Shown here: positions 1-64,000 of the stretch, in pieces
Position numbering within the stretch: the stretch's first letter is position 1
Layout: every line of letters starts with the position of its first letter
Assembly (NCBI RefSeq): GCF_037076525.1
Contig: NZ_AP029018.1
Span: 2,340,501-2,404,500 of the forward strand
Direction of reading: 5' to 3'
Length of the DNA: 64,000 nt
Origin: Selenomonas sp. TAMA-11512
GTDB lineage: Bacteria; Bacillota; Negativicutes; Selenomonadales; Selenomonadaceae
Notes under the pieces: generated by a model
The model's database searches: none
What the model saw: the letters and a program-made list of their open reading frames with translations, nothing else
Told to the model about the DNA's origin: nothing
Translations under genes and position numbers: made by a program

Positions 1-37
1 TTAATCTGCCTTTTGGGGACTTTTTCACAAACGTCAT
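1..37 (-). CDS. Start of a minus-strand gene cut by the window edge
   Basis: Only about 12 codons are visible, beginning MTFVKKSPKGRL and running off the left edge. The ATG at 35-37 is preceded on the minus strand by GAGGAG about 5 bases upstream. The frame stays open to position 1. It follows the glycosyltransferase gene that stops at 47-49, so it would be the next gene of the same operon. A longer in-frame alternative starting at the ATG at 48-50, which overlaps that stop as ATGA, cannot be excluded. No function can be given from so few residues. Confidence 0.35.
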   Translation of the reverse strand, partial: MTFVKKSPKGRL

Positions 38-46
38 ACGAACTCC

Positions 47-1480
47 TCATATTCCCAAGGCGTCATTCTTCCGCTCCTCGCTTTGAAGTCCGCCGCTCTC
101 CCCGCTCTCTTTTGCAAGCATTTCGTTCTTCGCCGCCATGACAAGCGCATCCATCGCGCGCTCCAGCTCCGATGCCAGCACTTCCGACGCCTTCTCGTAC
201 GAGCCGACCGCCCAGTAGAGGAGAGCCGCTTCCTGCTCTTCCGCCGGAAGCTTTCTCATGTAGTAGGCGAGCACGGGAGAGGGACGAAACGCCTTTAGCT
301 GAGCCACCAAGATTTCTAAATCCTTTTCAGAGGCATAAATCGCATTCAAAATTTCAATGATATCGACAGGCGGGGCATCCTGTATGGCTTTGTATACCTT
401 TTGGAAAAGGCTCACATCTCTTGGAAAGCGCTTCAAGCCGTCCACATACGAAGACAGCGCCTCCATTGTCCGGCCTGCCGCGTCAAGGAGCCCGCCCCTG
501 ACGAGGCAGATCCGCGGCAGCCTGGATACGACACGATCCTCGCGTATCACCTGCTGCTCTTCCGCATAAAGAGCGTCGGCCTTTTCCATCCACTCTCTCG
601 CCTTAGCGTAGTCTTTTTTTTCCCACGCTAAAATTGCGCGATCATAGGGAAAGATCGCCATGTCCGGGTACCTTGCCATCGCACGGTCAAAGAGCTCTTC
701 TATCTCTTCATCCTCCGCCCCCAGGTGAATTTTAAGGTGAATCAGCTGATGGTACTCGGCGCCCTCACGCCCCATATACGATTCTCCCGAATCGACGACA
801 CGCTGCGCGTAGGAGAGCGCCTTCTCGTACTCTCCCAGCCCTATGTAGCACTCCGCAAAGTAAAAGGCATCCTCTGTCCCATCGTCCTTCCCCGCATGCT
901 TTTCCATCAGCAGATCAAGGTTGCGGTGCAGCTTTTCCCTGACGCGGCTCGAGGAATATCCCGTATGGTGTATCACGAGCTCCGTCGTTGAAAGGTTTTT
1001 ATGCTTTGCAGCATCCATGTCGACGAGCCGTTCATGGATGGCCCCCTCATATCGTATTTTCGGCGTATTGCGGAAGATGCGCAGCTGAAAGACGGCATTG
1101 ATGATCTTGTAATCCTGATCTTCATCAAAGTTGATGAGCTTGCAGACGACGCCGACAATCCTCTTGTTTTCCCTCTGGATTTGCTTAATCAGCGGCCGCA
1201 CCCTGCCCACTGTCTCCGGGCTGAACGCCTCGTCCGCGTCGAGAAATGCGATCCAATCGCCCTTCGCCTTTTTGATCGCGAAGTTCTTCGCCGCGGCAAA
1301 GTCGTTCTTCCACGGGAATTCATAGACGCGCGCACCGGATTCCCTCGCAATCGCTGCCGTCCTGTCCGTCGAGCCCGTATCCACGACGATGAGTTCATCG
1401 GCGAACTGCTTCATATTCTCAATCCATCGAGGAAGATTTTTCTCCTCGTTCTTTACGATAACACAGGCGGATATCTTCAT
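47..1480 (-). CDS. Glycosyltransferase family 2 with TPR tail
   Basis: A 477-residue cytoplasmic protein. The GT-A fold glycosyltransferase 2 domain occupies about residues 1-200: the ISACVIVKNEE start, the nucleotide-sugar motif VDTGSTD near 33-39 and the metal-binding DAD at 81-83. The rest is helical and TPR-like (AEYHQLIHLKI, YPDMAIFPYDRAIL). I chose the internal start at 1480 because its ATG overlaps the stop of the preceding gene as ATGA (1477-1480) and has a GGAGG just upstream; an upstream extension would lie inside that gene. Proteins of this GT2-TPR build often sit near flagellin genes and glycosylate flagellin or surface polymers. The fliC gene 4 kb away makes flagellin a reasonable but unproven target. 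Donor sugar and acceptor are not readable. Confidence 0.85.
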   Translation of the reverse strand: MKISACVIVKNEEKNLPRWIENMKQFADELIVVDTGSTDRTAAIARESGARVYEFPWKNDFAAAKNFAIKKAKGDWIAFLDADEAFSPETVGRVRPLIKQIQRENKRIVGVVCKLINFDEDQDYKIINAVFQLRIFRNTPKIRYEGAIHERLVDMDAAKHKNLSTTELVIHHTGYSSSRVREKLHRNLDLLMEKHAGKDDGTEDAFYFAECYIGLGEYEKALSYAQRVVDSGESYMGREGAEYHQLIHLKIHLGAEDEEIEELFDRAMARYPDMAIFPYDRAILAWEKKDYAKAREWMEKADALYAEEQQVIREDRVVSRLPRICLVRGGLLDAAGRTMEALSSYVDGLKRFPRDVSLFQKVYKAIQDAPPVDIIEILNAIYASEKDLEILVAQLKAFRPSPVLAYYMRKLPAEEQEAALLYWAVGSYEKASEVLASELERAMDALVMAAKNEMLAKESGESGGLQSEERKNDALGI

Positions 1481-3825
1481 GCACCCTCCTCCTCTCTTGC
1501 CTCCAGCGCCTGATACCTCTCCTGCAGGACAGGACTTCCAATTTCTTTCACGCATGACGACATCGCCCGATAAGCATCTCCATGAGACGCGGTCAATGCA
1601 CCCTCCTCGATGCACGGAAGGAGGCTTTTCAGATTCTCCGGAAGCAGCTGCGCCTCCAAGCGCAGATCCTCCAAGCGCTCCCCGCGCACGAGACGCTCTG
1701 CCAGCACGACCAAAAGCTGCTTCGCGAGATGGTTCACGCGCGCGGCAATCTCTTCCGTTGTCTCCACAGTGCCGTCCCCTTTCACTGCCCTCGACGCCCC
1801 TTCCAGCTCCTCCAGCAGCGCGAGCAGTATCGGCTTCTGCGCGGCAAAAGAACTCGCTTCTTTCGAGGAGTTCACCTCCGCGGCGGACATCGCGCGGCGC
1901 ACAGCGGCGAGCGCCTCCTCTTTCTTTCCCCGCTGCATTAAGATGATGCTGAGCTCGCCATAGAAATCCGGCAAGTCGGGAAACACGTTGATTGCTTTTT
2001 CCACAAACGCCTGTATCTCCTCCAGCGGACGGTTCAGCTTGTGCATGGAGGCAATCGCGCGTCGGTACATATCGCTCTCCGAGCCGATGCTCTTTGCCCC
2101 TTCTGTCAATGCCTTGATCGCATAGGACAAAGACTTCTCATATTCCCCGAAGCCATACCAGCTTTCCGCCAAGTACCGCCAATGGTGCGGCTGCTCTCCT
2201 ATTTCCGCAATCTCCTTCTGCAGGATATCGAAGTTTCGCTTCAGCTTGCGCTTCATGCGCCCCGTTGAGTATCCCAGATGCAGGATCGGAAGTCTGTCCT
2301 GCTCTCTGTAGAGATCCATCTCGCCCCCCTTTTTCTGCGGCTGCTCATGGAGTCTTCCATAATAGCGGATACTGTCCTTCCTCCGCAGGATACGTATCGC
2401 AAACATGCGGTCAATCTCCTGATTGCCACGGTCTTCATCGATGTTGATGAGCGGTAGGTGGATTGCCTCGGGCGATTCGTCCCGCAGGCTCATCATGGCG
2501 ATATACGGACGGACGAGCGTCGGCGTCTTGAAGTATTCATCCGTGTCAAGAAATACAATCCATTCGCCCGTTGCCCGCTCCAGCGCATAGTTCTTCGCCG
2601 CGGCGAAATCATCCTGCCACACGATGCGATGGATGTGCAGCGGAGACCTCCGCGCCTTCTCAGACGATTCCTTTTCTCTCTGCAGCGCATCCAATGTCCC
2701 GTCCGTTGAGCCCGTATCGACAACGATGCGCTCATCGGCGTAGATTGCTGTCTCTTCCAGCCATCGTTCGATATCCTGCTCCGCATTCTTTGTGATGCAG
2801 CACGCGGAGACGCGGATTGACTTCGCTTGCGCCAGGATGCTTTTCCACTGCAGGATGTGCATTGTCGCAAGGGAGTGGAGTGCTTTAGGCATGCCGCCCT
2901 GCTTCTGATAGAGGGAGATTGCTTTTTTCATCGACTGTATCGCATTGGGAAAATCGAGCAGATAGGCGGTCGTCTCCGAAAAATCCGCGTGAAAGGATGC
3001 CTCCCTCGGGTAGTCCCGTATCGCCTGCTCCAGGATTATTCTCTTTTCACCCGCGCTCTTGGCGTAATGCAGGAGGATGCGATAGCTGCTCGCCGGATTC
3101 GTCCGCGGCTGCGGTCCCAGCGCCACATCGAGCCGCGCGTATCGGAGAGCCTCCGCCTCATTTTCCAAGCCGTAGTAGGCATCCGCCAGATAGTGATAGT
3201 AATGCGTCTTCTCATCATCCCGCGCCATCTCTTCAAGCAGCATCCGGACATTGCGCTCCGCCTTTCTCCGAGATATGCTCGCTGCGTAGCCCGTATGATA
3301 CAGGCACAGTTCATCCTTTCGGAGCGTGTGAATCTTCCGCAGCGGCTGTCCCCCTTTGATAATCTCTTCATGTATTCTGCCCCGATACCGTGTCTCCGGA
3401 GTCTTTCGAAAAGCGCGCAGCACAACATCCTCACCCAGGATCGCCCCGTCCTCGTCCACATGCACCATCGGAAAGAGCAGTCCGTCATGCTCTCCATACT
3501 TCCTGATTGTTGAGCGCAGATTCCCTCTCGTCTCCTCCGTAAGGTATTCATCCGCGTCGAGGAAGATCACCCAATCGCCGGTCGTCCGCTCCAGAGCATA
3601 ATTTCTCGCCGCGGCGAAGTCATCGCACCAAGAGAAGTGATGGAGGCTGCATCCTATCTCTCTCTCCAGCGTTTTCATTACCTCGATTGTCCCATCCGTC
3701 GAGCCCGTATCCACGACGATGACTTCATCGACGCCGTCACGAAGCGAGGCGATCGAGCGGACAATGTTTTCCTCTTCATCTTTTACAATATAGCACGCCG
3801 ATATTCGAACTGCATTTCTATCCAT
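1477..3825 (-). CDS. Double GT2-TPR glycosyltransferase
   Basis: A 782-residue protein made of two copies of the same module. Module 1 has VRISACYIVKDEE at about 6-18, VDTGSTDGT at 38-46 and DAD at 90-92, followed by TPR-like helices to about 330. Module 2 restarts at about 336 (IRVSACCITKNAEQ), with VDTGSTDGT and FLDTDEY, followed by a second TPR-like region and a basic/acidic helical tail. Both modules keep the GT-A metal motif, so both may be active. The modules resemble the single-module protein encoded just downstream, pointing to repeated duplication. The start ATG has GAGGAG 4 bases upstream, and the stop overlaps the next start as ATGA, so the two genes are translationally coupled. 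Two transfers in series or two sugars are possible; flagellin is the suspected acceptor by location. Confidence 0.85.
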   Translation of the reverse strand: MDRNAVRISACYIVKDEEENIVRSIASLRDGVDEVIVVDTGSTDGTIEVMKTLEREIGCSLHHFSWCDDFAAARNYALERTTGDWVIFLDADEYLTEETRGNLRSTIRKYGEHDGLLFPMVHVDEDGAILGEDVVLRAFRKTPETRYRGRIHEEIIKGGQPLRKIHTLRKDELCLYHTGYAASISRRKAERNVRMLLEEMARDDEKTHYYHYLADAYYGLENEAEALRYARLDVALGPQPRTNPASSYRILLHYAKSAGEKRIILEQAIRDYPREASFHADFSETTAYLLDFPNAIQSMKKAISLYQKQGGMPKALHSLATMHILQWKSILAQAKSIRVSACCITKNAEQDIERWLEETAIYADERIVVDTGSTDGTLDALQREKESSEKARRSPLHIHRIVWQDDFAAAKNYALERATGEWIVFLDTDEYFKTPTLVRPYIAMMSLRDESPEAIHLPLINIDEDRGNQEIDRMFAIRILRRKDSIRYYGRLHEQPQKKGGEMDLYREQDRLPILHLGYSTGRMKRKLKRNFDILQKEIAEIGEQPHHWRYLAESWYGFGEYEKSLSYAIKALTEGAKSIGSESDMYRRAIASMHKLNRPLEEIQAFVEKAINVFPDLPDFYGELSIILMQRGKKEEALAAVRRAMSAAEVNSSKEASSFAAQKPILLALLEELEGASRAVKGDGTVETTEEIAARVNHLAKQLLVVLAERLVRGERLEDLRLEAQLLPENLKSLLPCIEEGALTASHGDAYRAMSSCVKEIGSPVLQERYQALEAREEEGA

Positions 3826-3868
3826 GGTACTCCTCTACACCCCATCCTATGACGACATACTTCATCCT

Positions 3869-3897
3869 ATTATATCGCATAAACAGGTCTTTGTCTT
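3869..3897 (-). promoter_or_regulatory. Likely sigma-A promoter of the glycosyltransferase operon
   Basis: On the minus strand a perfect TATAAT lies at 3874-3869. A 17-base spacer separates it from AAGACA at 3897-3892, a partial match to TTGACA. It is about 45 bases upstream of the glycosyltransferase start at 3825 and in the right direction. No other good -10 element was seen in this gap. Confidence 0.5.
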
Positions 3898-3970
3898 TAC
3901 TTCGCGTACGCATTCTCCTTTGGCAAGTGTTATGAGGAATTTTGACACTGGGTTCTCACCCAATCTTCGT

Positions 3971-4003
3971 CAGGAAAAAGAAAAGGCTGCCCGTCCGGCA
4001 GCC
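3971..4003 (-). terminator. Rho-independent terminator after the DUF4143 ATPase
   Basis: A 7-bp perfect stem (ggctgcc at 3985-3991 against ggcagcc at 3997-4003) with a 5-base loop is followed on the minus strand by TTTTCTTTTT. It lies 25 bases past the ATPase stop and ends that transcript before the glycosyltransferase operon. Confidence 0.8.
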
Positions 4004-4028
4004 CTAAGGACACGCTGAAATATATCCC

Positions 4029-5360
4029 TCAAAGAAACGGCGTCATGTAAATGGGAAGAAATACGACATCCCCCTCCTTTTGCATATCCTTTGTGCACAG
4101 GATGTACTTCTCCCCGATCTGCGCGGAATATCTCCGGCAAAAGACATCAAACGAAGTATGCCTCTTATACCCTGAGGATTTAACTTCAATGGGGCACATT
4201 TTATTCTTTCGTGATATGAGAAAATCCACTTCATAGTTTTTTGCTATCTTCTCACTGTTCGAAAACGCGTGATAGAACAGATCATATTCCCTTGCCGCCA
4301 GCATCTGCGCAGCGAGGTTCTCATAGAGATAGCCGAGATTTGCCGAATGCTTGTCACTGAGCAGCTTCTGATAGATACCATTTTCTGTAAACGCCTTGTT
4401 CTTGAACATCAGTGTGGTAAAGAGTCCCGTATCGGACAAAAATAGCTTAAACCGCTTCAAATCAAGATAAGAAGCCATTTCTGCAGAAGGATTGCTCGTA
4501 TGATACGCGGCAAGCACCGTTCGTGAATCAATCAGCTCCGAAATGAGCTCCAGGGAATTTCCCGGGCGCAGATGCGCTATGACGCTCGATACCTTATAGC
4601 GCGCATCATTTTTATGCAGCTGCGCAGGGATGGCGTCAAACAGGCGTGAGAGTCGCCCCGTTTCATCAATTTTATAAAAGTCGTCCTCGTAAAGCTGCAA
4701 TATATCTCGTTTCACCCGGTCTACGACCTCAAAGTTATTCGACTGCAGATACGCGTCTACTGCCTGCGGCATACCTCCGACGAGCATATACAGGCGAAGA
4801 GACCGCATGATCCGGCGATGCGCACCGTCTCCGGCGGGCTTGCAGTCCTGATACAGCTGTCGCAGCAGCGGTATTGTGACATCGTCCCCGATTGCCCATA
4901 AAAACTCTTCAAAATCCATCGGATGCATACGGATCTTTCGTTCCTCGCTGGGAATCAAAATGTCCTTGACATTTTTCTTGATGGAAATCAATGATCCCGT
5001 CTCTATATACGCGTATCGACAGTCAGCCACAAGGTGTTTAATCGCTTGGCGAGCCGCCGGAAAAAGCTGCACCTCGTCAAAGACAATCAGCGATTTCCCC
5101 TCGATAAGCCGGACACCTGTCAGCAGCTGAAGCTGAAGAAAGAAGTAGTCCAAGTCGGAAATGTCCTGAAACAGGTCACGGATTTCCTGTGCGCAGGACG
5201 AAAAGTCGATCAGAATAAAACTTTCGTATTCCTGCTGCGCAAACGCCTTAACAACCGTGGACTTTCCCACACGACGCGCTCCCTCCACAAGGAGCGCCGT
5301 CTTGCCGTTCTCTTCATTTTTCCATGTCCGCAGCTTCTCCAAAATCTTTCGTCGAAACAT
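4029..5360 (-). CDS. AAA ATPase with DUF4143 domain
   Basis: A 443-residue protein of the widespread ATP-binding DUF4143 family. The AAA domain has Walker A GARRVGKS at about 27-34 and Walker B SLIVFDEVQLF around 90-100. The C-terminal DUF4143 part ends in a nuclease-like signature, EVDFLI followed by PIEVKS, resembling the D-ExK core of PD-(D/E)XK folds. Whether it cuts nucleic acid is unknown, and the family's physiological role is unsettled. I chose the start at 5360 because AAGGA lies 5-6 bases upstream; a start at 5384 lacks such a site. The gene is monocistronic, with its own terminator, and separates the glycosyltransferases from the flagellin cluster, so it looks inserted. Four spaced repeats lie upstream. 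Substrate unknown. Confidence 0.85.
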   Translation of the reverse strand: MFRRKILEKLRTWKNEENGKTALLVEGARRVGKSTVVKAFAQQEYESFILIDFSSCAQEIRDLFQDISDLDYFFLQLQLLTGVRLIEGKSLIVFDEVQLFPAARQAIKHLVADCRYAYIETGSLISIKKNVKDILIPSEERKIRMHPMDFEEFLWAIGDDVTIPLLRQLYQDCKPAGDGAHRRIMRSLRLYMLVGGMPQAVDAYLQSNNFEVVDRVKRDILQLYEDDFYKIDETGRLSRLFDAIPAQLHKNDARYKVSSVIAHLRPGNSLELISELIDSRTVLAAYHTSNPSAEMASYLDLKRFKLFLSDTGLFTTLMFKNKAFTENGIYQKLLSDKHSANLGYLYENLAAQMLAAREYDLFYHAFSNSEKIAKNYEVDFLISRKNKMCPIEVKSSGYKRHTSFDVFCRRYSAQIGEKYILCTKDMQKEGDVVFLPIYMTPFL

Positions 5361-5405
5361 AGAAGTCCTTCCCATCATCCGCAACTCACATCCGCTTTAT
5401 ATCAC

Positions 5406-5529
5406 CTATTCAAAATCGACATTTTTATTTTATAATATCTAGTCAAAAATGGCAAATTTATTTTCATGTTTCTATTCAAAAAATGACAAATCTTTTTTCT
5501 CACTTCTATTCAAAAATGGGAAATCTTTA
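5406..5529 (-). repeat. Four direct repeats with 33-34 bp period upstream of the ATPase
   Basis: Four related AT-rich units of about 22 bp, consensus ctattcaaaaatggcaaatc, begin at 5406, 5439, 5472 and 5506, so the spacing is 33, 33 and 34 bp (about three helical turns). The units at 5472 and 5506 are the best preserved; those at 5406 and 5439 carry substitutions. The array ends 46 bp before the ATPase start at 5360 and lies just beyond the fliC terminator. The phased spacing suggests cooperative protein binding on one DNA face, most simply as an operator for the ATPase gene. This is inference. Confidence 0.75.
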
Positions 5530-5550
5530 TGTTTCATATTTTCAGGACAC

Positions 5551-5580
5551 AAAAAAGAAGCCCCCGTATGGGAGCTTCTT
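5551..5580 (-). terminator. Terminator of fliC
   Basis: A hairpin (gaagc-ccc at 5557-5564 against ggg-a-gcttc ending 5578) is followed on the minus strand by six T residues at 5556-5551. It starts 12 bases after the fliC stop codon. Confidence 0.8.
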
Positions 5581-5591
5581 TCGGAGCCGTC

Positions 5592-6908
5592 TTACTGGAG
5601 AAGGCTGAGAACACCGGAGCTGGTCTGATTTGCCTGCGAAAGCATGGACTGAGCAGCCTGCATGAGAACATTGTTCTTCGTGTAGTTGGTCATTTCCTTT
5701 GCCATATCCGCATCGCGAATCGTGGACTCTGCTGCCTGGACATTCTCTGCGGAAGTCGTCAGGTTCGTCGATGTGTAGTTCAAGCGCATCTGGACGGAAC
5801 CGAGGGACGTCTGCTGATCGAGAGCCTTCTGGATAGCATTGTCAAGAACGTTGATAGCGGCATTTGCTTTCTCACGTGTAGAGATGTTGAGCGTGGCACC
5901 GTTCGAACCTGTGAGACCGAGAGCCTCGGAGCGCATATCCGTCATGCTGACGCGAATTGCCTGGTTCGCCTTCGTACCGATCTGGAAGTTCATCGCATTA
6001 TCCTGCGAAGTATCCTGTGCGCGGATCGTCTCGGTGAAATCATCGAGGTACGCATTCGTCGTCTTCTTGATGGAACCGTTTGTATCCGTGATGGAGAACG
6101 TGATGCCGCCGATGGAGTTGTGGACGCCGCCCGTCGTACCGCCAATTGTAAGAGCCGATGCGCCGGATGCCGTGTAGATGGAATCGCCGGATGCGTTGAG
6201 TCCGATCCACGAGCTGGCGGAAGCGGCAGTCTTTGCAATCGCAGTATTGGCCGAATTAGCCAGTTCAAGGATCTTATTAAAGGTCATATCCGTGGAGACC
6301 TTCGCGCTCGTGACATACGTCTTGCCCTGATGCGTAAAGGAAACCGTGATCGTATCGCTCGAAAGGATGTTCAGGCTGCGGCCCGTACGATCCTTCATCT
6401 CCGTGAACTTCGTCGTACCAGACGTATCTGTGGCGAGGGACTGGTTCGTGAAGGACGAAACCGTTGCCGTGTCGATCTTCTGGTTGTGCGAACCGTCAAC
6501 GAGGTACTTGCCGTTGAACGTGATGGCAGCGTTGTCGTTGATCTGGTCGATGCTCTGGTCGAGCTCCTTCTGAATCGTTGCACGGTCCGCGTCGGTGTTC
6601 GTGTCGTTCGCCGCGTTGATGACCTTCTCTTTAAGGGTCTTCAGGATCTCAACCGTCGAGGAAACGGCACCCTCGGCAACCTTCATCATGGAGTTGCCGT
6701 TCTGTGTGTTCTGGTTGTCCTGGTCGAGGGAGCGAATCTGGACGCGCATGCGCTCGGAAATAGCATAGCCCGAAGCGTCATCGACAGCGCCGTTGATCTT
6801 CATGCCCGAAGAGACTTTCTCAAGGCTCTTGGAGAGAGCGCTCTGATTCTTGTTTAACGTGTTCAGCGTGTTGATTGCCGACATGTTGTTCTTAACTACC
6901 ATTGCCAT
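5592..6908 (-). CDS. fliC: Flagellin
   Basis: A 438-residue filament subunit exported through the flagellar type III apparatus. The N-terminal D0/D1 region is canonical (NNMSAINTLNTLNKNQ, then LEKVSSGMKINGAVDDASG), as is the C-terminal D1/D0 region (STIRDADMAKEMTNYTKNNVL, ending QTSSGVLSLLQ). The central D2/D3 part, about residues 150-330, is variable and Thr/Ser-rich, so it could carry O-linked glycans. The start ATG at 6908 has GGAGG about 8 bases upstream. A sigma-28 promoter and a CsrA-type leader hairpin lie upstream and a terminator follows, so it is transcribed alone at the distal end of the cluster. Confidence 0.97.
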   Translation of the reverse strand: MAMVVKNNMSAINTLNTLNKNQSALSKSLEKVSSGMKINGAVDDASGYAISERMRVQIRSLDQDNQNTQNGNSMMKVAEGAVSSTVEILKTLKEKVINAANDTNTDADRATIQKELDQSIDQINDNAAITFNGKYLVDGSHNQKIDTATVSSFTNQSLATDTSGTTKFTEMKDRTGRSLNILSSDTITVSFTHQGKTYVTSAKVSTDMTFNKILELANSANTAIAKTAASASSWIGLNASGDSIYTASGASALTIGGTTGGVHNSIGGITFSITDTNGSIKKTTNAYLDDFTETIRAQDTSQDNAMNFQIGTKANQAIRVSMTDMRSEALGLTGSNGATLNISTREKANAAINVLDNAIQKALDQQTSLGSVQMRLNYTSTNLTTSAENVQAAESTIRDADMAKEMTNYTKNNVLMQAAQSMLSQANQTSSGVLSLLQ

Positions 6909-6913
6909 GATTA

Positions 6914-6953
6914 TTTTCCTCCTTGGAAATCACTCACCCTACATCCGTGTAGG
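6914..6953 (-). promoter_or_regulatory. CsrA-type binding hairpin and second site over the fliC Shine-Dalgarno
   Basis: In the fliC leader the minus strand carries a 6-bp perfect stem, CCTACA/TGTAGG (6953-6938), presenting CGGA as the tetraloop. The string TACACGGATGT differs at one position from the CsrA SELEX consensus RUACARGGAUGU. About 12-20 bases downstream the Shine-Dalgarno AAGGAGGAAA supplies a second GGA. This two-site layout matches the known CsrA block on Bacillus subtilis hag translation, and csrA and fliW are encoded in the same cluster. Confidence 0.7.
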
Positions 6954-7079
6954 ATGACCATCGGGCGTATGCCCCAAACTTATGAAGAGATGCGAGAGGA
7001 GCTGCTAGCGGTCTCATCTCTCCCATCCATCTTCCCTGATGTTCAGGCGAGAGTTCCTTCTCTTGCCTGCTCAATTACT

Positions 7080-7106
7080 TTATCGGTCTCCCGATTCAAA
7101 GACTTA
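7080..7106 (-). promoter_or_regulatory. Sigma-28 (FliA/SigD) promoter of fliC
   Basis: On the minus strand TAAG (7106-7103) is separated by exactly 15 bases from ACCGATAA (7087-7080). The SigD/FliA consensus is TAAA-N15-GCCGATAA/T. It points at fliC and would give a leader of about 165 nt that contains the CsrA hairpin and a second hairpin near 7031-7045. Confidence 0.75.
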
Positions 7107-7181
7107 AGTATTTTTTGTTTTTTTCTTATGGGTAATTAGTCTTATATTTTGTGTGTGGCAAAATCGGACTCGAGGACGTCC

Positions 7182-7517
7182 TCAATATTCGCGATTAAAA
7201 ATGTGTCCCAGAGGTGAAAACCCGTGCACGTCATACGAGTGTACTCTGTCCGTGTTGTTCCTGGAGCGGTTGAGCCACGTCTTCGCCTTGAAGATGAGCG
7301 CTTTTTCCCGCGGCTCCATCTCCCTTAGCATCGCCTGTCCCCGCGTATCCTGCTTGAGCAGCGCGATTCCGTCCTTGCCGAGCTGCGCATAGAGCTTCGC
7401 TCGCTGCGCCTGCAGCTCGAAGAACGTATCGATCTTTTCATCGGCGAGGAATTTCTCCATCTCGCCGGCAAGCATCCCGTACGTCTCCAAGAGGGAGAGC
7501 GCTTCTTCCACGGTCAT
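7182..7517 (-). CDS. fliT: FliT-like flagellar chaperone
   Basis: A 111-residue, largely helical small protein (TVEEALSLLETYGMLAGEMEKFL, FFELQAQRAKLYAQLGKDG). The start at 7517 overlaps the fliS stop as ATGA, so translation is coupled to fliS; a longer upstream reading frame is out-of-frame fliS sequence. Position directly after fliS matches fliT in Bacillus, where FliT is the export chaperone of the cap protein FliD. Sequence similarity to known FliT cannot be judged by eye, so the assignment rests mainly on size, helicity and synteny. Confidence 0.6.
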   Translation of the reverse strand: MTVEEALSLLETYGMLAGEMEKFLADEKIDTFFELQAQRAKLYAQLGKDGIALLKQDTRGQAMLREMEPREKALIFKAKTWLNRSRNNTDRVHSYDVHGFSPLGHIFNREY

Positions 7518-7927
7518 ACGGCACCCGCCTCTTCCTTCGCCTTTGCCTCCGCCTTTTCGACGCGCGCCTTCTTCATCGCCTGTGCCCACGCATCCCGCAG
7601 CTCGATGATGACGGCATAGGCGTCGTCAACCTTCTGCGGGTCGCTGTTCATGTTCGCCTGCACAAGGCAGTCGTAGACGTAGTTGTACAGGGGAAGGAGC
7701 TGCTTGGCGATATCGTACTGCATGTCGAGCGTCACGCGGAACTCGGTAATGATCTTTTCGGCGCGCAGGATGGCATTGTTCGCCGCCTCCCATTCTTTCT
7801 TCTCAAGGTGTTCCTTGCCCTCGTTCATAAAGCGCAGGCATCCGTTGTAGAGCATGAGCGTCAGCGCCTCGGGCGTAGCGGTCATGATCTGTTGTCTCTT
7901 ATATGCTTCTGCTGCCGTATTGGGCAT
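7514..7927 (-). CDS. fliS: Flagellin export chaperone FliS
   Basis: A 137-residue helical-bundle protein with the FliS hallmarks AYKRQQIMTATPEALTLMLY near the N-terminus, NNAILRAEKIITEF and LPLYNYVYDCLVQANM. FliS binds the disordered C-terminus of flagellin in the cytoplasm and prevents premature polymerisation; in Bacillus it also links flagellin level to FliW/CsrA. GGAGG is 8 bases upstream of the start. It follows fliD and overlaps the fliT-like gene. Confidence 0.95.
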   Translation of the reverse strand: MPNTAAEAYKRQQIMTATPEALTLMLYNGCLRFMNEGKEHLEKKEWEAANNAILRAEKIITEFRVTLDMQYDIAKQLLPLYNYVYDCLVQANMNSDPQKVDDAYAVIIELRDAWAQAMKKARVEKAEAKAKEEAGAV

Positions 7928-8001
7928 GAAAGCTACCTCCTTGATCGTATCGTATTATGGAATCACGGATGCATTGAGAACTTTATTTTATCCGTGCCTC
8001 C

Positions 8002-9783
8002 TTATGACGAGAAGAGTCCGTTGTAAAGGCTGTTCATCTGCTGCAGCGTGACTTCCATCGCGTCGTATTTCTTGTACAGCGCTTTCTCGAAGGCCGTGAG
8101 CATATCTTTAAATGTCGCCATGCGCTCCTTCTGCATCTTGATCAGCGCGCCGAGCGTACTGTCGTCATCGGCCGCCGCCGATGTTCCGGCGACGTTGGAC
8201 ATGGCCTTCAATCCGCTTCTGAGAACATCCGACAGGCGATGGGCGATGCCCTTGGAGGACGATTTGTCATCTTCATCCGTTTTCGCGAGCACCTTGTAGA
8301 CCGCTTCCGGATCCGCCTGCAGCGCCTTGCGGAGCTTGTCCTCATCGAGCTTCAGGTGTCCCTGATCCGTCTCCGTCTCGATGCCGATCTGATAGGCGGA
8401 GTTGTACTTTCCGCTGATGGAATCGATGGGCGTCGATATCGCGCTGCGCATATCGCTGATGATCTTGCCGATGGTCGTGTCGTGATAGAGGAGACCCGCC
8501 TTCGCCTTTTTCTCCCATTTCTCGATCTGCTCCTCGGTCATGTCCTTCTTCTGCGCATCTGTCAGCGGACCGTAATCCTTCTCCACCTTCTCGCGGTACT
8601 TCTCATTGAGCTCGTCGATGATCTTGTTGTAGTCTTCGACGAACTTCTTCGCCTTCGCGACAACGGCATCCGTATCCTGGCTGACGGAGACGCGGACGGA
8701 CTTGCCCACATCGGTCGTATTCTGGAAGTTGTACTGGACGCCGGCGACGACGACGCGATTGCTGTCGAGCGTGTATACCTTTCCGTCGATCGTGGCCTGT
8801 CCCGCGGAACCGCCAAAGGACTGCGCCGTCACGGGGACGGCGGCCGTCGGATCAAATGTGGAGATGTTGGTCAGTGAATTCGTCGCCGTATCATACGATG
8901 CCAATTTCAACGCATTGAGAAGCTTCGCCGCATTTTCCTTCTCCTCGCTTGTCACTCCCGTCGATATGTCAAAGGCGATGACATTGTCCGCGCCGCCGCT
9001 CTTATTGTACATATTGAACGAGTCGGTCGTGGAATCATAGCCGGCGTAAATGTTGACGGAATTCTTGTTGTTCGCGTCGGTGCCGGAGACGAGGCCTGCC
9101 GATGTCGCGTCTTTGATTTTCTGCGCGAGATCGTTGAGCGTCTGCTTTTTCTCAAGAATCTCATCGTACGTAAAAGAGACAGTGAACTTGTGCGTATCGT
9201 CGGTTCCGGCTGCGCCGTTCGCCGTATCGTACAGGGTGAAGGAAAGCGCCACATCCGTGCCCGCCTTGTAGTTGGGCGTCGCCGTCGTGCCGACATTGTA
9301 CCAGGTCTTCGACGGATCGAGCGGCGGGGATACGGACGCTGCCTCCGCGGGCGTCATCTTGAAGCTGTCGCTCGACGCATACAGAAAATCTCTGAGCTCG
9401 ATCGACTTCGGCTTGGACGTATTCGCGCGATCGAGCGTCCCGTTCGACAGAAGGGATGCGTTCGAAGCAAGTCGTGACACCTCGACGCGGTGTGTCGTCA
9501 TAGCCGCCGCGCCGTTTGCCGTGACGGTGACAACGCTCTCGTCGGAGCTCTTCGCCGACATCGCGTTCAGCGTCGACTGGAGCTTGTAGTCGGTCAAGCC
9601 GGACAGACTGAATGTCTGCAGCTTGGAGTAGACCTCGTTCATCGCGGTCTTCTTCCACTCATTTTTCATTTCCGCCCGGTACATATTGTCATACTGCTTC
9701 TGCTTCGACATCATGCCCACTTTTACGAGCGACTCTATGTCCAGTCCCGATCCCGAAAGACCGTAAATACCGTTGGCTGCCAT
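8002..9783 (-). CDS. fliD: Flagellar filament cap protein FliD
   Basis: A 593-residue cap protein. FliD_N is recognisable (NGIYGLSGSGLDIESLVKVGMMSKQKQYDNMY), and FliD_C near the end includes VEDYNKIIDELNEKY and a terminal coiled region (FEKALYKKYDAMEVTLQQMNSL). The middle is Ser/Thr/Asp-rich and variable, as expected for the exposed domains. It caps the growing filament and folds flagellin monomers. The start has GGGGGA about 6 bases upstream. It lies between flaG and fliS, the usual Firmicute order. Confidence 0.95.
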   Translation of the reverse strand: MAANGIYGLSGSGLDIESLVKVGMMSKQKQYDNMYRAEMKNEWKKTAMNEVYSKLQTFSLSGLTDYKLQSTLNAMSAKSSDESVVTVTANGAAAMTTHRVEVSRLASNASLLSNGTLDRANTSKPKSIELRDFLYASSDSFKMTPAEAASVSPPLDPSKTWYNVGTTATPNYKAGTDVALSFTLYDTANGAAGTDDTHKFTVSFTYDEILEKKQTLNDLAQKIKDATSAGLVSGTDANNKNSVNIYAGYDSTTDSFNMYNKSGGADNVIAFDISTGVTSEEKENAAKLLNALKLASYDTATNSLTNISTFDPTAAVPVTAQSFGGSAGQATIDGKVYTLDSNRVVVAGVQYNFQNTTDVGKSVRVSVSQDTDAVVAKAKKFVEDYNKIIDELNEKYREKVEKDYGPLTDAQKKDMTEEQIEKWEKKAKAGLLYHDTTIGKIISDMRSAISTPIDSISGKYNSAYQIGIETETDQGHLKLDEDKLRKALQADPEAVYKVLAKTDEDDKSSSKGIAHRLSDVLRSGLKAMSNVAGTSAAADDDSTLGALIKMQKERMATFKDMLTAFEKALYKKYDAMEVTLQQMNSLYNGLFSS

Positions 9784-9795
9784 TGTACTTCCCCC

Positions 9796-10254
9796 TTACG
9801 CGTGCTCGTCTATGAAGGTGCCGATCCATTCGCGCGTGCGCTTGAGGTTTTCGATCATCTTCTCCGGCGGCATCTCCTTGAGCGTCTCGCCCGTCTTCCT
9901 GTCCAGCATGCGGACGGAGAGGAGGTTGACCTCCTTGTGGTACTCGAAGGAAAGATTCGCCGTGATGCGACTCATAATCTTGTTGAGCTCCTGTGTGAGG
10001 AGGCTGACCTGATTCTCGTCGAGCTTCTCCTCCTGCTTTTTATCCTGACGCTGCTGCGCATTGGGATCGTTTTTCGCGTCCGCGGCGTTCGCCGGCTGCT
10101 GCAGCTCCGCGCTCTGCGTCATGTCCTGCACGGACTGCTGCGCGCTGTCCTCGCTGTACCGTGCCGTATCCGTATCGGCTGTGCGCGAAGTGGAAAGTTC
10201 GACCGCGTGCACTACAGCTGCTGCGTTCATCGCATCCTGTACTCGTGTTACCAT
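9796..10254 (-). CDS. flaG: FlaG family flagellar protein
   Basis: A 152-residue protein. Its C-terminal half is the FlaG domain (LTQELNKIMSRITANLSFEYHKEVNLLSVRMLDRKTGETLKEMPPEKMIENL). The N-terminal half is low-complexity, Gln/Asp-rich and probably disordered. FlaG influences filament length in several bacteria, with mechanism poorly known. I chose the ATG at 10254 because GGAGGG lies 7 bases upstream; an in-frame ATG at 10290 has no ribosome site. The gap of about 210 bp to csrA contains no recognised promoter. Confidence 0.9.
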   Translation of the reverse strand: MVTRVQDAMNAAAVVHAVELSTSRTADTDTARYSEDSAQQSVQDMTQSAELQQPANAADAKNDPNAQQRQDKKQEEKLDENQVSLLTQELNKIMSRITANLSFEYHKEVNLLSVRMLDRKTGETLKEMPPEKMIENLKRTREWIGTFIDEHA

Positions 10255-10467
10255 GTTTGTTCCCTCCATAGACGGCGGATGGAATTCCATCCCGTTTCAT
10301 TCCTTTGTTTTGTTGTGCTGCTCTCTATCTGAACTCTTCCGCGCATTCGCAAGCGGTACGGTCTTACCTCATACCGTCCGATGCTTATCCCTTCGTCAGC
10401 TCCGCCGACGTCTTCCGTATATGCGGAGAACGTGGAAAGGGGTCGGAAAAGTGATATCCTCTTTGTC

Positions 10468-10698
10468 TTACTTCCCTGTCTTGGGCAGTACAGACTTCAA
10501 ATCGATCATATCGGACGGTATTGCGGCGCTCTTGTTCTCCGCCTGAATCGCCGCATATACCTCACCGCGATAGATCTTGATGCTCTTCGGTGCGTCAATG
10601 GCGATGCGAATGCTGTCGCCCTGTATATCCGCAATGGTGATGGTGATGTTGTCGCCGATCATGATCTTCTGATGCGGCTTTCTCGTCAGTACAAGCAT
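10468..10698 (-). CDS. csrA: Carbon storage regulator CsrA
   Basis: A 76-residue RNA-binding translational regulator. The N-terminus is classic (MLVLTRKPHQKIMIGDNITI), as are IRIAIDAPKSIKIYRGEVY and the conserved R44-equivalent region. CsrA dimers bind GGA hairpins; in Firmicutes the main target is the flagellin leader, and FliW antagonises it. The predicted fliC leader site in this window fits. It is 11 bp downstream of fliW, so the regulator and its antagonist are co-transcribed. Confidence 0.97.
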   Translation of the reverse strand: MLVLTRKPHQKIMIGDNITITIADIQGDSIRIAIDAPKSIKIYRGEVYAAIQAENKSAAIPSDMIDLKSVLPKTGK

Positions 10699-10709
10699 AA
10701 CCTCCCCCC

Positions 10710-11141
10710 TTACGCTTCGGGAAACAGCCGATGCTTCGTCGTGTACTTGCTGTCGACAAGAACGAGCTGCTTTGCCCGCAGAGAGCGGTTGTTGACGATG
10801 ACGGGCGCCAGGAGATTTGCCGTCATGGTCTCGACCTTGCCCTCCGGCATGGTGATGAGGCTGTAGATGGCGACTTCCTCCTCACTCTGGATGTCGAGCT
10901 CCTCGAGGGTCTCGTCATCAATGGAGATCTCGTAGTCGGCGAAGAACGTAAAGGGCGAAACCGCCAGGAAGGCAAGCTCCGGGGTCTTTGCCGACTGCAG
11001 AAACACATACGGCGTATCATCGTAGGGGACGAGCAGGAATTCCGTCTCCTCTTCAAAGGCGGGGATTCCGTCTCGGAATCTGAGAAACATATCCTCATCC
11101 GCTTCAATATCGCCAAAGCGAAGTGTGTGAATTGTCTTCAT
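10710..11141 (-). CDS. fliW: Flagellar assembly factor FliW
   Basis: A 143-residue acidic beta-barrel protein with the FliW features RFRDGIPAFEEETEFLLVP, LAFLAVSPFTFFADYEISID and VNNRSLRAKQLVL. FliW binds either flagellin or CsrA. When flagellin is secreted, freed FliW sequesters CsrA and permits new flagellin synthesis. The presence of fliW, csrA, fliS and a CsrA-like fliC leader gives the whole partner-switch in one locus. Confidence 0.96.
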   Translation of the reverse strand: MKTIHTLRFGDIEADEDMFLRFRDGIPAFEEETEFLLVPYDDTPYVFLQSAKTPELAFLAVSPFTFFADYEISIDDETLEELDIQSEEEVAIYSLITMPEGKVETMTANLLAPVIVNNRSLRAKQLVLVDSKYTTKHRLFPEA

Positions 11142-11150
11142 GTATCCTCC

Positions 11151-11741
11151 CTATGCATATCGCTCATAGTGACCTATGCTCGTCCACATTTTGATCTCGC
11201 CTTCTATGCGTTTATCGAAACTTAGGTCGCCTTTATTAAATGAAACATCTGCAAAAGCGTCCGTCTCTATATCCATATGTATGTCGCCGGTATCGATTTC
11301 GCCCTTGACCTCGGACGGCGTGACCTTGAACGTCGGACGGGGGATGGCGATGTAATCGATCTGCTTCTGCTCCATGATCTTCGTCTGCAGCTTTCCCTTG
11401 TCCATCTGATAGATGATCCGGCTGTCGGGCTTCGCCCCCTCGTCGATCATGTGCCATGCATCCTGCGTGTGCGATGAGGTCCCGGCTCGGACACCTTGGA
11501 AGCCCTTTTGCGCGAATTCTCTCGCGCGGTCATCATCGTTCCGGAAGCCGTACGCCTTGCGGCTCTCATACGTATCGCATTCGACGCGTACCTGTGTGAC
11601 GCCTTGATGCGTCTGCGCCTGCCGGTTCGTACCTGTGAGGCGAGCGGGCGTCGAATGGCTGTCGAGCGTGCCGAGGCGGTTGTGCGCCTGAATCATGGGG
11701 AGTTGGTGATGGACGTTCAGATAGAGCATATTGCTCAGCAT
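11151..11741 (-). CDS. YviE-like flagellar-locus protein (DUF6470)
   Basis: A 196-residue protein between flgL and fliW, the place of yviE in Bacillus. It starts LNVHHQLPMIQAHNRLGTLDSHS and contains IDYIAIPRPTFKVTPSEVKGEIDTGDI, features I associate with the YviE/DUF6470 family. There is no signal peptide or membrane segment. GGAGG lies 10 bases from the start at 11741; a second in-frame ATG 12 bases on is less likely. Function in flagellar assembly is unknown. Confidence 0.75.
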   Translation of the reverse strand: MLSNMLYLNVHHQLPMIQAHNRLGTLDSHSTPARLTGTNRQAQTHQGVTQVRVECDTYESRKAYGFRNDDDRAREFAQKGFQGVRAGTSSHTQDAWHMIDEGAKPDSRIIYQMDKGKLQTKIMEQKQIDYIAIPRPTFKVTPSEVKGEIDTGDIHMDIETDAFADVSFNKGDLSFDKRIEGEIKMWTSIGHYERYA

Positions 11742-11804
11742 CGCCTCAGCACCTCCTTTCTCATATTCTTATTAGGAACGCTTTCCCAGTACGAAAAGCA
11801 GCGA

Positions 11805-13121
11805 TCAGGACAGATAGTCCGCCAGCGACGGCGGCAGAATACGCGCTCCCACGGAAAGCGACATGTTGTAAAGCGTCTCCGCCTGCATCAGCTGGGTCGC
11901 AAGCTTGGCGACATCCGTGCTTGAGACATCCGTTATGTCTCCCAGCACAATGGCGCTCTGCGTGTCGAGCATCGTGGCGACGGAGTTGTAGACATTGTGC
12001 CTTGCCGCCATCTTGCCCTGGCTCGTGACGACGGTCGCGTGCGCGTTATCCGCGACGGCCACGCCGTCGGACGTCAGCCACTTGACATCGGACGAGTCGA
12101 CCTTTGCGTGCACGGTCAGCATGTCGTTGATCACCGCCGTGCCCGACTGCGGATTGCCCGAGCCGGGATAGTCGAAGAGGCTCGTTCCGTAGAGGTCGCC
12201 CGCGTGCAGGTTGACCGTGTCCGCCGTCGGCTCGATCGTGCCGTTTTTCTTCGTCATCGAGATGTACTTGAAATCTCCGTTGTACCGGACGATGTTCTGA
12301 CTTACGGTCGAAAACGACAGGTTGACGGTCGTGCCGTTCACCGTCACGCTCTGTCCCAGAGCCGTCCCGTTGTGCACGCCCTCACTCGAAAAGTACGTTG
12401 AGATCCCGACGGCACCGATATTGCCGACTCGGGTAGTCTCGCCCGCGGCACGGGCCGCCGCTTCCGTCCCGTACTTCGTCATCATGTCTTTGTAGCCCTT
12501 GGTCATGAAGTCGTAGTCGTAGACGTCACCCGTCGCCGTATTGACGTAGTACTCGTTTCCGTCGTCCCCCTTGAGTGTGAGCATCTGGCTGAGGTCGCCG
12601 CCCGTTGCCGGCACACCGCTGAAGAACTTCTTCTGATTATCGTCGAGCGTCTTCGCAACGCCGCGGTTCACCTGCGTCTCCGACATGACAAGCGGCTGCG
12701 TGAGGTCGGCCTGTCCCGAAAAGACATAGCGGTCGCCCTGCTGCTGATTGCCCAGGGAGACGATCTCCTGGATTTTGGCGAGCATTTCCTTCGCGATGGC
12801 GTCCATATCCGTGTCGCCGTTGACGTCGGTCGCCGCTGCAATCGTGCGCTCCTTGAGGCTTGCCAGGAGATCCGTCATGCCGACGATCGCGGAGTCCGAC
12901 GTCTTCATCCAGGAGCGGCCGACGTCGACGTTCTTCTGGTACTGATCGTTTTCATCGTATGTGACCTGAAAGCGGGTGTACTTCGAGTACTCCGACGCAT
13001 TGTCGGAAGGACGGTGGAGCTTGCTGCCGTCCGCCTGCTCCATGAGCTTTGTCTTGTGCTCATACGCTCGATTGAGCTGGTTTTGATAGTTTCTTACTGT
13101 CTGAAAGCTGGAAACGCGCAT
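11805..13121 (-). CDS. flgL: Hook-filament junction protein FlgL
   Basis: A 438-residue flagellin-like junction protein. The N-terminus (FQTVRNYQNQLNRAYEHKTKLMEQ, then LHRPSDNASEYSKY) and the C-terminus (ATQLMQAETLYNMSLSVGARI) are typical of FlgL/HAP3. It is longer than the roughly 300-residue Bacillus protein because of a central insert at about residues 150-350, probably surface domains. AGGTGA precedes the ATG. It follows flgK by 28 bp. Confidence 0.93.
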   Translation of the reverse strand: MRVSSFQTVRNYQNQLNRAYEHKTKLMEQADGSKLHRPSDNASEYSKYTRFQVTYDENDQYQKNVDVGRSWMKTSDSAIVGMTDLLASLKERTIAAATDVNGDTDMDAIAKEMLAKIQEIVSLGNQQQGDRYVFSGQADLTQPLVMSETQVNRGVAKTLDDNQKKFFSGVPATGGDLSQMLTLKGDDGNEYYVNTATGDVYDYDFMTKGYKDMMTKYGTEAAARAAGETTRVGNIGAVGISTYFSSEGVHNGTALGQSVTVNGTTVNLSFSTVSQNIVRYNGDFKYISMTKKNGTIEPTADTVNLHAGDLYGTSLFDYPGSGNPQSGTAVINDMLTVHAKVDSSDVKWLTSDGVAVADNAHATVVTSQGKMAARHNVYNSVATMLDTQSAIVLGDITDVSSTDVAKLATQLMQAETLYNMSLSVGARILPPSLADYLS

Positions 13122-13149
13122 ATATGTGTCACCTCATCTGTCTGCTCTG

Positions 13150-14907
13150 TTATCTGCCGACCATGCCCGTCGAGTTGACGAGGCGATCCAGCATCTCGTC
13201 CATCGTCGTCAGGCAGCGTGCGCATGCCTGATAGCCCTGCTGGAACTTAATCATGTTCGACAGCTCTTCGTTCCAATTGACGCCCGCCGTCGACTGACGC
13301 CAGTTGCTGATCTGCGTCATGACATTCTCCTGGAACTTGACCTGATTGTCCACTGTCTCCGCTTGAATGCCAAGCTCGGTGATCGTCGTGTTGTAGAAGT
13401 TGTTCAGCGAGATCGTCGCGATGGGCCGTGTGATGTCCGTCGCGGTCGTCGTCCCCAAGTTGTCCGTACGCGTCAGATTGTAGGTCATGTTGGCGTAGGA
13501 CACGTTCTCCTGCGTCATGTTGAAAAGCGCCGCGATGCGGACGCCGACGCTGTTGTCCGCCGTGCCGTTCAGGTCGCTGAACGTATGCGTAACGGTGCCT
13601 CCCGTTATCACCGGTTCGTTCTTGGAGTTGACGACGATCGTGACATTCGACGCGGCGCTGTTCTTTGCCGCCGAATTGTCTCCGTAGCCGCGAAGCGCGA
13701 GCTTCTTCTCGCCGTCACGGGCGGTGAGCTCGCGGTTGACGGTAAGCGCCTCCAGAATCTGGATACCCTTGAGCATCTCCTGCGTCGCGCCGACGGTCTT
13801 CGTCGTAGTCACCGCCGCCGGAGGGGGCCCGCCTGCCGTCGTTTTCGTCGTGTCGGCAGCGATGAGCGTATTCGTTTTCTCATCCCAGTAGTAGTACTTG
13901 CCGGTCTCGCCGTAGAAGTTCAGATCCGTCGTCGCGGCTGGATCGATGCCCGCGCCCGTGCGATGCATATCATTGAGGTTCGTCAGCATGAACGCGCCCA
14001 TGCGGGCAAGCTGATCGATGTAGCTCTTGTCCTCGGCGATGGAGTCCACGACGCCCTGCAGGGTGCCGGAGCCCGGCAGAAACGCCGTATTCGTCTCTTT
14101 GATGATGAGCGAATAATCGCTGACGCCATGCGCCTTGTTGTTCACTGGTCCGTCCATGGCGACGGTGAGCTTCGCCACACCGTTGACGATCGACGCGCCG
14201 TTCGTAACGATCTGCGACATGCCGTTCGGCATCTCATAGACCTGCAGGCTCATGTAGCCGGAGAGCTCATCCGTCAGGAGGTCGCGCTTGTCGCGGAGGT
14301 CGTTCGCCATCGAGCCGTCGGCTTCCGAAAGCGCGATCCGGCGGTTGAGATCCACGATCTGATCCGTGATCTGGTTGACTTTATCGACCTGATCCTGCAT
14401 GTCACGGTAAAGGGATGTGATCTGGTTCTGCAGATCTTCCGCAGATGAGCGGAGCTGGTCGGCAAACTGCTTTCCCTGCTCGATAACGGCCACGCGGGAG
14501 GACGAGTCGCTCGCATACGTGCCTGCCGTCTGCCACGCCTTGAAGAACTTCGTCAGGGCGGCCAGCGTGCTGTTATTGTCGGAATCGTTAAATATATTTT
14601 CCAGTTTGTCGTAGTTTTTCTGCCGCGTGTTGGCATACGTCTGCGTCGCTTCCTCACGCCAGTACTGACGATCCGCGAAAACGTCGCGGGCGCGTGTCAG
14701 AGACGCCGTATCCGCGCCCGTCCCGATGCGGATGCCGCCGTTCATGCCATAGTCTTTCAAGGGCTCCGTCGCCGCGATGTTGACGCGCTGGCGGGAGTAC
14801 CCTTCCGTATTCGCATTTGTGATATTGTGTCCTACCGTCTCCAGCGAGAGCTGGTTCTGGTAGATGCCCTTGACCATCGTATTGAGGCCGGAAAATGAAG
14901 ACCGCAT
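13150..14907 (-). CDS. flgK: Hook-filament junction protein FlgK
   Basis: A 585-residue HAP1. The N-terminus RSSFSGLNTMVKGIYQNQLSLETVGHNITNANTEGYSRQ is the rod/hook/junction signature, and the C-terminus holds SNMIKFQQGYQACARCLTTMDEMLDRL. The two cysteines in that C-terminal helix (ACARC) are unusual for FlgK, where small residues are common. The protein connects the hook to FlgL and the filament. AAAGGA precedes the start. Confidence 0.95.
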   Translation of the reverse strand: MRSSFSGLNTMVKGIYQNQLSLETVGHNITNANTEGYSRQRVNIAATEPLKDYGMNGGIRIGTGADTASLTRARDVFADRQYWREEATQTYANTRQKNYDKLENIFNDSDNNSTLAALTKFFKAWQTAGTYASDSSSRVAVIEQGKQFADQLRSSAEDLQNQITSLYRDMQDQVDKVNQITDQIVDLNRRIALSEADGSMANDLRDKRDLLTDELSGYMSLQVYEMPNGMSQIVTNGASIVNGVAKLTVAMDGPVNNKAHGVSDYSLIIKETNTAFLPGSGTLQGVVDSIAEDKSYIDQLARMGAFMLTNLNDMHRTGAGIDPAATTDLNFYGETGKYYYWDEKTNTLIAADTTKTTAGGPPPAAVTTTKTVGATQEMLKGIQILEALTVNRELTARDGEKKLALRGYGDNSAAKNSAASNVTIVVNSKNEPVITGGTVTHTFSDLNGTADNSVGVRIAALFNMTQENVSYANMTYNLTRTDNLGTTTATDITRPIATISLNNFYNTTITELGIQAETVDNQVKFQENVMTQISNWRQSTAGVNWNEELSNMIKFQQGYQACARCLTTMDEMLDRLVNSTGMVGR

Positions 14908-14923
14908 AATTATTCCTTTCCCT

Positions 14924-15403
14924 TTATATATCCTTATCGAAAAGCATCCTGCTCTCGACCGTCGGCTTCATCCCTGACGCCTCTGCCGCTTCCCTTGCGT
15001 ATGTCCCTTCGGCGGTTGCCTGCCGCATGACATTCAGATTGAATTCCGTATACTGCATACTGCGCTCGACGAGTCCTCTGTTGCGTGCGCCGATCTCCCG
15101 TGCTCTTTTCAATATCCCGCGGAGTGCATCCGACAGACTCTGCACTTCCTGCGTCTTTGTCCTGTCGGATGTCCTTTCAAGGACTTCCTGAAGATTTTTC
15201 ACTCCGAGTTTCACGCAACACGCCGTCTCCGCCGTCCGCACCTTGCGAAAGCGCCGGAGAGCACCGTCGATCTCACCGGCAAACCGCACCGCTTCGACTC
15301 CGGAGGACGTACCCGTCAGGCTCTTGTTCTCCTGCTCCAAAAGCGCCTCAAGCTCCTCCGCGATGGCGATTTCCTGCCGCAGAAGACCGATGATTTCGTC
15401 CAC
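14924..15403 (-). CDS. FlgN-like export chaperone (second copy)
   Basis: A 159-residue helical protein starting at a GTG codon (15403) with AAAGGAG upstream. It has FlgN-type features: a leading amphipathic helix (IIGLLRQEIAIAEELEALLEQEN), a long central helix and a Met/Asn-rich C-terminus (QYTEFNLNVMRQ). FlgN chaperones FlgK and FlgL. A second FlgN-like gene lies immediately upstream, so the locus has two, perhaps one per junction protein. This copy is adjacent to flgK. Confidence 0.7.
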   Translation of the reverse strand: MDEIIGLLRQEIAIAEELEALLEQENKSLTGTSSGVEAVRFAGEIDGALRRFRKVRTAETACCVKLGVKNLQEVLERTSDRTKTQEVQSLSDALRGILKRAREIGARNRGLVERSMQYTEFNLNVMRQATAEGTYAREAAEASGMKPTVESRMLFDKDI

Positions 15404-15421
15404 GATTGTTCTCCTTTGCCC

Positions 15422-15907
15422 CTATGCCTTGAAATCGAGCCTCTTCGCGTGGGAAACCTGTTCCTTGCCGCCGACGCCGTACGATTGATCCACCTTCGCG
15501 TCACCGATCTTGTTGAGGTGCCACTGCACGGCATCGAGTGCACTGACGAGGAGGAGCTCGTTTTGCTCCGTCGACGCCTTCGTTTCCCTGACAAGCTCGT
15601 CAAGCGCCTCGGCGAGATCGCCCAGGAGCTTTGCGTACGGCGGCGACGGACAAAATTGCGCGAGCGCCGAAAGCTTCGTATCCGGCGTGACTTCCGGCAG
15701 ATTTGCCGCTATGCGCAAGAGGATTGCCTGTCGTTTCTCTTCCTTTTGACGCAGAGATGCCGCCAGCGCCTCCTCCTCTTTGATCAGTGCCTCCAACTCC
15801 TTCAGATTCACCGTCACAAGAAGCGCGCGCTTCTTTGAGGCGAGCTTCCGGAGAGCCTCATAATCCCTCTTGATGCCCTGCATCACATGAATGAGATCTT
15901 GCCACAT
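15422..15907 (-). CDS. flgN: FlgN-like export chaperone (first copy)
   Basis: A 161-residue helical protein of FlgN size and pattern (MWQDLIHVMQGIKRDYEALRKLASKKRALLV, then LEALIKEEEALAASLRQKEEKRQAIL). The ATG at 15907 is preferred because GAGGAGG sits 6 bases upstream; an ATG two codons earlier would directly abut it. It precedes the other FlgN-like gene by 18 bp. By position it corresponds to yvyG/flgN of Bacillus. Confidence 0.75.
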   Translation of the reverse strand: MWQDLIHVMQGIKRDYEALRKLASKKRALLVTVNLKELEALIKEEEALAASLRQKEEKRQAILLRIAANLPEVTPDTKLSALAQFCPSPPYAKLLGDLAEALDELVRETKASTEQNELLLVSALDAVQWHLNKIGDAKVDQSYGVGGKEQVSHAKRLDFKA

Positions 15908-15983
15908 GGGCATCCTCCTCGCCGCATATCAAATGCCGCGCGCAAGCGTCCGCCTCACAGACACCGCACGCTTTCTTAATAGT

Positions 15984-16010
15984 AAAAAAGCCGTGCTCAG
16001 ACGGCTTTTT
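15984..16010 (-). terminator. Hairpin terminator overlapping the flgM stop codon
   Basis: A 10-bp arm (aaaaagccgt, ending 15994) pairs with acggcttttt at 16001-16010 around a six-base loop that contains the flgM TGA. On the minus strand it ends in a run of T. It would end or attenuate flgM transcription before flgN-flgK-flgL. The last flgM codons form the stem, so ribosomes finishing flgM would melt it. Confidence 0.65.
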
Positions 16011-16281
16011 CGAGCATCTTGCCCGCTATATCCTTCGCATCGATACGATAGCGCCCCGCCGCGATTTCCTCGGCAAAGTACGATACCTTATCCGCGCGAA
16101 CCGTGTCTCCAGCGGCATGAAGTCTTCCAAGCACCTCTCCGAACGTCTGCCCCATGCCCGAGATTGTCACTTCATCCTGCGGAGTCTGTATGTCTGCCGC
16201 GCGATCCTTCGCTCCCATATTCTTCTGTGTCTGATACGCCTGCATCATAAGAGCGCCTGTGCGCTGTACCTGCATCGACAT
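15997..16281 (-). CDS. flgM: Anti-sigma-28 factor FlgM
   Basis: A 94-residue protein. The C-terminal half carries the FlgM pattern (VTISGMGQTFGEVLGRLHAAGDTVRADKVSYFAEEIAAGRYRIDAKDIAGKML). It binds sigma-28 until exported through the finished hook. I chose the ATG at 16281 with AAGGTGG 8 bases upstream; two in-frame GTG codons at 16293 and 16290 are alternatives. It has its own sigma-28-like promoter and a terminator at its stop. Confidence 0.92.
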   Translation of the reverse strand: MSMQVQRTGALMMQAYQTQKNMGAKDRAADIQTPQDEVTISGMGQTFGEVLGRLHAAGDTVRADKVSYFAEEIAAGRYRIDAKDIAGKMLEKAV

Positions 16282-16366
16282 ACGATTCACCACCTTTTCT
16301 CACCTATAGATATTATATACAATGACGGCACACTCGGCGGATATCCCATCCTCCGCAGCCACCCTT

Positions 16367-16393
16367 ATATCGAATATTCGCTCCGGCGACTTA
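16367..16393 (-). promoter_or_regulatory. Sigma-28 promoter upstream of flgM
   Basis: On the minus strand TAAG (16393-16390) and TTCGATAT (16374-16367) are separated by 15 bases, close to TAAA-N15-GCCGATAT. It lies about 85 bases before flgM, 30-50 bases past the end of yvyF. Together with the fliC promoter it predicts feedback by FlgM on its own synthesis. A TATAAT at about 16313-16318 could give a second start. Confidence 0.6.
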
Positions 16394-16420
16394 AGGCATC
16401 GCTTGTCACGAACGCTCGCC

Positions 16421-16804
16421 TCACTTCATGCTCTTATACGTCGCTTTCACCGTCTTGGAAGCATGCGCCGCGATCTTATCGACAGATTTCTCGATATCCT
16501 TGGCGCAATTCTCGCAGAATCTGCCGCGAATGATCGGGGCGCCGCAGCTTTCGCAGGGATACTCGATATCGACGCCCGTCGAGAGAAACCGCCCCTCGCG
16601 AATCATACGCATGACGATCGTCTCCTTGACACCGAGCGCTTCACAGATCTTCGATATGGAGCTCTTCGGGTTGTCGCGCACATAGGAGAGAATCTCTTCC
16701 TCCTCTTCCTGCTGCTTACGCATACAATCGCCGCAGAGGCGAATCCCCGCCGTCTTTAAAAACAACTTGCCGCAGCTCGGGCAATTCTTCAGCTGTCCTG
16801 CCAT
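16421..16804 (-). CDS. yvyF: YvyF-type flagellar operon zinc protein
   Basis: A 127-residue cytoplasmic protein with two zinc ribbons: CPSCGKLF with CGDC near the N-terminus, and CESCGAPIIRGRFCENC at about 83-99. Between them is a MerR/winged-helix-like segment (SSISKICEALGVKETIVMRMIREGRF). This is the family encoded just upstream of flgM in Bacillus (yvyF, flagellar operon protein). AAGGAG precedes the start. A regulatory role is likely but unproven. Confidence 0.9.
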   Translation of the reverse strand: MAGQLKNCPSCGKLFLKTAGIRLCGDCMRKQQEEEEEILSYVRDNPKSSISKICEALGVKETIVMRMIREGRFLSTGVDIEYPCESCGAPIIRGRFCENCAKDIEKSVDKIAAHASKTVKATYKSMK

Positions 16805-16955
16805 TCATGTCACTCCTTACCGTATTCCAAAAGCGCTCGGGCCCCTGCAAACACACGCAGCACACCCGTCGGCTCTGTTTTCAACTCTAGTATCGTTAAA
16901 AAATAAAATTTCCCTAAGCACCTATCCGAAATTAAGATAAATTGCCTAAAAAATA

Positions 16956-17618
16956 TCAATCATGGTCACTTGACACCACAAGAGCATAGATCTCCTTTGC
17001 TCCGGCAGATCGCAGGCGCTTTGCCGCCTCCTCGATCGTCGTCCCCGTCGTCAGGATATCGTCGAGGAGGAGCACGCGCTTTTCTCTCACCGCATCTTTC
17101 GGCGCATCCTCCCGAAGGGAAAAAGCCGCCCGAAGGACAGCCGTTCTCTCCTTTGCCGACAGTCCGTAGAGAGGCGGAGTCTCCTTCCGGCGGCAGAGCA
17201 GATTCTCACAGGCGATGCCGCAGTCTGAAAGCCACGCGCGGAATATGAGCTCCGCCTGGTTGAACCCGCGCTCGCTCTCCTTCTTCTCATGCAGGGGAAC
17301 GGGGATCGCCAGATCGGCGGACAGCAGTTCGGGCGACAGCTTTTCCGCGCCGGCGGACAGCAGCGTCCGAACATGGGGCAGGCAGCTTCGCTTTCCCTGA
17401 TATTTAAGGCTGCGAAGGAGTGCTCCCACGGCGCTTTTATACCTACTGAACGCCCACGCCCCGTCGAGCGAAGACTCTTTCGGCAGTGCGATCCGATGCA
17501 CTGCAAGCGTCCGCCCCAGACATGCCTCACACCAGCCGCCACGCGACTCCTGTTCCCTGCCGCAGAGCGGGCAGCACGGGGGAAACAGAAAGTCGAGACA
17601 CGCTTCGATCACACTCAC
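16956..17618 (-). CDS. comFC: ComF family phosphoribosyltransferase-like protein
   Basis: A 220-residue protein: an N-terminal four-cysteine zinc motif (CCPLCG with CEACLG), a central LKYQGKRS element and a C-terminal PRPP-binding motif (VLLLDDILTTGTTIEEAAKRL). ComFC is needed for DNA uptake in transformation in Firmicutes. The start is GTG at 17618 and overlaps the recD2 stop as GTGA. In Bacillus the comF operon also precedes yvyF-flgM, so this arrangement is conserved. Confidence 0.92.
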   Translation of the reverse strand: MSVIEACLDFLFPPCCPLCGREQESRGGWCEACLGRTLAVHRIALPKESSLDGAWAFSRYKSAVGALLRSLKYQGKRSCLPHVRTLLSAGAEKLSPELLSADLAIPVPLHEKKESERGFNQAELIFRAWLSDCGIACENLLCRRKETPPLYGLSAKERTAVLRAAFSLREDAPKDAVREKRVLLLDDILTTGTTIEEAAKRLRSAGAKEIYALVVSSDHD

Positions 17619-19834
17619 AGCGCTTCCCCCAGCGAGCCTGTCAGCCGCTCCGCGAGGAGCGTATACCGGCGTCTCATGCGGTCGTTCGCTACAGCCGCCG
17701 TCAGCGCCGCCCGGTCGCCCAGCAGGATGACCTTTTCCCGCGCGCGCGTAACGGCCGTATAGAGCAGATTTCTCTGCAGCATGATATGGTGGCTCTTGAC
17801 GAGCGGCAGCAGCACGACGCCGTATTCGCTGCCCTGGCTCTTATGGACACTCATCGCGTAGGCGAGCACGAGCTCCGTGAGCTCGCCCTTCGCGTAGCCG
17901 ACCCGACTCTCTCCGAACAGCACCTCGATCCCGTCCTCGTCGAGATCGACAATGTAGCCGATATCTCCGTTGAACACACCCTTCTGATAGTTGTTCTTCG
18001 TCTGCATGACCTTGTCGCCGCGGCGCAGGACTTGGCTGCTGCCCTTGTATTCCGCCTTCTGCGGAGACGGCGGATTGAGCGCCGCCTGCAGCTGCCGGTT
18101 GAGTGTCTCCACCCCCGCCTCGCCCCGATGCATAGGCGCAAGAACCTGCACATCCTGCAGGGGATCAAAGCCCATCGCCGGCAGCGTCTCCGTCACAAGC
18201 CGCACAACGAGTCCGGCCGCTCCGGTCTCTTCCACAGGCAAAAACGCCATATCTCCGTCCTCTTCAAAGATGGGCAGGCGTCCGCGGTTGATCTCGTGCG
18301 CACCGACGACGATGCCGCTTCCGTCCCCCTGCCGGAAGATCTCTGTCAGAGCGACGTACGGAATGACCCCCGATCGCAGGATATCCGAGAGGACAGCTCC
18401 CGCACCGACCGAGGGAAGCTGGTCGACGTCGCCGGAGAAGATGAGATGCGTGCCCCTCTGTACGGCCTTCAGAAAGAATTGCGTGAGAACGGTATCGAGC
18501 ATGGATGCCTCATCGACGATGATGACATCGGCATCGAGCGGATCGTCCTCCCCCTTGTCAAAACAGACGCCGTCGCCGCCCGCCTGCGCGCCGAGCAGAC
18601 GGTGCACCGTCAGCGCCTCTCGTCCCGTCGCCTCGGAGAGACGCTTCGCCGCCCTGCCTGTCGGCGCCGCCAAGAGCACCTCGAGCCCCCGTGACGTCAA
18701 GAGCTCGAGCATCGCGCGGATGACCGTCGTCTTCCCCGTACCCGGTCCGCCCGTCAGGACGAATACGCCCTCCTTGAGGACGGCGGCGACGGCTTCATGC
18801 TGCTTCTCCGCGAGTGTAAAGCCAGATTCCCTCTCCCACGCCGCAACGAGTGCATCCTCGTCCTCGTTAAAAAAGAAGATATCCGCGTCCCTTTGCAGCC
18901 GGAGGAGACGCTCCGCCGTCTCCTTTTCCGCCTGGTAGAGATACGCGGGATAGTAGAGCTCCACGCCGCCCAGCACCTCGGTCGAAAGGCGATGCAGCTG
19001 CACCTCGCGCCGGGCGATCTGCCGGACCTCTGCCTCTCCGATACCGAGGAGCTTCGCCGTGCGTTCTGTCAGAATCGCCTCCGGAATACACGTATGCCCT
19101 TGCTGCGAGACAGTCAGCAGGATATGGTCAAGTCCCGCCGCAATGCGCTCCTCGCGCAGCCGGCTCTCCGCGCCGGAGTCTTTTCCCATGCGCGCCATGG
19201 CAAGCGCATCCGCCGTCTGAAAGCCGATGCCGTCCACCTCACGGGCGAGGCGATAGGGATGATGCTCCAGCATATCGATGGAAAAAGAGCCGTACTTCTC
19301 ATAGACACGCGCCGCGAAGGCGCCCGATACGCCGTGCGTCTCGAGGTATACCATAATCTCGCGCAGCTCTTCCTTTTCCATATAGGACTCGTGTATCTTC
19401 GCCGCCGTCCTGGCGGCGATGCCCGCCACCTCCGTGAGACGCTTCGGCTGCTTCTCGATGATCTCCAGCGCGTCCTTTCCGAAGTGCGCGACAATGCGGC
19501 GCGCCATCGCCGGGCCCACGCCCGCCACCGCGCCGGAGGAAAGGAATCGCTCGATCCCCGGCAGGCTCGTCGGCGCGGCGACAATGATGCGGGACGCCTT
19601 GAACTGGCGCCCGAATCGAGGATGGACGACATAGCCTCCCTCGATCTGCAGGTCCTGTCCGATGAGAGGCGCCGCGCTGTCGGCGGCGACGGTCAGGCGC
19701 GCGCCGCGCGCGTCCCTGACGCGAAAGACGGAAAAGCCTCCCGACGGCGCTTCAAATATGACGGATTCACACGTGCCCGCAATCGTCTCCGGCCGCTTCT
19801 CTTCCTCCCATTCGGGAAACAGCGTATCGGACAT
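17615..19834 (-). CDS. recD2: RecD-like DNA helicase (RecD2)
   Basis: A 739-residue SF1B 5'-3' helicase without RecBC. In order: an N-terminal OB-like domain (TIAGTCESVIFEAPSGGFSVFRV), a helix-hairpin-helix region (GVGPAMARRIVAHFG; VAGIAARTAAKI), Walker A LTGGPGTGKTT, Walker B VIIVDEASMLD, motif III around QLPSVGAGAVL and motif VI LLYTAVTRAREKVIL. Its length is usual for RecD2. GGAGGTGAG precedes the ATG. It is translationally coupled to comFC; a link to processing of incoming DNA is possible. Confidence 0.93.
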   Translation of the reverse strand: MSDTLFPEWEEEKRPETIAGTCESVIFEAPSGGFSVFRVRDARGARLTVAADSAAPLIGQDLQIEGGYVVHPRFGRQFKASRIIVAAPTSLPGIERFLSSGAVAGVGPAMARRIVAHFGKDALEIIEKQPKRLTEVAGIAARTAAKIHESYMEKEELREIMVYLETHGVSGAFAARVYEKYGSFSIDMLEHHPYRLAREVDGIGFQTADALAMARMGKDSGAESRLREERIAAGLDHILLTVSQQGHTCIPEAILTERTAKLLGIGEAEVRQIARREVQLHRLSTEVLGGVELYYPAYLYQAEKETAERLLRLQRDADIFFFNEDEDALVAAWERESGFTLAEKQHEAVAAVLKEGVFVLTGGPGTGKTTVIRAMLELLTSRGLEVLLAAPTGRAAKRLSEATGREALTVHRLLGAQAGGDGVCFDKGEDDPLDADVIIVDEASMLDTVLTQFFLKAVQRGTHLIFSGDVDQLPSVGAGAVLSDILRSGVIPYVALTEIFRQGDGSGIVVGAHEINRGRLPIFEEDGDMAFLPVEETGAAGLVVRLVTETLPAMGFDPLQDVQVLAPMHRGEAGVETLNRQLQAALNPPSPQKAEYKGSSQVLRRGDKVMQTKNNYQKGVFNGDIGYIVDLDEDGIEVLFGESRVGYAKGELTELVLAYAMSVHKSQGSEYGVVLLPLVKSHHIMLQRNLLYTAVTRAREKVILLGDRAALTAAVANDRMRRRYTLLAERLTGSLGEAL

Positions 19835-19948
19835 CCTCTCACCTCCTCTTCTATGTCCAATCTCCGGGAAGTCGGCATTGCAGCGACATTCCCGAAATCA
19901 TGCGTATTGCGCGAAACGGCTGTATCGGTCCGCGATTCACATGCCCCT

Positions 19949-21880
19949 TTACAGCAGAGCCTCCCACTTCTCGTACCGCTCCGCCAGCTCCTGTTCCTTC
20001 TCGCTGTACAGGCCCGCGATCTCCGCGCTCTTTGCCGGATCCTGCTGGACCTCTGGCTTGTTCATCTCGTACTCGATGCCCTTGAGCTCCGCTTCGTTCA
20101 TGGCGATCTCCGCCTCGATGCGGGCGCGCAGCTCCTCCCGCTTTGCCTCGCTCATTCCGCTCGCGCGGGAGCGCGCTCGCTCGTCCTTTTCCTCCGCAGG
20201 CTCTGCTGTCCCGCTCTTCACAGACGGCGTCGGCGCTTCCGCGCGCGCCGTACGCGCAGCCGCCGCGGCTGCACGGGCTTCTTCGGCTTCACGGAGCGCT
20301 TCCTCCGCCTCCGCTTTCTTCATACGATAGTAGCTGTAGCCGCCCTCGTAGAGCGTCAGCCTTCCGTCCTCGATCTCCACCGTCCGGTTCGCGACCTTGT
20401 CCAGGAAATAGCGGTCATGCGAGACGCAGATAAACGTTCCGGGGAACGCCATGAGCGCCTCTTCCACGGCCTCCTTCGCGGGGATGTCGAGATGGTTTGT
20501 CGGCTCGTCCAGCACGAGGAAGTTCGCGCCCGTGAGCATGAGCATGAGAAACGCGAGGCGCGCCTTTTCGCCGCCCGACAGCTCGGCAATCTGCCGAAAC
20601 ACCTCATCACCCGTAAAGAGAAACGCGCCGAGATACTTCCTCGCCTGCTCCTCGTCGATGCCGTACTCCGCGTTGAGCTCGCCGACGAGCGTCCTCTCCG
20701 GATGCAGCCCTTCGTGCTGCTGGGAGAAGTAGCCGATTTTCACGCGGCTGCCGATCCGGACGCGTCCCGCTGACGCCTCCAGCTCGCCGAGCATGACCTT
20801 CAGGAGCGTCGTCTTTCCCGCGCCGTTCGCGCCGACGACAGCGATCCCGTCGCCGCGGCGAATCGAGAGCGTGATGTCCCGAAGCACGGGGTCGCCGCCG
20901 TATCCCGTCGTGACGTTCTCGAGCTCCGCCACGCGATCCGCGCAGACGGCGGGCGGATGAAACGCAAAGTAGCTGAACGCCGCCGCCTCGGCGGGCAGCG
21001 TTATGCGGGGCAGCCGCTTCAGCTGGCTTTCCCTGCCTCTTGCCTGCTTTGCCTTGATGCCCGCCCGATAGCGGCGGATGTATTCCTCCGTCTTCCGAAT
21101 GTGCTCCTGCTGCTTCTCATAAGCGGACTGAAGCGAGCGGCGGCGCTCGTCGCGCACCGCGAGGAATGTCGTATAGTTCCCCCGGTAGTGCGTCAGCGTC
21201 TCATTCGACAGCTCAACGATCTCCGAGGCGACGCGGTCGAGGAAGAATCGGTCATGTGAGATGATGAGCACGGCACCCCGATACGAGGATAAAAAGTCCT
21301 CGATCCACTCGATGCGCTCGATATCAAGATGGTTCGTCGGTTCATCGAGGAAGAGCATATCCGGTTCCCGAACAAGTGCCTTTGCGAGTGCGATCCTCGT
21401 CCGCTGTCCGCCGGAAAACGCCGTCGCCTCCTTCTCGAGCTCCGCGTCGGTGAAGCCGAGCCCGTAGGCGACCTTGCGGATGCGGGCCTCCATCTCATAG
21501 CCGCCCAGCCGCTCGTACTCCTCGGTCAGCCGCCCGTAGCGGGCGAGCTTCGCTTCGTCATGGTCCTGCTCAATGATGAGCTCCAGCGCGCGCCGCTCCT
21601 CATCGAGGGCAAGGACATCGGCGAAGGACGACCGGATCTCCTCATAGAGCGTGCCGTCGCCCGGCTCCGCCTGCTGCTCGACGTAACCGACCGTATCGCC
21701 GTCAAAGCGCACATCGCCGCCATCCGCCGGCTCCTCGCCCAGGAGCACGCGAAACAGCGTCGTCTTCCCCGCGCCGTTCGCGCCGACAAGCCCCGCCCGC
21801 GTGCCCTTCTTGACTTCAAACGTCACATCATGAAAGAGCGTCCGGATTCCAAACGACTTGGAAAGACCTGTCACCCTCAT
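19949..21880 (-). CDS. ABC-F family ATPase
   Basis: A 643-residue soluble protein with two ABC cassettes and no membrane segment. Walker A motifs (GANGAGKTT in each), signatures SGGQRTRIAL and SGGEKARLAF, and DEPTNHLD in both halves are intact. The inter-domain linker is basic (YRAGIKAKQARGRESQLKRL), as in the ribosome P-site tRNA interaction motif, and a charged coiled coil ends the protein, resembling Uup/YdiF types. ABC-F proteins act on the ribosome E site. Its start overlaps the LCP stop as ATGA. Not assignable to a resistance subclass by eye. Confidence 0.93.
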   Translation of the reverse strand: MRVTGLSKSFGIRTLFHDVTFEVKKGTRAGLVGANGAGKTTLFRVLLGEEPADGGDVRFDGDTVGYVEQQAEPGDGTLYEEIRSSFADVLALDEERRALELIIEQDHDEAKLARYGRLTEEYERLGGYEMEARIRKVAYGLGFTDAELEKEATAFSGGQRTRIALAKALVREPDMLFLDEPTNHLDIERIEWIEDFLSSYRGAVLIISHDRFFLDRVASEIVELSNETLTHYRGNYTTFLAVRDERRRSLQSAYEKQQEHIRKTEEYIRRYRAGIKAKQARGRESQLKRLPRITLPAEAAAFSYFAFHPPAVCADRVAELENVTTGYGGDPVLRDITLSIRRGDGIAVVGANGAGKTTLLKVMLGELEASAGRVRIGSRVKIGYFSQQHEGLHPERTLVGELNAEYGIDEEQARKYLGAFLFTGDEVFRQIAELSGGEKARLAFLMLMLTGANFLVLDEPTNHLDIPAKEAVEEALMAFPGTFICVSHDRYFLDKVANRTVEIEDGRLTLYEGGYSYYRMKKAEAEEALREAEEARAAAAAARTARAEAPTPSVKSGTAEPAEEKDERARSRASGMSEAKREELRARIEAEIAMNEAELKGIEYEMNKPEVQQDPAKSAEIAGLYSEKEQELAERYEKWEALL

Positions 21881-23322
21881 TCTGCGCCCTCACCTCGCTT
21901 TGTCTCCAGCCCTTCATTGGCGAAGTACTTCTTAAAATCCACCCCTATGTTGACAACGGCTTCGTTCTTGTCCGCGCCTTCCATGATGATGCACGGGAAC
22001 GGCATCCCGTAGAACAGCACGATGCTTCGCTGCTCCGCCATGATCGTCGTCTGCGCGCGGTCGCTCATCCTGCCCGTCGTGACATCGCCGATCTTGAATC
22101 CTTTTGCCTCGAGAAGCGCCGCCGTCCGAGCGCCGGCACCCGTGATGCCGCTCGAATTGATGATCGTAACGGTGATGTCCTCGGGAAGCACGGGGACAAT
22201 GCGCCCCTTCGGCGAGAGATCGTTCTCCTCACTCTCCGCGCTCTCTCCGTCGGTTTCGCCGTCCTTCGCTTCCCCGTCCTTTTCGTCATTCGACGCCTCC
22301 GCGGACGCCTTCGCTTTCTCCATGAGCGGATCGCCGTCCTCGCGCGGCAGCTCAGCCATGTACTTATCGACCAGCGCCTCCGCGCGCAGGAGGAGCTCTC
22401 CCTTGAGCTCCACGCCGGAGTCCTTCGCGACCATCTCCCGCAGGGCAAGGATATCCGGCACCCAATAGCTGACCCCGTCGTGCCAATACGGCCGGCCGGG
22501 AGCCATCTCCGCCGTCAGGCCGTTCTGACGTATATCCTGTATGAGCGGGAACAGCTCGATCGCCTCCGCCGTCGTGATATCCGTGTCGATGACAGAGGAG
22601 AGCTCGCGGAAGATATCGGGAAGCTTCGCGATCGTCGCCGGCGTCGCGATCGAGTTCAGCATCGCCGCGATGAATCGCTGCTGACGCATGATGCGCCCGA
22701 TATCACCCTCCTCGTCGCGATAGCGCACGTAACCGATTGCCGTCTCGCCGTCGAGGTGCTGGAACCCGGGCTCGATATCGATGACGAGGCCGCCGTTATC
22801 ATCCCACGGGTCCTCATAGTACATGCGCTTCTCGACGTCGAGCTCAACACCGCCCAGCGTATCGATGATGCGCTGGAACGCGTGCACATCGATAATCAGC
22901 ATCCTCTGAATGGGCGCGTCAAGGAGGTTCTCCACCGTCTCCTTCGCCAGCGTCTTCCCTCCGTGGGCATAGGCGGCATTCAGCTTATCATAGCCGAAGC
23001 CCTGTATCTCCACGCGCGTATCGCGCGGCAGCGACAGGAGAGACGCCTTTCTTGCCGCCTTGTCAACCGTCAGCACCATCATCGTGTCCGAACGGCCGGC
23101 ATCGCCCTCACGGCGATCGACACCCAAAACGAGAATGCGCTCCTCCTGGCTGCCGACAATCTTCTTATCCGTCACGTTTTCCTCCTGCTCCATGAACAGC
23201 GCCGCCGCGGCGGCAATCACGCCCGCGAGCAGGACAATGCCCAACAGGATCACGCGCTTGTAGCTGCGCTTGACAGGTCTCCTTCGCTCTCTTCTCTTCG
23301 CTATACTTTCGTTCTTATCCAT
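21877..23322 (-). CDS. LytR-CpsA-Psr (LCP) family envelope polymer ligase
   Basis: A membrane-anchored extracytoplasmic enzyme: a basic N-terminus, one transmembrane helix (VILLGIVLLAGVIAAAAALF), then the LCP domain with VLGVDRREGDAGRSDTMMVL, LLSLPRDTRVEI and FGYDKLNAAYAHGG, an acidic Glu/Asp/Ser linker and a C-terminal LytR_C domain (ITVTIINSSGITGAGARTAALLEAKGF). LCP enzymes transfer lipid-linked glycopolymers to the wall. The start at 23322 has AAGGAG 12 bases upstream; an in-frame ATG at 23349 behind GGGGTGA is an equal alternative. It overlaps the ABC-F start. Confidence 0.88.
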   Translation of the reverse strand: MDKNESIAKRRERRRPVKRSYKRVILLGIVLLAGVIAAAAALFMEQEENVTDKKIVGSQEERILVLGVDRREGDAGRSDTMMVLTVDKAARKASLLSLPRDTRVEIQGFGYDKLNAAYAHGGKTLAKETVENLLDAPIQRMLIIDVHAFQRIIDTLGGVELDVEKRMYYEDPWDDNGGLVIDIEPGFQHLDGETAIGYVRYRDEEGDIGRIMRQQRFIAAMLNSIATPATIAKLPDIFRELSSVIDTDITTAEAIELFPLIQDIRQNGLTAEMAPGRPYWHDGVSYWVPDILALREMVAKDSGVELKGELLLRAEALVDKYMAELPREDGDPLMEKAKASAEASNDEKDGEAKDGETDGESAESEENDLSPKGRIVPVLPEDITVTIINSSGITGAGARTAALLEAKGFKIGDVTTGRMSDRAQTTIMAEQRSIVLFYGMPFPCIIMEGADKNEAVVNIGVDFKKYFANEGLETKRGEGAE

Positions 23323-23645
23323 GTTTCCGTCGTTCTCCTTATAATGCATCCGCTTCACCCCGAAAAGGGGTCAAACAATCTACAGTATAGCAAATCTCAT
23401 CGCATACGGCAAACATAAAGAGGAAGTTCCCGCGCGGCTTTTTCTGCCGGCGGTCCGCTGTGAAACCGTTCTCTTTTTTTCAAAACAATCGTTGTACCGG
23501 CAATACATATCTTCCCTTTGGCCGCAATCTGTGCTATAATCCATAATACAGGCTATTTGACCCAAAAACCTCCTCTATTCATTACTTTTTCAGACGATAG
23601 ACTCATACTGTATTCATGTGTTTCAAAATGTGCAGGTGATAAACG

Positions 23646-24767
23646 ATGATAAATCTCCCCCTTTCCAAGCTGCGGGACGGTATGGTTACTGCGCAGAGCA
23701 TCTACAATCCGCGCGGCACGAGCTTTCTCACGCAGGGCATGGAGCTGAATCGCCATTACATCGATCGGCTGCAGAAAATCGGTATTGAGAATGTCGTCGT
23801 CACCTCGCTCAATCCCGCATTGAAGCTCAAGCCGCCGCCGAACATCGTACAGGAAAAGACGCGCATCACGGCCATCCACTGTGTGTCGGACATCTACGAT
23901 GCCGTTGAAAAGACCGGCACCTTTGATACAAAGATACTGCACAACATCTCGAAGACCATCCTCCACGATCTGATCGACAACAGAGCAAATCTCGTCCAGC
24001 TGACCGACATCCGGCTGCACGATTCCTATACATTCGCCCACTCCGTCAACGTCACCGTCCTGTCGGCGATGATGGGCATGCTCTGCCACTACTCACCGCA
24101 GGAGCTCACGGAACTGACGAACGGAGCGCTTCTCCACGACCTCGGCAAGACGATTATCCCGCAGGACGTTCTCATAAAGCCGGCTCATTTAAGCGCGGAT
24201 GAGGAGGCCATTGTCCGGCAGCACCCGAAGGTCGGGCGCGACCGCCTCAAAGCGATTCCGAATCTGCCGCCGACCGCAGGCTACATCGCCATGCAGCATC
24301 ATGAACACGTCGACGGCAGCGGCTACCCCAATCACATGACAGCCAAACAGATTCACCGCTTTGCGAAGATTGTCACCATTGCGGATGTCTACGATGCGCT
24401 CACGTCGATGCGCCCTTACAAGAAAGCGTACTCTCCGTCCGTCGCATATCGCATCATGAAAAGCGCTGCAGGCAAGCAGTTTGATGCGGATATCCTGAAA
24501 AAATTCTTCGACAACGTCGCCATCTATCCCGTCGGGACGATTCTGCGTACGAAGCTGGGCTTCGGCATTGTCAAACGGGTGGATTTCGGCCGCACACGGA
24601 CGCCGGTCATGTGCCTCTTTGCAAATGCGGACGGCAAAGTGCTCGATACGGCGATCGATATCGATCTGTACGAGCACGATGCGGACACGATCTTGGGCGT
24701 ACTCGACGGCAGTGAGCTCTATCACTTTGTCCACCAGATACACATGGATCCCGCAGTTCTCCTATAG
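23646..24767 (+). CDS. HD-GYP domain cyclic-di-GMP phosphodiesterase (copy 1)
   Basis: A 373-residue soluble protein. Residues 1-60 form a small N-terminal domain (LPLSKLRDGMVTAQSIYNPRGTSFL). The HD-GYP domain spans about 115-300: H131, HD at 164-165, H193, HH at 218-219 and GSGYP at 224-228, all metal and GYP residues intact. A beta-rich tail follows. It predicts c-di-GMP hydrolysis, plausibly favouring motility. AGGTGA precedes the ATG. The next gene is a close paralogue 34 bp downstream. Confidence 0.93.
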   Translation: MINLPLSKLRDGMVTAQSIYNPRGTSFLTQGMELNRHYIDRLQKIGIENVVVTSLNPALKLKPPPNIVQEKTRITAIHCVSDIYDAVEKTGTFDTKILHNISKTILHDLIDNRANLVQLTDIRLHDSYTFAHSVNVTVLSAMMGMLCHYSPQELTELTNGALLHDLGKTIIPQDVLIKPAHLSADEEAIVRQHPKVGRDRLKAIPNLPPTAGYIAMQHHEHVDGSGYPNHMTAKQIHRFAKIVTIADVYDALTSMRPYKKAYSPSVAYRIMKSAAGKQFDADILKKFFDNVAIYPVGTILRTKLGFGIVKRVDFGRTRTPVMCLFANADGKVLDTAIDIDLYEHDADTILGVLDGSELYHFVHQIHMDPAVLL

Positions 24768-24801
24768 GGAAGCAAATATCCCTGCACAATGAGGTTTTTC
24801 T

Positions 24802-25938
24802 ATGATACGTCTCTCTTCAAAACAACTAAGGGATGGCATGGTTACGGCGCAGAGCGTCTTCAATCAAAAAGGCGCCAGCTTCATTACTTCCGGGACACCG
24901 CTCACCGAGCGATACATCCATCGGCTGCAGAAGATGGGCATCTCCCACCTCGCGGTCACGTCCCTTTCCCCGGATGCGGCACTGCCGCCGCCGCCCGGCA
25001 TCGTCGATGAACGGGTACGCGAACAGTCGATCCGCACCATCGCTACCGCCTTTACACAGCTCGAATCTCAAAGCTCTTTCGATCTCGGCGCGCTGCAGAA
25101 CTCGGCAAACGACCTTCTCGACAGCGTGCTCCACATGCAGTCGAACCTCGTCCAGCTCTCCGACATCCGCATGCACGACTCCTATACGTTTGCCCACTCC
25201 GTCAATGTCGCTATCCTGTCCACGATGCTCGGCTCTCTCTGTCATCTTCACCGTGACGAATTGAAGCTTCTGACGCTCGGCGGCCTGCTGCACGATATCG
25301 GCAAGGTGGATATCCCCTACAAGCTGCTGAATAAGCCGGGCGCGCTGACCGATGAAGAGTTCGCGCTCATGCGCTCACACGCGGAAATAGGCAGAAAGCG
25401 CCTCCTTCAGCTTCCCGGCCCCAACACTGCGATCCTGGCCAATATCGCGGGACAGCATCACGAGTTCCTCGACGGGCGCGGCTATCCGAGAAGGCTCAAG
25501 GGCGATGCCATCCATCCCTATGCGCGCATCGTCGCCATCGCCGATGTCTATGACGCGCTCTCCTCCAAACGTTCCTACAAGAAGTCATACAAGCCGAGCG
25601 TCGTTCATCAGATCATGACGAAGAACTCCGTCGGCCACTTCTCTCCGGAGCTCCTGGAGCTCTTCTTTGACAATGTCGCCATCTACCCCGTCGGCACCGT
25701 CATGCTCACGAGTCTCGGCTACGGCATCGTCAAAAAAGTCTCGTTCGGCAAGACGCTCACGCCCGTCATCACGATCTTCGCCACGAAGGACGCAAAGCTC
25801 GTGCCGAAGCCCTTCAACGTCGACCTCTCCCAATGCCCGGCAGATAATACCATCCACCACGCCATTGACGATACGGAGCTCATCAACTTCGTTCGGGTAA
25901 TCGGCGTCGACCCCGCCATATTCCTTCGGGAAGAATAG
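24802..25938 (+). CDS. HD-GYP domain cyclic-di-GMP phosphodiesterase (copy 2)
   Basis: A 378-residue paralogue of the preceding gene with the same domain order: N-terminal region LSSKQLRDGMVTAQSVFNQKG, H131, HD at 164-165 (LLHDIGKVD), H193, HH at 219-220 and GRGYP at 225-229. The two proteins align without large gaps, including the tail VGT followed by LGYGIVK. GAGG lies 7 bases before the start. The pair arose by tandem duplication and is ended by a strong bidirectional terminator. Confidence 0.93.
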   Translation: MIRLSSKQLRDGMVTAQSVFNQKGASFITSGTPLTERYIHRLQKMGISHLAVTSLSPDAALPPPPGIVDERVREQSIRTIATAFTQLESQSSFDLGALQNSANDLLDSVLHMQSNLVQLSDIRMHDSYTFAHSVNVAILSTMLGSLCHLHRDELKLLTLGGLLHDIGKVDIPYKLLNKPGALTDEEFALMRSHAEIGRKRLLQLPGPNTAILANIAGQHHEFLDGRGYPRRLKGDAIHPYARIVAIADVYDALSSKRSYKKSYKPSVVHQIMTKNSVGHFSPELLELFFDNVAIYPVGTVMLTSLGYGIVKKVSFGKTLTPVITIFATKDAKLVPKPFNVDLSQCPADNTIHHAIDDTELINFVRVIGVDPAIFLREE

Positions 25939-26031
25939 AATGCGACCGGCGGCGTCCGCCGCGAATCCCCGTCGCAGAAGCCTCTCGAGAGATATCTCTT
26001 TTCGCGGGAATCACTCGGATTCCTTCGCATC

Positions 26032-26082
26032 AAAAAAACACCCGAATGCAGGAATAATAACCTGCGATTCGGGTGTTTTTTT
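26032..26082. terminator. Bidirectional terminator
   Basis: Arms cacccgaa...gcagg (26039-26051) and cctgc...ttcgggtg (26061-26075) form a strong stem flanked by a run of A on the left and seven T on the right. It ends the HD-GYP pair (+) and the glycosyltransferase gene (-). Confidence 0.85.
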
Positions 26083-26087
26083 CGCTT

Positions 26088-27077
26088 TCATCGGTATACA
26101 TCCTCGTCGGCATCACGGCTGAGACTCGGCTTCTCCCTGGCGACCAGGTACAGGGGACGATGCTTGACCTCTTCAAATATGTTGCTGATGTACTCCCCGA
26201 TGATGCCGAGCGTGAAGAGCTGAAAGCCTCCGAAGAAGAGCACGCAGGCCGTAATCGTCGCCCAGCCGGGCACCGCCGTATCCTCGATGAACTTCGTGTA
26301 GAGGACGTGGAGAAAGAGCAGGAAGCTCAGCGCTCCGCAGATCACGCCCCCATATAGGCCGATGCGGAGCGGTATCGTCGAATAGGCGAGGATCCCGTCG
26401 AGCGCGAATCGTATCATCTTGCGCGGGGAGAATTTCGAGCGCCCCGCGTAGCGCTCGGGCGCCCGGAACTCCACCTGCGTCTGCCGATAGCCCATCGCGC
26501 CAATGAGCCCCCGGATGAAGCGCGCCCGCTCCCGATAGCGCCGAAACTCGACGACGACCTTTCGATCCATCAGGCGAAAATCCGCGCCGCCTTCCTGTAT
26601 AGGGACGCGGGAAATGCGGTTGAGCATCTTGTAGTAGAGCGCCGATGTCCACTTCTTCAGAAATCCCGCATCCTCCGTCGCAATGCGAATGGTCTGCACA
26701 ACCTCATAGCCTTCCTCCCAATGCGCTACAAGCGTCGGCAGGAGAGACGGCGGGTGCTGCATATCGCCGTCCATCATGATGACCGCGTCTCCCTCCGCGC
26801 GGTCCAGCCCGCATGTCAGCGCGAGCTGATGTCCGAAGTTCCTCGAAAGGAACACCGGCTGCACGCGGGCATCATGTGTCTCGAGACGGCGCAGTATCTC
26901 GCGGCTCCGATCCGTCGATCCGTCATCGACATAGATCAGCTCGAACGCATACGGCAAGCCGTCCATGACCTCGACGATCTTCTCGTAGAAGTGCTCGATG
27001 TTCGCCTCCTCGTTGTACACGGGGACGACGACGGATATGTATTTCTGCTGCTGTTGTGATATACGATCTTCTTCCAT
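26088..27077 (-). CDS. GtrB/DPM1-like polyprenyl-phosphate glycosyltransferase
   Basis: A 329-residue protein: a GT2 domain (YISVVVPVYNEEANIEHFY, LIYVDDGSTD, MMDGDMQHPP) and two C-terminal transmembrane helices (about 233-257 and 270-290), the layout of bactoprenol glucosyl transferases such as GtrB/YkcC. It loads a sugar onto undecaprenyl phosphate for later transfer outside the membrane. It begins 6 bases after the H-NOX chemoreceptor stop, so the two are probably co-transcribed, though no functional link is known. Confidence 0.9.
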   Translation of the reverse strand: MEEDRISQQQQKYISVVVPVYNEEANIEHFYEKIVEVMDGLPYAFELIYVDDGSTDRSREILRRLETHDARVQPVFLSRNFGHQLALTCGLDRAEGDAVIMMDGDMQHPPSLLPTLVAHWEEGYEVVQTIRIATEDAGFLKKWTSALYYKMLNRISRVPIQEGGADFRLMDRKVVVEFRRYRERARFIRGLIGAMGYRQTQVEFRAPERYAGRSKFSPRKMIRFALDGILAYSTIPLRIGLYGGVICGALSFLLFLHVLYTKFIEDTAVPGWATITACVLFFGGFQLFTLGIIGEYISNIFEEVKHRPLYLVAREKPSLSRDADEDVYR

Positions 27078-27083
27078 GCTTCC

Positions 27084-28880
27084 TTAAATCCTAAAGTTTC
27101 TGAGGTCATCCGAGAAGGATACCGTGATTTCCCGGAAGTGATGTATCTTGTCCATCATATCCTGCAGCTTCTCCGTGTGCTCGGCGACGGTATCGTTGAC
27201 CCTCTTTGCCGCGTCGGAGTTCTTCAGGGATAGCTCCGCCACGCCCTGCACCCGGGCAAATGCCTGATTCATTTCACGCATCTCGTGATTGAGCTGGCCG
27301 ATGATCTCGGATATGCTGTCCGAAACGCCGCGGATATCGGCAACATAGCGCTGATTGTCCTCGACGACGACGCGCAGCTGATTGCTCTCCTTGCCGAGCG
27401 CGTCGTACTCCGTGTCGATGGCGGCGACCACTTCATTGATGATCCCCGTGATGTGGCGAATGTCGTTCGTAATCGTGTCCGCCTGCTCCCTCGACTCCTC
27501 GGCGAGCTTGCCGATCTCCTGCGCGACGACGGCGAACCCTCTGCCCTGCTCGCCGGCGCGCGCCGCCTCGACCGAGGCGTTGAGCGCGAGGAGATTCGTC
27601 TGCGAGGCGATCTGCGTGACGACCTCCGCAATCGTGATGATCTTCTCCGTCTCCTTCTTCAAGGATACGGCGGAGTCACGCACTGCGGCAAAGTTCGCCA
27701 TCGTATTGCTCAGCTCTTCACTCGAGGATCGGACGCCGGCAAAGCCCGTATCGACATTCTGCACCGCACATCGCAGACTCTCATTATTTTCTTCCTGATT
27801 CGCGACAATCTCCTCAAGAGCATCGACATTCTTCCTTAGAAAATCCGCCACTTGCTCCGTACTCGTCGCGCTCTCTGTGGTCGAGGCGGCAACATGCTGC
27901 ACGACGCCGGCGATATGCGTTGATTCTTCGCGCATATCTTCCGCAATCGTATTGAAGCTGCCGCCATATGTGTTGAGCTCGTCGCTCGTACCGCGGAACC
28001 CCGTAAAATCAGCACGTACACCAGCCTTGAATGCCTGCAGGGCATCAGCGATTGTCTCGAAATCATCCCCTGAACGGAGCTCCAGCTCACCGAAGAACTT
28101 GCGCTCCTGAATGTCCCTGACCTCCTGCTCAATCGCCGAAAGCGGACGCAGGATAAGCGACGATACCGCGCCCGCCGCGCCGCCGCCCAGCAGAGCATAG
28201 AGGAAGAGATACGCGTCCCCCGTGACGGCGAACCCGATGCCCGCGAAGACGAGCATCATCGTACAGCACAGGATGCCGATCTTCGCCGGAATCGAGCCGG
28301 TCATCTTTCCCAGGAGCCAATTTAACGAATAGCTTTTCTGCAGCAGAATCTCGTCCGCGAAGCGCAGTTTGAGCCGGACGCGCCCTTGCACGTCCTCCAC
28401 CGGCTCAATCTCCACACGCTCCTTGAAGAAGTCGATCGACCCCTGCAGAAGTCCTCGAAAGTAGGGCCGCAGGTTGCGGCGGGACTCGTAGAGCAGCTCC
28501 GCCTCATGCGAGGAGATCGGCCTCAGTATCAGCGTCGGCGGATGCGCACCGGGAATCTTTTTCACAATCTCAACATGAACATTGTAGATGGACGAGAGAA
28601 ATGTATAGAGATTTTTCCCTTTGAAAAACGACGGATACGCCTTTGAAAACGTCTGTATATTGTCCTTGCCGATCTCGTGCCAGATCTTGTCAACGCTCTG
28701 TCCTGTCCGGTTTGCAAGAGCCGACATATAGGCGGCGATCTGCCCGTCCTCCACATCCTCAAGCGGCGTAAAGACGCGCGAGGCCTCCCAGCCCGCCGCG
28801 CCCATAGCCTCATCGACCGATCCTCCGTCCCACAGCTTGCGGCTCGTGGCTATCCATGTTGCGACAACAGTTCCCTTCAT
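27084..28880 (-). CDS. H-NOX (heme NO/O2-binding) methyl-accepting chemotaxis protein
   Basis: A 598-residue chemoreceptor. Residues 1-182 form an H-NOX domain: [10 protein letters not shown], proximal heme ligand H102 and the heme-propionate motif Y131-x-S133-x-R135. The distal residues W9, N74 and Y140 match the O2-binding triad of the Thermoanaerobacter protein, numbering included. Two adjacent transmembrane helices follow (about 201-221 and 223-246), with almost no periplasmic part, then the cytoplasmic signalling coiled coil with hairpin tip near 418-455 ([25 protein letters not shown]). Sensing is therefore cytoplasmic. Expected ligand is O2 and/or NO, with output to CheA. GGGGA precedes the ATG. 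Confidence 0.93.
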
Positions 28881-29015
28881 TCTCTCATCCCCTTACATGT
28901 CTGCATAATCAGGACGCGCTGATACATGCAGCGATTCCTTAAGAAATCACCTCTCCATGTCTTTCCCTGCGGGGAAAGGCGGCAGTCGCCCGACCATCGG
29001 ATGAGGGATATGCGA

Positions 29016-29963
29016 TTACAGTTTTATCTCCGACGCCTTTTGCAGCGCCTCCCGCGCCTCCTTCACCATCGTTTCGATGATGACGGCGGCCGGCTCGATC
29101 TTCTTGAGCGGCAGGAGGCTCTGTCCCGCCTGCATCATGCCGTTTTCCACATCGCCGTCAACGGCAGCGAGCTTGTTCGTCCCGCGCACCATCGCGCTGA
29201 GCTCCTCACGCGGCGTCTCGCCGGCGTACTCAAGAGCGACGAACTTCTCCGTGAACGGGTTTTTGACGCCGCGGACCGCGGCGCGCATCGTGAGCCCCGT
29301 CACAATCGTATCCGTGTCGATCGCCTCGATGAGCTTTTGCTTCATGTTCGGATGGACGCGGCACTCCTCCGCGACGAGGAAGCGCGTGCCGATCTGCACG
29401 CCGCCCGCGCCCATGAGAAGAGCCGCGGCAAGCCCCCGACCGTCGGCGATGCCGCCGGCGACAAGCACCGGGATGCTCGAAACCTCGGGCAGCACCTCCG
29501 TCATGAGCGCCATCGTCGTCAGACTGCCGATGTGCCCGCCGGCCTCCATGCCCTCGACGACCATCGCGTCCGCGCCCTTTTCCTCGACGCGCTTCGCGAG
29601 CTTGACGTTCGGCACGACAGGGATGATCTTGATCCCCGCTTCATGGAACGTGTCGATGTAAGGGACGGGGTTGCCCGCGCCCATCGTGACAAAGTCGGGC
29701 TTTTCTTCACAGATTGCCTCGATGACTTCATCCTTGTTCGGCGACATGAGCATGACATTCGCGCCGAACGGCTTGTCGGTGAGCTCCCTTGCCCTGCGGA
29801 TCTCACGCCGCACAAAGTCAACGTCGCGTCCGCCCGTCGAGATGATGCCCGCGCCGCCCGCGTTCGATACGGCGGCAGCGAGACCGGACTCCGAAATCCA
29901 CGCCATGCCGCCCTGCAGAATCGGATACCGTATGCCTAAAACCTCGGTGATGCTCTTTCCCAT
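29016..29963 (-). CDS. fabK: Enoyl-ACP reductase II (FabK) / nitronate monooxygenase family
   Basis: A 315-residue FMN-dependent TIM-barrel flavoprotein. Seen: RYPILQGGMAWISESGLAAAVSNAGGAGIIS at the N-terminus, VEGMEAGGHIG, PVLVAGGIADGRGLAAALLMGAGGVQIGTRFL. These are the FabK/NMO flavin and catalytic segments (the HIG histidine is present). FabK completes the elongation cycle of fatty acid synthesis in many Firmicutes. No other fab genes are beside it, so a nitronate monooxygenase role remains possible. Start 29963 has GGGAGG 8 bases upstream, better than the ATG at 29984. Confidence 0.85.
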   Translation of the reverse strand: MGKSITEVLGIRYPILQGGMAWISESGLAAAVSNAGGAGIISTGGRDVDFVRREIRRARELTDKPFGANVMLMSPNKDEVIEAICEEKPDFVTMGAGNPVPYIDTFHEAGIKIIPVVPNVKLAKRVEEKGADAMVVEGMEAGGHIGSLTTMALMTEVLPEVSSIPVLVAGGIADGRGLAAALLMGAGGVQIGTRFLVAEECRVHPNMKQKLIEAIDTDTIVTGLTMRAAVRGVKNPFTEKFVALEYAGETPREELSAMVRGTNKLAAVDGDVENGMMQAGQSLLPLKKIEPAAVIIETMVKEAREALQKASEIKL

Positions 29964-30066
29964 ACCGATTTCCTCCCTGTTCATGTCAGTACAAACTACC
30001 TATCAGTATATCATATCCTTGCAAGGACTTGAAATAAAATCTTTTTTGTGTTTCGACGCGCGTATG

Positions 30067-30103
30067 TGATATAATGAGAGAATCATTCAAACAGCAAGGG
30101 AGG
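30067..30103 (+). promoter_or_regulatory. Extended -10 promoter and ribosome site of the EptA-like gene
   Basis: TGATATAAT at 30067-30075 is an extended -10 element (TG-N-TATAAT); a weak TTGTGT lies 18 bases upstream. Transcription would begin near 30082. GGGAGG at 30098-30103 is then the first ribosome site, 8 bases before an ATT codon at 30112 and 122 bases before the first in-frame ATG. Confidence 0.6.
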
Positions 30104-30111
30104 TATTCTCT

Positions 30112-31953
30112 ATTTTATCGATTGCAGAGCAAAACAGGCGCACGGAGCGCATCCTGTCCTACGTCGCCGGCGCCTTCTTCTACTACTTCGCCCTCGTCTC
30201 CTTCTACATCAACATCGGCGAGGACATGACGCCGGACAATTACATCCTCTATATGCCGCCCGTCATCCTGTGTCTCGTACTCGTCCAGTGGGCAGGCGGG
30301 CAAAAGCTATTCTCCCGCGCGACCCTCGGGCATCTCTTCGTCGGCACCCTGTGGTGCGTGACCTTCCCCCTTCTCTATTCGTGGTCGTATGACAATCCGT
30401 GGTTCATCTCTCTCATCCGAAACGACCTTCTCATGGGGACGGGCTTCTACGCGCTCTCCGTCTCGTTCTGCGCCCTCCTCTATTCCGTTATTCGTCACCG
30501 TATCCTGGGCATCTGCCTTGCCGTACTTGCCGCGCTCATCGACCTCCTCTTCCTGTTCATCCCCGCGACGCAGATCGCCTACTACGTGACCTATTGGCAC
30601 TCCATCACCCCCGCCTCGCTCATGGCGCTCTACCTCACCGATCCCAAGGAGAGCATCGACTTCCTGGAGGCGATGGCGGGCTGGGGCGTCGTCACGCTTG
30701 TCGCCGCCGGACTGCTGCTCCTCACGTACCTCTTCTATCGCGCGCATCGGCTGCATCAGCGCGCCGTTCAGTCCGCTCCTCCGTCTTGGCGACAAAAGCT
30801 CACGCTTGCCGCGCTCGTCCTCTACCTGTCAAGCTACCTCCCCTTCACAATTTTTCCGCAGACCTCCATCATTCTGAACTGGAAGGAAGTCTCCGACTAC
30901 GTCGAAGAGACTCAGAAATACGCATCCACGCACGATGAACGGTATCAAATGCTCACCCTGGACGCAGCGGCCGACACGCTTGCGGTGAAAGCTCCCGGCA
31001 CGGTCATCGTCGTCATCGGCGAATCCGCCTCCAGAAACTATATGCACGCTTACACTCCCGATTTTCCCTATCCGGATACTCCGTGGATGGAAGCGCAGGA
31101 ACAAAGTCCTTCCTTTACCGTCTATCGCAATGCCTATTCATCGTGGACGCAGACCGTCCCTGTTCTTGAAAAGGCATTGACCGAAGCGAGCCAGTACAAC
31201 GACAAGGAATTTTCCTCTTCGTCTTCGATCCTCGATGTTGCCAAGAAGGCGGGCTACAAGACGTATTGGTTCAGCAATCAGGGACGTTACGGCGAGTACG
31301 ACAGCGCCATCACCCTCGTCGCCAAGACAGCCGATGTCGCCGAGTGGGCCGACGACTCGTATCTCTTCACGGAGAAATACGACGAACGCCTTCTCGACTT
31401 CCTCGATACGCTTGACCCGACGGAAAACAACTTCGTCGTCCTCCACATTATGGGCAGCCACATCTACTATAACAATCGCTACCCAAGCGAGTTCAACCGC
31501 TGGCAGAACCCGGACGGAGGCGCCGCAACCAATGCGGAGTCGTATGCCAACAGCATCCTTTACACCGACGACCTCCTCCGCCGCATTTACGAATACGGCA
31601 GAGATCGCTTACATCTGCAGACGATGCTTTACTTCTCCGACCACGGCGAGGATTTAAAGATCTCCCACAACCCGGATGTCTTCGCCTGGACGATGGTGCG
31701 CATCCCCTTCTTTATCTACACCTCACCCGCTTATGATCGGGAGTTCCCCGATCGCGCGCGCGTCATCCACGCGCATCGGGATACCTACTTCACAAACGAC
31801 ATGCTCTACGACACGATTTCGGGACTTCTGAACGCGCCGTCAAACCATTACGACGCCGCACAGGATCTCACCTCTCCGACCTATCGCTTCACGCGCGATA
31901 CCCTCACGACCATGTTCGGCCAAGTGCAGATCAAGGATGATCCGTCGCTGTAA
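30112..31953 (+). CDS. EptA-like lipid phosphoethanolamine transferase (sulfatase fold), probable ATT start
   Basis: About 613 residues if it starts at ATT 30112, or 575 from the first ATG at 30226. The N-terminal part has several transmembrane helices; the first (AGAFFYYFALVSFYI) is lost with the ATG start. The catalytic domain has VVIGESASRNYMHAY with the nucleophile region, LHIMGSHIYYNNRY and YFSDHGEDL, metal-ligand segments of the EptA/CptA alkaline-phosphatase superfamily. It would move phosphoethanolamine from a phospholipid to lipid A or another envelope glycan. The ATT is favoured by GGGAGG 8 bases upstream and the coding-like residues in frame. The substrate is inferred. Confidence 0.82.
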   Translation: MLSIAEQNRRTERILSYVAGAFFYYFALVSFYINIGEDMTPDNYILYMPPVILCLVLVQWAGGQKLFSRATLGHLFVGTLWCVTFPLLYSWSYDNPWFISLIRNDLLMGTGFYALSVSFCALLYSVIRHRILGICLAVLAALIDLLFLFIPATQIAYYVTYWHSITPASLMALYLTDPKESIDFLEAMAGWGVVTLVAAGLLLLTYLFYRAHRLHQRAVQSAPPSWRQKLTLAALVLYLSSYLPFTIFPQTSIILNWKEVSDYVEETQKYASTHDERYQMLTLDAAADTLAVKAPGTVIVVIGESASRNYMHAYTPDFPYPDTPWMEAQEQSPSFTVYRNAYSSWTQTVPVLEKALTEASQYNDKEFSSSSSILDVAKKAGYKTYWFSNQGRYGEYDSAITLVAKTADVAEWADDSYLFTEKYDERLLDFLDTLDPTENNFVVLHIMGSHIYYNNRYPSEFNRWQNPDGGAATNAESYANSILYTDDLLRRIYEYGRDRLHLQTMLYFSDHGEDLKISHNPDVFAWTMVRIPFFIYTSPAYDREFPDRARVIHAHRDTYFTNDMLYDTISGLLNAPSNHYDAAQDLTSPTYRFTRDTLTTMFGQVQIKDDPSL

Positions 31954-31990
31954 AAGTCTCTCCTTTGCATAAGTAAGAAAGAGGTTTTCC

Positions 31991-32752
31991 ATGCTCGTAT
32001 TCCTTTCCATGCTTGCCCTCGGTGCCGTCGTCGGCTTCGTCGGCGCCGGCGGCGCAGGCGTCGTCATCGCTCTGCTCCATGTAGGATTCGGCGTCCCCAT
32101 CCACACGGCCCTCGCCGTCGCCCTCGCTTCCATGACGTTTACCGTACTCTCGGGTGCCGTCAGCCACTACCGCGAGGGAGAGGTCATCGTGCGCATCGGC
32201 GCCGTCATGGGAGCCTCCGGTTCCGTTGGAGCCTATCTCGGCGCCGCCGTCTCCAATCTGATGGATCCGGCGTTCCTGACGAAGATGACGGGCATCATGC
32301 TCCTCGCCTCCGCCTCCATCCTCTACACGAAGCTGTACCACGATCAGCTTCTCAGTCGGCTCTTCCGCATTCCGGAAGAGCCCATCCGAGGGAAGAAGCT
32401 CTATATCTTCGGCATTCTCACCGGCCTTGTGAACGGATTTCTGTCCGGCGCATTCGGCATCGGAGCCGCCGCCTTCATTCAGCTCACCCTCCTCATCGTA
32501 TTCGGCGTGCCCCTTCTGCAGTCCCTCGGCACCTCCATGATGATCATCCTGCCGATCTCCGCCTCGGGCGGCCTCAGCTACCTATTCAACGATCGGCTCG
32601 ATCTCACGATCTTTGTGGAAACGCTCCTCGGGCTCATGCTCGGCGCCTACATCGGCTCGAAAGGCACGCACCTCGCCCCCCGTCCCGTTCTGAAAGCCTG
32701 CATCGTCGCTACCCCCACGATCGGCAGCCTCACGCTTCTGCTGTTCAGATAA
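31991..32752 (+). CDS. TauE/SafE family sulfite/organosulfur-type permease
   Basis: A 253-residue membrane protein with about seven or eight hydrophobic helices. It has the two TauE/SafE half-repeats: FLSMLALGAVVGFVGAGGAGVVI near the start and GILTGLVNGFLSGAFGIGAAAF in the second half. Members export or import small anions (sulfite, sulfoacetate and others), but the substrate cannot be read. AAAGAGG precedes the ATG. It follows the EptA-like gene by 37 bp and is probably co-transcribed. Confidence 0.88.
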   Translation: MLVFLSMLALGAVVGFVGAGGAGVVIALLHVGFGVPIHTALAVALASMTFTVLSGAVSHYREGEVIVRIGAVMGASGSVGAYLGAAVSNLMDPAFLTKMTGIMLLASASILYTKLYHDQLLSRLFRIPEEPIRGKKLYIFGILTGLVNGFLSGAFGIGAAAFIQLTLLIVFGVPLLQSLGTSMMIILPISASGGLSYLFNDRLDLTIFVETLLGLMLGAYIGSKGTHLAPRPVLKACIVATPTIGSLTLLLFR

Positions 32753-32753
32753 G

Positions 32754-32804
32754 CAAGGGCAGTCCCTGAAAACCGGCATTTCCGGTCTCCAAGGACTGCC
32801 CTTG
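32754..32804. terminator. Compound hairpin between convergent genes
   Basis: A 12-bp outer stem (caagggcagtcc / ggactgcccttg) encloses an inner stem (accgg / ccggt). The T content after it is modest (ttgtt), so termination strength is uncertain. It separates the permease from pncB. Confidence 0.55.
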
Positions 32805-32830
32805 TTGTATGCTGTTTTATCCGAACTGCC

Positions 32831-34291
32831 TCAACGCTGCTGCACTTCGCCTAAGAGCTTCATCTTGCTGTGATAGTAAGCCGGACTCATATCGAGATAG
32901 TGCGTGTGCGGATTCTCAAATCGCTGCTCTTCTTCCCAGATCTCTTCTTCGAGCTGCCTGCGCACATAGTCGCGCACATCCTTCAGTGAGGGTGGCTGCG
33001 CGACTCTCTTGCCGTCTCGAATAACATCCACCTGCAGCTCTTTTGCCGTGCAGTCGGTGAAGCAATGCTTTTTCCACGGCTTCTTCGGATCAACGTAGAG
33101 ATAGGGCTTCGTAAAGTCCGGCTTTTCGTCCGCCAGCGTCAGGAGGTCGGCAATCGCCTTTCCCTTCCCGTCATAGACACGATATACCTTTTTGCGTCCC
33201 GGATTCGTGATCTTCTCCACCGTCTCGGAGACCTTGATCTTCGGCGTGCGGACGCCATCCTTCTCAATCTCCGCAAGCTTATAGACGGCGCCGAAGACGG
33301 GCTCGCTCTTCGATGTGATGAGCCGCTCTCCTACGCCGAAGCCGTCGAGCTTGCCGCCCTGCGCCCCGAGAATCGAGGAAATCGTGTACTCATCCAAGCT
33401 GTTCGAGGCGATGATCCTGCAGTCCTCGAGTTCCGCTTCGTCGAGCGCCTTTCGCACGCGCTTCGACAGGTAGGCGAGGTCGCCGGAATCGAGCCGCACG
33501 CCTTTCAGCCTTTTCCCCATCGGCGCCAGCACCTCTTTTGCTGTGCGGATGGCGTTCGGTATGCCGGAGTGCATGACATCGTACGTATCGACGAGGAGGA
33601 CGACATTGTCCGGATACGTCTCCGCGTAGCGGCGAAACGCCGTGAACTCATCGCCGTAGTACATCACCCAGCTGTGCGCCATCGTCCCTGTGACGGGGAT
33701 GTCAAAGAGCTGTCCCGCCAGCAGGGTTGCGGTGCCGTCGGCCCCGCCGATATAGGCGGCACGCGCTCCGTAGACCGCGGCATCGACATTGTGCGCGCGG
33801 CGCGCGCCGAAGTCAAAGACACTGCGGCCTGCGGCGGCGCGCACGATACGGCTCGTCTTCGTCGCAATGAGCGACTGGTGATTGATCTCCGTCAAAATGG
33901 CCGTCTCCACGATCTGCGCGTCGATGATCGGAGCCGTCACGGTGAGCACCGGCTCCTCCGGGTACATGATCGTCCCCTCGGGAAACGCCTTGATGTCGCC
34001 ATGAAACCGATATGTGGAGAGATAGGTGAGAAAGTCTTCATCAAACAGCTTCAAGGAGCGGAGATAGTCGATATCCTCCGTTGAAAAGTGGATGTTCTCG
34101 ACGTAGTCAACAATCTGCTCCAGTCCCGCAAATATCGAGAAGCCCCCTTCATCCGGATGACGGCGGAAGAATACATCGAATACCGCGACAGGCGCTTTTT
34201 CCGGCGCGCCGTCGCGAAAATAGCCATATGCCATTGTCAGCTCATAGAGATCCATCACCATCGTGATATTGCGTGCTTCGGACTGTGACAT
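32831..34291 (-). CDS. pncB: Nicotinate phosphoribosyltransferase
   Basis: A 486-residue enzyme that converts nicotinate and PRPP to nicotinate mononucleotide in NAD salvage. Typical segments include MVMDLYELTMAYGYF, FSIFAGLEQIVDYV, IVRAAAGRSVFDFGARRAHNVDAA, VPVTGTMAHSWVMYYGDE with the catalytic-region His, and LKGVRLDSGDLAYLSKRVR. AGGAG lies 7 bases before the start. Transcribed alone on the minus strand; the neighbouring coiled-coil gene lies 168 bp upstream. Confidence 0.95.
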   Translation of the reverse strand: MSQSEARNITMVMDLYELTMAYGYFRDGAPEKAPVAVFDVFFRRHPDEGGFSIFAGLEQIVDYVENIHFSTEDIDYLRSLKLFDEDFLTYLSTYRFHGDIKAFPEGTIMYPEEPVLTVTAPIIDAQIVETAILTEINHQSLIATKTSRIVRAAAGRSVFDFGARRAHNVDAAVYGARAAYIGGADGTATLLAGQLFDIPVTGTMAHSWVMYYGDEFTAFRRYAETYPDNVVLLVDTYDVMHSGIPNAIRTAKEVLAPMGKRLKGVRLDSGDLAYLSKRVRKALDEAELEDCRIIASNSLDEYTISSILGAQGGKLDGFGVGERLITSKSEPVFGAVYKLAEIEKDGVRTPKIKVSETVEKITNPGRKKVYRVYDGKGKAIADLLTLADEKPDFTKPYLYVDPKKPWKKHCFTDCTAKELQVDVIRDGKRVAQPPSLKDVRDYVRRQLEEEIWEEEQRFENPHTHYLDMSPAYYHSKMKLLGEVQQR

Positions 34292-34459
34292 GCTACCGCT
34301 CCTTTTTGGCCTGCATATTTACCCTTCCTGCAGCCTGCGCTATAGCGCAGGCATATTCATGCTTTCGCCGCCGGCAAAGCATTCGCTTTCTTGCCGAGCG
34401 GGACGAATACGGCCTCCCTGCCTTCCGGTTTTCTTGCCTCCCGCCTTATGAAAAATCAC

Positions 34460-35383
34460 CTATTTTGCCGTGCGGCGGATGATATCCGTATTTCTCTCCG
34501 GCAGCCTCTTTGCCTGCTTGCTCCTGAGGAACGTGACGCCTTCATCCTCGAGCGCCCGCAGTGTATAGAAGAGCTTCGTATCGAGCGGCGTATCGGCGGC
34601 GCCGTGGACAACGGACTGCCCGAAGCTCTTTGATACCGAAACATAGCTATCCCTCGCTCTTTCTTGTTGGAGTTCATTGGCCTTATCCGAGTTTTCGGTA
34701 TCACGTTTCGCATCTGTACTCTGATGTCCGGATGCTTCTTTCGTCTCTCCCGCGTCACTGTCGGCATTGTCCGCAGTCTCCGTACCGATCCCGCTGGCAG
34801 CTTCGGACGCTGCCTCCGTCATGGCCTCTTTGACATCCACGCCTGTCGTCCCTGCCGAACTTGATGATGCATCGGCGGTACCCGCTGCCATCGTCGCATC
34901 TCCGCCGCTCCTTGACTCTTGCAGAGCCTTGATCTGTGCCTGCAGAATCGCCATGCGAGCCTCATCCTTCGAGCGAGCGCGCTTCAGCTGCTCCTGCAGA
35001 TCGGCACGGGCTTTCTCCGCCTTTTGCGCCTTTTCGTAGACGTCCGGATAATTTTCCTTGAGATACCGCATCTCCGCGGCGGAGAGCTTCCTTCCGTTTC
35101 TCAGCTTGTCCTTGATGGCGTAAAGCCTGGATTCCCTGGAGAAAATCGCCGACGCCGCGGGCGTCGTCTTCTTCGCCATATCCTGCAGCTGCCGCAGGAG
35201 CTCCTCTCGCTGCTTCTGCCGCTCGGTCTTTGTCTCTTTGCCCTGAGCGACCTCCCCTGCCGGCACCTCTTTCCCCTGTTTCCCCGGATCGTTGCCTTGC
35301 ACCGCCTTCGGCAGTCCCGTCACTTCCGTCAGTGACTGCGTCTGTGTATGTCCGCCGAAGCGCCCCGTGATACTTCCTGCCAT
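34460..35383 (-). CDS. Coiled-coil, low-complexity protein of unknown function
   Basis: A 307-residue hydrophilic protein with no signal peptide. Starts MAGSITGRFGGHTQTQ; residues about 45-170 are charged and coiled-coil-prone (ERQKQREELLRQLQDMAKK, EKARADLQEQLKRARSKDEARMAILQAQIKAL), then a Ser/Thr/Ala/Asp/Glu-rich stretch to about 260 and a more ordered C-terminus (DTKLFYTLRALEDEGVTFLRS). Such composition recalls secreted or scaffold proteins of flagellar and export systems, but I do not recognise a family. The start at 35383 has GGAGG 7 bases upstream. Confidence 0.75.
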   Translation of the reverse strand: MAGSITGRFGGHTQTQSLTEVTGLPKAVQGNDPGKQGKEVPAGEVAQGKETKTERQKQREELLRQLQDMAKKTTPAASAIFSRESRLYAIKDKLRNGRKLSAAEMRYLKENYPDVYEKAQKAEKARADLQEQLKRARSKDEARMAILQAQIKALQESRSGGDATMAAGTADASSSSAGTTGVDVKEAMTEAASEAASGIGTETADNADSDAGETKEASGHQSTDAKRDTENSDKANELQQERARDSYVSVSKSFGQSVVHGAADTPLDTKLFYTLRALEDEGVTFLRSKQAKRLPERNTDIIRRTAK

Positions 35384-35487
35384 GTCGCCACCTCCATGTG
35401 GTCTGTACTGCATTTCCCGCGCTCTTCCCTGTGCGCAAGGATATATTCCTATGTATATATCGGCAATTTCGCAAAAAACATCACACG

Positions 35488-36633
35488 TTATGCGGCAATT
35501 CCCAATCCCGCGAAGATGCCCGCAAAGAGACTCTTGACATTAAGTCCCTTATCGACGGATTCTTCCGCCAGCATGGGAATGCGGCAGATTTCCTGTCCGT
35601 TCTTCCGCACGATGAGATCGCCGATATGATCGCCTGCCTGAATACCTCCCTCCATAATGCGCGGAAGCTCATAGTGTATGGAGAAATCCTGTACCCGCTC
35701 TCCTTCGAGCAGAGGGTAGTAGACATCCTTTATCGGCGAAACGGACACGGATGCCGACGTGCCGCCGTAAACCCAGATATTGCGGCGGCAGTCCGCCTTC
35801 GTCGGTCCCTTTTCCATGTGCACCCTTGAAAAGCCGTCATCAAGAAGTTTCTGCGCATCGCTGAAGCGGTCCACACCGCTTGCCGAATGCAGGACGACAG
35901 CGATCAGCTCGGTCGTGCCGCGCTTCGCCGACGCGGCAAGACATCCGCCCGCCGCTCTCGTATAGCCCGTCTTGATTCCTGTCGTCTCCGTCGGACGCGA
36001 TCGCAGGAGGTTGTTCGTGTTGTGGAAAACCGCCTGCTTCTGCGGATACTGCCAGATAACGACACTGTTTTCCGTCCCGACAATCTCCCGGAAGGCCTTG
36101 CTTTGCATGCCGTACTGCGCTATACGAGCCAGATCGTGCGCCGTCGAGAAGTGCCGCCTGTCCGGCAATCCGTGCGGATTCATGAAGTTCGTAGACTTTG
36201 CCTCCAGTGATTTCGCCTTTTTATTCATCTCCGCGGCAAAGGCCGCATCCGAACCGGCCATGTGCTCGGCAATCGCAGCCGCCGCTCCGTTATCCGACTC
36301 CAGCATCAAAAGCGCCAGCATATCCCGCATCAGAAGCTTATCGCCGATCTCGAGATACGTGTCCTCGACCATCGCCGCGCGGCTCGAGACGGTCACGACA
36401 TCCTTCATGTCGGCGCGCTCAAGCGCCAATATCGCCGTCATCATCTTCGTCGTACTCGCCGGATACATGTGCTCGTCCGCATTTTTCTGATAGAGCACAC
36501 GTCCCGTCGACGCCTCGATGAGGATGGCGGCGTCCGCCGTGATCGCCGGCGCCGCGTGCGCTGCGGACAGAGATGCGATGACACCACATGCGATCGCCCA
36601 AAAAACAGAAAAGAGAAGCTTTTTCCCTCTCAC
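35488..36633 (-). CDS. dacF: D-alanyl-D-alanine carboxypeptidase (penicillin-binding protein 5 type)
   Basis: A 381-residue secreted peptidoglycan DD-carboxypeptidase. It has a signal peptide (KKLLFSVFWAIACGVIASLSAAHA), SxxK motif S60-TTK63, an SDN element near 113 and KTG in GIKTGYTRAAGG near 218. The C-terminal PBP5_C domain and a final hydrophobic/amphipathic helix (KSLFAGIFAGLGIAA) anchor it to the membrane. The start is GTG at 36633 with AGGAGG 7 bases upstream. It trims pentapeptide stems. Confidence 0.92.
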   Translation of the reverse strand: MRGKKLLFSVFWAIACGVIASLSAAHAAPAITADAAILIEASTGRVLYQKNADEHMYPASTTKMMTAILALERADMKDVVTVSSRAAMVEDTYLEIGDKLLMRDMLALLMLESDNGAAAAIAEHMAGSDAAFAAEMNKKAKSLEAKSTNFMNPHGLPDRRHFSTAHDLARIAQYGMQSKAFREIVGTENSVVIWQYPQKQAVFHNTNNLLRSRPTETTGIKTGYTRAAGGCLAASAKRGTTELIAVVLHSASGVDRFSDAQKLLDDGFSRVHMEKGPTKADCRRNIWVYGGTSASVSVSPIKDVYYPLLEGERVQDFSIHYELPRIMEGGIQAGDHIGDLIVRKNGQEICRIPMLAEESVDKGLNVKSLFAGIFAGLGIAA

Positions 36634-36823
36634 CTTACATCCTCCTGTTTTATTTCAATTCCGTGTATTTTATTATACCACATTTCACCTTGAAAACGCA
36701 GGAAATTATACGCGCAATTCGCCATTTAACCGACCTTCCATGCACACGCATGCACGCCCTCCCATCGCCCCGCACTTTCCCGGGACTTTTCCTTCCTGCC
36801 TTCTTGGTGCCTCACCAGCCGCT

Positions 36824-37645
36824 CTATCGAAAAAAAACAAGCTCCGGCACTCTGTCAAGGAGACCGAGCTTTGCCAGCTTTTCATAGAAGAGGCGAAGTC
36901 CCGCGAGGTGTTTCTCCTTCAGATCGTGCCGGATGACTTTCAGATACTCTTCCATCTCGCCTGCAGTGAAGGGCTTCCTACCCGTCAGCTCGCGGATGGC
37001 GGCCGGCAGCTCACGGTGTCCCTTCGCCATCCCCTCCTGTAAGAGACGCACGATACGCCGCGCCGCCTGCGGCTCTGCCGCCGCGAAGTCCCTCCGCAGC
37101 GCCCACACGGAATAGACCATGCCGAGCCCCGTGTGACGCTTCCACTCATCGCCCAAGTCGTAAGAAAAGAGCCCGGCCGGCGGATGGTGGTAGAGATAGA
37201 GCGCGTCATCTCCGATGAAGAGCGCGGCGGCGGCATCGTCCGGAACGCCCGCCTTCATGTCAAGGCTCCGTATCTCAAACACCGGCTGCACATGGTATAC
37301 CTCTTCGAGCAGGATCTTCAAAAGCGCGTGGCTCGTCTCCGACTTCGCCGTCAGAACGACCTTCCGCCCCGCGAGGGCGGAAGCCGGCACCTTTGAAAAG
37401 AGCAGGATGCTCGTGACCTTCGCGTCGGTTCGCACCGAGAGCCCCGGGACAAGCAGAAGCTCGTCCGCCGCTTTCGCATAGACGATGGAAGAGATGCCCG
37501 AGACAGCAAGCGAGCCTTTCAAGAGTGCGCGATTGACCTCGGAGGGCACACCCTTCATCACGTCCACATCGCGCTCCTTCAGCTTTGAGAGCCCGTACGT
37601 CAGCGGCAGTATATTCAAAAAATCAATATGGCCGATCCTCGCCAT
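36824..37645 (-). CDS. mqnA: Chorismate dehydratase MqnA
   Basis: A 273-residue enzyme of the futalosine menaquinone pathway (first step, dehydration of chorismate). Diagnostic segments are RIGHIDFLNILPLTYGL at the N-terminus, GVPSEVNRALLKGSLAVSGISSIVYA, the SETSHALLKILLEEVY loop and DALYLYHHPPAGLFSYDLGDEWKRHTGLGMVYSVWAL. The fold is periplasmic-binding-protein-like, but there is no signal peptide. AGAGGTGA precedes the ATG. No other mqn genes are in view. A methyltransferase gene directly upstream may share its pathway. Confidence 0.93.
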   Translation of the reverse strand: MARIGHIDFLNILPLTYGLSKLKERDVDVMKGVPSEVNRALLKGSLAVSGISSIVYAKAADELLLVPGLSVRTDAKVTSILLFSKVPASALAGRKVVLTAKSETSHALLKILLEEVYHVQPVFEIRSLDMKAGVPDDAAAALFIGDDALYLYHHPPAGLFSYDLGDEWKRHTGLGMVYSVWALRRDFAAAEPQAARRIVRLLQEGMAKGHRELPAAIRELTGRKPFTAGEMEEYLKVIRHDLKEKHLAGLRLFYEKLAKLGLLDRVPELVFFR

Positions 37646-37750
37646 CTTTTCACCTCTTCCCGATTCGGCTGTCCTAGCCGGATCGCCGCCTGCATAGTCT
37701 CCCTATGGGAAGACTCCCCGTAAGGGCAGGCGGAATCGATTCCTCTGTAT

Positions 37751-38434
37751 CTACTTCACGCACCGAAACACGCATTCCGCCTCGATCGTCTCGAGCGAGA
37801 CCTCGCTGTACAGCGCTTCCATCCGTTTCCTCAGCGACTCCGCCGTATCAAAGGGCTGCGTAAAAAATCCGCCCTGCACAAAGACCGTGCGCGCGACGAG
37901 ATCCGTTTTCCAGTTCTCGCCCTTCACATAGCAGCACCCGCAAAGAATGCCGCCCGGCTTCAACACCCTTGCCATTTCAGCAAACGCCTTTTCCTTCTCC
38001 GGGAAGGCGTGCAGTCCGTTGATGGAGAGCAGACAGTCAAACGTGTTGTCCGCGAAGGGCAGCGCGCCCACGTCCCCTTGCAGAAAGCTCACGTGCCGGA
38101 GCTTCAGAGCCTCCGCCCGCAGTCTCGCAGCGGAGAGCATTTCCTCCGAGTAGTCGAGGCAGGTCACCTGCGCATCGGGATATCTTGTGTAATTCTCGAG
38201 GGACAAAGAGCCCGTCCCGACAGGCACTTCCAATATGGTCCCCGCACACCCCTCCGGAATGCCCGAAAGAGCTTTCCTCACATATTCCTTCGCTTTTTTA
38301 TCATCCAGAGACCAAATCAGATTGGACGCTATTTTCCCTGAGACGGTCGTATACGTCATCATCCCGTCATATAGATTGGAAAGCTTCCCCACCAGACGAT
38401 ATGCGCGTTCTATCTGCCGAAATCGATTACTCAC
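37751..38434 (-). CDS. Class I SAM-dependent methyltransferase
   Basis: A 227-residue UbiE/BioC-like methyltransferase: motif I ILEVPVGTGSLSLE, acidic LDYSEEM, QGDVGALPFADNTFDCLLSINGLHAFPEKEKAF and MARVLKPGGILCGCCYV. The start is GTG at 38434, with AGAGG 6 bases upstream; an earlier TTG at 38461 is disfavoured because a TATAAT promoter element lies immediately before it (38476-38471). It precedes mqnA by about 100 bp. Menaquinone C-methylation is possible but speculative. Confidence 0.85.
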   Translation of the reverse strand: MSNRFRQIERAYRLVGKLSNLYDGMMTYTTVSGKIASNLIWSLDDKKAKEYVRKALSGIPEGCAGTILEVPVGTGSLSLENYTRYPDAQVTCLDYSEEMLSAARLRAEALKLRHVSFLQGDVGALPFADNTFDCLLSINGLHAFPEKEKAFAEMARVLKPGGILCGCCYVKGENWKTDLVARTVFVQGGFFTQPFDTAESLRKRMEALYSEVSLETIEAECVFRCVK

Positions 38435-38470
38435 CGGAACCTCTTTTCTGTACGATGACAATAATCATAT

Positions 38471-38476
38471 ATTATA
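38471..38476 (-). promoter_or_regulatory. -10 element of the methyltransferase gene
   Basis: A perfect TATAAT on the minus strand, 37 bases before the chosen GTG. The -35 region 17 bases upstream (TGGATT) is poor. Confidence 0.4.
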
Positions 38477-38503
38477 GCCTATTCGTCGGAAAAAATCCAT
38501 CCG

Positions 38504-38544
38504 CTATTTTCGGAATTGCGGATGCACTATTTTAGGAATTGCGG
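38504..38544. repeat. Short direct repeat pair
   Basis: ctatttt-cggaattgcgg (38504-38521) and ctatttt-aggaattgcgg (38527-38544) are near-identical with a 23-bp period. A third ctatttt begins the repeat element at 38560. This looks like replication slippage or insertion debris at the element's left edge. Confidence 0.6.
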
Positions 38545-38563
38545 AGCGACACATTTCACTATT

Positions 38564-38731
38564 TTAAGGAAACGCTGATAAAATGAAGTCTGCCAGATTG
38601 GTGTAGATTTTTCGTTCTGTCAAGGAGGCAAACCGAACGCAGAGTGGTGCTCTGTGGAGGATTTGCCGACGAAGAGAGGCCGGAAAAGATGCGCCAAGAT
38701 GGCTGTGCTGAATTTATCAGTGGTTCCTTAA
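38564..38731 (+). mobile_element. MITE-like element, copy A (168 bp)
   Basis: Left end ttaaggaaacgctgataaa; right end tttatcagtggttccttaa, an inverted terminal repeat of about 19 bp with few mismatches. A central hairpin, cagag-N5-ctctg, lies near 38640. Copy D (56786-56953) is the same length and nearly identical in the opposite orientation. There is no coding capacity. Confidence 0.8.
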
Positions 38732-38952
38732 AAACACAGAAAAACGAAATAACAGGAAACGAGGTGCAACCGCGACACTCCGTTTCCTGCTAAAATATAA
38801 ATTTCCCGAATTCCAGAGTGCTCTGAGACATCATGATGTCGGCTTAGATGCCGGCCTCCGAGGAACCCACACACTTGACATCCTCGGAGGATTTTCCTCT
38901 CATGAAGTTTTTTTGAAGAGACATCTCAAAATGAGAAACAGCAATATTCTCC

Positions 38953-39174
38953 TTATACTCCGGTCGTTTCCGCCAATCTTTCAACCTCTTCCTGTGGCAG
39001 CTGTGTCGCTTCAGCAATCTGAGAAAGAGTGAGTTTCCCCAAAGCAATCAAAGCCGTCGCCGTCCTGCGAGCCGATTCCATGCGACCCTCTTCCAACTTC
39101 TTCTCCCCAAATTTTTCCATCAGTTCGCACATGGCATTTACCCCCTCTGCTTCTGCTTTAAAATAATATACCAT
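38953..39174 (-). pseudogene. C-terminal remnant of a Rpn/PD-(D/E)XK-type transposase-like nuclease
   Basis: A 73-codon frame ending MCELMEKFGEKKLEEGRMESARRTATALIALGKLTLSQIAEATQLPQEEVERLAE. This matches, from memory, the regulatory tail of Rpn-family recombination-promoting nuclease genes common in Selenomonas; the catalytic part is absent. AGGGGG before the internal ATG at 39132 could still allow a 59-residue product. It lies in a decayed stretch between repeat copy A and truncated phzF. Confidence 0.5.
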
Positions 39175-39318
39175 ATTCCGCAGGAATGTCCTTCTTGATC
39201 ATTCTCACTGAGTCTGCCCCCTTATTCTGCTCTACCATCATAGTATGCACTATGGCGAACATTGTCAAGGCTGAAATTCCGGCGGTGCTTCAAGGGCTGT
39301 CAAAATCCGGGGCATCGC

Positions 39319-39576
39319 TCATAAATAGAAGCGGAACAGCACATAGGCAACGGCCAGCGCAGCATGTCCGCACAGGTCGATCTCCCCGCCCGGCGTAAAC
39401 CAGCGCAGGCGCCATTTATTGCCTTCTCTGACAGTAAAAGCCGTCTCCGAGAAATTGTTTTCCCCGGTTATATCCATCATTAATGCTTCATCCGGCCATT
39501 GTTCCGTCATGCAAACGGCGGCCTGGTTTCCATGAAATACGGTATCCGTAAATGCGTCAACAACGTATTGCTTCAT
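39319..39576 (-). pseudogene. Truncated PhzF family gene
   Basis: 85 residues matching the start of PhzF-type isomerase-like proteins (MKQYVVDAFTDTVFHGNQAAVC, the catalytic-Glu region NNFSETAFTV, FTPGGEIDLCGHAALAVAYVLF). The frame then stops, whereas PhzF proteins are about 260-300 residues. No continuation is found in the next 150 bp in any frame, so the rest is deleted. AAGGAG and a 14-bp gap after the aldolase stop show it was the last gene of that operon. Confidence 0.8.
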
Positions 39577-39590
39577 CTCGATGCAGCTCC

Positions 39591-40634
39591 TTATAAGACA
39601 TCGATCAGCGCTTTCGTTTCGTCTTCTGTCGTTGCCCAGTCAGTCGCGAATCGAGTAACCGTATGATCGTCATCGAATTTTTCCCAGAAGCCGTATTCGA
39701 CCTTTTCTCCCAATTGATCAAGGGCATCGTTTTCCATCACACAGAATATCTGATTCGTCGGGGATGCAAAGTGCAGCCGGTATCCTCTTTCACGCAAAGC
39801 GCACCGGATGCGTTCCGCGGCTCGGATCGCCGGCTCCCCGATGCGCATATACCGCTCATTCCGGAACAGTTCATCAAACTGGATGCCCAGCAGTCTTCCC
39901 TTTGCCAGCAGCGCACCGTGCTGCTTGATTATGGTGAACAGATGGGGAATTTTGCCCGGATCCGGAACTACCGCGGCCTCTCCGAACAGCGCGCCGCACT
40001 TGGTGCCTCCGATATAAAAGGCGTCACACAGCTGCGCCAAGTCCTTGAGCGTCACATCATTCTCCGTGCATGCAAGCGCATAAGCCAGTCTTGCCCCATC
40101 CACATACAGGCAGATTTCATATCTGTCACATACGCTCCTGAACGCCTGAAGCTCTTCCTTCGAATAGAGCGTCCCATATTCTGTCGGGTGAGACAGGTAA
40201 AGCATGCCGGGCATGACCATGTGTTCACGGTTCGCATCATTATAATACTCTTTCAAGTAATTCTCCACACTGTTCGCCGATATCTTGCCGAATCGGTGCG
40301 GCAGCACAAGCACCTTGTGTCCGCCGAATTCGATCGCTCCCGCTTCATGGACGCTGATATGCCCCGTCTCGGCGGCGATGACGCCCTGATAGGATTTCAG
40401 AAGCGCATCGATCATAACGGCATTCGTCTGCGTCCCTCCTACAAGAAACTCTACCGCGGCAGCTTCACAGCCGCAGGCTTCTCGAATCCTTTTTCTGGCC
40501 GATTCCGAGATCTCATCCAGCCCGTATCCCGCTGTTTTCATCCCGTTGGTTTCCAGCATTCTCTGCAAAATATCGGGATGCGCGCCCCTTGCATAGTCAC
40601 AGGCAAAATGAAGTTTTTCCTTCATATCCGTCAT
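39591..40634 (-). CDS. ltaE: Threonine aldolase family PLP enzyme
   Basis: A 347-residue PLP-dependent fold-type I enzyme. Seen: FLVGGTQTNAVMIDALL, AAETGHISVHEAGAIEFGGHKVLVLP, LYVDGARLAYAL and the lysine-bearing DAFYIGGTKCGALFGEA (K of GGTKCG is the expected Schiff-base lysine). It would cleave L-threonine or allo-threonine to glycine and acetaldehyde. GAGGAGG is only 2-3 bases from the ATG at 40634 and about 11 from the one at 40625, so the exact start is uncertain. It forms a run with the esterase and the truncated phzF. Confidence 0.9.
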   Translation of the reverse strand: MTDMKEKLHFACDYARGAHPDILQRMLETNGMKTAGYGLDEISESARKRIREACGCEAAAVEFLVGGTQTNAVMIDALLKSYQGVIAAETGHISVHEAGAIEFGGHKVLVLPHRFGKISANSVENYLKEYYNDANREHMVMPGMLYLSHPTEYGTLYSKEELQAFRSVCDRYEICLYVDGARLAYALACTENDVTLKDLAQLCDAFYIGGTKCGALFGEAAVVPDPGKIPHLFTIIKQHGALLAKGRLLGIQFDELFRNERYMRIGEPAIRAAERIRCALRERGYRLHFASPTNQIFCVMENDALDQLGEKVEYGFWEKFDDDHTVTRFATDWATTEDETKALIDVL

Positions 40635-40691
40635 GCCCTCCTCATCGATTTATTTCCGTAATGCTGCGCGCCGACGCGGCTTGACGCGTGC

Positions 40692-41327
40692 TCATGAGCA
40701 AGACGCGCTTCTTTCCAAAATCCATGAAAAAGCGCGCGCCATTCGCACCTCGGGATCCTTGAAGTGATTGCCCGGATTCCATTCCAGCACGCAGTCCGCG
40801 CCATGCTCTCCAAGCTGTGTATGTATTTTCCGAATGCAGCCGCCAACCCTCGCCATGACGGTATTTTTCGTCTTTTCCTCCTTATCTCCGAGACTCAAAT
40901 AAACGCGTGGCGTCTTTATATCGCTCTGCCGGACATAGTCCGTGAAGCCCGGAAACCATACGGAAGGCGACGCCGCAGCAGCACCTGCAAAAACATCCGT
41001 CTGATATGCCGCCCATAGCGCGAACAGGCCTGCAAGCGAGTACCCGCCGATGAAATACGTCCTGCTCCGGTCACCGCAAATCCGAAGCACCTCTTCCAGC
41101 GTCTTCGCCGCACCGTCTCCGAAAGCATCCCTTCCAAATACAGCCGGTGCGGGCCATGGAGATAAATCATCATTCCAATTGTCGACCCTCAGAGCAATGA
41201 GCCCGAAATCCGCCGCGGTGCTTTGTATGAGCGACACTTCTCTCTCCATCCCTTCAAGGTCATGGTCATCGACCGGCTGAAGCAAGATAGTCGATGCGCT
41301 TCGATCGCCGTATAAATATGTCTCCAT
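40692..41327 (-). CDS. Alpha/beta hydrolase (esterase-like)
   Basis: A 211-residue single-domain hydrolase. Nucleophile elbow GGYSLAG with S97, a hydrophobic SPSVWFPGFTDYV strand-helix and a late His in WNPGNHFKDPE near 190 complete a likely triad. It resembles the esterase D/IroE-like small serine hydrolases. No signal peptide. The start at 41327 is chosen because GGAGG lies 6 bases upstream; a frame reaching 41405 lacks one. The substrate is unknown. Confidence 0.8.
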   Translation of the reverse strand: METYLYGDRSASTILLQPVDDHDLEGMEREVSLIQSTAADFGLIALRVDNWNDDLSPWPAPAVFGRDAFGDGAAKTLEEVLRICGDRSRTYFIGGYSLAGLFALWAAYQTDVFAGAAAASPSVWFPGFTDYVRQSDIKTPRVYLSLGDKEEKTKNTVMARVGGCIRKIHTQLGEHGADCVLEWNPGNHFKDPEVRMARAFSWILERSASCS

Positions 41328-41559
41328 GCCGCCCTCCGATTCTCCCGATAGTTCGGGATGATCCTGTTCTCTGTTCTCTTTTTCATTCTGACACAGGACA
41401 GGCATTTTTTCAATCCCGAACGAAAGAGGTACATCCCGAGATGCGCCTCCTCTTTCATCATACCCGTATTTTTGTTCTTCCCTGAAAAAATTTTATTTTT
41501 CGCAAAAAAACTTTGCATGAGTAGAAGGATAATTTTATTTTGTGGAGAATTATTATTCG

Positions 41560-41596
41560 TGAAAGATATAATAGATTATATCTATTATATCTTTCA
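41560..41596. promoter_or_regulatory. Perfect 17-bp inverted repeat with embedded -10 upstream of the superoxide reductase gene
   Basis: Arms 41560-41576 and 41580-41596 are exact reverse complements (core gatataatagat) around a 3-base centre. A TATAAT at 41567-41572 lies inside the left arm. It is 129 bases before the superoxide reductase start and pointed at it. An operator for a dimeric redox repressor is the simplest reading; an AU-rich RNA hairpin is an alternative. Confidence 0.6.
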
Positions 41597-41724
41597 TAGT
41601 CCACATATCGGAAACGTGGCTGAAGCGAAGTTGTTTGTCGGCGTTTCCACCGTTTACATTGCCGTGTATTTTATTCAGGGAAGGCTGATCGTTTCAGTGC
41701 TTCCGCATATCGGGAGGGTTAACT

Positions 41725-42105
41725 ATGTCCGTATTTTATGTTGCAGACAAGAAACACATGATCGAGGTCTATGGCGATGAGGAGCTTCACATCACCGCAG
41801 GCGGACAGGAGCTCAAGGCAATCCAGCCGAATACGGTCGATGCCGCGCAGGAGAAGCACGTCCCCGTGGCATCCTACGATGCGGCAAAGAACGAGGTGCA
41901 CGTGAAGGTCGGCTCTGTTGCGCATCCGATGACCGAGGAGCATCTCATCGAATACATCATTCTCGTAACGAAGAAGGGCGTACAGCGCATCAACCTCACT
42001 GCGACGGATGCGCCCGAGGTCACGTTCCGCCTCGCGGACGGCGACGTGCCGGTGAAGGTGCTCGAGTACTGCAATCTGCACGGCCTCTGGCATGCAGACA
42101 TCTAA
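41725..42105 (+). CDS. Superoxide reductase lacking the desulforedoxin iron centre
   Basis: A 126-residue desulfoferrodoxin-family protein. All ligands of the catalytic Fe(His4Cys) centre are present: H45 in EKHVPV, H67 (SVAHPM), H73, C116 and H119 (EYCNLHG). The N-terminal domain is kept in length, but its four cysteines are gone; C116 is the only cysteine. It would reduce superoxide to peroxide with rubredoxin or a similar donor, protecting an anaerobe from oxygen. GGAGGG precedes the ATG. Its stop codon overlaps a repeat-derived hairpin. Confidence 0.9.
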   Translation: MSVFYVADKKHMIEVYGDEELHITAGGQELKAIQPNTVDAAQEKHVPVASYDAAKNEVHVKVGSVAHPMTEEHLIEYIILVTKKGVQRINLTATDAPEVTFRLADGDVPVKVLEYCNLHGLWHADI

Positions 42106-42157
42106 GGAAGCGCTGATAAAATGAAGTCGATCAAACTTCATTTTATCAGCTTCCGTA
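42103..42157. repeat. Palindrome built from two left ends of the MITE-like element
   Basis: taaggaagcgctgataaaat...gaagt and its inverted copy meet head-to-head around cgatcaa. This is copy F: two left ends without the body of the element. It supplies the TAA stop of the superoxide reductase gene and a long hairpin that may act as its transcription terminator. Confidence 0.7.
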
Positions 42158-42748
42158 ATTTTCGAAATAATCTTGACTTTTTAACTCGCTTTTCATATAA
42201 TGTTTTCAACAGAGAAGAGAGGGATATTGTCTTCCGATCGTATATACAGGCTCCTTGCAGCCCGTTCCCTCCTTCGAATCAGTTTTGCCCCTCACCCCCC
42301 TCTCATCCCAATAGAGCGAAGAGGCGGCTGCCGCGCGCAGCCGCCTCTTCCATTTCCCTTTCTCCGTCACGATCGCTGAAACGAGAGGGCATCTCATCCG
42401 GCATGTACAGATACTGCAGGACTCCGTTCTTACGGGAACTTTATAGAGCTTACATTTTCTATTATTTGCTATTATAGAAACCTATTATCAACAAAACTGT
42501 ATGCTTCAATAAATAAATTATATTGATAATGTTTCAAAAATTACTTGTTTTTGTTTTCATTTTGTTGTATATTCAAATCAGATGAATTATTGCTTGCAAA
42601 TCCTTGTCTTTCCAGTATTTTGCATAGTACCTGACCGAATGTATAGGTCTTAATTTTTCATAACCGGTACTTATTGCAGCATTTCTTTTTCATATTTGGA
42701 GTGCAAGTAGACTATCTGCGGTAAAATAAACCGCAAGGAGGTAATTCA
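42158..42748. other. 590-bp gene-free, mostly AT-rich leader upstream of pflB
   Basis: No coding frame is convincing. It contains one GC-rich hairpin at 42319-42349 and, from about 42440, a very AT-rich stretch. TTGAT-N5-TTCAA near 42523-42537 has one base too many for a canonical FNR/CRP site. The pflB ribosome site AAGGAGG is at 42733-42739. pfl genes commonly have long regulated leaders, which fits the length. Confidence 0.6.
42319..42349. terminator. Strong 12-bp GC-rich hairpin upstream of pflB
   Basis: aagaggcggctg at 42319-42330 pairs perfectly with cagccgcctctt at 42338-42349 around a 7-base loop. The flanking T tract is weak (ttccatttccc), so it may be a factor-independent terminator of modest strength or a leader structure. 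Confidence 0.45.
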
Positions 42749-45010
42749 ATGGCAAACAATACATCCTATGAAGCATGGAAGGGTTTTGAAGGCGGCATTT
42801 GGCAGGAAGAGGTCAATGTTCGCGACTTCATCCAGAAAAACTATACGCCTTACGATGGCGACGCCAGCTTCCTGGTGCCCCCTACGGAAGCGACGAACAA
42901 GCTTTGGGGTCGTCTCCAGGATCTCCAGCGCGCGGAACGCCAAAAGGGCGGCGTACTCGATATGGACACGGATATCGTCTCCAGCCTAACCTCACATGGC
43001 CCCGGCTACATCGATGAATCCATGAAGGATCTCGAAACCGTCGTCGGTCTGCAGACGGACAAGCCGCTGAAGCGCGCTTTCATGCCATACGGCGGCATCA
43101 AGATGGCGGAGGAGGCTCTGCAGAACTACGGCTACAAAGTTTCCGATGAGCTGCATGAGATCTTCACGAAGTATCACAAGACGCATAATCAGGCTGTGTT
43201 TGATGCCTATACGCCGGAGATTCGCGCGGCCCGCAGCAGCCACATCATCACAGGTCTCCCGGACACCTACGGCCGCGGCCGCATCGTCGGCGACTACCGT
43301 CGTGTCGCCCTCTACGGCATCGATCAGCTCATCGCCTACAAGGAAGAAGATCTCTCCCATACCGGCGACGGCGTCATGACGAACGATGTCATCCAGCTCC
43401 GTGAGGAAGTTGCCGAGCAGATCCGCGCTCTGAAGGGCATGAAGGAAATGGCCAAGATCTACGGCTTTGACATTTCCCAGCCGGCAAAGAACGCCCGTGA
43501 GGCTTTCCAGTGGCTCTATTTCGGCTATCTCGCCGCCATCAAGACGCAGAACGGCGCCGCCATGTCTGTCGGCCGCATCTCGACGTTCCTCGATATCTAC
43601 ATCAGCCGCGACCTCGAAGCCGGCACGCTTACCGAGTCCGAGGCGCAGGAGCTCGTCGACCACATCGTCATGAAGTTCCGCATGGTCAAGTTTGCGCGTA
43701 TCACGAGCTACAACGAGCTCTTCTCCGGCGACCCCATCTGGGCTACACTGGAGGTTGCGGGCACGGGGCTTGACGGGCGCAGCATGGTCACGAAAAACGA
43801 CTTCCGCTTCCTCCATACGCTTGAGAACATGGGACCTTCCCCGGAGCCGAACCTCACGGTTCTCTACTCCTCGCGTCTCCCTGAGACCTTCAAGGACTAC
43901 GCCTCCAAGATCTCCATCGACACGAGCTCCATTCAGTACGAGAACGACGATGTCATGAAGCCCGAGTGGGGCGACGACTACTCCATCTGCTGCTGCGTCT
44001 CGGCTACGCAGACGGGTAAGGAGATGCAGTTCTTCGGCGCGCGTGCCAACCTCGCAAAGTGCCTTCTCTACGCAATCAACGGCGGCATCGATGAAAAGAG
44101 CGGCAAGCAGGTCGGTCCGGCGTATCGCCCGATCCGCACGGAGTACCTCGAGTATGACAACGTCCTCAAAAAGTACGAGCGCATGATGAACTGGCTTGCC
44201 AGCGTCTATGTCAACGCGCTGAACCTCATCCAGTTCATGCACGACAAGTACTACTATGAGGCAGCGGAGATGGCTCTCATCGACACCGATGTCCGCCGCA
44301 CGTTCGCAACGGGTATCGCGGGCTTCTCGCATGCCGTTGACTCTCTTTCCGCCATCAAGTACGCAAAGGTCAAGCCGGTCTACAATGAGGACGGCTTCAT
44401 CGTCGACTACGATGTCGAGGGCGACTTCCCGCGCTACGGCAACGACGACGAGCGCGCGGACGCGATTGCAAAGTGGCTCCTCAAGACGTTCCTCCACAAG
44501 ATCAAGGAGCGCCACACATACCGCAACTCCGAGGCCACGACGTCCATCCTCACGATCACGTCGAATGTCGTCTACGGCAAGTTCACGGGTGCTATGCCGG
44601 ATGGCCGCAAAGCCTGGACGCCATTCGCTCCGGGTGCAAACCCTTCCTACAACGCCGACACGACGGGTCTCCTCGCGTCTCTGAACTCCGTTGCGAAGCT
44701 CCCGTATCACTGGGCGCTCGACGGTATTTCGAACACGCAGAGCATGACGCCGCAGGCGCTCGGCAACACGGAAGAGGAACGCATCACGCAGCTCACCCGT
44801 GTTATGGACGGCTACTTCGATCAGGGTGCGCATCACCTCAACGTCAATGTCTTCAACCGTGAGAAACTCCTCGACATCATGGAGAATCCGGATAAGGCAG
44901 AGTATGCGAACTTCACGATTCGCGTCTCCGGCTACGCGGTCAAGTTCATCAACCTGACCCGCGAGCAGCAGGAAGACGTTATCAGCCGTACGTTCCACTC
45001 CGCTCTGTAA
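42749..45010 (+). CDS. pflB: Pyruvate formate-lyase
   Basis: A 753-residue glycyl-radical enzyme converting pyruvate and CoA to formate and acetyl-CoA. The active-site cysteine pair lies in [24 protein letters not shown]. The glycyl-radical loop RVSGYAVKF is near the C-terminus with G728. Other PFL segments include [18 protein letters not shown] and [21 protein letters not shown] is about 9 bases upstream. The activase gene follows after a hairpin terminator. Codon use is highly biased, suggesting strong expression. Confidence 0.98.
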
Positions 45011-45013
45011 AAC

Positions 45014-45048
45014 AAAAATGGGTTGTTGCTGCGCAACAACCCATTTTT
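45014..45048 (+). terminator. Terminator between pflB and pflA
   Basis: A 15-bp perfect stem (aaaaatgggttgttg / caacaacccattttt) with a 5-base loop. It lies 3 bases after the pflB stop. Partial read-through would give less activase than PflB, matching the catalytic need. Confidence 0.9.
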
Positions 45049-45141
45049 CTATAAAAATTGATTTTTCTTGAACAGCGGCGCACGTCGTCCGTAAAGCGGA
45101 CGATTGCGCGCGCCGTTTGTTCGCATAGGAGGCCCACCATC

Positions 45142-45921
45142 ATGTCCACAGAGTACGCCGATGTCACCGGGCGCATCTCTTCCATCGAGAGCTTCGGCTC
45201 CGTCGACGGCCCCGGACTGCGCTACATCGTATTCCTCGCAGGCTGCCCGTTCCGATGTCTCTACTGCCACAATCCGGAGACCTGGGACCCGTCCGGCGGA
45301 AAGGTGCAGACGGCAGCCGACACCCTCCGGGCGGCGCTGCGCTATCGTCCCTATTGGAAGGACGTCGGCGGCATCACCGTTTCCGGCGGAGAACCGCTCA
45401 TGCAGCTCGATTTCCTGGAGGCTCTCTTCGCTCTTGCCAAGCAGGAGAAGAAGCCCGTCAACACCTGCATCGACACCTCCGGGGCGCTCTTTACGCGTGA
45501 GGGCGCATTCTTCGAGAAGCTGAACCGTGTGCTCGGCAACACGGATCTTCTCCTCCTCGACCTCAAGCATATCGACAGCAAGAAGCACAAGGAGCTCGTC
45601 GGCAAGCCGAACGAGCACGTCCTCGACTTCGCCCGCTACCTCGCGGACATCGGCAAACCCGTCTGGATTCGCCACGTCCTCGTCCCGGGCTACACGGACG
45701 ACGCGGTAAGCCTGCAGCGGCTTTCCCGCGAGATCGCTTCTCTCGGCAACGTTCAGCGCGTCGACGTTCTCCCCTACCACGGCATGGCGAGAAGCAAGTA
45801 CCAAGATCTCGGCATCCCCTATCCCTTAGAGGACACGTCCGAGCCGACGGCCGACGATGTCAGGCGCGCCAAGGAAATCCTTTGCGTCGAGGACTATCAG
45901 GGATATAAATCGAAAGCGTAA
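45142..45921 (+). CDS. pflA: Pyruvate formate-lyase activating enzyme
   Basis: A 259-residue radical SAM enzyme. The cluster motif C35-PFR-C39-LY-C42 binds 4Fe-4S; SFGSVDGPGLRYIVFLAGCPF and GGITVSGGEPLMQ follow the family. It installs the glycyl radical on PflB, with reduced flavodoxin as electron donor. The start at 45142 has AGGAGG 9 bases upstream; the longer frame from 45058 begins in the intergenic region without a ribosome site. Confidence 0.96.
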   Translation: MSTEYADVTGRISSIESFGSVDGPGLRYIVFLAGCPFRCLYCHNPETWDPSGGKVQTAADTLRAALRYRPYWKDVGGITVSGGEPLMQLDFLEALFALAKQEKKPVNTCIDTSGALFTREGAFFEKLNRVLGNTDLLLLDLKHIDSKKHKELVGKPNEHVLDFARYLADIGKPVWIRHVLVPGYTDDAVSLQRLSREIASLGNVQRVDVLPYHGMARSKYQDLGIPYPLEDTSEPTADDVRRAKEILCVEDYQGYKSKA

Positions 45922-45947
45922 AACATCATGCCCCCCTCACGGAAGAA

Positions 45948-45987
45948 ACCCGCAAAAGTCAGATGCGAACCATCGACTTTTGCGGGT
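45948..45987 (+). terminator. Terminator after pflA
   Basis: acccgcaaaagtc at 45948-45960 pairs with gacttttgcgggt at 45975-45987, followed by ctctttatt on the plus strand. Confidence 0.75.
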
Positions 45988-46064
45988 CTCTTTATTCACT
46001 TCACCCCGGTCTGCGCTGTGTTTTTCACCGCGTTTTCGCCGGAGGGGATGTACCTGATGCTATT

Positions 46065-46925
46065 TTAAGATGAAAACACATGGGTTTCCTTGGTGAACTG
46101 CTCGAACCACTCCAGCTGCTGCACGGAGGATTCCGGCGTCAGCTTCGACGCCTTTTCGATCAGAGTCTCGGCGAGGTAGAGCGCCGGCGTCATATGGTCA
46201 ACGTAAGCGCGATATTCGATATCCACGCCAATGGATACGTCCGCCATTTCGGAAATATGGTTTTGGTACACGGTGGAAACGCAGACGATGGGCACCTTGT
46301 GCGCATGGAAAAAATTCGCCAATGTGCCGGTCATTGCGGCAAATCGAGGGAAGGCGAAGATCAAAGCCACATCGAGCTCCCCCTGCTCCTCCGGCATCAT
46401 ATGGAACATCGTATTCCCCCAGGTGTTGATGCGAAACACGTTCTTTCGGATCCGCGAGAGGAAGTAGGACATGTACTCTGCCAAAAAGGAAGAGCCCTGA
46501 AATCCGACAATGTAGACGTTTCTTGCCGTTGCCAGCATCTCCGCCGCCTTCCGGACAGATTCCACAGAGATGGATTTTTCCGCCTTGTGGAGCGACTCGA
46601 TGCAGCGATGAAAAAAGCCGTCTCTTTTCGACGCCAACTCCATCGGCAGGTCGGATGACAGAAAATTGTCCACTGTCGTGATTTCCTTTTGAACGATCCG
46701 ATGGAGGGCGGCCTGCATTTGCGGGAAGCCGGCGTATCCCAGTTCATCGGCAAATCGAATGACGGTGGAGCCGCTGACCTTTGCCAGCCGTGCTAACTTG
46801 GTGGAATTTTGGAAAGCCGCCGTCTTGTAGTTTTGCAGGATATAGTCTGCAAGCTGCTGCTGCTTTAGGGACATATTCTCTTTCTTTTCGGCAATTCTGG
46901 CGAGTATATCATTTTCTTTTGACAT
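46065..46925 (-). CDS. MurR/RpiR family transcriptional regulator
   Basis: A 286-residue regulator: an N-terminal HTH_6 domain (NMSLKQQQLADYILQNYKTAAFQNSTKLARLAKVSGSTVIRFADELGYAGFPQ) and a C-terminal SIS domain (ARNVYIVGFQGSSFLAEYMSYFL) that senses a sugar phosphate. The start at 46925 has GGGGA about 10 bases upstream; the ATG at 46976 lacks one. It is divergent from dcu, separated by two repeat elements, so control of dcu or aspA is possible but unproven. Confidence 0.9.
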   Translation of the reverse strand: MSKENDILARIAEKKENMSLKQQQLADYILQNYKTAAFQNSTKLARLAKVSGSTVIRFADELGYAGFPQMQAALHRIVQKEITTVDNFLSSDLPMELASKRDGFFHRCIESLHKAEKSISVESVRKAAEMLATARNVYIVGFQGSSFLAEYMSYFLSRIRKNVFRINTWGNTMFHMMPEEQGELDVALIFAFPRFAAMTGTLANFFHAHKVPIVCVSTVYQNHISEMADVSIGVDIEYRAYVDHMTPALYLAETLIEKASKLTPESSVQQLEWFEQFTKETHVFSS

Positions 46926-46976
46926 ATAAGGCGCATCCCCTTTTAGATCTCGAGGCAACGTCGATTTTGACGGCAT

Positions 46977-47241
46977 ATTTTCTGCACGTGCATTTGTATA
47001 TTATAGTAGAAAAGTTCTTTCATGACAATGAGAAAGGCTATGTCAGCCTATGTATACATAAAAATCCATATATATAATCTATCGTAAAAAAAACTTTCAT
47101 TTATTTTAGAGAAGTATATTCACAAAACTATTATAATATGATATAATTAATAAAGCATGAAGAATTTTATTCTTCTAATTTGATCGTAGCGATGCCCGGG
47201 AATCGAAACGATCTGAAAGTGTCTCTTACAATGTTCATTTT
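46977..47241. other. AT-rich intergenic region upstream of the RpiR-type gene
   Basis: About 265 bp of AT-rich sequence with no reading frame. It contains several TATAAT-like strings (ttataatatgatataatta near 47130), but none with a convincing partner. It is bounded on the right by repeat copies B and C. Confidence 0.4.
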
Positions 47242-47403
47242 TTAGGAATCACTGATAAATTGAAGTCTGTCAGATCCGTACAGTTTTTTTATCCGAAAAA
47301 GGCGCCAAACCGTGTGCAGAGACTTGCTCTGCGGAGGCGGGGCTGAAGTTCGGGCAGAAAGATGTGCCGAGATGATCGGGTTGCATTTATTCGTGCTTCC
47401 TAA
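47242..47403 (+). mobile_element. MITE-like element, copy B
   Basis: Left end ttaggaatcactgataaattgaagtctgtcagat and right end catttattcgtgcttcctaa. The body is diverged from copies A and D, but the central hairpin cagag-N5-ctctg is kept. It is directly followed by copy C. Confidence 0.65.
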
Positions 47404-47551
47404 ATGAAGTCCGTCAGATCGGTACAGCTTGTTCTTCTGCCTGTGAGAGCGCGCTTCCGCACAGCAAAGGCTATGTGGAAGCTCAAGGTCGCGGCGGGGC
47501 GAAAAGGGTGTGCCAAGGTGACGGCGCTGCATGTATTTATGCTTTCTTATT
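47403..47551 (+). mobile_element. MITE-like element, copy C (diverged, left end missing)
   Basis: Begins aaatgaagtccgtcagatcggtacag, keeps the order of the family's body and ends catgtatttatgctttctta, 15 bases before the dcu start. It lies in tandem with copy B. The central region forms a different, imperfect hairpin (cttccgcacag / ctatgtggaag), as if paired positions had co-varied. Confidence 0.55.
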
Positions 47552-47566
47552 AAAAGGAGGAGTAAC

Positions 47567-48892
47567 ATGTTTTGGGCTGAGCTTTTGGTCGTACTGGCAA
47601 TGCTGGTCATCGGCGCACGATACGGCGGGATTTTCCTCGGAATGTCCAGTGGTGCTGCCATTGCGATCCTCGTGTTTGGTTTCGGTCTCGCGCCGGGCAA
47701 CCCCGCTATCGACGTTATCATGATCATCATGACGGTGGTTGTTATCGCGTCGACCCTGCAGGCGTCGGGCGGCATGGATTACTTGATCCAGATTGCCGTG
47801 CAGCTCCTGCGCAGGAACCCGAACCGCATCAGTTATTATGCACCGATCATCAGTTGGGTATTTACCTTTATGTGCGGAACGGGAAATATTGCTTTCGGCA
47901 TCCTGCCGGTCATTGCGGAGGTCGCGAGAGAGGCAGGCGTACGGCCTGAGCGTCCGATCTCCATGTCTGTCATCGCGTCCCAGCAGGCCATCACGGCTTG
48001 CCCCATCTCTGCCGCTACGGTCGCTTTGGTAGGTCTTCTATCGCCGGCGGGCGTTACGCTTATTGACATTCTCCTGGTCTGCATACCGTCTACGTTGATC
48101 GGCGTTCTTTTCGGATGCCTTTACTCTTCCCGAATGGGCAAGGATCTCTCGGAGGATTCCGAGTACATTGCCCGCGTGGCTGCCGGTGATGCAGCTCCCG
48201 TGAATGAAGCGGCGCAGATCGCCGAGGCTAAGGAATTCGATCCCAGCGTAAAGCGCTCCGTTTGGCTTTACCTCCTGGCAACAGTAATCGTCGTCATCTT
48301 CGGAATTTTCCCCGAGCTGCGTCCTTCCGCCGCGATGGGCGGCAAGATGGTCCCCTTTACCATGACCATGTGCATTGAAATGGTCATGATGCTCATGGCC
48401 GGCGTGATCGTGATCGCCTGCAAGGTAAAAGTGGCTTCCATCATCGAGCAGTCCGTCTTCCGCAACGGTCTCATGGGTGTGTACTGCATTTTCGGCCTGA
48501 CTTGGGCGGGCGATACCCTGACGCGCAACAACATTGATTTCATCAAATCCGGCGCGGCGGATATCATTGCAGCTCATCCATGGGTATTTGCGCTCATCCT
48601 GTTCTTCCTTTCCGCGGTCATTTTGAGCCAGGCAGGGACGATCGGAGCGCTGGCGCCTTTGGGTATTACTCTCGGGATTGCTCCCGGCGCCATGGTCGGC
48701 ATGTTCCCGGCTGTCAACGGCTATTTCCTCGTGCCGATTTACGCAACAATCCTGGCAGGCATTGCCTTTGACCGTACGGGCACCACACGAATCGGAAGGT
48801 TTGTATTCAATCACAGCTTCCAGATTCCCGGCTTGATCACCTGCATTGTCAGCGTTGCCGTCGGCATGACACTGGGAAATATCATTCTGTAA
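47567..48892 (+). CDS. dcuA: Anaerobic C4-dicarboxylate transporter (DcuA/DcuB family)
   Basis: A 441-residue inner-membrane antiporter with about ten to twelve hydrophobic segments. Seen are MFWAELLVVLAMLVIGARYGGIFLGMSSG, IMIIMTVVVIASTLQASGGMDYLIQIAVQLLRRNP and FMCGTGNIAFGILPVIAEVAREAGVRPERPISMSVIASQQAITACPIS, as in DcuA/DcuB. It exchanges aspartate or fumarate for succinate. The start at 47567 has AAAGGAGGAG upstream. aspA follows by 146 bp: uptake plus deamination feeds fumarate respiration. Confidence 0.93.
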   Translation: MFWAELLVVLAMLVIGARYGGIFLGMSSGAAIAILVFGFGLAPGNPAIDVIMIIMTVVVIASTLQASGGMDYLIQIAVQLLRRNPNRISYYAPIISWVFTFMCGTGNIAFGILPVIAEVAREAGVRPERPISMSVIASQQAITACPISAATVALVGLLSPAGVTLIDILLVCIPSTLIGVLFGCLYSSRMGKDLSEDSEYIARVAAGDAAPVNEAAQIAEAKEFDPSVKRSVWLYLLATVIVVIFGIFPELRPSAAMGGKMVPFTMTMCIEMVMMLMAGVIVIACKVKVASIIEQSVFRNGLMGVYCIFGLTWAGDTLTRNNIDFIKSGAADIIAAHPWVFALILFFLSAVILSQAGTIGALAPLGITLGIAPGAMVGMFPAVNGYFLVPIYATILAGIAFDRTGTTRIGRFVFNHSFQIPGLITCIVSVAVGMTLGNIIL

Positions 48893-49038
48893 TTGCCGGT
48901 GAAGGATAAAGGCCTATAAAGGGCGAATTTTAAAAGAAAAAGAGTTTACGCAAGGTTTTTTGATCCGGTCGATTTCGGCAGCGGATCATGATGTATATAG
49001 TTGTTGTCGGATGATTTTCAAGAAAGGAACGTGAAACC

Positions 49039-50427
49039 ATGAGAAAAGAGCATGATTTTTTGGGTGAGCTCGAAGTACCGGATGACGTGTATTATGGCGT
49101 ACAGACCATGCGTGCCGTTGAAAACTTCAGCATCACGGGACGCAAACTCGACGAGGATTTCATCAAATCCATGGCGATGGTGAAGAAGGCAGCCGCCCAG
49201 GCCAATATGGAGACGGGACGGCTGGACAAGAAGATCGGCAACGCTCTCGTGCAGGCGGCGGAAGAAATCATTGCCGGGCAGTTCATCGATCATTTCCCCG
49301 TCGATCCTATCCAGGGCGGCGCCGGTACCTCCATCAACATGAACATGAATGAGGTGCTTTGCAACCGCGCATTGGAAATTTTGGGCGAGGCGAAGGGACG
49401 CTATGACATCATCTCCCCGAACAACCACGCCAACATGGCGCAGTCCACGAATGATTCCCTTCCGACGGCCATCAAGGTCTGCCTGACGCACAAGAGCCAC
49501 AAGGTGACGGAATCGCTTGACTATCTTGCCACTGCCCTTGAGGAGAAGGCGGAGGAGTACAAGGATGTCCTGAAGATGGGACGCACGCACCTGCAGGATG
49601 CCGTTCCCATCACACTGGGACAGGAAATGGGCTCCTACGCTTCCGCCGTCCGCCGCAGCATCAAGCGCATCGAATGGGCGGTAGACAGCATTCGTCTCAT
49701 CAACATGGGCGGCACCGCGGTAGGTACAGGTCTCAACGCCGAGCCCGCCTACATTACGGCCGTTGCCCGCAAGCTCCGCGAGATCACGGGAGAGAACTTC
49801 GAGACCTCTACGAATATCATCGACGCGACGAACAATACGGACGGCTTTGTGGATGTTTCTTCGGCGCTCAAGAACACGGCGCTCGTGCTCATCAAAATGG
49901 CAAACGATTTCCGCCTCATGGCCTCCGGTCCTCGCTGCGGCCTTGCTGAAATCATCCTCCCGAAGCGCCAGCCGGGCTCTTCCATCATGCCGGGCAAGGT
50001 CAACCCCGTCATCGCCGAGGTTCTCGACCAGGCCTGCTATCAGGTCATCGGCAATGACCTCGCCGTAACATTGGGCGTGGAGAACGGTCAGCTGGAGCTC
50101 AATGTCATGGAGCCGATTATGGCATACAATCTCTTCAGCTCCATGAACTACATCGCAGCCAGCACGCGCACGTTTGTGGACAAGCTTCTCCACGGCATGG
50201 AGGCCAACCGCGAGCAGTGCCAAAAGTGGGTGGACAACAGCGTCGGCGTCGTCACGGCACTCCTCCCGCACATCGGCTATGAGCAGTCTGCCGCTCTCGC
50301 AGCAGAGGCGTACAACACGGGTCGTCCCATCCGTGAGATCATCCTGGAGAAGGGTATTCTTCCGGAGGACAAGCTCAATCATATCATGTCGCCGGAGCAG
50401 ATGACGCGTCCGGGCATCACAAACTGA
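49039..50427 (+). CDS. aspA: Aspartate ammonia-lyase
   Basis: A 462-residue fumarase/aspartase superfamily enzyme: aspartate to fumarate and ammonia. Seen are EVPDDVYYGVQTMRAVENFSITG, the signature loop GSSIMPGKVNPV starting at about 313, and QGGAGTSINMNMNEVLCNRALEI. The length is usual for AspA, and the sequence is nearer aspartase than class II fumarase. AAAGGAACG lies upstream of the ATG. It pairs functionally with the adjacent dcu transporter. Confidence 0.94.
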   Translation: MRKEHDFLGELEVPDDVYYGVQTMRAVENFSITGRKLDEDFIKSMAMVKKAAAQANMETGRLDKKIGNALVQAAEEIIAGQFIDHFPVDPIQGGAGTSINMNMNEVLCNRALEILGEAKGRYDIISPNNHANMAQSTNDSLPTAIKVCLTHKSHKVTESLDYLATALEEKAEEYKDVLKMGRTHLQDAVPITLGQEMGSYASAVRRSIKRIEWAVDSIRLINMGGTAVGTGLNAEPAYITAVARKLREITGENFETSTNIIDATNNTDGFVDVSSALKNTALVLIKMANDFRLMASGPRCGLAEIILPKRQPGSSIMPGKVNPVIAEVLDQACYQVIGNDLAVTLGVENGQLELNVMEPIMAYNLFSSMNYIAASTRTFVDKLLHGMEANREQCQKWVDNSVGVVTALLPHIGYEQSAALAAEAYNTGRPIREIILEKGILPEDKLNHIMSPEQMTRPGITN

Positions 50428-50449
50428 ACCTCTCTCTTTATGAAGTGAC

Positions 50450-50487
50450 AAAGACCCCGCGGGATTACGCATCCCTGCGGGGTCTTT
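50450..50487. terminator. Bidirectional terminator after aspA
   Basis: aaagaccccgc / gcggggtcttt with inner ggg/ccc pairing. Lies between convergent aspA and mtaB. Confidence 0.85.
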
Positions 50488-50532
50488 ATTATTGCCGTGC
50501 CGAGGCGAAGCTGATTGTCTGTTTTGAGCCAC

Positions 50533-51864
50533 TTAAATCCGTGTGCCTCGCAGTCCGTCCTTGTATACCCCTTGCAGATGCACACTTACAAGGCTTCCGT
50601 TCGCAAGCTTTTTTCCCTCTTTCGGTATCACATACACCTTGATGTAGTTCTCCGTGATACCGTTCCACTCACCTTCGTGCTCTGTCTCCAAGAGGATGTC
50701 CATCGTGCGGCCGATGAACTTCTTCGCGAAATCCTCCCGCTTGCGATCGGCAATCGCCTGCATTCTCGCCGCCCTCTCCTTCTTGACTTCCTCCGGCACC
50801 TGTCCGTCCATCTTCGCGGCAGGCGTGCCTGTACGCTTCGAGTAGGGGAAGACGTGCATGCGGGCAAACGGCAGCCGCTCGATAAATGCGAGTCCTTCCT
50901 CGAAGAGCTCGTCCGTCTCTCCGGGGAAGCCGACGATCACGTCCGTTGAGATGGCGGCATCAGGAACCATTCCTTCCAGCCGGTGAAAGAGCCGGGCAAA
51001 GTCCTCTCTCGTGTACTTCCGATTCATGCGCTTCAGGATCGCATCCGTTCCCGCCTGCAGCGGCAGGTGCAGATGTCCGGCAAATCTCGGATCGCGCGCC
51101 CACAGCTCGAGCAGACGGTCATCGAGCTCGATGGACTCCAAGGAGCCGAGGCGGAGCCGCGTGAGTCCGGGGATGTCCAGCACAGCCTGCGCGGCATCCG
51201 CCAGGGTCAGACGCGGCGAAAGGTCCTCCCCGTAGTGCCCGAGGTGGATTCCCGTCAGAACGATCTCGCGAAAGCCGTGCTCCACGAGCTTTTCCGCCTC
51301 GCTCTTGATGCTGGAAAGCGCACGTGAGCGCACGGGGCCGCGCGCATAGGGAATGATACAGAACGTACAGAAGTTGTTGCACCCCTCCTCGATCTTGAGG
51401 AACGCCCTCGTCCGTCCCGGCGCCGCAAGCAGCGGTATGTCCTCGAAGACCTCGGCGTGCATGATATCGCCCGTCTCGTCGAGCACACCGTCCGTCGTCA
51501 CCGCCGTCTCGACGAAGTCCACGATCTTCCCTCGATCCTTCGTCCCGATGACGACGCGCACGCCCTCGATGGCTCTGATTTCCTCGGGCGCGACCTGTGC
51601 ATAGCAGCCCGTGACCGCGATGACAGCGCTTTCATTCGTACGTTTCGCACGGCGCACGAGCTGGCGGGATTTCTTCTCGCCCAGATGCGTCACCGAGCAG
51701 GTGTTGATCACATAGACGTCCGCCGCCTCTTCAAAGGGAACGATCGTATATCCTCGAGCCTTGAAGAGGCCCTCCATCATCTCCGTTTCGACCTGATTGA
51801 CCTTGCAGCCAAGCGTCGTAAGTGCAGCCGTGCGCAATCTATCGTTCTCCTTTGTCCGGTTCAT
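50533..51864 (-). CDS. mtaB: tRNA t6A37 methylthiotransferase MtaB
   Basis: A 443-residue radical SAM methylthiotransferase. UPF0004 domain ALTTLGCKVNQVETEMMEGLF, radical SAM cluster EEGCNNFCTFCIIPYARG and C-terminal TRAM domain (RTMDILLETEHEGEWNGITENYIKVYV). MtaB converts t6A to ms2t6A at position 37 of tRNAs reading ANN codons. The start at 51864 is chosen because the family begins there and the upstream 43 codons look non-coding. Confidence 0.93.
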   Translation of the reverse strand: MNRTKENDRLRTAALTTLGCKVNQVETEMMEGLFKARGYTIVPFEEAADVYVINTCSVTHLGEKKSRQLVRRAKRTNESAVIAVTGCYAQVAPEEIRAIEGVRVVIGTKDRGKIVDFVETAVTTDGVLDETGDIMHAEVFEDIPLLAAPGRTRAFLKIEEGCNNFCTFCIIPYARGPVRSRALSSIKSEAEKLVEHGFREIVLTGIHLGHYGEDLSPRLTLADAAQAVLDIPGLTRLRLGSLESIELDDRLLELWARDPRFAGHLHLPLQAGTDAILKRMNRKYTREDFARLFHRLEGMVPDAAISTDVIVGFPGETDELFEEGLAFIERLPFARMHVFPYSKRTGTPAAKMDGQVPEEVKKERAARMQAIADRKREDFAKKFIGRTMDILLETEHEGEWNGITENYIKVYVIPKEGKKLANGSLVSVHLQGVYKDGLRGTRI

Positions 51865-52124
51865 AGCTCTTTCCAATAGGGGATCCCTGATAAAATCTGT
51901 CCGTGTCGCATGTATCCGTGCTTTCCCAGTATATGAGAAAATGAAACGAAAATCAACTTGCCCTGCGCGTCTTTCCGAAACTGCACCTCGCACATCTTTC
52001 CGAATCGGCGATTCCTTGACAAGACATGAAAGCGTGTGTATCTTAAGGAAAGATGTTTTGCACGGAGCGCGGCCTTCCTGAAGGCGTGCACGCCTCCGTG
52101 CGCCTCTGCAAGAAAGGATTTTTC

Positions 52125-53285
52125 ATGTCTGCACAAAAAAACCGTCCCGTACCGGGCGTCCCGGAGCAGTGGGCGACACGTATGTTTTTCTTCATCGGCG
52201 GTTTCGGCACCGCAAGCTGGGCGCCGCTTGTCCCTCTCTTTCGCGAGCGGCTCGGCATCCTGGACGACGTCCTCGGCATGCTCCTCCTCTGCATCGGTAT
52301 CGGCTCGCTCCTCACGATGCCGCTGTCTGGCTTCCTCGCCGCCCGTTTCGGATGCCGCATCGTCCTCCGCGTCTTCGCAACCCTCTTCGGCCTTCTGCTC
52401 TTATCGCTCGCCGTCGTGGACGATCTTTATGTGTCCGTTGTCTGTCTGCTCCTGTTCGGCGCCGTGATGGGCGGCATCGACGTCACGATCAACATCGCCG
52501 CCGTCATCGTCGAGAAGGCCTCCGGAAAGCGTCTGATGAGCGGCATGCACGCCTTTTGGAGCGTCGGCGGCTTTGTGGGCGCCGGTCTTTACGGCCTCTG
52601 GGTCGGCGTCTTCGGCCTCTCGGCGCTCACCTCGACCGTCCTTGCCATGGGCATCATCTTTGCCGTCATGCTCCTCTTCTCGCGCCATCTCATCCCGTAC
52701 GGCGGCGGAGGCGGCGGCAAGCTTGTCGCCGTTCCTCGCGGAATCGTTGTCGGCGTCGGCATCGTCGCCTTTGTCTCCTTCCTCGTCGAGGGTGCGACGA
52801 TGGACTGGTCCGGCGTCTTCCTCACGACGATTCGGGGCTGGGATATGTCGCTGGCGGGCATGGGCTTTACGGTCTTCTCTCTCGCCATGCTCACGATGCG
52901 TCTCCTCGGCGACGCGACCGTCAACAAGCTCGGGCAGAAAGCCGTCGTCATCGGCGGCAGCGCCCTCGCCGCCGCCGGCTTTTTCTCGATCACCGTCATC
53001 GAAGAGCCTGTCCTTATCTATGCGGGGTTCTTTGCCGTCGGCATCGGCTGTGCGAACATCGTCCCTGTCTTCTTCTCCCTCCTCGGCAAGCAGACTGCCA
53101 TGCCGATCGGCGATGCCGTCGCCGCGACCTCGACGCTCGGCTATCTCGGCGTTCTTGTGGGGCCTGCCGCCATCGGCTTCATCTCGCACGCGACGAGTCT
53201 GTACGCCGCGTTCATACTGCTTGCCGCCCTCATCATCGCGCAGGCGATTCTCGCCTTCTTCGTCTATCGGCGCATGGACGGATAG
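52125..53285 (+). CDS. Major facilitator superfamily transporter
   Basis: A 386-residue membrane protein with about twelve hydrophobic helices. Seen are MFFFIGGFGTASWAPLVPLFRERLGI, MPLSGFLAARFGCRIVLRVFATLFGLLLL, SGKRLMSGMHAFWSVGGFVGAGLYGLW and MRLLGDATVNKLGQKAVVIGG, typical of FucP/YbjJ-like MFS. The substrate is unknown. AAAGGA is 6 bases before the ATG at 52125; the frame from 52053 has no ribosome site. Confidence 0.88.
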   Translation: MSAQKNRPVPGVPEQWATRMFFFIGGFGTASWAPLVPLFRERLGILDDVLGMLLLCIGIGSLLTMPLSGFLAARFGCRIVLRVFATLFGLLLLSLAVVDDLYVSVVCLLLFGAVMGGIDVTINIAAVIVEKASGKRLMSGMHAFWSVGGFVGAGLYGLWVGVFGLSALTSTVLAMGIIFAVMLLFSRHLIPYGGGGGGKLVAVPRGIVVGVGIVAFVSFLVEGATMDWSGVFLTTIRGWDMSLAGMGFTVFSLAMLTMRLLGDATVNKLGQKAVVIGGSALAAAGFFSITVIEEPVLIYAGFFAVGIGCANIVPVFFSLLGKQTAMPIGDAVAATSTLGYLGVLVGPAAIGFISHATSLYAAFILLAALIIAQAILAFFVYRRMDG

Positions 53286-53303
53286 CGCCTGCCATGCAGT
53301 AAG

Positions 53304-53364
53304 ACGCAGCGGAGCCGAATGACCTGAACGCGCTTGGGTCAAGGCGGCATGCCGCTGCGTTTTT
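53304..53364 (+). terminator. Terminator after the MFS gene
   Basis: acgcagcgg (53304-53312) pairs with ccgctgcgt (53352-53360), followed by ttttt. The long loop can form inner pairs. Confidence 0.6.
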
Positions 53365-53437
53365 GCGTTGTCCGATTCACCTCTTGGCAGTTTGAAAGCG
53401 AAGCATCCTCTGCGGCTGCAAACCTTGAACCGTCTGT

Positions 53438-54052
53438 TCACCTCTTGACGAGCCGCAGGCGGAGGATGCCGCCGACGAAGACGCCGAAGAACGCGATCCC
53501 CGCCAGGGATATAAGCGCGGCGGGGAATCCCGCCATCTGCGCGGGCGTCCCGAAGATATGCTCAAAGGCGAGCCGCTCCGGCAGCATGTGCTCCGTCGAG
53601 CCGAGGAGCATACCGCTCATGGCGATGAGAAACAGCAGGCTCCTTGTCCGACGGCTGCTCCTGTGAAACGGCAGGTGCAGTCCGACATGGACAGACAGGA
53701 CGAGCAGCATATACCACGGCAGACCTTTGTGCAGCTCGTGCAGGAAAAGCGTCTTTCGCACCTCCAGCGGGACAATGCCGGCAAACACTTCATCGGAGAT
53801 GAGCACGCCCAACACCATCGTCGCGGCAAAGAGCACAAGCAGGACGAGATTTATCGTCGTCATGAGCAGGCGGTACGCGCTGTATCTCCCCTTGCGAAGC
53901 GCCGTCCACCAGCCGCGCTTCCCGTACAGATGAAAGAGGACAGCCGCCAGCAGCAGGATGCCGATCCCCTCATGTACGATCTTCGGCACATGGGAAAACA
54001 ACAGCTGCATCATAAACAGCAGAAACAGAACGGCATAGCATATATATTTCAA
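53438..54052 (-). CDS. DUF4405-like integral membrane protein, TTG start
   Basis: A 204-residue protein with five or six helices (CYAVLFLLFMMQLLFSHV, IVHEGIGILLLAAVLFHLYG, LLMTTINLVLLVLFAATMVLGVLIS). Several histidines lie in or near helices (H at IVHEGIG, LFHLYG, LHELHKGLPWYMLLVLSVHVGLHLPFH), the pattern of a b-type cytochrome or DUF4405 protein. I chose TTG at 54052 because AGGAG lies 7 bases upstream; ATG codons further up have none. Heme binding is inference. Confidence 0.7.
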   Translation of the reverse strand: MKYICYAVLFLLFMMQLLFSHVPKIVHEGIGILLLAAVLFHLYGKRGWWTALRKGRYSAYRLLMTTINLVLLVLFAATMVLGVLISDEVFAGIVPLEVRKTLFLHELHKGLPWYMLLVLSVHVGLHLPFHRSSRRTRSLLFLIAMSGMLLGSTEHMLPERLAFEHIFGTPAQMAGFPAALISLAGIAFFGVFVGGILRLRLVKR

Positions 54053-54298
54053 AGAAGCGCTCCTCACATAAACACAGGAAACCCTTCTCATGATTATAGC
54101 AGATATCCGCACGATGCAAAAGGCATATTATCCCCCCGCAGCGCTTGCTTACATATTATATCCCCTGCAGCGCCTGCCTGCATAATGTCCCCCCTGCAGT
54201 GCCCGCCCGAATCGCTCCCAAGAAAAACAGCTGTACGAACGGTCCGTCCTTGCAGTAAAATCATCATATAATATACTTGCGGCATCCGCAGAAATGGT

Positions 54299-54316
54299 TT
54301 AAGAAATCGCTGATAA
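54299..54316 (+). repeat. Fragment of the MITE-like element end
   Basis: ttaagaaatcgctgataa matches one terminal repeat of the family with two mismatches. It lies just before the ribosome site of the YjbR-type gene. Confidence 0.4.
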
Positions 54317-54330
54317 CAGGAGGCACGCGT

Positions 54331-55398
54331 ATGCACGACGATTTTTTCAACGGCTACAAGGCCATAAGGGACGCTTGTATCGCCTATGGCTTTCAAGCAC
54401 AGGGCGACGCGCTGCAGCTGGATCGACCCTTTTTCGACGGCGCGTTTCTCCTCCGCCTCACAGTCATCATGGACAGCGCGGGACAGGACAGGGTGCGCTG
54501 TACCGTCCTCGACCTCGACAACGACGAGGAATACTACCCTCTTCGCATGCTCGACACCGCCGGAGCCTATGTCCATCGCGTCAAGGCAGCTCTCGACGCG
54601 CGTCTTTTGGAAATACGCGCCGCCTGCTTTGCATCGCTCCTGTTCGCTTCCCCGCAGGCACGGCGTCTCACCGCGAAAATTGAAGCGCTCTACGGCGAGT
54701 CCGCCGAATTTCCATGGGACAAGCCCGCCTTTCACGCCAACGGAGTCTTTCGCCGCGCGGATAACGAGAAGTGGTACGCGGTCATCCTCCCCGTCACCTG
54801 GGACAAAATCATTCCCGGAAAGGAGGGCGCCGTCACCCTGCTCAACGTGAAATGCGCCGCGGAGGACGTCCCCGAAGCGCACAGGACGGACGGCATCTAC
54901 CCCGCCTACCACATGAACAAGCGCATGTGGATCTCCATTGCGCTTGACGGATGCGTCGGCGACGCGGCGGCACTCGCCTGCATCGAGCGAAGCCGGGCGC
55001 TCGTCGCCAAAGGGGCTAGAACGAAAAAAGGGACACGCCCCGCCGCCTGGGTCGTGCCCGCGAATCCGAAGTTCTTCGACGTGTTCGCCGCGTTTGACGC
55101 CTCCCCTCTCCTCGAGTGGAAGCAGACCGGGGACACGGCGGTCGGAGAGACCGTCTATATCTACATGGGTGCGCCTTACTCCGCCATCGTGTTCGAGACG
55201 CGGGCACGCCGGGTTCACATCCCCTGTGCGGACGGCGAAGAGAGCGGCCGCGCGAAAGAAGTCATGGAGCTGGAGCTCGTCCGACGCCTCCCGCACGACG
55301 TCTTCCCCCGAACAAGGCTCATCGAACTCGGTCTCACAAACGTCCGCGGCACGCGCACCGTCCCCGCGGAAGTCCACGAGGCAATACAGGCGTTTTAA
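54331..55398 (+). CDS. MmcQ/YjbR-type protein with extra C-terminal domain
   Basis: A 355-residue cytoplasmic protein. The middle (about 115-225) looks like an MmcQ/YjbR domain (WYAVILPVTWDKIIPGKEG, YPAYHMNKRMWISIALDG, ACIERSRALVAKG), a DNA-binding-like fold of unknown role. The N-terminal 110 residues and the C-terminal domain (AWVVPANPKFFDVFAAFDASPLLEWKQ, GAPYSAIVFETRARRVHIP, resembling an EVE-like fold) are extra. Start 54331 has AGGAGG 7 bases upstream. Nothing in the neighbourhood explains its function. Confidence 0.75.
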   Translation: MHDDFFNGYKAIRDACIAYGFQAQGDALQLDRPFFDGAFLLRLTVIMDSAGQDRVRCTVLDLDNDEEYYPLRMLDTAGAYVHRVKAALDARLLEIRAACFASLLFASPQARRLTAKIEALYGESAEFPWDKPAFHANGVFRRADNEKWYAVILPVTWDKIIPGKEGAVTLLNVKCAAEDVPEAHRTDGIYPAYHMNKRMWISIALDGCVGDAAALACIERSRALVAKGARTKKGTRPAAWVVPANPKFFDVFAAFDASPLLEWKQTGDTAVGETVYIYMGAPYSAIVFETRARRVHIPCADGEESGRAKEVMELELVRRLPHDVFPRTRLIELGLTNVRGTRTVPAEVHEAIQAF

Positions 55399-55484
55399 GG
55401 AACCCTCCTCAAAGCTTCATATCCAACATATTGAAAAGGAATTCGCTCTTACCTTTTAAGGCATCCCTTCAAAGCTTCATATCC
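55393..55484. repeat. Tandem duplication of about 30 bp at a 60-61 bp period
   Basis: ttttaagg...tcaaagcttcatatcc occurs at 55393-55424 and again at 55454-55484. The second copy carries the end of the PTS gene; the first covers the YjbR-type stop. One unit is a direct copy of its neighbour with small differences. Confidence 0.65.
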
Positions 55485-56557
55485 CCGTCCTTGACCCAGC
55501 CGAGCCGCCGGCACATTGCATTAATCGAAGGAGCCAGCAGCGCGGGCAGAATAAAGGAGATCAGCAGGAGCCCCGTCCAGTCAAAGGGAGTGATCGCCGC
55601 TTTTGTGCCGGCGGATACGTCCGACACCCAGCCCGTGAAGACGCCGATCTGTCCGACGAGCCCGCACGTCCCCATGCCCGAAGACACGGCCGTGCCGTTC
55701 ATCTGCAGTTGAAAGACACACGTCGCGAGCGGACCCGTGATTGCGGACGTCAGGATCGGGGCGATCCAGATTCTCGGATTCTTGACGATATTCCCCATCT
55801 GCAGCATGGATGTCCCGAGGCCCTGCGAGATGAGACCGCCCACGCCGTTTTCACGGAAGGACTGCACGGCAAAGCCGATCATCTGCGCCGAGCACCCCGC
55901 CACGGCAGCACCGCCGGCAAGACCCGTCAGTCCCAACGCCGCGCAGATCGCCGCCGAAGAGATGGGCAGCGTCAGAGCGATGCCGACGATCACCGAGACC
56001 AGGATCCCCATGAGAAACGGCTGCAGCTCCGTAGCCCACATGATGAGCGCGCCCGTCTCCATGGCAAGCGCGCCCAGTGGCGGCGCCCACCATGCCGCCA
56101 GCCCGATTCCTACGCCGACCGTGACGAGCGGCGTCACGAGGATGTCCACCTTCGTCTCTCCGGCGACGAGCTTTCCAATCTCCGACGTCAGAATCGCGAC
56201 AAAGAGGACGGCGAGCGGCCCGCCGGCCCCGCCCAGAGCGTTCGTCGCGAAGCCGACCGTGATGAGCGAGAAGAGCACGAGCGGCGGGCAGCGAAGCGCA
56301 CGCCCGATAGCGACCGCCATCGCCGGCCCGCTCATCGCCATCGCGAGAGAGCCGACCGTATAGTCGTGCCCTCCGATATTCGCCACGACCTCTGTCAAGG
56401 CGCTTATTTCAAACAGCATCCCGATCGTGTTGATGATCGTACCGATCAGCAGGGAGCAGAAAAGCCCCTGCGCCATCGCTCCCAGCGCGTCGATCAGGTA
56501 TCGCTTCGCCGATATCTCGATGTCCTTCTTCCGTAGAAATGCCTTTATCTTCTCCAT
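55469..56557 (-). CDS. PTS-type membrane subunit IIC, no IIA or IIB nearby
   Basis: A 362-residue membrane protein with about ten hydrophobic helices. Seen are YLIDALGAMAQGLFCSLLIGTIINTIG, SLAMAMSGPAMAVAIGRALRCPPLVLFSLITVGFATNALGGAGGPLAVL and SAGTKAAITPFDWTGLLLISFILPALLAP, which match the PTS_EIIC_2 type. A true PTS needs IIA and IIB domains; neither is fused or adjacent, so it may work with distant partners or as a non-PTS transporter. Start 56557 has GGGGG 7 bases upstream, better than 56575. Confidence 0.82.
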   Translation of the reverse strand: MEKIKAFLRKKDIEISAKRYLIDALGAMAQGLFCSLLIGTIINTIGMLFEISALTEVVANIGGHDYTVGSLAMAMSGPAMAVAIGRALRCPPLVLFSLITVGFATNALGGAGGPLAVLFVAILTSEIGKLVAGETKVDILVTPLVTVGVGIGLAAWWAPPLGALAMETGALIMWATELQPFLMGILVSVIVGIALTLPISSAAICAALGLTGLAGGAAVAGCSAQMIGFAVQSFRENGVGGLISQGLGTSMLQMGNIVKNPRIWIAPILTSAITGPLATCVFQLQMNGTAVSSGMGTCGLVGQIGVFTGWVSDVSAGTKAAITPFDWTGLLLISFILPALLAPSINAMCRRLGWVKDGDMKL

Positions 56558-56785
56558 GGCACATCCCCCCCACATGATGCTCGTTTGCGTCTGCCGTCTC
56601 GCGGCGGATACGACTCCTATCGATTCTCTGTATGACTTCCATGTCTCCCTTCGATATCCCTTCCATAAAATTCAGATGCGTCACTTCATTTTCTTCTGTG
56701 CCGCTTCACCTTATAATCTATATCTATCTAAATTCTTGACGCCCTCATATTTCTCATATATAATTAATGGGATGATAATACTAAT
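56558..56785. other. Intergenic region between the PTS IIC gene and repeat copy D
   Basis: About 230 bp with no convincing reading frame. It must hold the leftward promoter of the PTS gene; AT-rich strings near 56715-56760 (tataatctatatctatctaaattct) are candidates, but no complete promoter is clear. Confidence 0.35.
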
Positions 56786-56953
56786 TTAAGGAAGCACTGA
56801 TAAATGCAACACAGCCATCTTGGTGCATCTTTTCCGCCCTCTCTTCGTCGGCAAATCCTCCACAGAGCACCACTCTGCGTTCGGGTTTCCTCCTTGATAG
56901 AACGAAAAATCTACACCAATCTGACAGACTTCATTTTATCAGCGCTTCCTTAA
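56786..56953 (-). mobile_element. MITE-like element, copy D (168 bp)
   Basis: Ends ttaaggaagcactgataaa and tttatcagcgcttccttaa. The reverse complement is almost the same as copy A over the full length, including the AAGGAGG and the central cagag-N5-ctctg hairpin. It inserts 25 bp before the ATG of the Cache-domain chemoreceptor. Confidence 0.8.
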
Positions 56954-56978
56954 TTTTCACGTGTGAAAGGATGATCGA

Positions 56979-59129
56979 ATGTCGACCAATTCGAACCTGC
57001 CCGAGCCGAGCAACAAGCGTGGGTTGGGCTTTCAGATCAATGCGGTTGTCTTCATTGGCGTCACCGTCATGATCACAATTCTCATGGGATTTGTGGGTTA
57101 CCAGTCCTATGAGACGATGATTGAAAGCGGTATCCGCGAGAAGTACAACGAAGCGGGCGCGCAGACCGCGCCGATCGAGACGCGCTTCGCCACCATCTAC
57201 CAGTCGGGCGAAAGCCTCTCCACGCGCGTCCATCAGCTCCTTGAGACGCCGATGGAATCGCGCAGCCGTGAGGATCTCGCCGAGGCGCTCCGCGCCGTCG
57301 TTCGCTCCAATGAAGACATCGTGGGCGCCGGTATCTGCTTCGAGCCGAACGCGTTTGACGGCAGGGATGCCGACTTTGTGAACACGCCCATGTCGGACGC
57401 TACGGGGCGCGCAATCCCCTATGCCAGCCAGGAAGAAAACGGGAATATCCTCATCGCTCCGCTGACGGGCTACGAAACGGACGAGTGGTACCAAGGGCCG
57501 CGCGCCTCGCAGAAGCTCGTCCTGACCGATCCCTATGAATACGAGATCGCCCCGGGCAAGAAGATCAACATGCTGACCATTGCCTTCCCTCTCATTGAAA
57601 ACGGACAATTCATCGGCGCGGTGACCGTTGACTTCGCCATGAGCCACTTCCAGGATGACATGATTGCAATCAGCTCGCCGGATAACTTCTTCGTCATCTT
57701 CACGACGAAGGGTACAGTTCTCGCCCACGGGCTGAAAGACGATTACCTTCTTCAAAATACCTATGAGCTTCTGGGCACCAGCCCGTCCGAGGGAGCAAAG
57801 TTCCTCGGCAAGGAGCTCTACTCGATGGAAAGAGTATCCCCCACATCGGGACAGACCTCGACCTACGTCTTCCGTCCCATCGAGCTGACGGGCATGGAGC
57901 AGCCTTGGGGCTCACTCGTCGTTACATCCAATACCGTATTCACTGAGGACGCCAAGCACCTCGTATTGGTCTCGGTCATCATTGCCGTCATCTGCGGCAT
58001 CGCGCTTGTACTCGCGCTCGCCTTCTTCGTGCGTCAGCGCTTCGCCGTCCCCATGCAGGAAATCGCGGACATGATCGAGCGCTTCTCCAAGCTTGACATC
58101 CGCCGCGAGAAAAACGCGCACCTCTACAAGTACGCGCCGCGCGGCGATGAGATCGGCAGTATCTTCCGCGCGTGCAGCCACATGGCAGTCTCGCTGCGTG
58201 AGATCATCGGCAAGATCAACGAAAGCTCCCAGTCCGTCGCGGCGACAAGCGAAGAGCTGACAGCGACGGCGCAGAGTACGGCGGACAGCGCGCGCAGCGT
58301 GTCCTCCGCCATCCACAACATCGCCGACGGTGCGTCGGGTCAGGCGCGCGATACGAATGAGGCCGTCACTCACCTCGACGAGGCGATGAACCTCTTCGAG
58401 GGCAATCAGATCATCCTGGACAAGATCAACAAGGGCTCCGCCTCCATCCGCGACCGCAAGGATGAAGGTCTGGCTTCCCTGCGCGACGCCATGCAGAAGT
58501 CCGAGGAGACAACGCGCGCCACAGAGGAAGTCGCACGCGTCGTCGATGAGACGAACAAGAGCGCCGAGCAGATCGAAGACGCGAGCCAGATGATCCAGTC
58601 CATCTCCGAGCAGACAAACCTCCTCGCGCTCAATGCCGCGATCGAGGCGGCGCGCGCCGGCGAAGCCGGGCGCGGCTTCAGCGTCGTTGCCGAGGAGATC
58701 CGCAAGCTCGCCGAGCAGAGCCGCAGCTTCACCGACGAGATCAACAGCATCATCGTCAGTCTGAAGGGCAAGGCGCAGGAAGCCGTCGATACGATGGAAA
58801 CGTCCAAGACGCTCGTCGAGGAGACGCGAAACAGCCTCGACATAACGCAGGAGAAATTCCGGCTCATCGATGAGGCCGTCGGGGAAACCGACACCGTCGT
58901 GCAGGAAATGAACCATGCGACGAGGGAACTCATGGACAAGACCAAATCCATCACGAAGATCGTCAGCGGTCTTTCCGCCGTCGCGAAGGAAAATGCCTCT
59001 GCCAGCGAAGCGGGCAACAGCGCTGTAGAGTCGCAGACCTACTCCCTGCAAAATCTCGCCGAGGCGAGCGAAGGTCTTGCCGATGTCGCGACGAGCTTGC
59101 AGGGAGAGATCGGAAAATTCCAGGTCTGA
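56979..59129 (+). CDS. Methyl-accepting chemotaxis protein with dCache sensor
   Basis: A 716-residue chemoreceptor. First transmembrane helix at about 15-38 ([24 protein letters not shown]); periplasmic dCache_1 domain to about 325 ([64 protein letters not shown]); second helix near 328-350 ([25 protein letters not shown]); HAMP-like linker; signalling domain with tip [43 protein letters not shown]. It senses small molecules such as amino acids or carboxylates, ligand unknown. AAAGGA precedes the ATG. Confidence 0.95.
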
Positions 59130-59218
59130 TCCTCCGGCATCCACATGGAAAACGGTCTCTGAAAAACAGGGCACACCCGCAAGAGGACAGTGTGCCGCAA
59201 TACATTGTAAAACACCTG

Positions 59219-59248
59219 TACCGCCGGCTGCATACACAGCCGGCGGTA
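59219..59248 (+). terminator. Terminator after the Cache-domain MCP
   Basis: taccgccggctg (59219-59230) pairs with cagccggcggta (59237-59248) around a 6-base loop, followed by tttgt on the plus strand. Confidence 0.65.
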
Positions 59249-59272
59249 TTTGTATGCTGCTGCGCATGAAAA

Positions 59273-59310
59273 TGCCCCCAAGCAGGCCGTGAAAGCCTGT
59301 TTGGGGGCAG
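59273..59310 (-). terminator. Terminator of the LCM-type methyltransferase unit
   Basis: tgcccccaagcaggc (59273-59287) pairs with gcctgtttgggggca (59296-59310) with one mismatch or wobble. On the minus strand it is followed by TTTTC. It lies about 45 bases past the small frame at 59356. Confidence 0.7.
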
Positions 59311-59355
59311 CATAGCAGATGCGGCAGCCTCTGCTTATATTTCCATGTAAAGTCG

Positions 59356-59463
59356 TTAGAGCTTGAAGCGTGCAACGCTGTTTTCATCCAACAGCTTCAA
59401 AATCTTGCGCAAATCTTGTGCATCCAGATTGCGGTGAATTTTCTCCGAGCCCCGGCGCATCAT
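59356..59463 (-). CDS. 35-residue frame coupled to the methyltransferase, possibly an AccB-like fragment
   Basis: The ATG at 59463-59461 overlaps the methyltransferase TGA (59462-59460) as ATGA. The peptide MMRRGSEKIHRNLDAQDLRKIL...VARFKL has a strong amphipathic helix. LRKILKLLDENSVARFKL recalls the N-terminal helix of biotin carboxyl carrier proteins, but it stops there. It may be a real small protein, a remnant or chance. Confidence 0.3.
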   Translation of the reverse strand: MMRRGSEKIHRNLDAQDLRKILKLLDENSVARFKL

Positions 59464-60272
59464 TGATCCAGCCGCAGATGAATCATCTTGACCATGCGGA
59501 AGAGATCCGAAATCACCATGGTCGCTTTCGTGGTGAGGCTGAGACCCGACTTGTCGATCCTGCTGTAGTACGCCTCCTCGGAGAGGACGGTGATCCCCCG
59601 CCCCGCCTTGGATGCAAGCTCCGCGGCGGAGTTCACGAAGAAGAACATCTTCGCGTCCGCATGCCCGACCTTCTTCATCCATGTCTTTCGCATCATGCGC
59701 ATACCTCGCTCATGGACAGCGTCGAAGACGAGCTCGATGCTGCCGTAAGCGCGGAGCATCGTAAGCAGAGCAAGTACGCGGCTTTCTTCGAAATAATAGA
59801 AGAGCCCCCCGGCGGTCACAAGCAGCGGGACATCGCCGATTTCTCGGCGGATTCGCGTGATCCACGCGTCCGAAAACGCGTCCGACGCAATGTATATTTC
59901 TCTGTCCGATTCCGGCAGAAGCGTTTTCCTGTACGCAATCACATGCGGCAAATCCACGTCATACCACTTCGTCCCGCCGTTGTCACAGCGCTGAAACGCC
60001 GTCTCGATGCCGCAGCCCAGCTGCACGACGACGCCCTCCGGCCGGCGCGCGAGGAAGTCTTTGATACAGCGATCCATATTGGCGCTGCGGGATGCGGATG
60101 CCAGATATGTATATTGGCTTTGCGTATCCCCGGAGGTGACTTCTTCCGGCAGCTTGCCCTTCAGCGCAAGCGCCGCCGGGTCATAAAGGATACGAGGGAA
60201 GTTCTCGCTCGCGTAGATTCTTCCGAGCATAGGCACAAACAGCGTGCTTTCCACCGTCCCCAACATCGGCAT
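59460..60272 (-). CDS. LCM-family class I methyltransferase
   Basis: A 270-residue SAM-dependent methyltransferase of the leucine carboxyl methyltransferase/O-methyltransferase family. Seen are VVQLGCGIETAFQRCDNGGTKWYDVDLPHVIAYRKTLLPES, LLVTAGGLFYYFEES and SIELVFDAVHERGM. Bacterial members often modify polyketides or small molecules, but no biosynthetic genes are near. GGAG is 5 bases before ATG 60272; an in-frame GTG at 60278 overlaps that site. Confidence 0.85.
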   Translation of the reverse strand: MPMLGTVESTLFVPMLGRIYASENFPRILYDPAALALKGKLPEEVTSGDTQSQYTYLASASRSANMDRCIKDFLARRPEGVVVQLGCGIETAFQRCDNGGTKWYDVDLPHVIAYRKTLLPESDREIYIASDAFSDAWITRIRREIGDVPLLVTAGGLFYYFEESRVLALLTMLRAYGSIELVFDAVHERGMRMMRKTWMKKVGHADAKMFFFVNSAAELASKAGRGITVLSEEAYYSRIDKSGLSLTTKATMVISDLFRMVKMIHLRLDQ

Positions 60273-60288
60273 ATGCACTCCGCCTTTC

Positions 60289-60361
60289 CTAGGGAAACGC
60301 TGATAAAATGAAGTCTGTCAGATTGGTATAGATTTTTCGTTCTGTCAAGGAGGCAACCCTA
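60289..60361 (+). repeat. Truncated MITE-like element, copy E (left half only)
   Basis: agggaaacgctgataaaatgaagtctgtcagattgg...gtcaaggaggcaa matches copies A and D closely for about 68 bp and then ends at the Crp/Fnr gene's TAG (60361-60359). Its right half is lost. The junction suggests the deletion shares an end with the gene. Confidence 0.75.
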
Positions 60362-61039
60362 GATGCACTCCTCCAGGAGCGCTCGATCGACAATGCGGAT
60401 CTCGCGTCCATGCAGCTCCAAAATCCCCTCTTTCTGCATGGCGCCCAGCTCCCTCGAAAGCGCGGGACGCGAGACGGCGAGATAGATGGCTGTCGTCTCC
60501 CGCGACTCCTTGAGATGGACGATGCCGTCTGTCGCCGGCTGCAGGAGAAGATAGCGGGCAATCTTTCCGCGCAGAGTGCCCGAGGCAAGTACCTTGATCA
60601 TGTTGTTCATCTGATACGCCTTGTTCGCGAAATCCTTGAGCAGGTTCTTCTGCAAACGGAATCCGAGCGGACTGCCCTCCTCCGCCTGAAAGATGCTGCG
60701 GTCAATCTCCAAGATTTCCGCCGCAGTCAGCGCCATCGTATACATATCGTACTCCTGCTTTTCGATGAAGAGATAGATTTCACCGAACATGGAGCCCGGC
60801 TTTCTGATCTCACCGATGAAGATCTGTCGTCCCTGATACGTGTCCTTGAGGATACGGATGGTTCCCGAGAGCAGCAGATAGAGCTTTTGCGGCGTATCGC
60901 CCTCGTAGAAAATGATTTCATCCTTCCTGTATTTCTTGAGATTCACCGCGGATGAAGCCAGGATCTTCCGTATCTCCTCCACCGTAAACCCATGCATCAG
61001 ACTTGTCGTCCGGAGAGCGTTCAGAATGTTTTCCTGCAC
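60359..61039 (-). CDS. Crp/Fnr family transcriptional regulator
   Basis: A 226-residue regulator. The cyclic-nucleotide-like beta-roll is at about 20-130 (FYEGDTPQKLYLLLSGTIRILKDTYQGRQIFIGEIRKPGSMFGEIYLF), the dimer helix near 135-165, and a winged HTH_Crp at the end (SRETTAIYLAVSRPALSRELGAMQKEGILELHG). It has no N-terminal cysteine cluster, so it is not a 4Fe-4S Fnr; the ligand is unknown. The start is GTG at 61039 with GGGAG 8 bases upstream; GTG 61048 is too close to that site. The 3' end abuts a truncated repeat. Confidence 0.9.
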   Translation of the reverse strand: MQENILNALRTTSLMHGFTVEEIRKILASSAVNLKKYRKDEIIFYEGDTPQKLYLLLSGTIRILKDTYQGRQIFIGEIRKPGSMFGEIYLFIEKQEYDMYTMALTAAEILEIDRSIFQAEEGSPLGFRLQKNLLKDFANKAYQMNNMIKVLASGTLRGKIARYLLLQPATDGIVHLKESRETTAIYLAVSRPALSRELGAMQKEGILELHGREIRIVDRALLEECI

Positions 61040-61131
61040 ACCGGTCACTCCCTTCTGTCCGGCAGGCTTCTAATATATATTCATTCTCAATCATAGCATA
61101 CCGGGGCGAAAAATGCAAAAGACCCCTTTCA

Positions 61132-62019
61132 TCATAAGATGCGCAGATATGTGTCCAAGCGCGCGTTGATGTATCCCGCGAGCAGCGTTTCCATCGCGGA
61201 TAGAGTGTGCTTTGCTTGGTATTCGTCAAAGGCTCTGTAATAGGCGGCGCGGTCGGTAAACTTGATGTCGATCGGCGGATATCCCGCTTTCACCAGCTCC
61301 AGATTGATCAAAAGGCGGCCCGTTCTCCCGTTTCCGTCAATAAACGGATGGATCCCTTCAAACTCGATATGGAAGCGGGCGAGCTTCGTCACGATGTGCT
61401 CGCTGCTGCCATGGAAGGCTTCCAATAGCTGCTCCATTTTCGGTGCGATGAGATATGGCTGTACAGTCTCATGCAGCGCGCCCATGATGCGCACGGGCAC
61501 TTTGCGATAGACGCCGCGATCTTCCTTTTTATCCGCGAGGACGAGGCAGTGAAGCTCCTTGATGACGCGTTCACTCATGGGGACTTGCTCCGCGACGAGC
61601 TCACGCACATACAGAAAGGCCTCCTTGTGCCCGACGGCTTCCAGGTGGTCTTTCAGCGGCTTTTTGTCGATAGTCAGCCCGCGCAGGACAAGGTCGGTTT
61701 CCCGCAGGGTCAGTGTATTGCCTTCAATCGCTGTGGAGTTGTAGGTGTACTCCACAATGAATTCTTCACTGAGACGCTCGCGTTCGCCCTCCGTCAACGG
61801 ACGCCTCTTATCGAGCTCCGCCTTCTTGCGCTCGATCTGCGCGAGAAGGCTTTCTCTTGATTTGCGGCGTGCATCGGAAGGCTTTTGGGCGTCGGCGGGG
61901 ATTCTCCATCCTCGCCCTTCCTGATGCGCGCCGGGAATTTTACCCTCCGCGCAGAGCACACGGATTCGGCGGTCTGAAACACCCCACTTTTCCGCTGCCT
62001 GCTTGACTGTAATAAACAT
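61132..62019 (-). CDS. Fic-domain AMP transferase with N-terminal HTH
   Basis: A 295-residue protein. Residues 1-45 form a MerR/excisionase-like HTH (FITVKQAAEKWGVSDRRIRVLCAEGKIPGAHQEGRGW). The inhibitory helix motif (S/T)xxxE(G/N) is at S95-TAI-E99-G100, so this is a class II self-inhibited Fic. The active site HPFIDGNGRTGR spans 224-235 with all key residues. It would AMPylate a protein target, with E99 holding it inactive. The start at 62019 has GGAGG 7 bases upstream. No separate antitoxin is seen. Confidence 0.93.
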   Translation of the reverse strand: MFITVKQAAEKWGVSDRRIRVLCAEGKIPGAHQEGRGWRIPADAQKPSDARRKSRESLLAQIERKKAELDKRRPLTEGERERLSEEFIVEYTYNSTAIEGNTLTLRETDLVLRGLTIDKKPLKDHLEAVGHKEAFLYVRELVAEQVPMSERVIKELHCLVLADKKEDRGVYRKVPVRIMGALHETVQPYLIAPKMEQLLEAFHGSSEHIVTKLARFHIEFEGIHPFIDGNGRTGRLLINLELVKAGYPPIDIKFTDRAAYYRAFDEYQAKHTLSAMETLLAGYINARLDTYLRIL

Positions 62020-62039
62020 AATTGCTCCTCCCGTTTTCC

Positions 62040-62334
62040 TCATTATGCCATTTTATCGGAACGACAGCAAGCGCATCGGAATAATATTTTCTGTTTTATC
62101 GGAATAATATGCTGATAATAATGTAGTCTGACGAATTTGCGTACGTTTTTCCTTTACCTATGGTAAAAATCCTTTTATAAAGATATTTCTTTTTGACGGC
62201 ATTCCTAGTATAATAGGGACAAGAGATAAAAAACGCAGACTGCTGTGGACGCGTTTCTTCGCGCCAAGGCAAGCGCATTGATTCCCGGCAGAAAGACCGA
62301 AGATAATGCACTCTATGACAGGCAGGTGACGATC
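62040..62334 (+). repeat. Upstream half of a duplicated locus (copy 1)
   Basis: tcattatgccatttt...agcaagcgcatc at 62040-62078 recurs at 63629-63666, and the two regions stay similar in order through the start of the following secreted-protein gene (62335 and 63833). The leader of copy 1 contains tataat at 62209-62214 but no clear -35. Confidence 0.6.
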
Positions 62335-62667
62335 ATGAAAAAACTGACAACCATATTTATCCTGCTGTTCCTGTTCGCCATGACACTGCCGGCGACGGCG
62401 GCATCTGTCATCAATCAGGACGGCTATTACAAGGGCTTTCGGATGAGCGGCAGGGTGAGGATCGTGGAGAGTTTTCCCGATATCCGAGTCCAAAAGGTAC
62501 ATTCCTTTCCTGATCTCCGCGTGAAGGTAGTGAACTCCTTCCCGAACAATATCGGAGAGTGGATGTTCGTGGACAGCTTTGAGGATTTCACGATTCAGTT
62601 CGTGGATAGTTTTCCCGACATCCGAGTTCAGTTTGTGACGTCGTTTCCGGGCGTGGATATGAACTGA
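62335..62667 (+). CDS. Small secreted protein with 11-residue SFPD repeats
   Basis: A 110-residue protein with a clear signal peptide (KKLTTIFILLFLFAMTLPATAA, cleavage likely after ATA-A). The mature part contains units SFPDIRVQKVH, SFPDLRVKVVN, a longer SFPNN unit, SFEDFTIQFVD, SFPDIRVQFVT and a final SFPG, that is, an 11-residue period with alternating hydrophobic positions, suggesting a small beta-solenoid. I do not recognise a named family. AGGTG precedes the ATG at 62335. A hairpin terminator follows, and a decayed paralogue lies 1.5 kb downstream. Confidence 0.8.
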   Translation: MKKLTTIFILLFLFAMTLPATAASVINQDGYYKGFRMSGRVRIVESFPDIRVQKVHSFPDLRVKVVNSFPNNIGEWMFVDSFEDFTIQFVDSFPDIRVQFVTSFPGVDMN

Positions 62668-62697
62668 GGCAAAGATCGTATATTTTTCATGTATGAC

Positions 62698-62740
62698 AAA
62701 TCCCTCCTGCTGCGGTTTTCTTCCGCAGCAGGAGGGATTT
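62698..62740 (+). terminator. Strong terminator after the SFPD-repeat gene
   Basis: An 18-bp stem (aaatccctcctgctgcgg / ccgcagcaggagggattt) with a 7-base loop, followed by ctatgtg. It lies between the convergent SFPD and PepSY genes. Confidence 0.8.
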
Positions 62741-62812
62741 CTATGTGCTGTCCGTATTCTTGTGTATCCCGCCCATGTCACGCGGCGCAGAATCCCTATG
62801 AAGGGAGCCGCA

Positions 62813-63442
62813 TCAGTCGCGGTCGACTTCCTTCTTGAGGATGACGCCGTCGGCGGCGCGCACCGTATACTCATACTCCTCGGCGCCGCTCTTGAGCTCG
62901 ATGGAGTAGACGAGCTCGCTCATCTTCGTATGCAGCTCCAGCTCATAACGGTCGAGGCTGTCCAGCGCGAGGCCCGCATCCGAGAGAGCTGTCGAGAGCG
63001 CTCTCGCATCACCGACAACGGAGTAGTCGCTGATGACGAGCTTCGTGCGCGGATGCTTCCACGACGATTCCCGCACGCTGATGAGCTCGCCTGTCCTGGC
63101 ATCGAAATCCATGTCGATGCCGCGCTCATTCGTCTCCAGCTCCACCTTGTAGAGCGGCATGTAGCCGCGGCTGTCGAACTTGATCTCGTAGTTCGTCAGC
63201 GCTCTCTCTTTGAGCCCCGACTCGGCAATTGCCTTCGCCTTGATCTCCTCGTAGCTGACAAAGCCCTCTGCCGCCTCGGCTACGGACATCGAGGGAAGCT
63301 GTCTTTCGACAGCGGCAATCGGCGCGGAAATCACGGACACCGCAGGTGCCGCCTGCTCTTGAAAAAGCCCCGCCACGAAGACGCCGAGCGCACCAAAACT
63401 CAAAACTCCGACCACGGGAGCTGCAATCTTCCATTTTTTCAT
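62813..63442 (-). CDS. PepSY domain secreted/anchored protein
   Basis: A 209-residue protein with an N-terminal hydrophobic signal-anchor (KKWKIAAPVVGVLSFGALGVFVAGLF). Two PepSY-like segments follow: SYEEIKAKAIAESGLKERALTNYEIKFDSRGYMPLYKVELETNERGIDMDFDARTGELISV and a weaker second (ALSTALSDAGLALDSLDRYELELHTKMSELVYSIELKSGAEEYEYTVRAADGVIL). PepSY domains often inhibit or regulate peptidases or act in envelope sensing. GAGGAG is upstream of the ATG. Convergent with the SFPD-repeat gene. Confidence 0.88.
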   Translation of the reverse strand: MKKWKIAAPVVGVLSFGALGVFVAGLFQEQAAPAVSVISAPIAAVERQLPSMSVAEAAEGFVSYEEIKAKAIAESGLKERALTNYEIKFDSRGYMPLYKVELETNERGIDMDFDARTGELISVRESSWKHPRTKLVISDYSVVGDARALSTALSDAGLALDSLDRYELELHTKMSELVYSIELKSGAEEYEYTVRAADGVILKKEVDRD

Positions 63443-63683
63443 CTTCCTATTCTCCTCTCATCGTATCGATTCGTGTTGACCGCTTGCTTCAACATGCCTT
63501 CATCATATCGTGCCGCGCTAAAAGGACGATAACGAACAGATAAACAAATGCTAAACTTTTTCGTCAGCATACATTTTCCGCCCTCGACCATCCCTGCGTA
63601 CAGCGTGGGTTTTTCCTCTCCTTTCTATCATTATGCCATTTTCCTGAAATAATAGCAAGCGCATCAAATACCATGCGCGTCTT

Positions 63684-63706
63684 ATCAATTTATCAGCGCT
63701 TCCCTT
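63684..63706 (-). repeat. Fragment of the MITE-like element end
   Basis: tttatcagcgcttccctt matches one terminal repeat of the family except for one base. It lies in the leader of the decayed SFPD paralogue. Confidence 0.4.
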
Positions 63707-63750
63707 GAATTTTTGGTAACCAAATGAGAATTGTTTTGCGCAACTGTTTT

Positions 63751-63779
63751 TTGACAACATCCTTCGGATAATAGATAAT
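63751..63779 (+). promoter_or_regulatory. Sigma-A-type promoter of the second SFPD-locus copy
   Basis: TTGACA (63751-63756), a 17-base spacer and GATAAT (63774-63779). This is the best -35/-10 pair in the window. It lies about 50 bases before the ATG at 63833. Confidence 0.65.
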
Positions 63780-63832
63780 AGGGAAGGTCTTAACCATTCG
63801 TGCTGTTCTAAGGAGGTGATCGGAGAGAGAAA

Positions 63833-64000
63833 ATGACAGCCATACTTACGGTGCCGTTCCTGCGCGCCATGATACAATTGGCGATAGCGGCATCTGCCGT
63901 CCATCGGGACGGCTGTCGCAAGGGCATCCGACTGCGCGCGCCACGCGTGTCGAGGCATGTGCCTTTGTTTCCGCGCGCGGGATACGCTGCAGCAGCGCTT
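63833..64000 (+). pseudogene. Decayed paralogue of the SFPD-repeat protein, cut by the window edge
   Basis: The frame from ATG 63833 (MTAILTVPFLRAMIQLAIAASAVHRDGCRKGIRLRA) stays open to the right edge. It aligns codon for codon with the SFPD-repeat protein (KLTTIFILLFLFAMTLPATAAS; NQDGYYKGFRMSG), but the signal peptide has lost hydrophobicity and the repeats are no longer recognisable beyond HVPLFPR. Both promoter and ribosome site are strong. Either a pseudogene or a diverged gene; the rest is outside the window. Confidence 0.5.

Follow-up and report, generated by a model that had tools for sequence, protein, structure and literature searches.

A predicted membrane-anchored chemotaxis receptor with an O2-binding-type H-NOX domain in Selenomonas sp. 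TAMA-11512

Introduction

A gene in the genome of Selenomonas sp. TAMA-11512, a presumed strict anaerobe, appears to join a heme-binding H-NOX domain to the signalling domain of a chemotaxis receptor, which raises the questions of which gas such a receptor might report to the cell and whether its presence in an anaerobe is out of the ordinary. We have analysed the gene within a stretch of 64 000 nt (contig NZ_AP029018.1, positions 2 340 501 to 2 404 500), here called the window. Receptors of this kind already have a place in the literature. Two reviews describe membrane-bound H-NOX proteins with a distal tyrosine, fused to MCPs, in obligate anaerobes and assign these fusions to O2 sensing (PMC8738867, PMC8196705), and one of the two calls a role in O2 chemotaxis likely (PMC8738867). 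The H-NOX domain of Thermoanaerobacter tengcongensis/Caldanaerobacter subterraneus (Tt) is itself part of an MCP fusion, and a chemotaxis role of such fusions is presumed, with demonstration by assays under life-relevant conditions still lacking (PMC9814294).

The receptor gene and its domains

From sequence and structural models the gene is predicted to encode a membrane-anchored chemotaxis receptor with an H-NOX domain of the O2-binding type (distal Tyr), the sensing domain being cytoplasmic. The two recognizable domains of the receptor (Table 1) match Pfam families HNOB (PF07700; residues 2-159, E-value 4.2e-42, 144.2 bits against a cut-off of 25.5) and MCPsignal (PF00015; E-value 3.7e-31). 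When the receptor was compared with the PDB chains using phmmer, the best matches were 1xbn (E-value 3.5e-47) and 1u4h (E-value 3.6e-47), both of them chains of the O2-binding Tt H-NOX, and the closest MCP chain was 2ch7 (E-value 6e-17).

Table 1. Features of the receptor locus, in window coordinates, and of one further gene pair of the same genome (coordinates with locus prefix)
Feature	Position	Strand	Basis or remark
H-NOX-MCP chemoreceptor, 598 aa	27084-28880	-	Open ORF with ATG start; HNOB and MCPsignal above Pfam cut-offs
RBS-like AAGGGG	28889-28894		8 nt upstream of receptor ATG
H-NOX domain, residues 1-184	28329-28880	-	phmmer alignment, superposition, pocket kept in 17/17 order copies
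Predicted membrane hairpin, residues 197-249	28134-28292	-	AlphaFold helices and hydropathy peaks in relatives
Putative HAMP-like connector, residues 245-293	28002-28148	-	Helix-strand-helix in low-confidence model
MCP signalling domain with hairpin tip, residues 389-547	27240-27716	-	PF00015
GT-A (GtrB/ArnC/PgfS-like) glycosyltransferase	26088-27077	-	PF00535, E-value 2.6e-33
Tandem HD-GYP-type (HD_5) proteins	23646-24767, 24802-25938	+	Pfam; convergent with receptor and glycosyltransferase genes
FabK-like enoyl-ACP reductase/nitronate monooxygenase family protein	29016-29984	-	Upstream of receptor; FabK below NCBIfam cut-off
Sulfatase-family protein, hydrophobic N-terminal part	30226-31953	+	Pfam (PF00884)
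TauE-family protein	31991-32752		Pfam; beside sulfatase-family gene
NirJ2/NirJ1-type radical SAM pair, neighbouring genes	L197:5025-7081	-	NCBIfam; window's genome

The phmmer alignments to 1xbn and 1u4h run to residue 162 before the first gap, so that the residue numbers given in a preliminary description of this DNA, which had claimed a number-for-number match to the heme- and O2-binding residues of Tt H-NOX, are indeed Tt numbers. A MAFFT alignment agrees, with 77 of 174 positions identical and with W9, N74, F78, H102, P115, Y131, S133, R135, Y140 and L144 in columns common to the two proteins. The proximal His102 and the Y131-x-S133-x-R135 motif are thus in register with Tt, and the distal Tyr140 is present and aligned together with W9 and N74; neither H102 nor Y140 is displaced in the phmmer or MAFFT alignments or in the superposition described below (Z 27). 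Identity over the domain is about 41 %, in a comparison that covers the H-NOX domain rather than the full-length Tt receptor, and the likeness to the four structures of this protein (1u4h, 1u55, 1u56 and 1xbn) extends to the fold, the numbering through residue 162, the proximal histidine, the YxSxR motif and the W9/N74/Y140 pocket. Differences include Val5 and Ile98 in the window's receptor against Ile5 and Met98 in the Tt domain, which is part of the receptor Tar4.

An AlphaFold model of residues 1-250, which rests on 62 sequences, has a mean pLDDT of 90.7. Superposed on the crystal chain 1u4h, which has O2 bound, it reaches a Z score of 27.0, and on 1u56 a Z score of 26.9 (rmsd 1.2 over 179 residues), which points to an H-NOX fold. 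The scores are 20.0-21.1 for Nostoc chains and 14.7-19.7 for Shewanella chains, and beyond H-NOX and guanylate cyclase chains the fold search reaches a Z score of about 7, a level that the tool rates as common. The E-values, together with the retention of the pocket in all 17 copies of the order (see below), rule out a chance resemblance. We predict from these alignments that the domain would bind heme and that its pocket would be of the O2 type.

The same model places two helices at residues 197-220 and 224-249, joined by a loop of three residues (221-223), and a loop this short leaves the receptor with no periplasmic domain, as the preliminary description had proposed when it spoke of two adjacent membrane helices. 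Of the 80 named relatives introduced below, 73 show two peaks between residues 197 and 250 in a hydropathy scan; two of the seven copies without two peaks at the threshold are short reads (L103 and L117), and four named copies have an additional peak at residues 472-488. In the window's own copy the first helix alone exceeds the threshold, and its second membrane helix is accordingly taken from the model and the relatives. The Pfam HAMP family has no match in the receptor at an E-value of 0.001. A full-length model of low confidence (mean pLDDT 66), used for this observation alone, has a helix-strand-helix arrangement after the second membrane helix, which suggests that the connector behind the hairpin may be HAMP-like.

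Distribution and conservation

An HNOB domain is found in 17 of the 189 genomes of the order, the window's own included, and in seven of its 30 genera. Since a CheA domain is present in 171 of the 189, most chemotactic relatives manage without the receptor. The 17 copies are all 595-598 aa long when read from a conserved start of the MKGT type, which is IKGT in two of them, and W9, N74, F78, H102, P115, Y131, S133, R135 and Y140 are invariant among them.

A scan of named genomes with two conserved peptides confirmed 180 relatives, of which the best 80 were kept, so the conservation counts from this set favour close relatives. These 80 come from Selenomonas, Centipeda, Pectinatus, Propionispira, Megamonas-like MAGs, Sporomusa, Pelosinus, Clostridium and others, and 78 of them are 577-604 aa long, the exceptions being a copy at a contig end (L103) and one with a stop at residue 130 (L117). 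Across the 81 rows formed by the window and the 80 named loci, W9, N74, F78, H102 and P115 are kept throughout, and Y131, S133, R135 and Y140 in 80, L117 again being the exception. We note that L117 is from Clostridium psychrophilum and that, with its H-NOX-MCP frame ending before the tyrosine of the pocket, this copy may be decaying or mis-sequenced. The named H-NOX-MCPs of Clostridium and the Negativicutes share the layout of the window's receptor and, apart from L117, its Tyr pocket. The H-NOX of Clostridium botulinum, which is fused to an MCP, is the characterized Clostridium case, and it is likened to the receptor here by its published description rather than by alignment.

A family-profile search of a phylum-wide sample gave matches in 40 of 398 genomes, comprising 28 intact fusions, two fusions with broken frames, nine stand-alone domains and one sub-threshold match. 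W9, N74 and Tyr140 occur together in all 28 intact fusions, and the MCP hairpin tip, as judged by eye, is also present in each, in some with variant letters. Tyr140 occurs in none of the eight readable stand-alone proteins (172-183 aa), in two of which (L187 and L192) parts of the YxSxR motif are missing and position 140 may be misaligned. Outside these counts lie the sub-threshold match, for which there is no alignment (L194), the ninth stand-alone domain (L178), with a stop codon at residue 9, and the broken-frame fusions L191, which has Tyr140, and L193, which is readable only to residue 94.

As judged from these sequences, a single fixed receptor layout of about 600 residues is common to many Clostridia and Negativicutes, and the window adds one lineage to a known class of O2 sensors whose design extends across many anaerobic Bacillota. 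The preliminary description had regarded an O2-type H-NOX-MCP in an anaerobe as surprising; given the wide occurrence of the class and its presence in reviews it is not, and the receptor is a further example of a class known from other anaerobes.

The patchy distribution within the order could in principle reflect horizontal gain or loss. In a quick tree of 87 rows (the window, 78 of the 80 named relatives, L103 and L117 being omitted as short, and eight further copies), the window copy stands next to two copies from a single other genus, the nearest at 59 % identity, and is at most 59 % identical to every other row. It groups with same-family copies inside the Negativicutes, a group in which one row is labelled only Bacillota. 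Horizontal gain was rejected on this placement, and the patchy presence of the receptor is probably due to loss.

Chemotaxis, respiratory and heme genes of the genome

The genome is a single contig of 2.59 Mb with 13 matches to the MCP signalling domain, the receptor included. A single run of genes encodes FlhB, FlhA, an FlhF-like GTPase, a YcgR-like PilZ protein, CheA, CheW, CheC, CheD and a sigma-70 factor which its position marks as FliA-like. The CheA protein (720 aa) has Hpt, P2, dimerization, ATPase and CheW domains, and the CheW gene adjoins it; CheC and CheD are marks of a Bacillus-type chemotaxis set. We note that the window contains a second gene with an MCP signalling domain (58485-58976, + strand), in an open frame of 720 aa.

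Selenomonas infelix, Centipeda periodontii and Pectinatus brassicae, members of the same family, are strict anaerobes. That the host is one too, as the preliminary description stated, is still a presumption, and the cytochrome bd genes cydA (Pfam) and cydB (NCBIfam) in its genome speak against taking it as settled. The next two ORFs, 554 and 567 aa long, are placed like cydD and cydC, an assignment by position alone. A link of the receptor with cytochrome bd or with CheA was considered and rejected: every one of the order's 17 H-NOX genomes has cydA and the CheA dimerization domain, but among the 172 genomes without the receptor cydA occurs in 139 and CheA in 154, so neither is informative and no specific connection to cytochrome bd emerges.

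A profile search for ferrochelatase of the PF00762 type found none in the genome, and the AhbD model has a match under its cut-off. The best NCBIfam names of the radical SAM pair listed in Table 1 are NirJ2, above the cut-off, and NirJ1 (624.7 bits against 650), the latter match coming from a stretch that begins at profile position 38. The occurrence of this pair without a PF00762 ferrochelatase prompts one to ask where the heme would come from.

Ligand and response

The reading that we favour, with a probability of roughly three in four, is that the receptor is a homologue of the Caldanaerobacter/Clostridium type of H-NOX-MCP, with the same layout, and steers the cell by trace O2. His102 and the Y131-x-S133-x-R135 motif would hold a b-type heme that takes up O2 from the cytoplasm, and Tyr140, positioned by Trp9 and Asn74, would hydrogen-bond the bound O2. 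Ligation would shift the H-NOX subdomains, and the shift would be relayed through the membrane hairpin, acting as an anchor and not as an outside sensor, and the HAMP-like connector to the long MCP coiled coil, which would alter CheA activity and so the direction of swimming. O2 binding is likely, judged by the pocket residues; beyond it we infer that the domain is loaded with heme, that O2 is its physiological ligand and that the signal is relayed in this way. O2 input to an MCP is also the role of HemAT, heme-PAS receptors and DcrH (PMC13401364). The sensor domains of these proteins are globin, PAS and hemerythrin-like domains and differ from H-NOX.

The pocket residues do not by themselves prove O2 sensing, since the H-NOX domains of Caldanaerobacter and C. 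botulinum, with the same residues nearest the bound ligand, span an approximately 1000-fold range of O2 affinity, with reported KD values of 44 nM and 53 µM respectively (PMC7356049). The receptor might accordingly report mainly NO, released by denitrifying organisms nearby or by a host, with the Tyr pocket merely tuning affinity. The micromolar KD of the C. botulinum domain and the usual order of heme affinities, NO > CO > O2 (PMC7356049), would suit this, as would the binding of NO and CO by the Caldanaerobacter domain (PMC9814294). We nevertheless regard a mainly NO-reporting receptor as unlikely, because the W9-N74-Y140 set, invariant in the intact fusions and absent from the eight readable stand-alone proteins, fits selection for O2 binding, and because the literature cited in the Introduction assigns distal-Tyr fusions to O2 sensing. 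The stand-alone H-NOX proteins of facultative anaerobes and cyanobacteria, such as those of Shewanella and Nostoc, which are described as NO sensors, have the fold in common with the window's receptor, which unlike them has the MCP fusion and the distal Tyr. Among the neighbouring genes scanned with Pfam no histidine kinase gene lies beside the receptor; HD-GYP genes do lie nearby.

If O2 is the ligand, it could still act as an attractant or define a set point, so that a cell equipped with cytochrome bd would make for the outer margin of the anoxic zone. This is a variant of the favoured reading, so that confidence in the two overlaps, and taken separately it too seems improbable. It would fit the cydA and cydB genes, the ORFs placed like cydD and cydC, and the presence of cydA in every H-NOX genome of the order, but the frequency of cydA in the other genomes of the order weakens the argument, and the anaerobic species tested in classical work are reported to have moved away from O2 (PMC13401364). 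The sign of the response, repellent or attractant, is not readable from the sequence. Of the O2-repellent (or NO) taxis predicted in the preliminary description, an O2-type H-NOX on a chemoreceptor, encoded alongside genes for chemotaxis and flagella, stands; the choice of O2 over NO is not established by these data, nor can repulsion be derived from them. For the favoured reading, steering by trace O2, a mesophilic, motile member of the class could make a test of O2 chemotaxis practical.

Gene neighbourhood

The receptor gene is followed after 6 bp (27078-27083), the interval reported in the preliminary description, by the ATG of the glycosyltransferase gene, there called GtrB-like and placed by PF00535 in the GT-A family; its score against NCBIfam PgfS (262 bits) is below the cut-off of 500. 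The RBS-like AAGGAA of the glycosyltransferase overlaps the receptor stop codon, and the two genes are probably co-transcribed. Such spacing might be taken to indicate a functional operon tying O2 sensing to envelope glycosylation, a possibility that we consider very remote on comparison with other genomes. None of 16 relatives has the glycosyltransferase gene next to that of the receptor (the 189-genome order set holds no other genome of the window's genus). In one locus (L035) a 40 %-identical glycosyltransferase lies about 5.6 kb downstream of the receptor, in genome G142 a 75 %-identical one is at C1:1728447 and the receptor at C1:1827160, about 98 kb apart, and in four genomes (G179, G178, G048 and G028) the best match and the receptor are on different contigs. 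Relatives of the glycosyltransferase (E-value ≤1e-40) are in any case present in 51 of 60 genomes, counting that of the window. Functional coupling as a conserved trait was thus rejected for want of adjacency in the 16 relatives, and the pairing, which the preliminary description had singled out, looks local and incidental.

A wider comparison of neighbouring genes covered 90 loci, after seven loci whose genomes recur among the named loci had been dropped, and the largest clusters (up to 25, each with at least three loci) were inspected together with the 17 copies of the order. No conserved gene neighbour of the receptor emerged from these clusters: most of them are shared by related species and go no further, and a handful of small mixed ones (ABC transporters at four loci, for instance) look generic. 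The widest cluster is of HD-domain genes, at nine of the 90 loci, where genes that BLAST clusters with the window's two HD-GYP-type genes are no more than about 3 kb from that of the receptor; the nine include sister species (two Megamonas-like MAGs and two Pelosinus), and among them the Pfam assignment covers the window's tandem pair only. The genome has six HD_5 matches. It is conceivable, though we think it quite improbable, that in anaerobes with cytochrome bd the receptor sets a preferred nanomolar level of O2, as in edge-seeking, and that in some lineages it is tied to c-di-GMP through neighbours of the HD-GYP type.

The sulfatase-family protein of Table 1 is possibly a transferase of the phosphoethanolamine or lipoteichoic-acid type, which is a guess. 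In the Sporomusaceae and related Negativicutes a short protein, guessed from its sequence to be a putative nitrite/sulfite reductase half-domain, flanks the receptor at 10 loci (L058, L069, L071, L074, L086, L088, L097, L101, L104 and L119). A regulator-like protein, likewise named by a guess from sequence, flanks it at 13 loci, namely these 10 and L056, L059 and L075.
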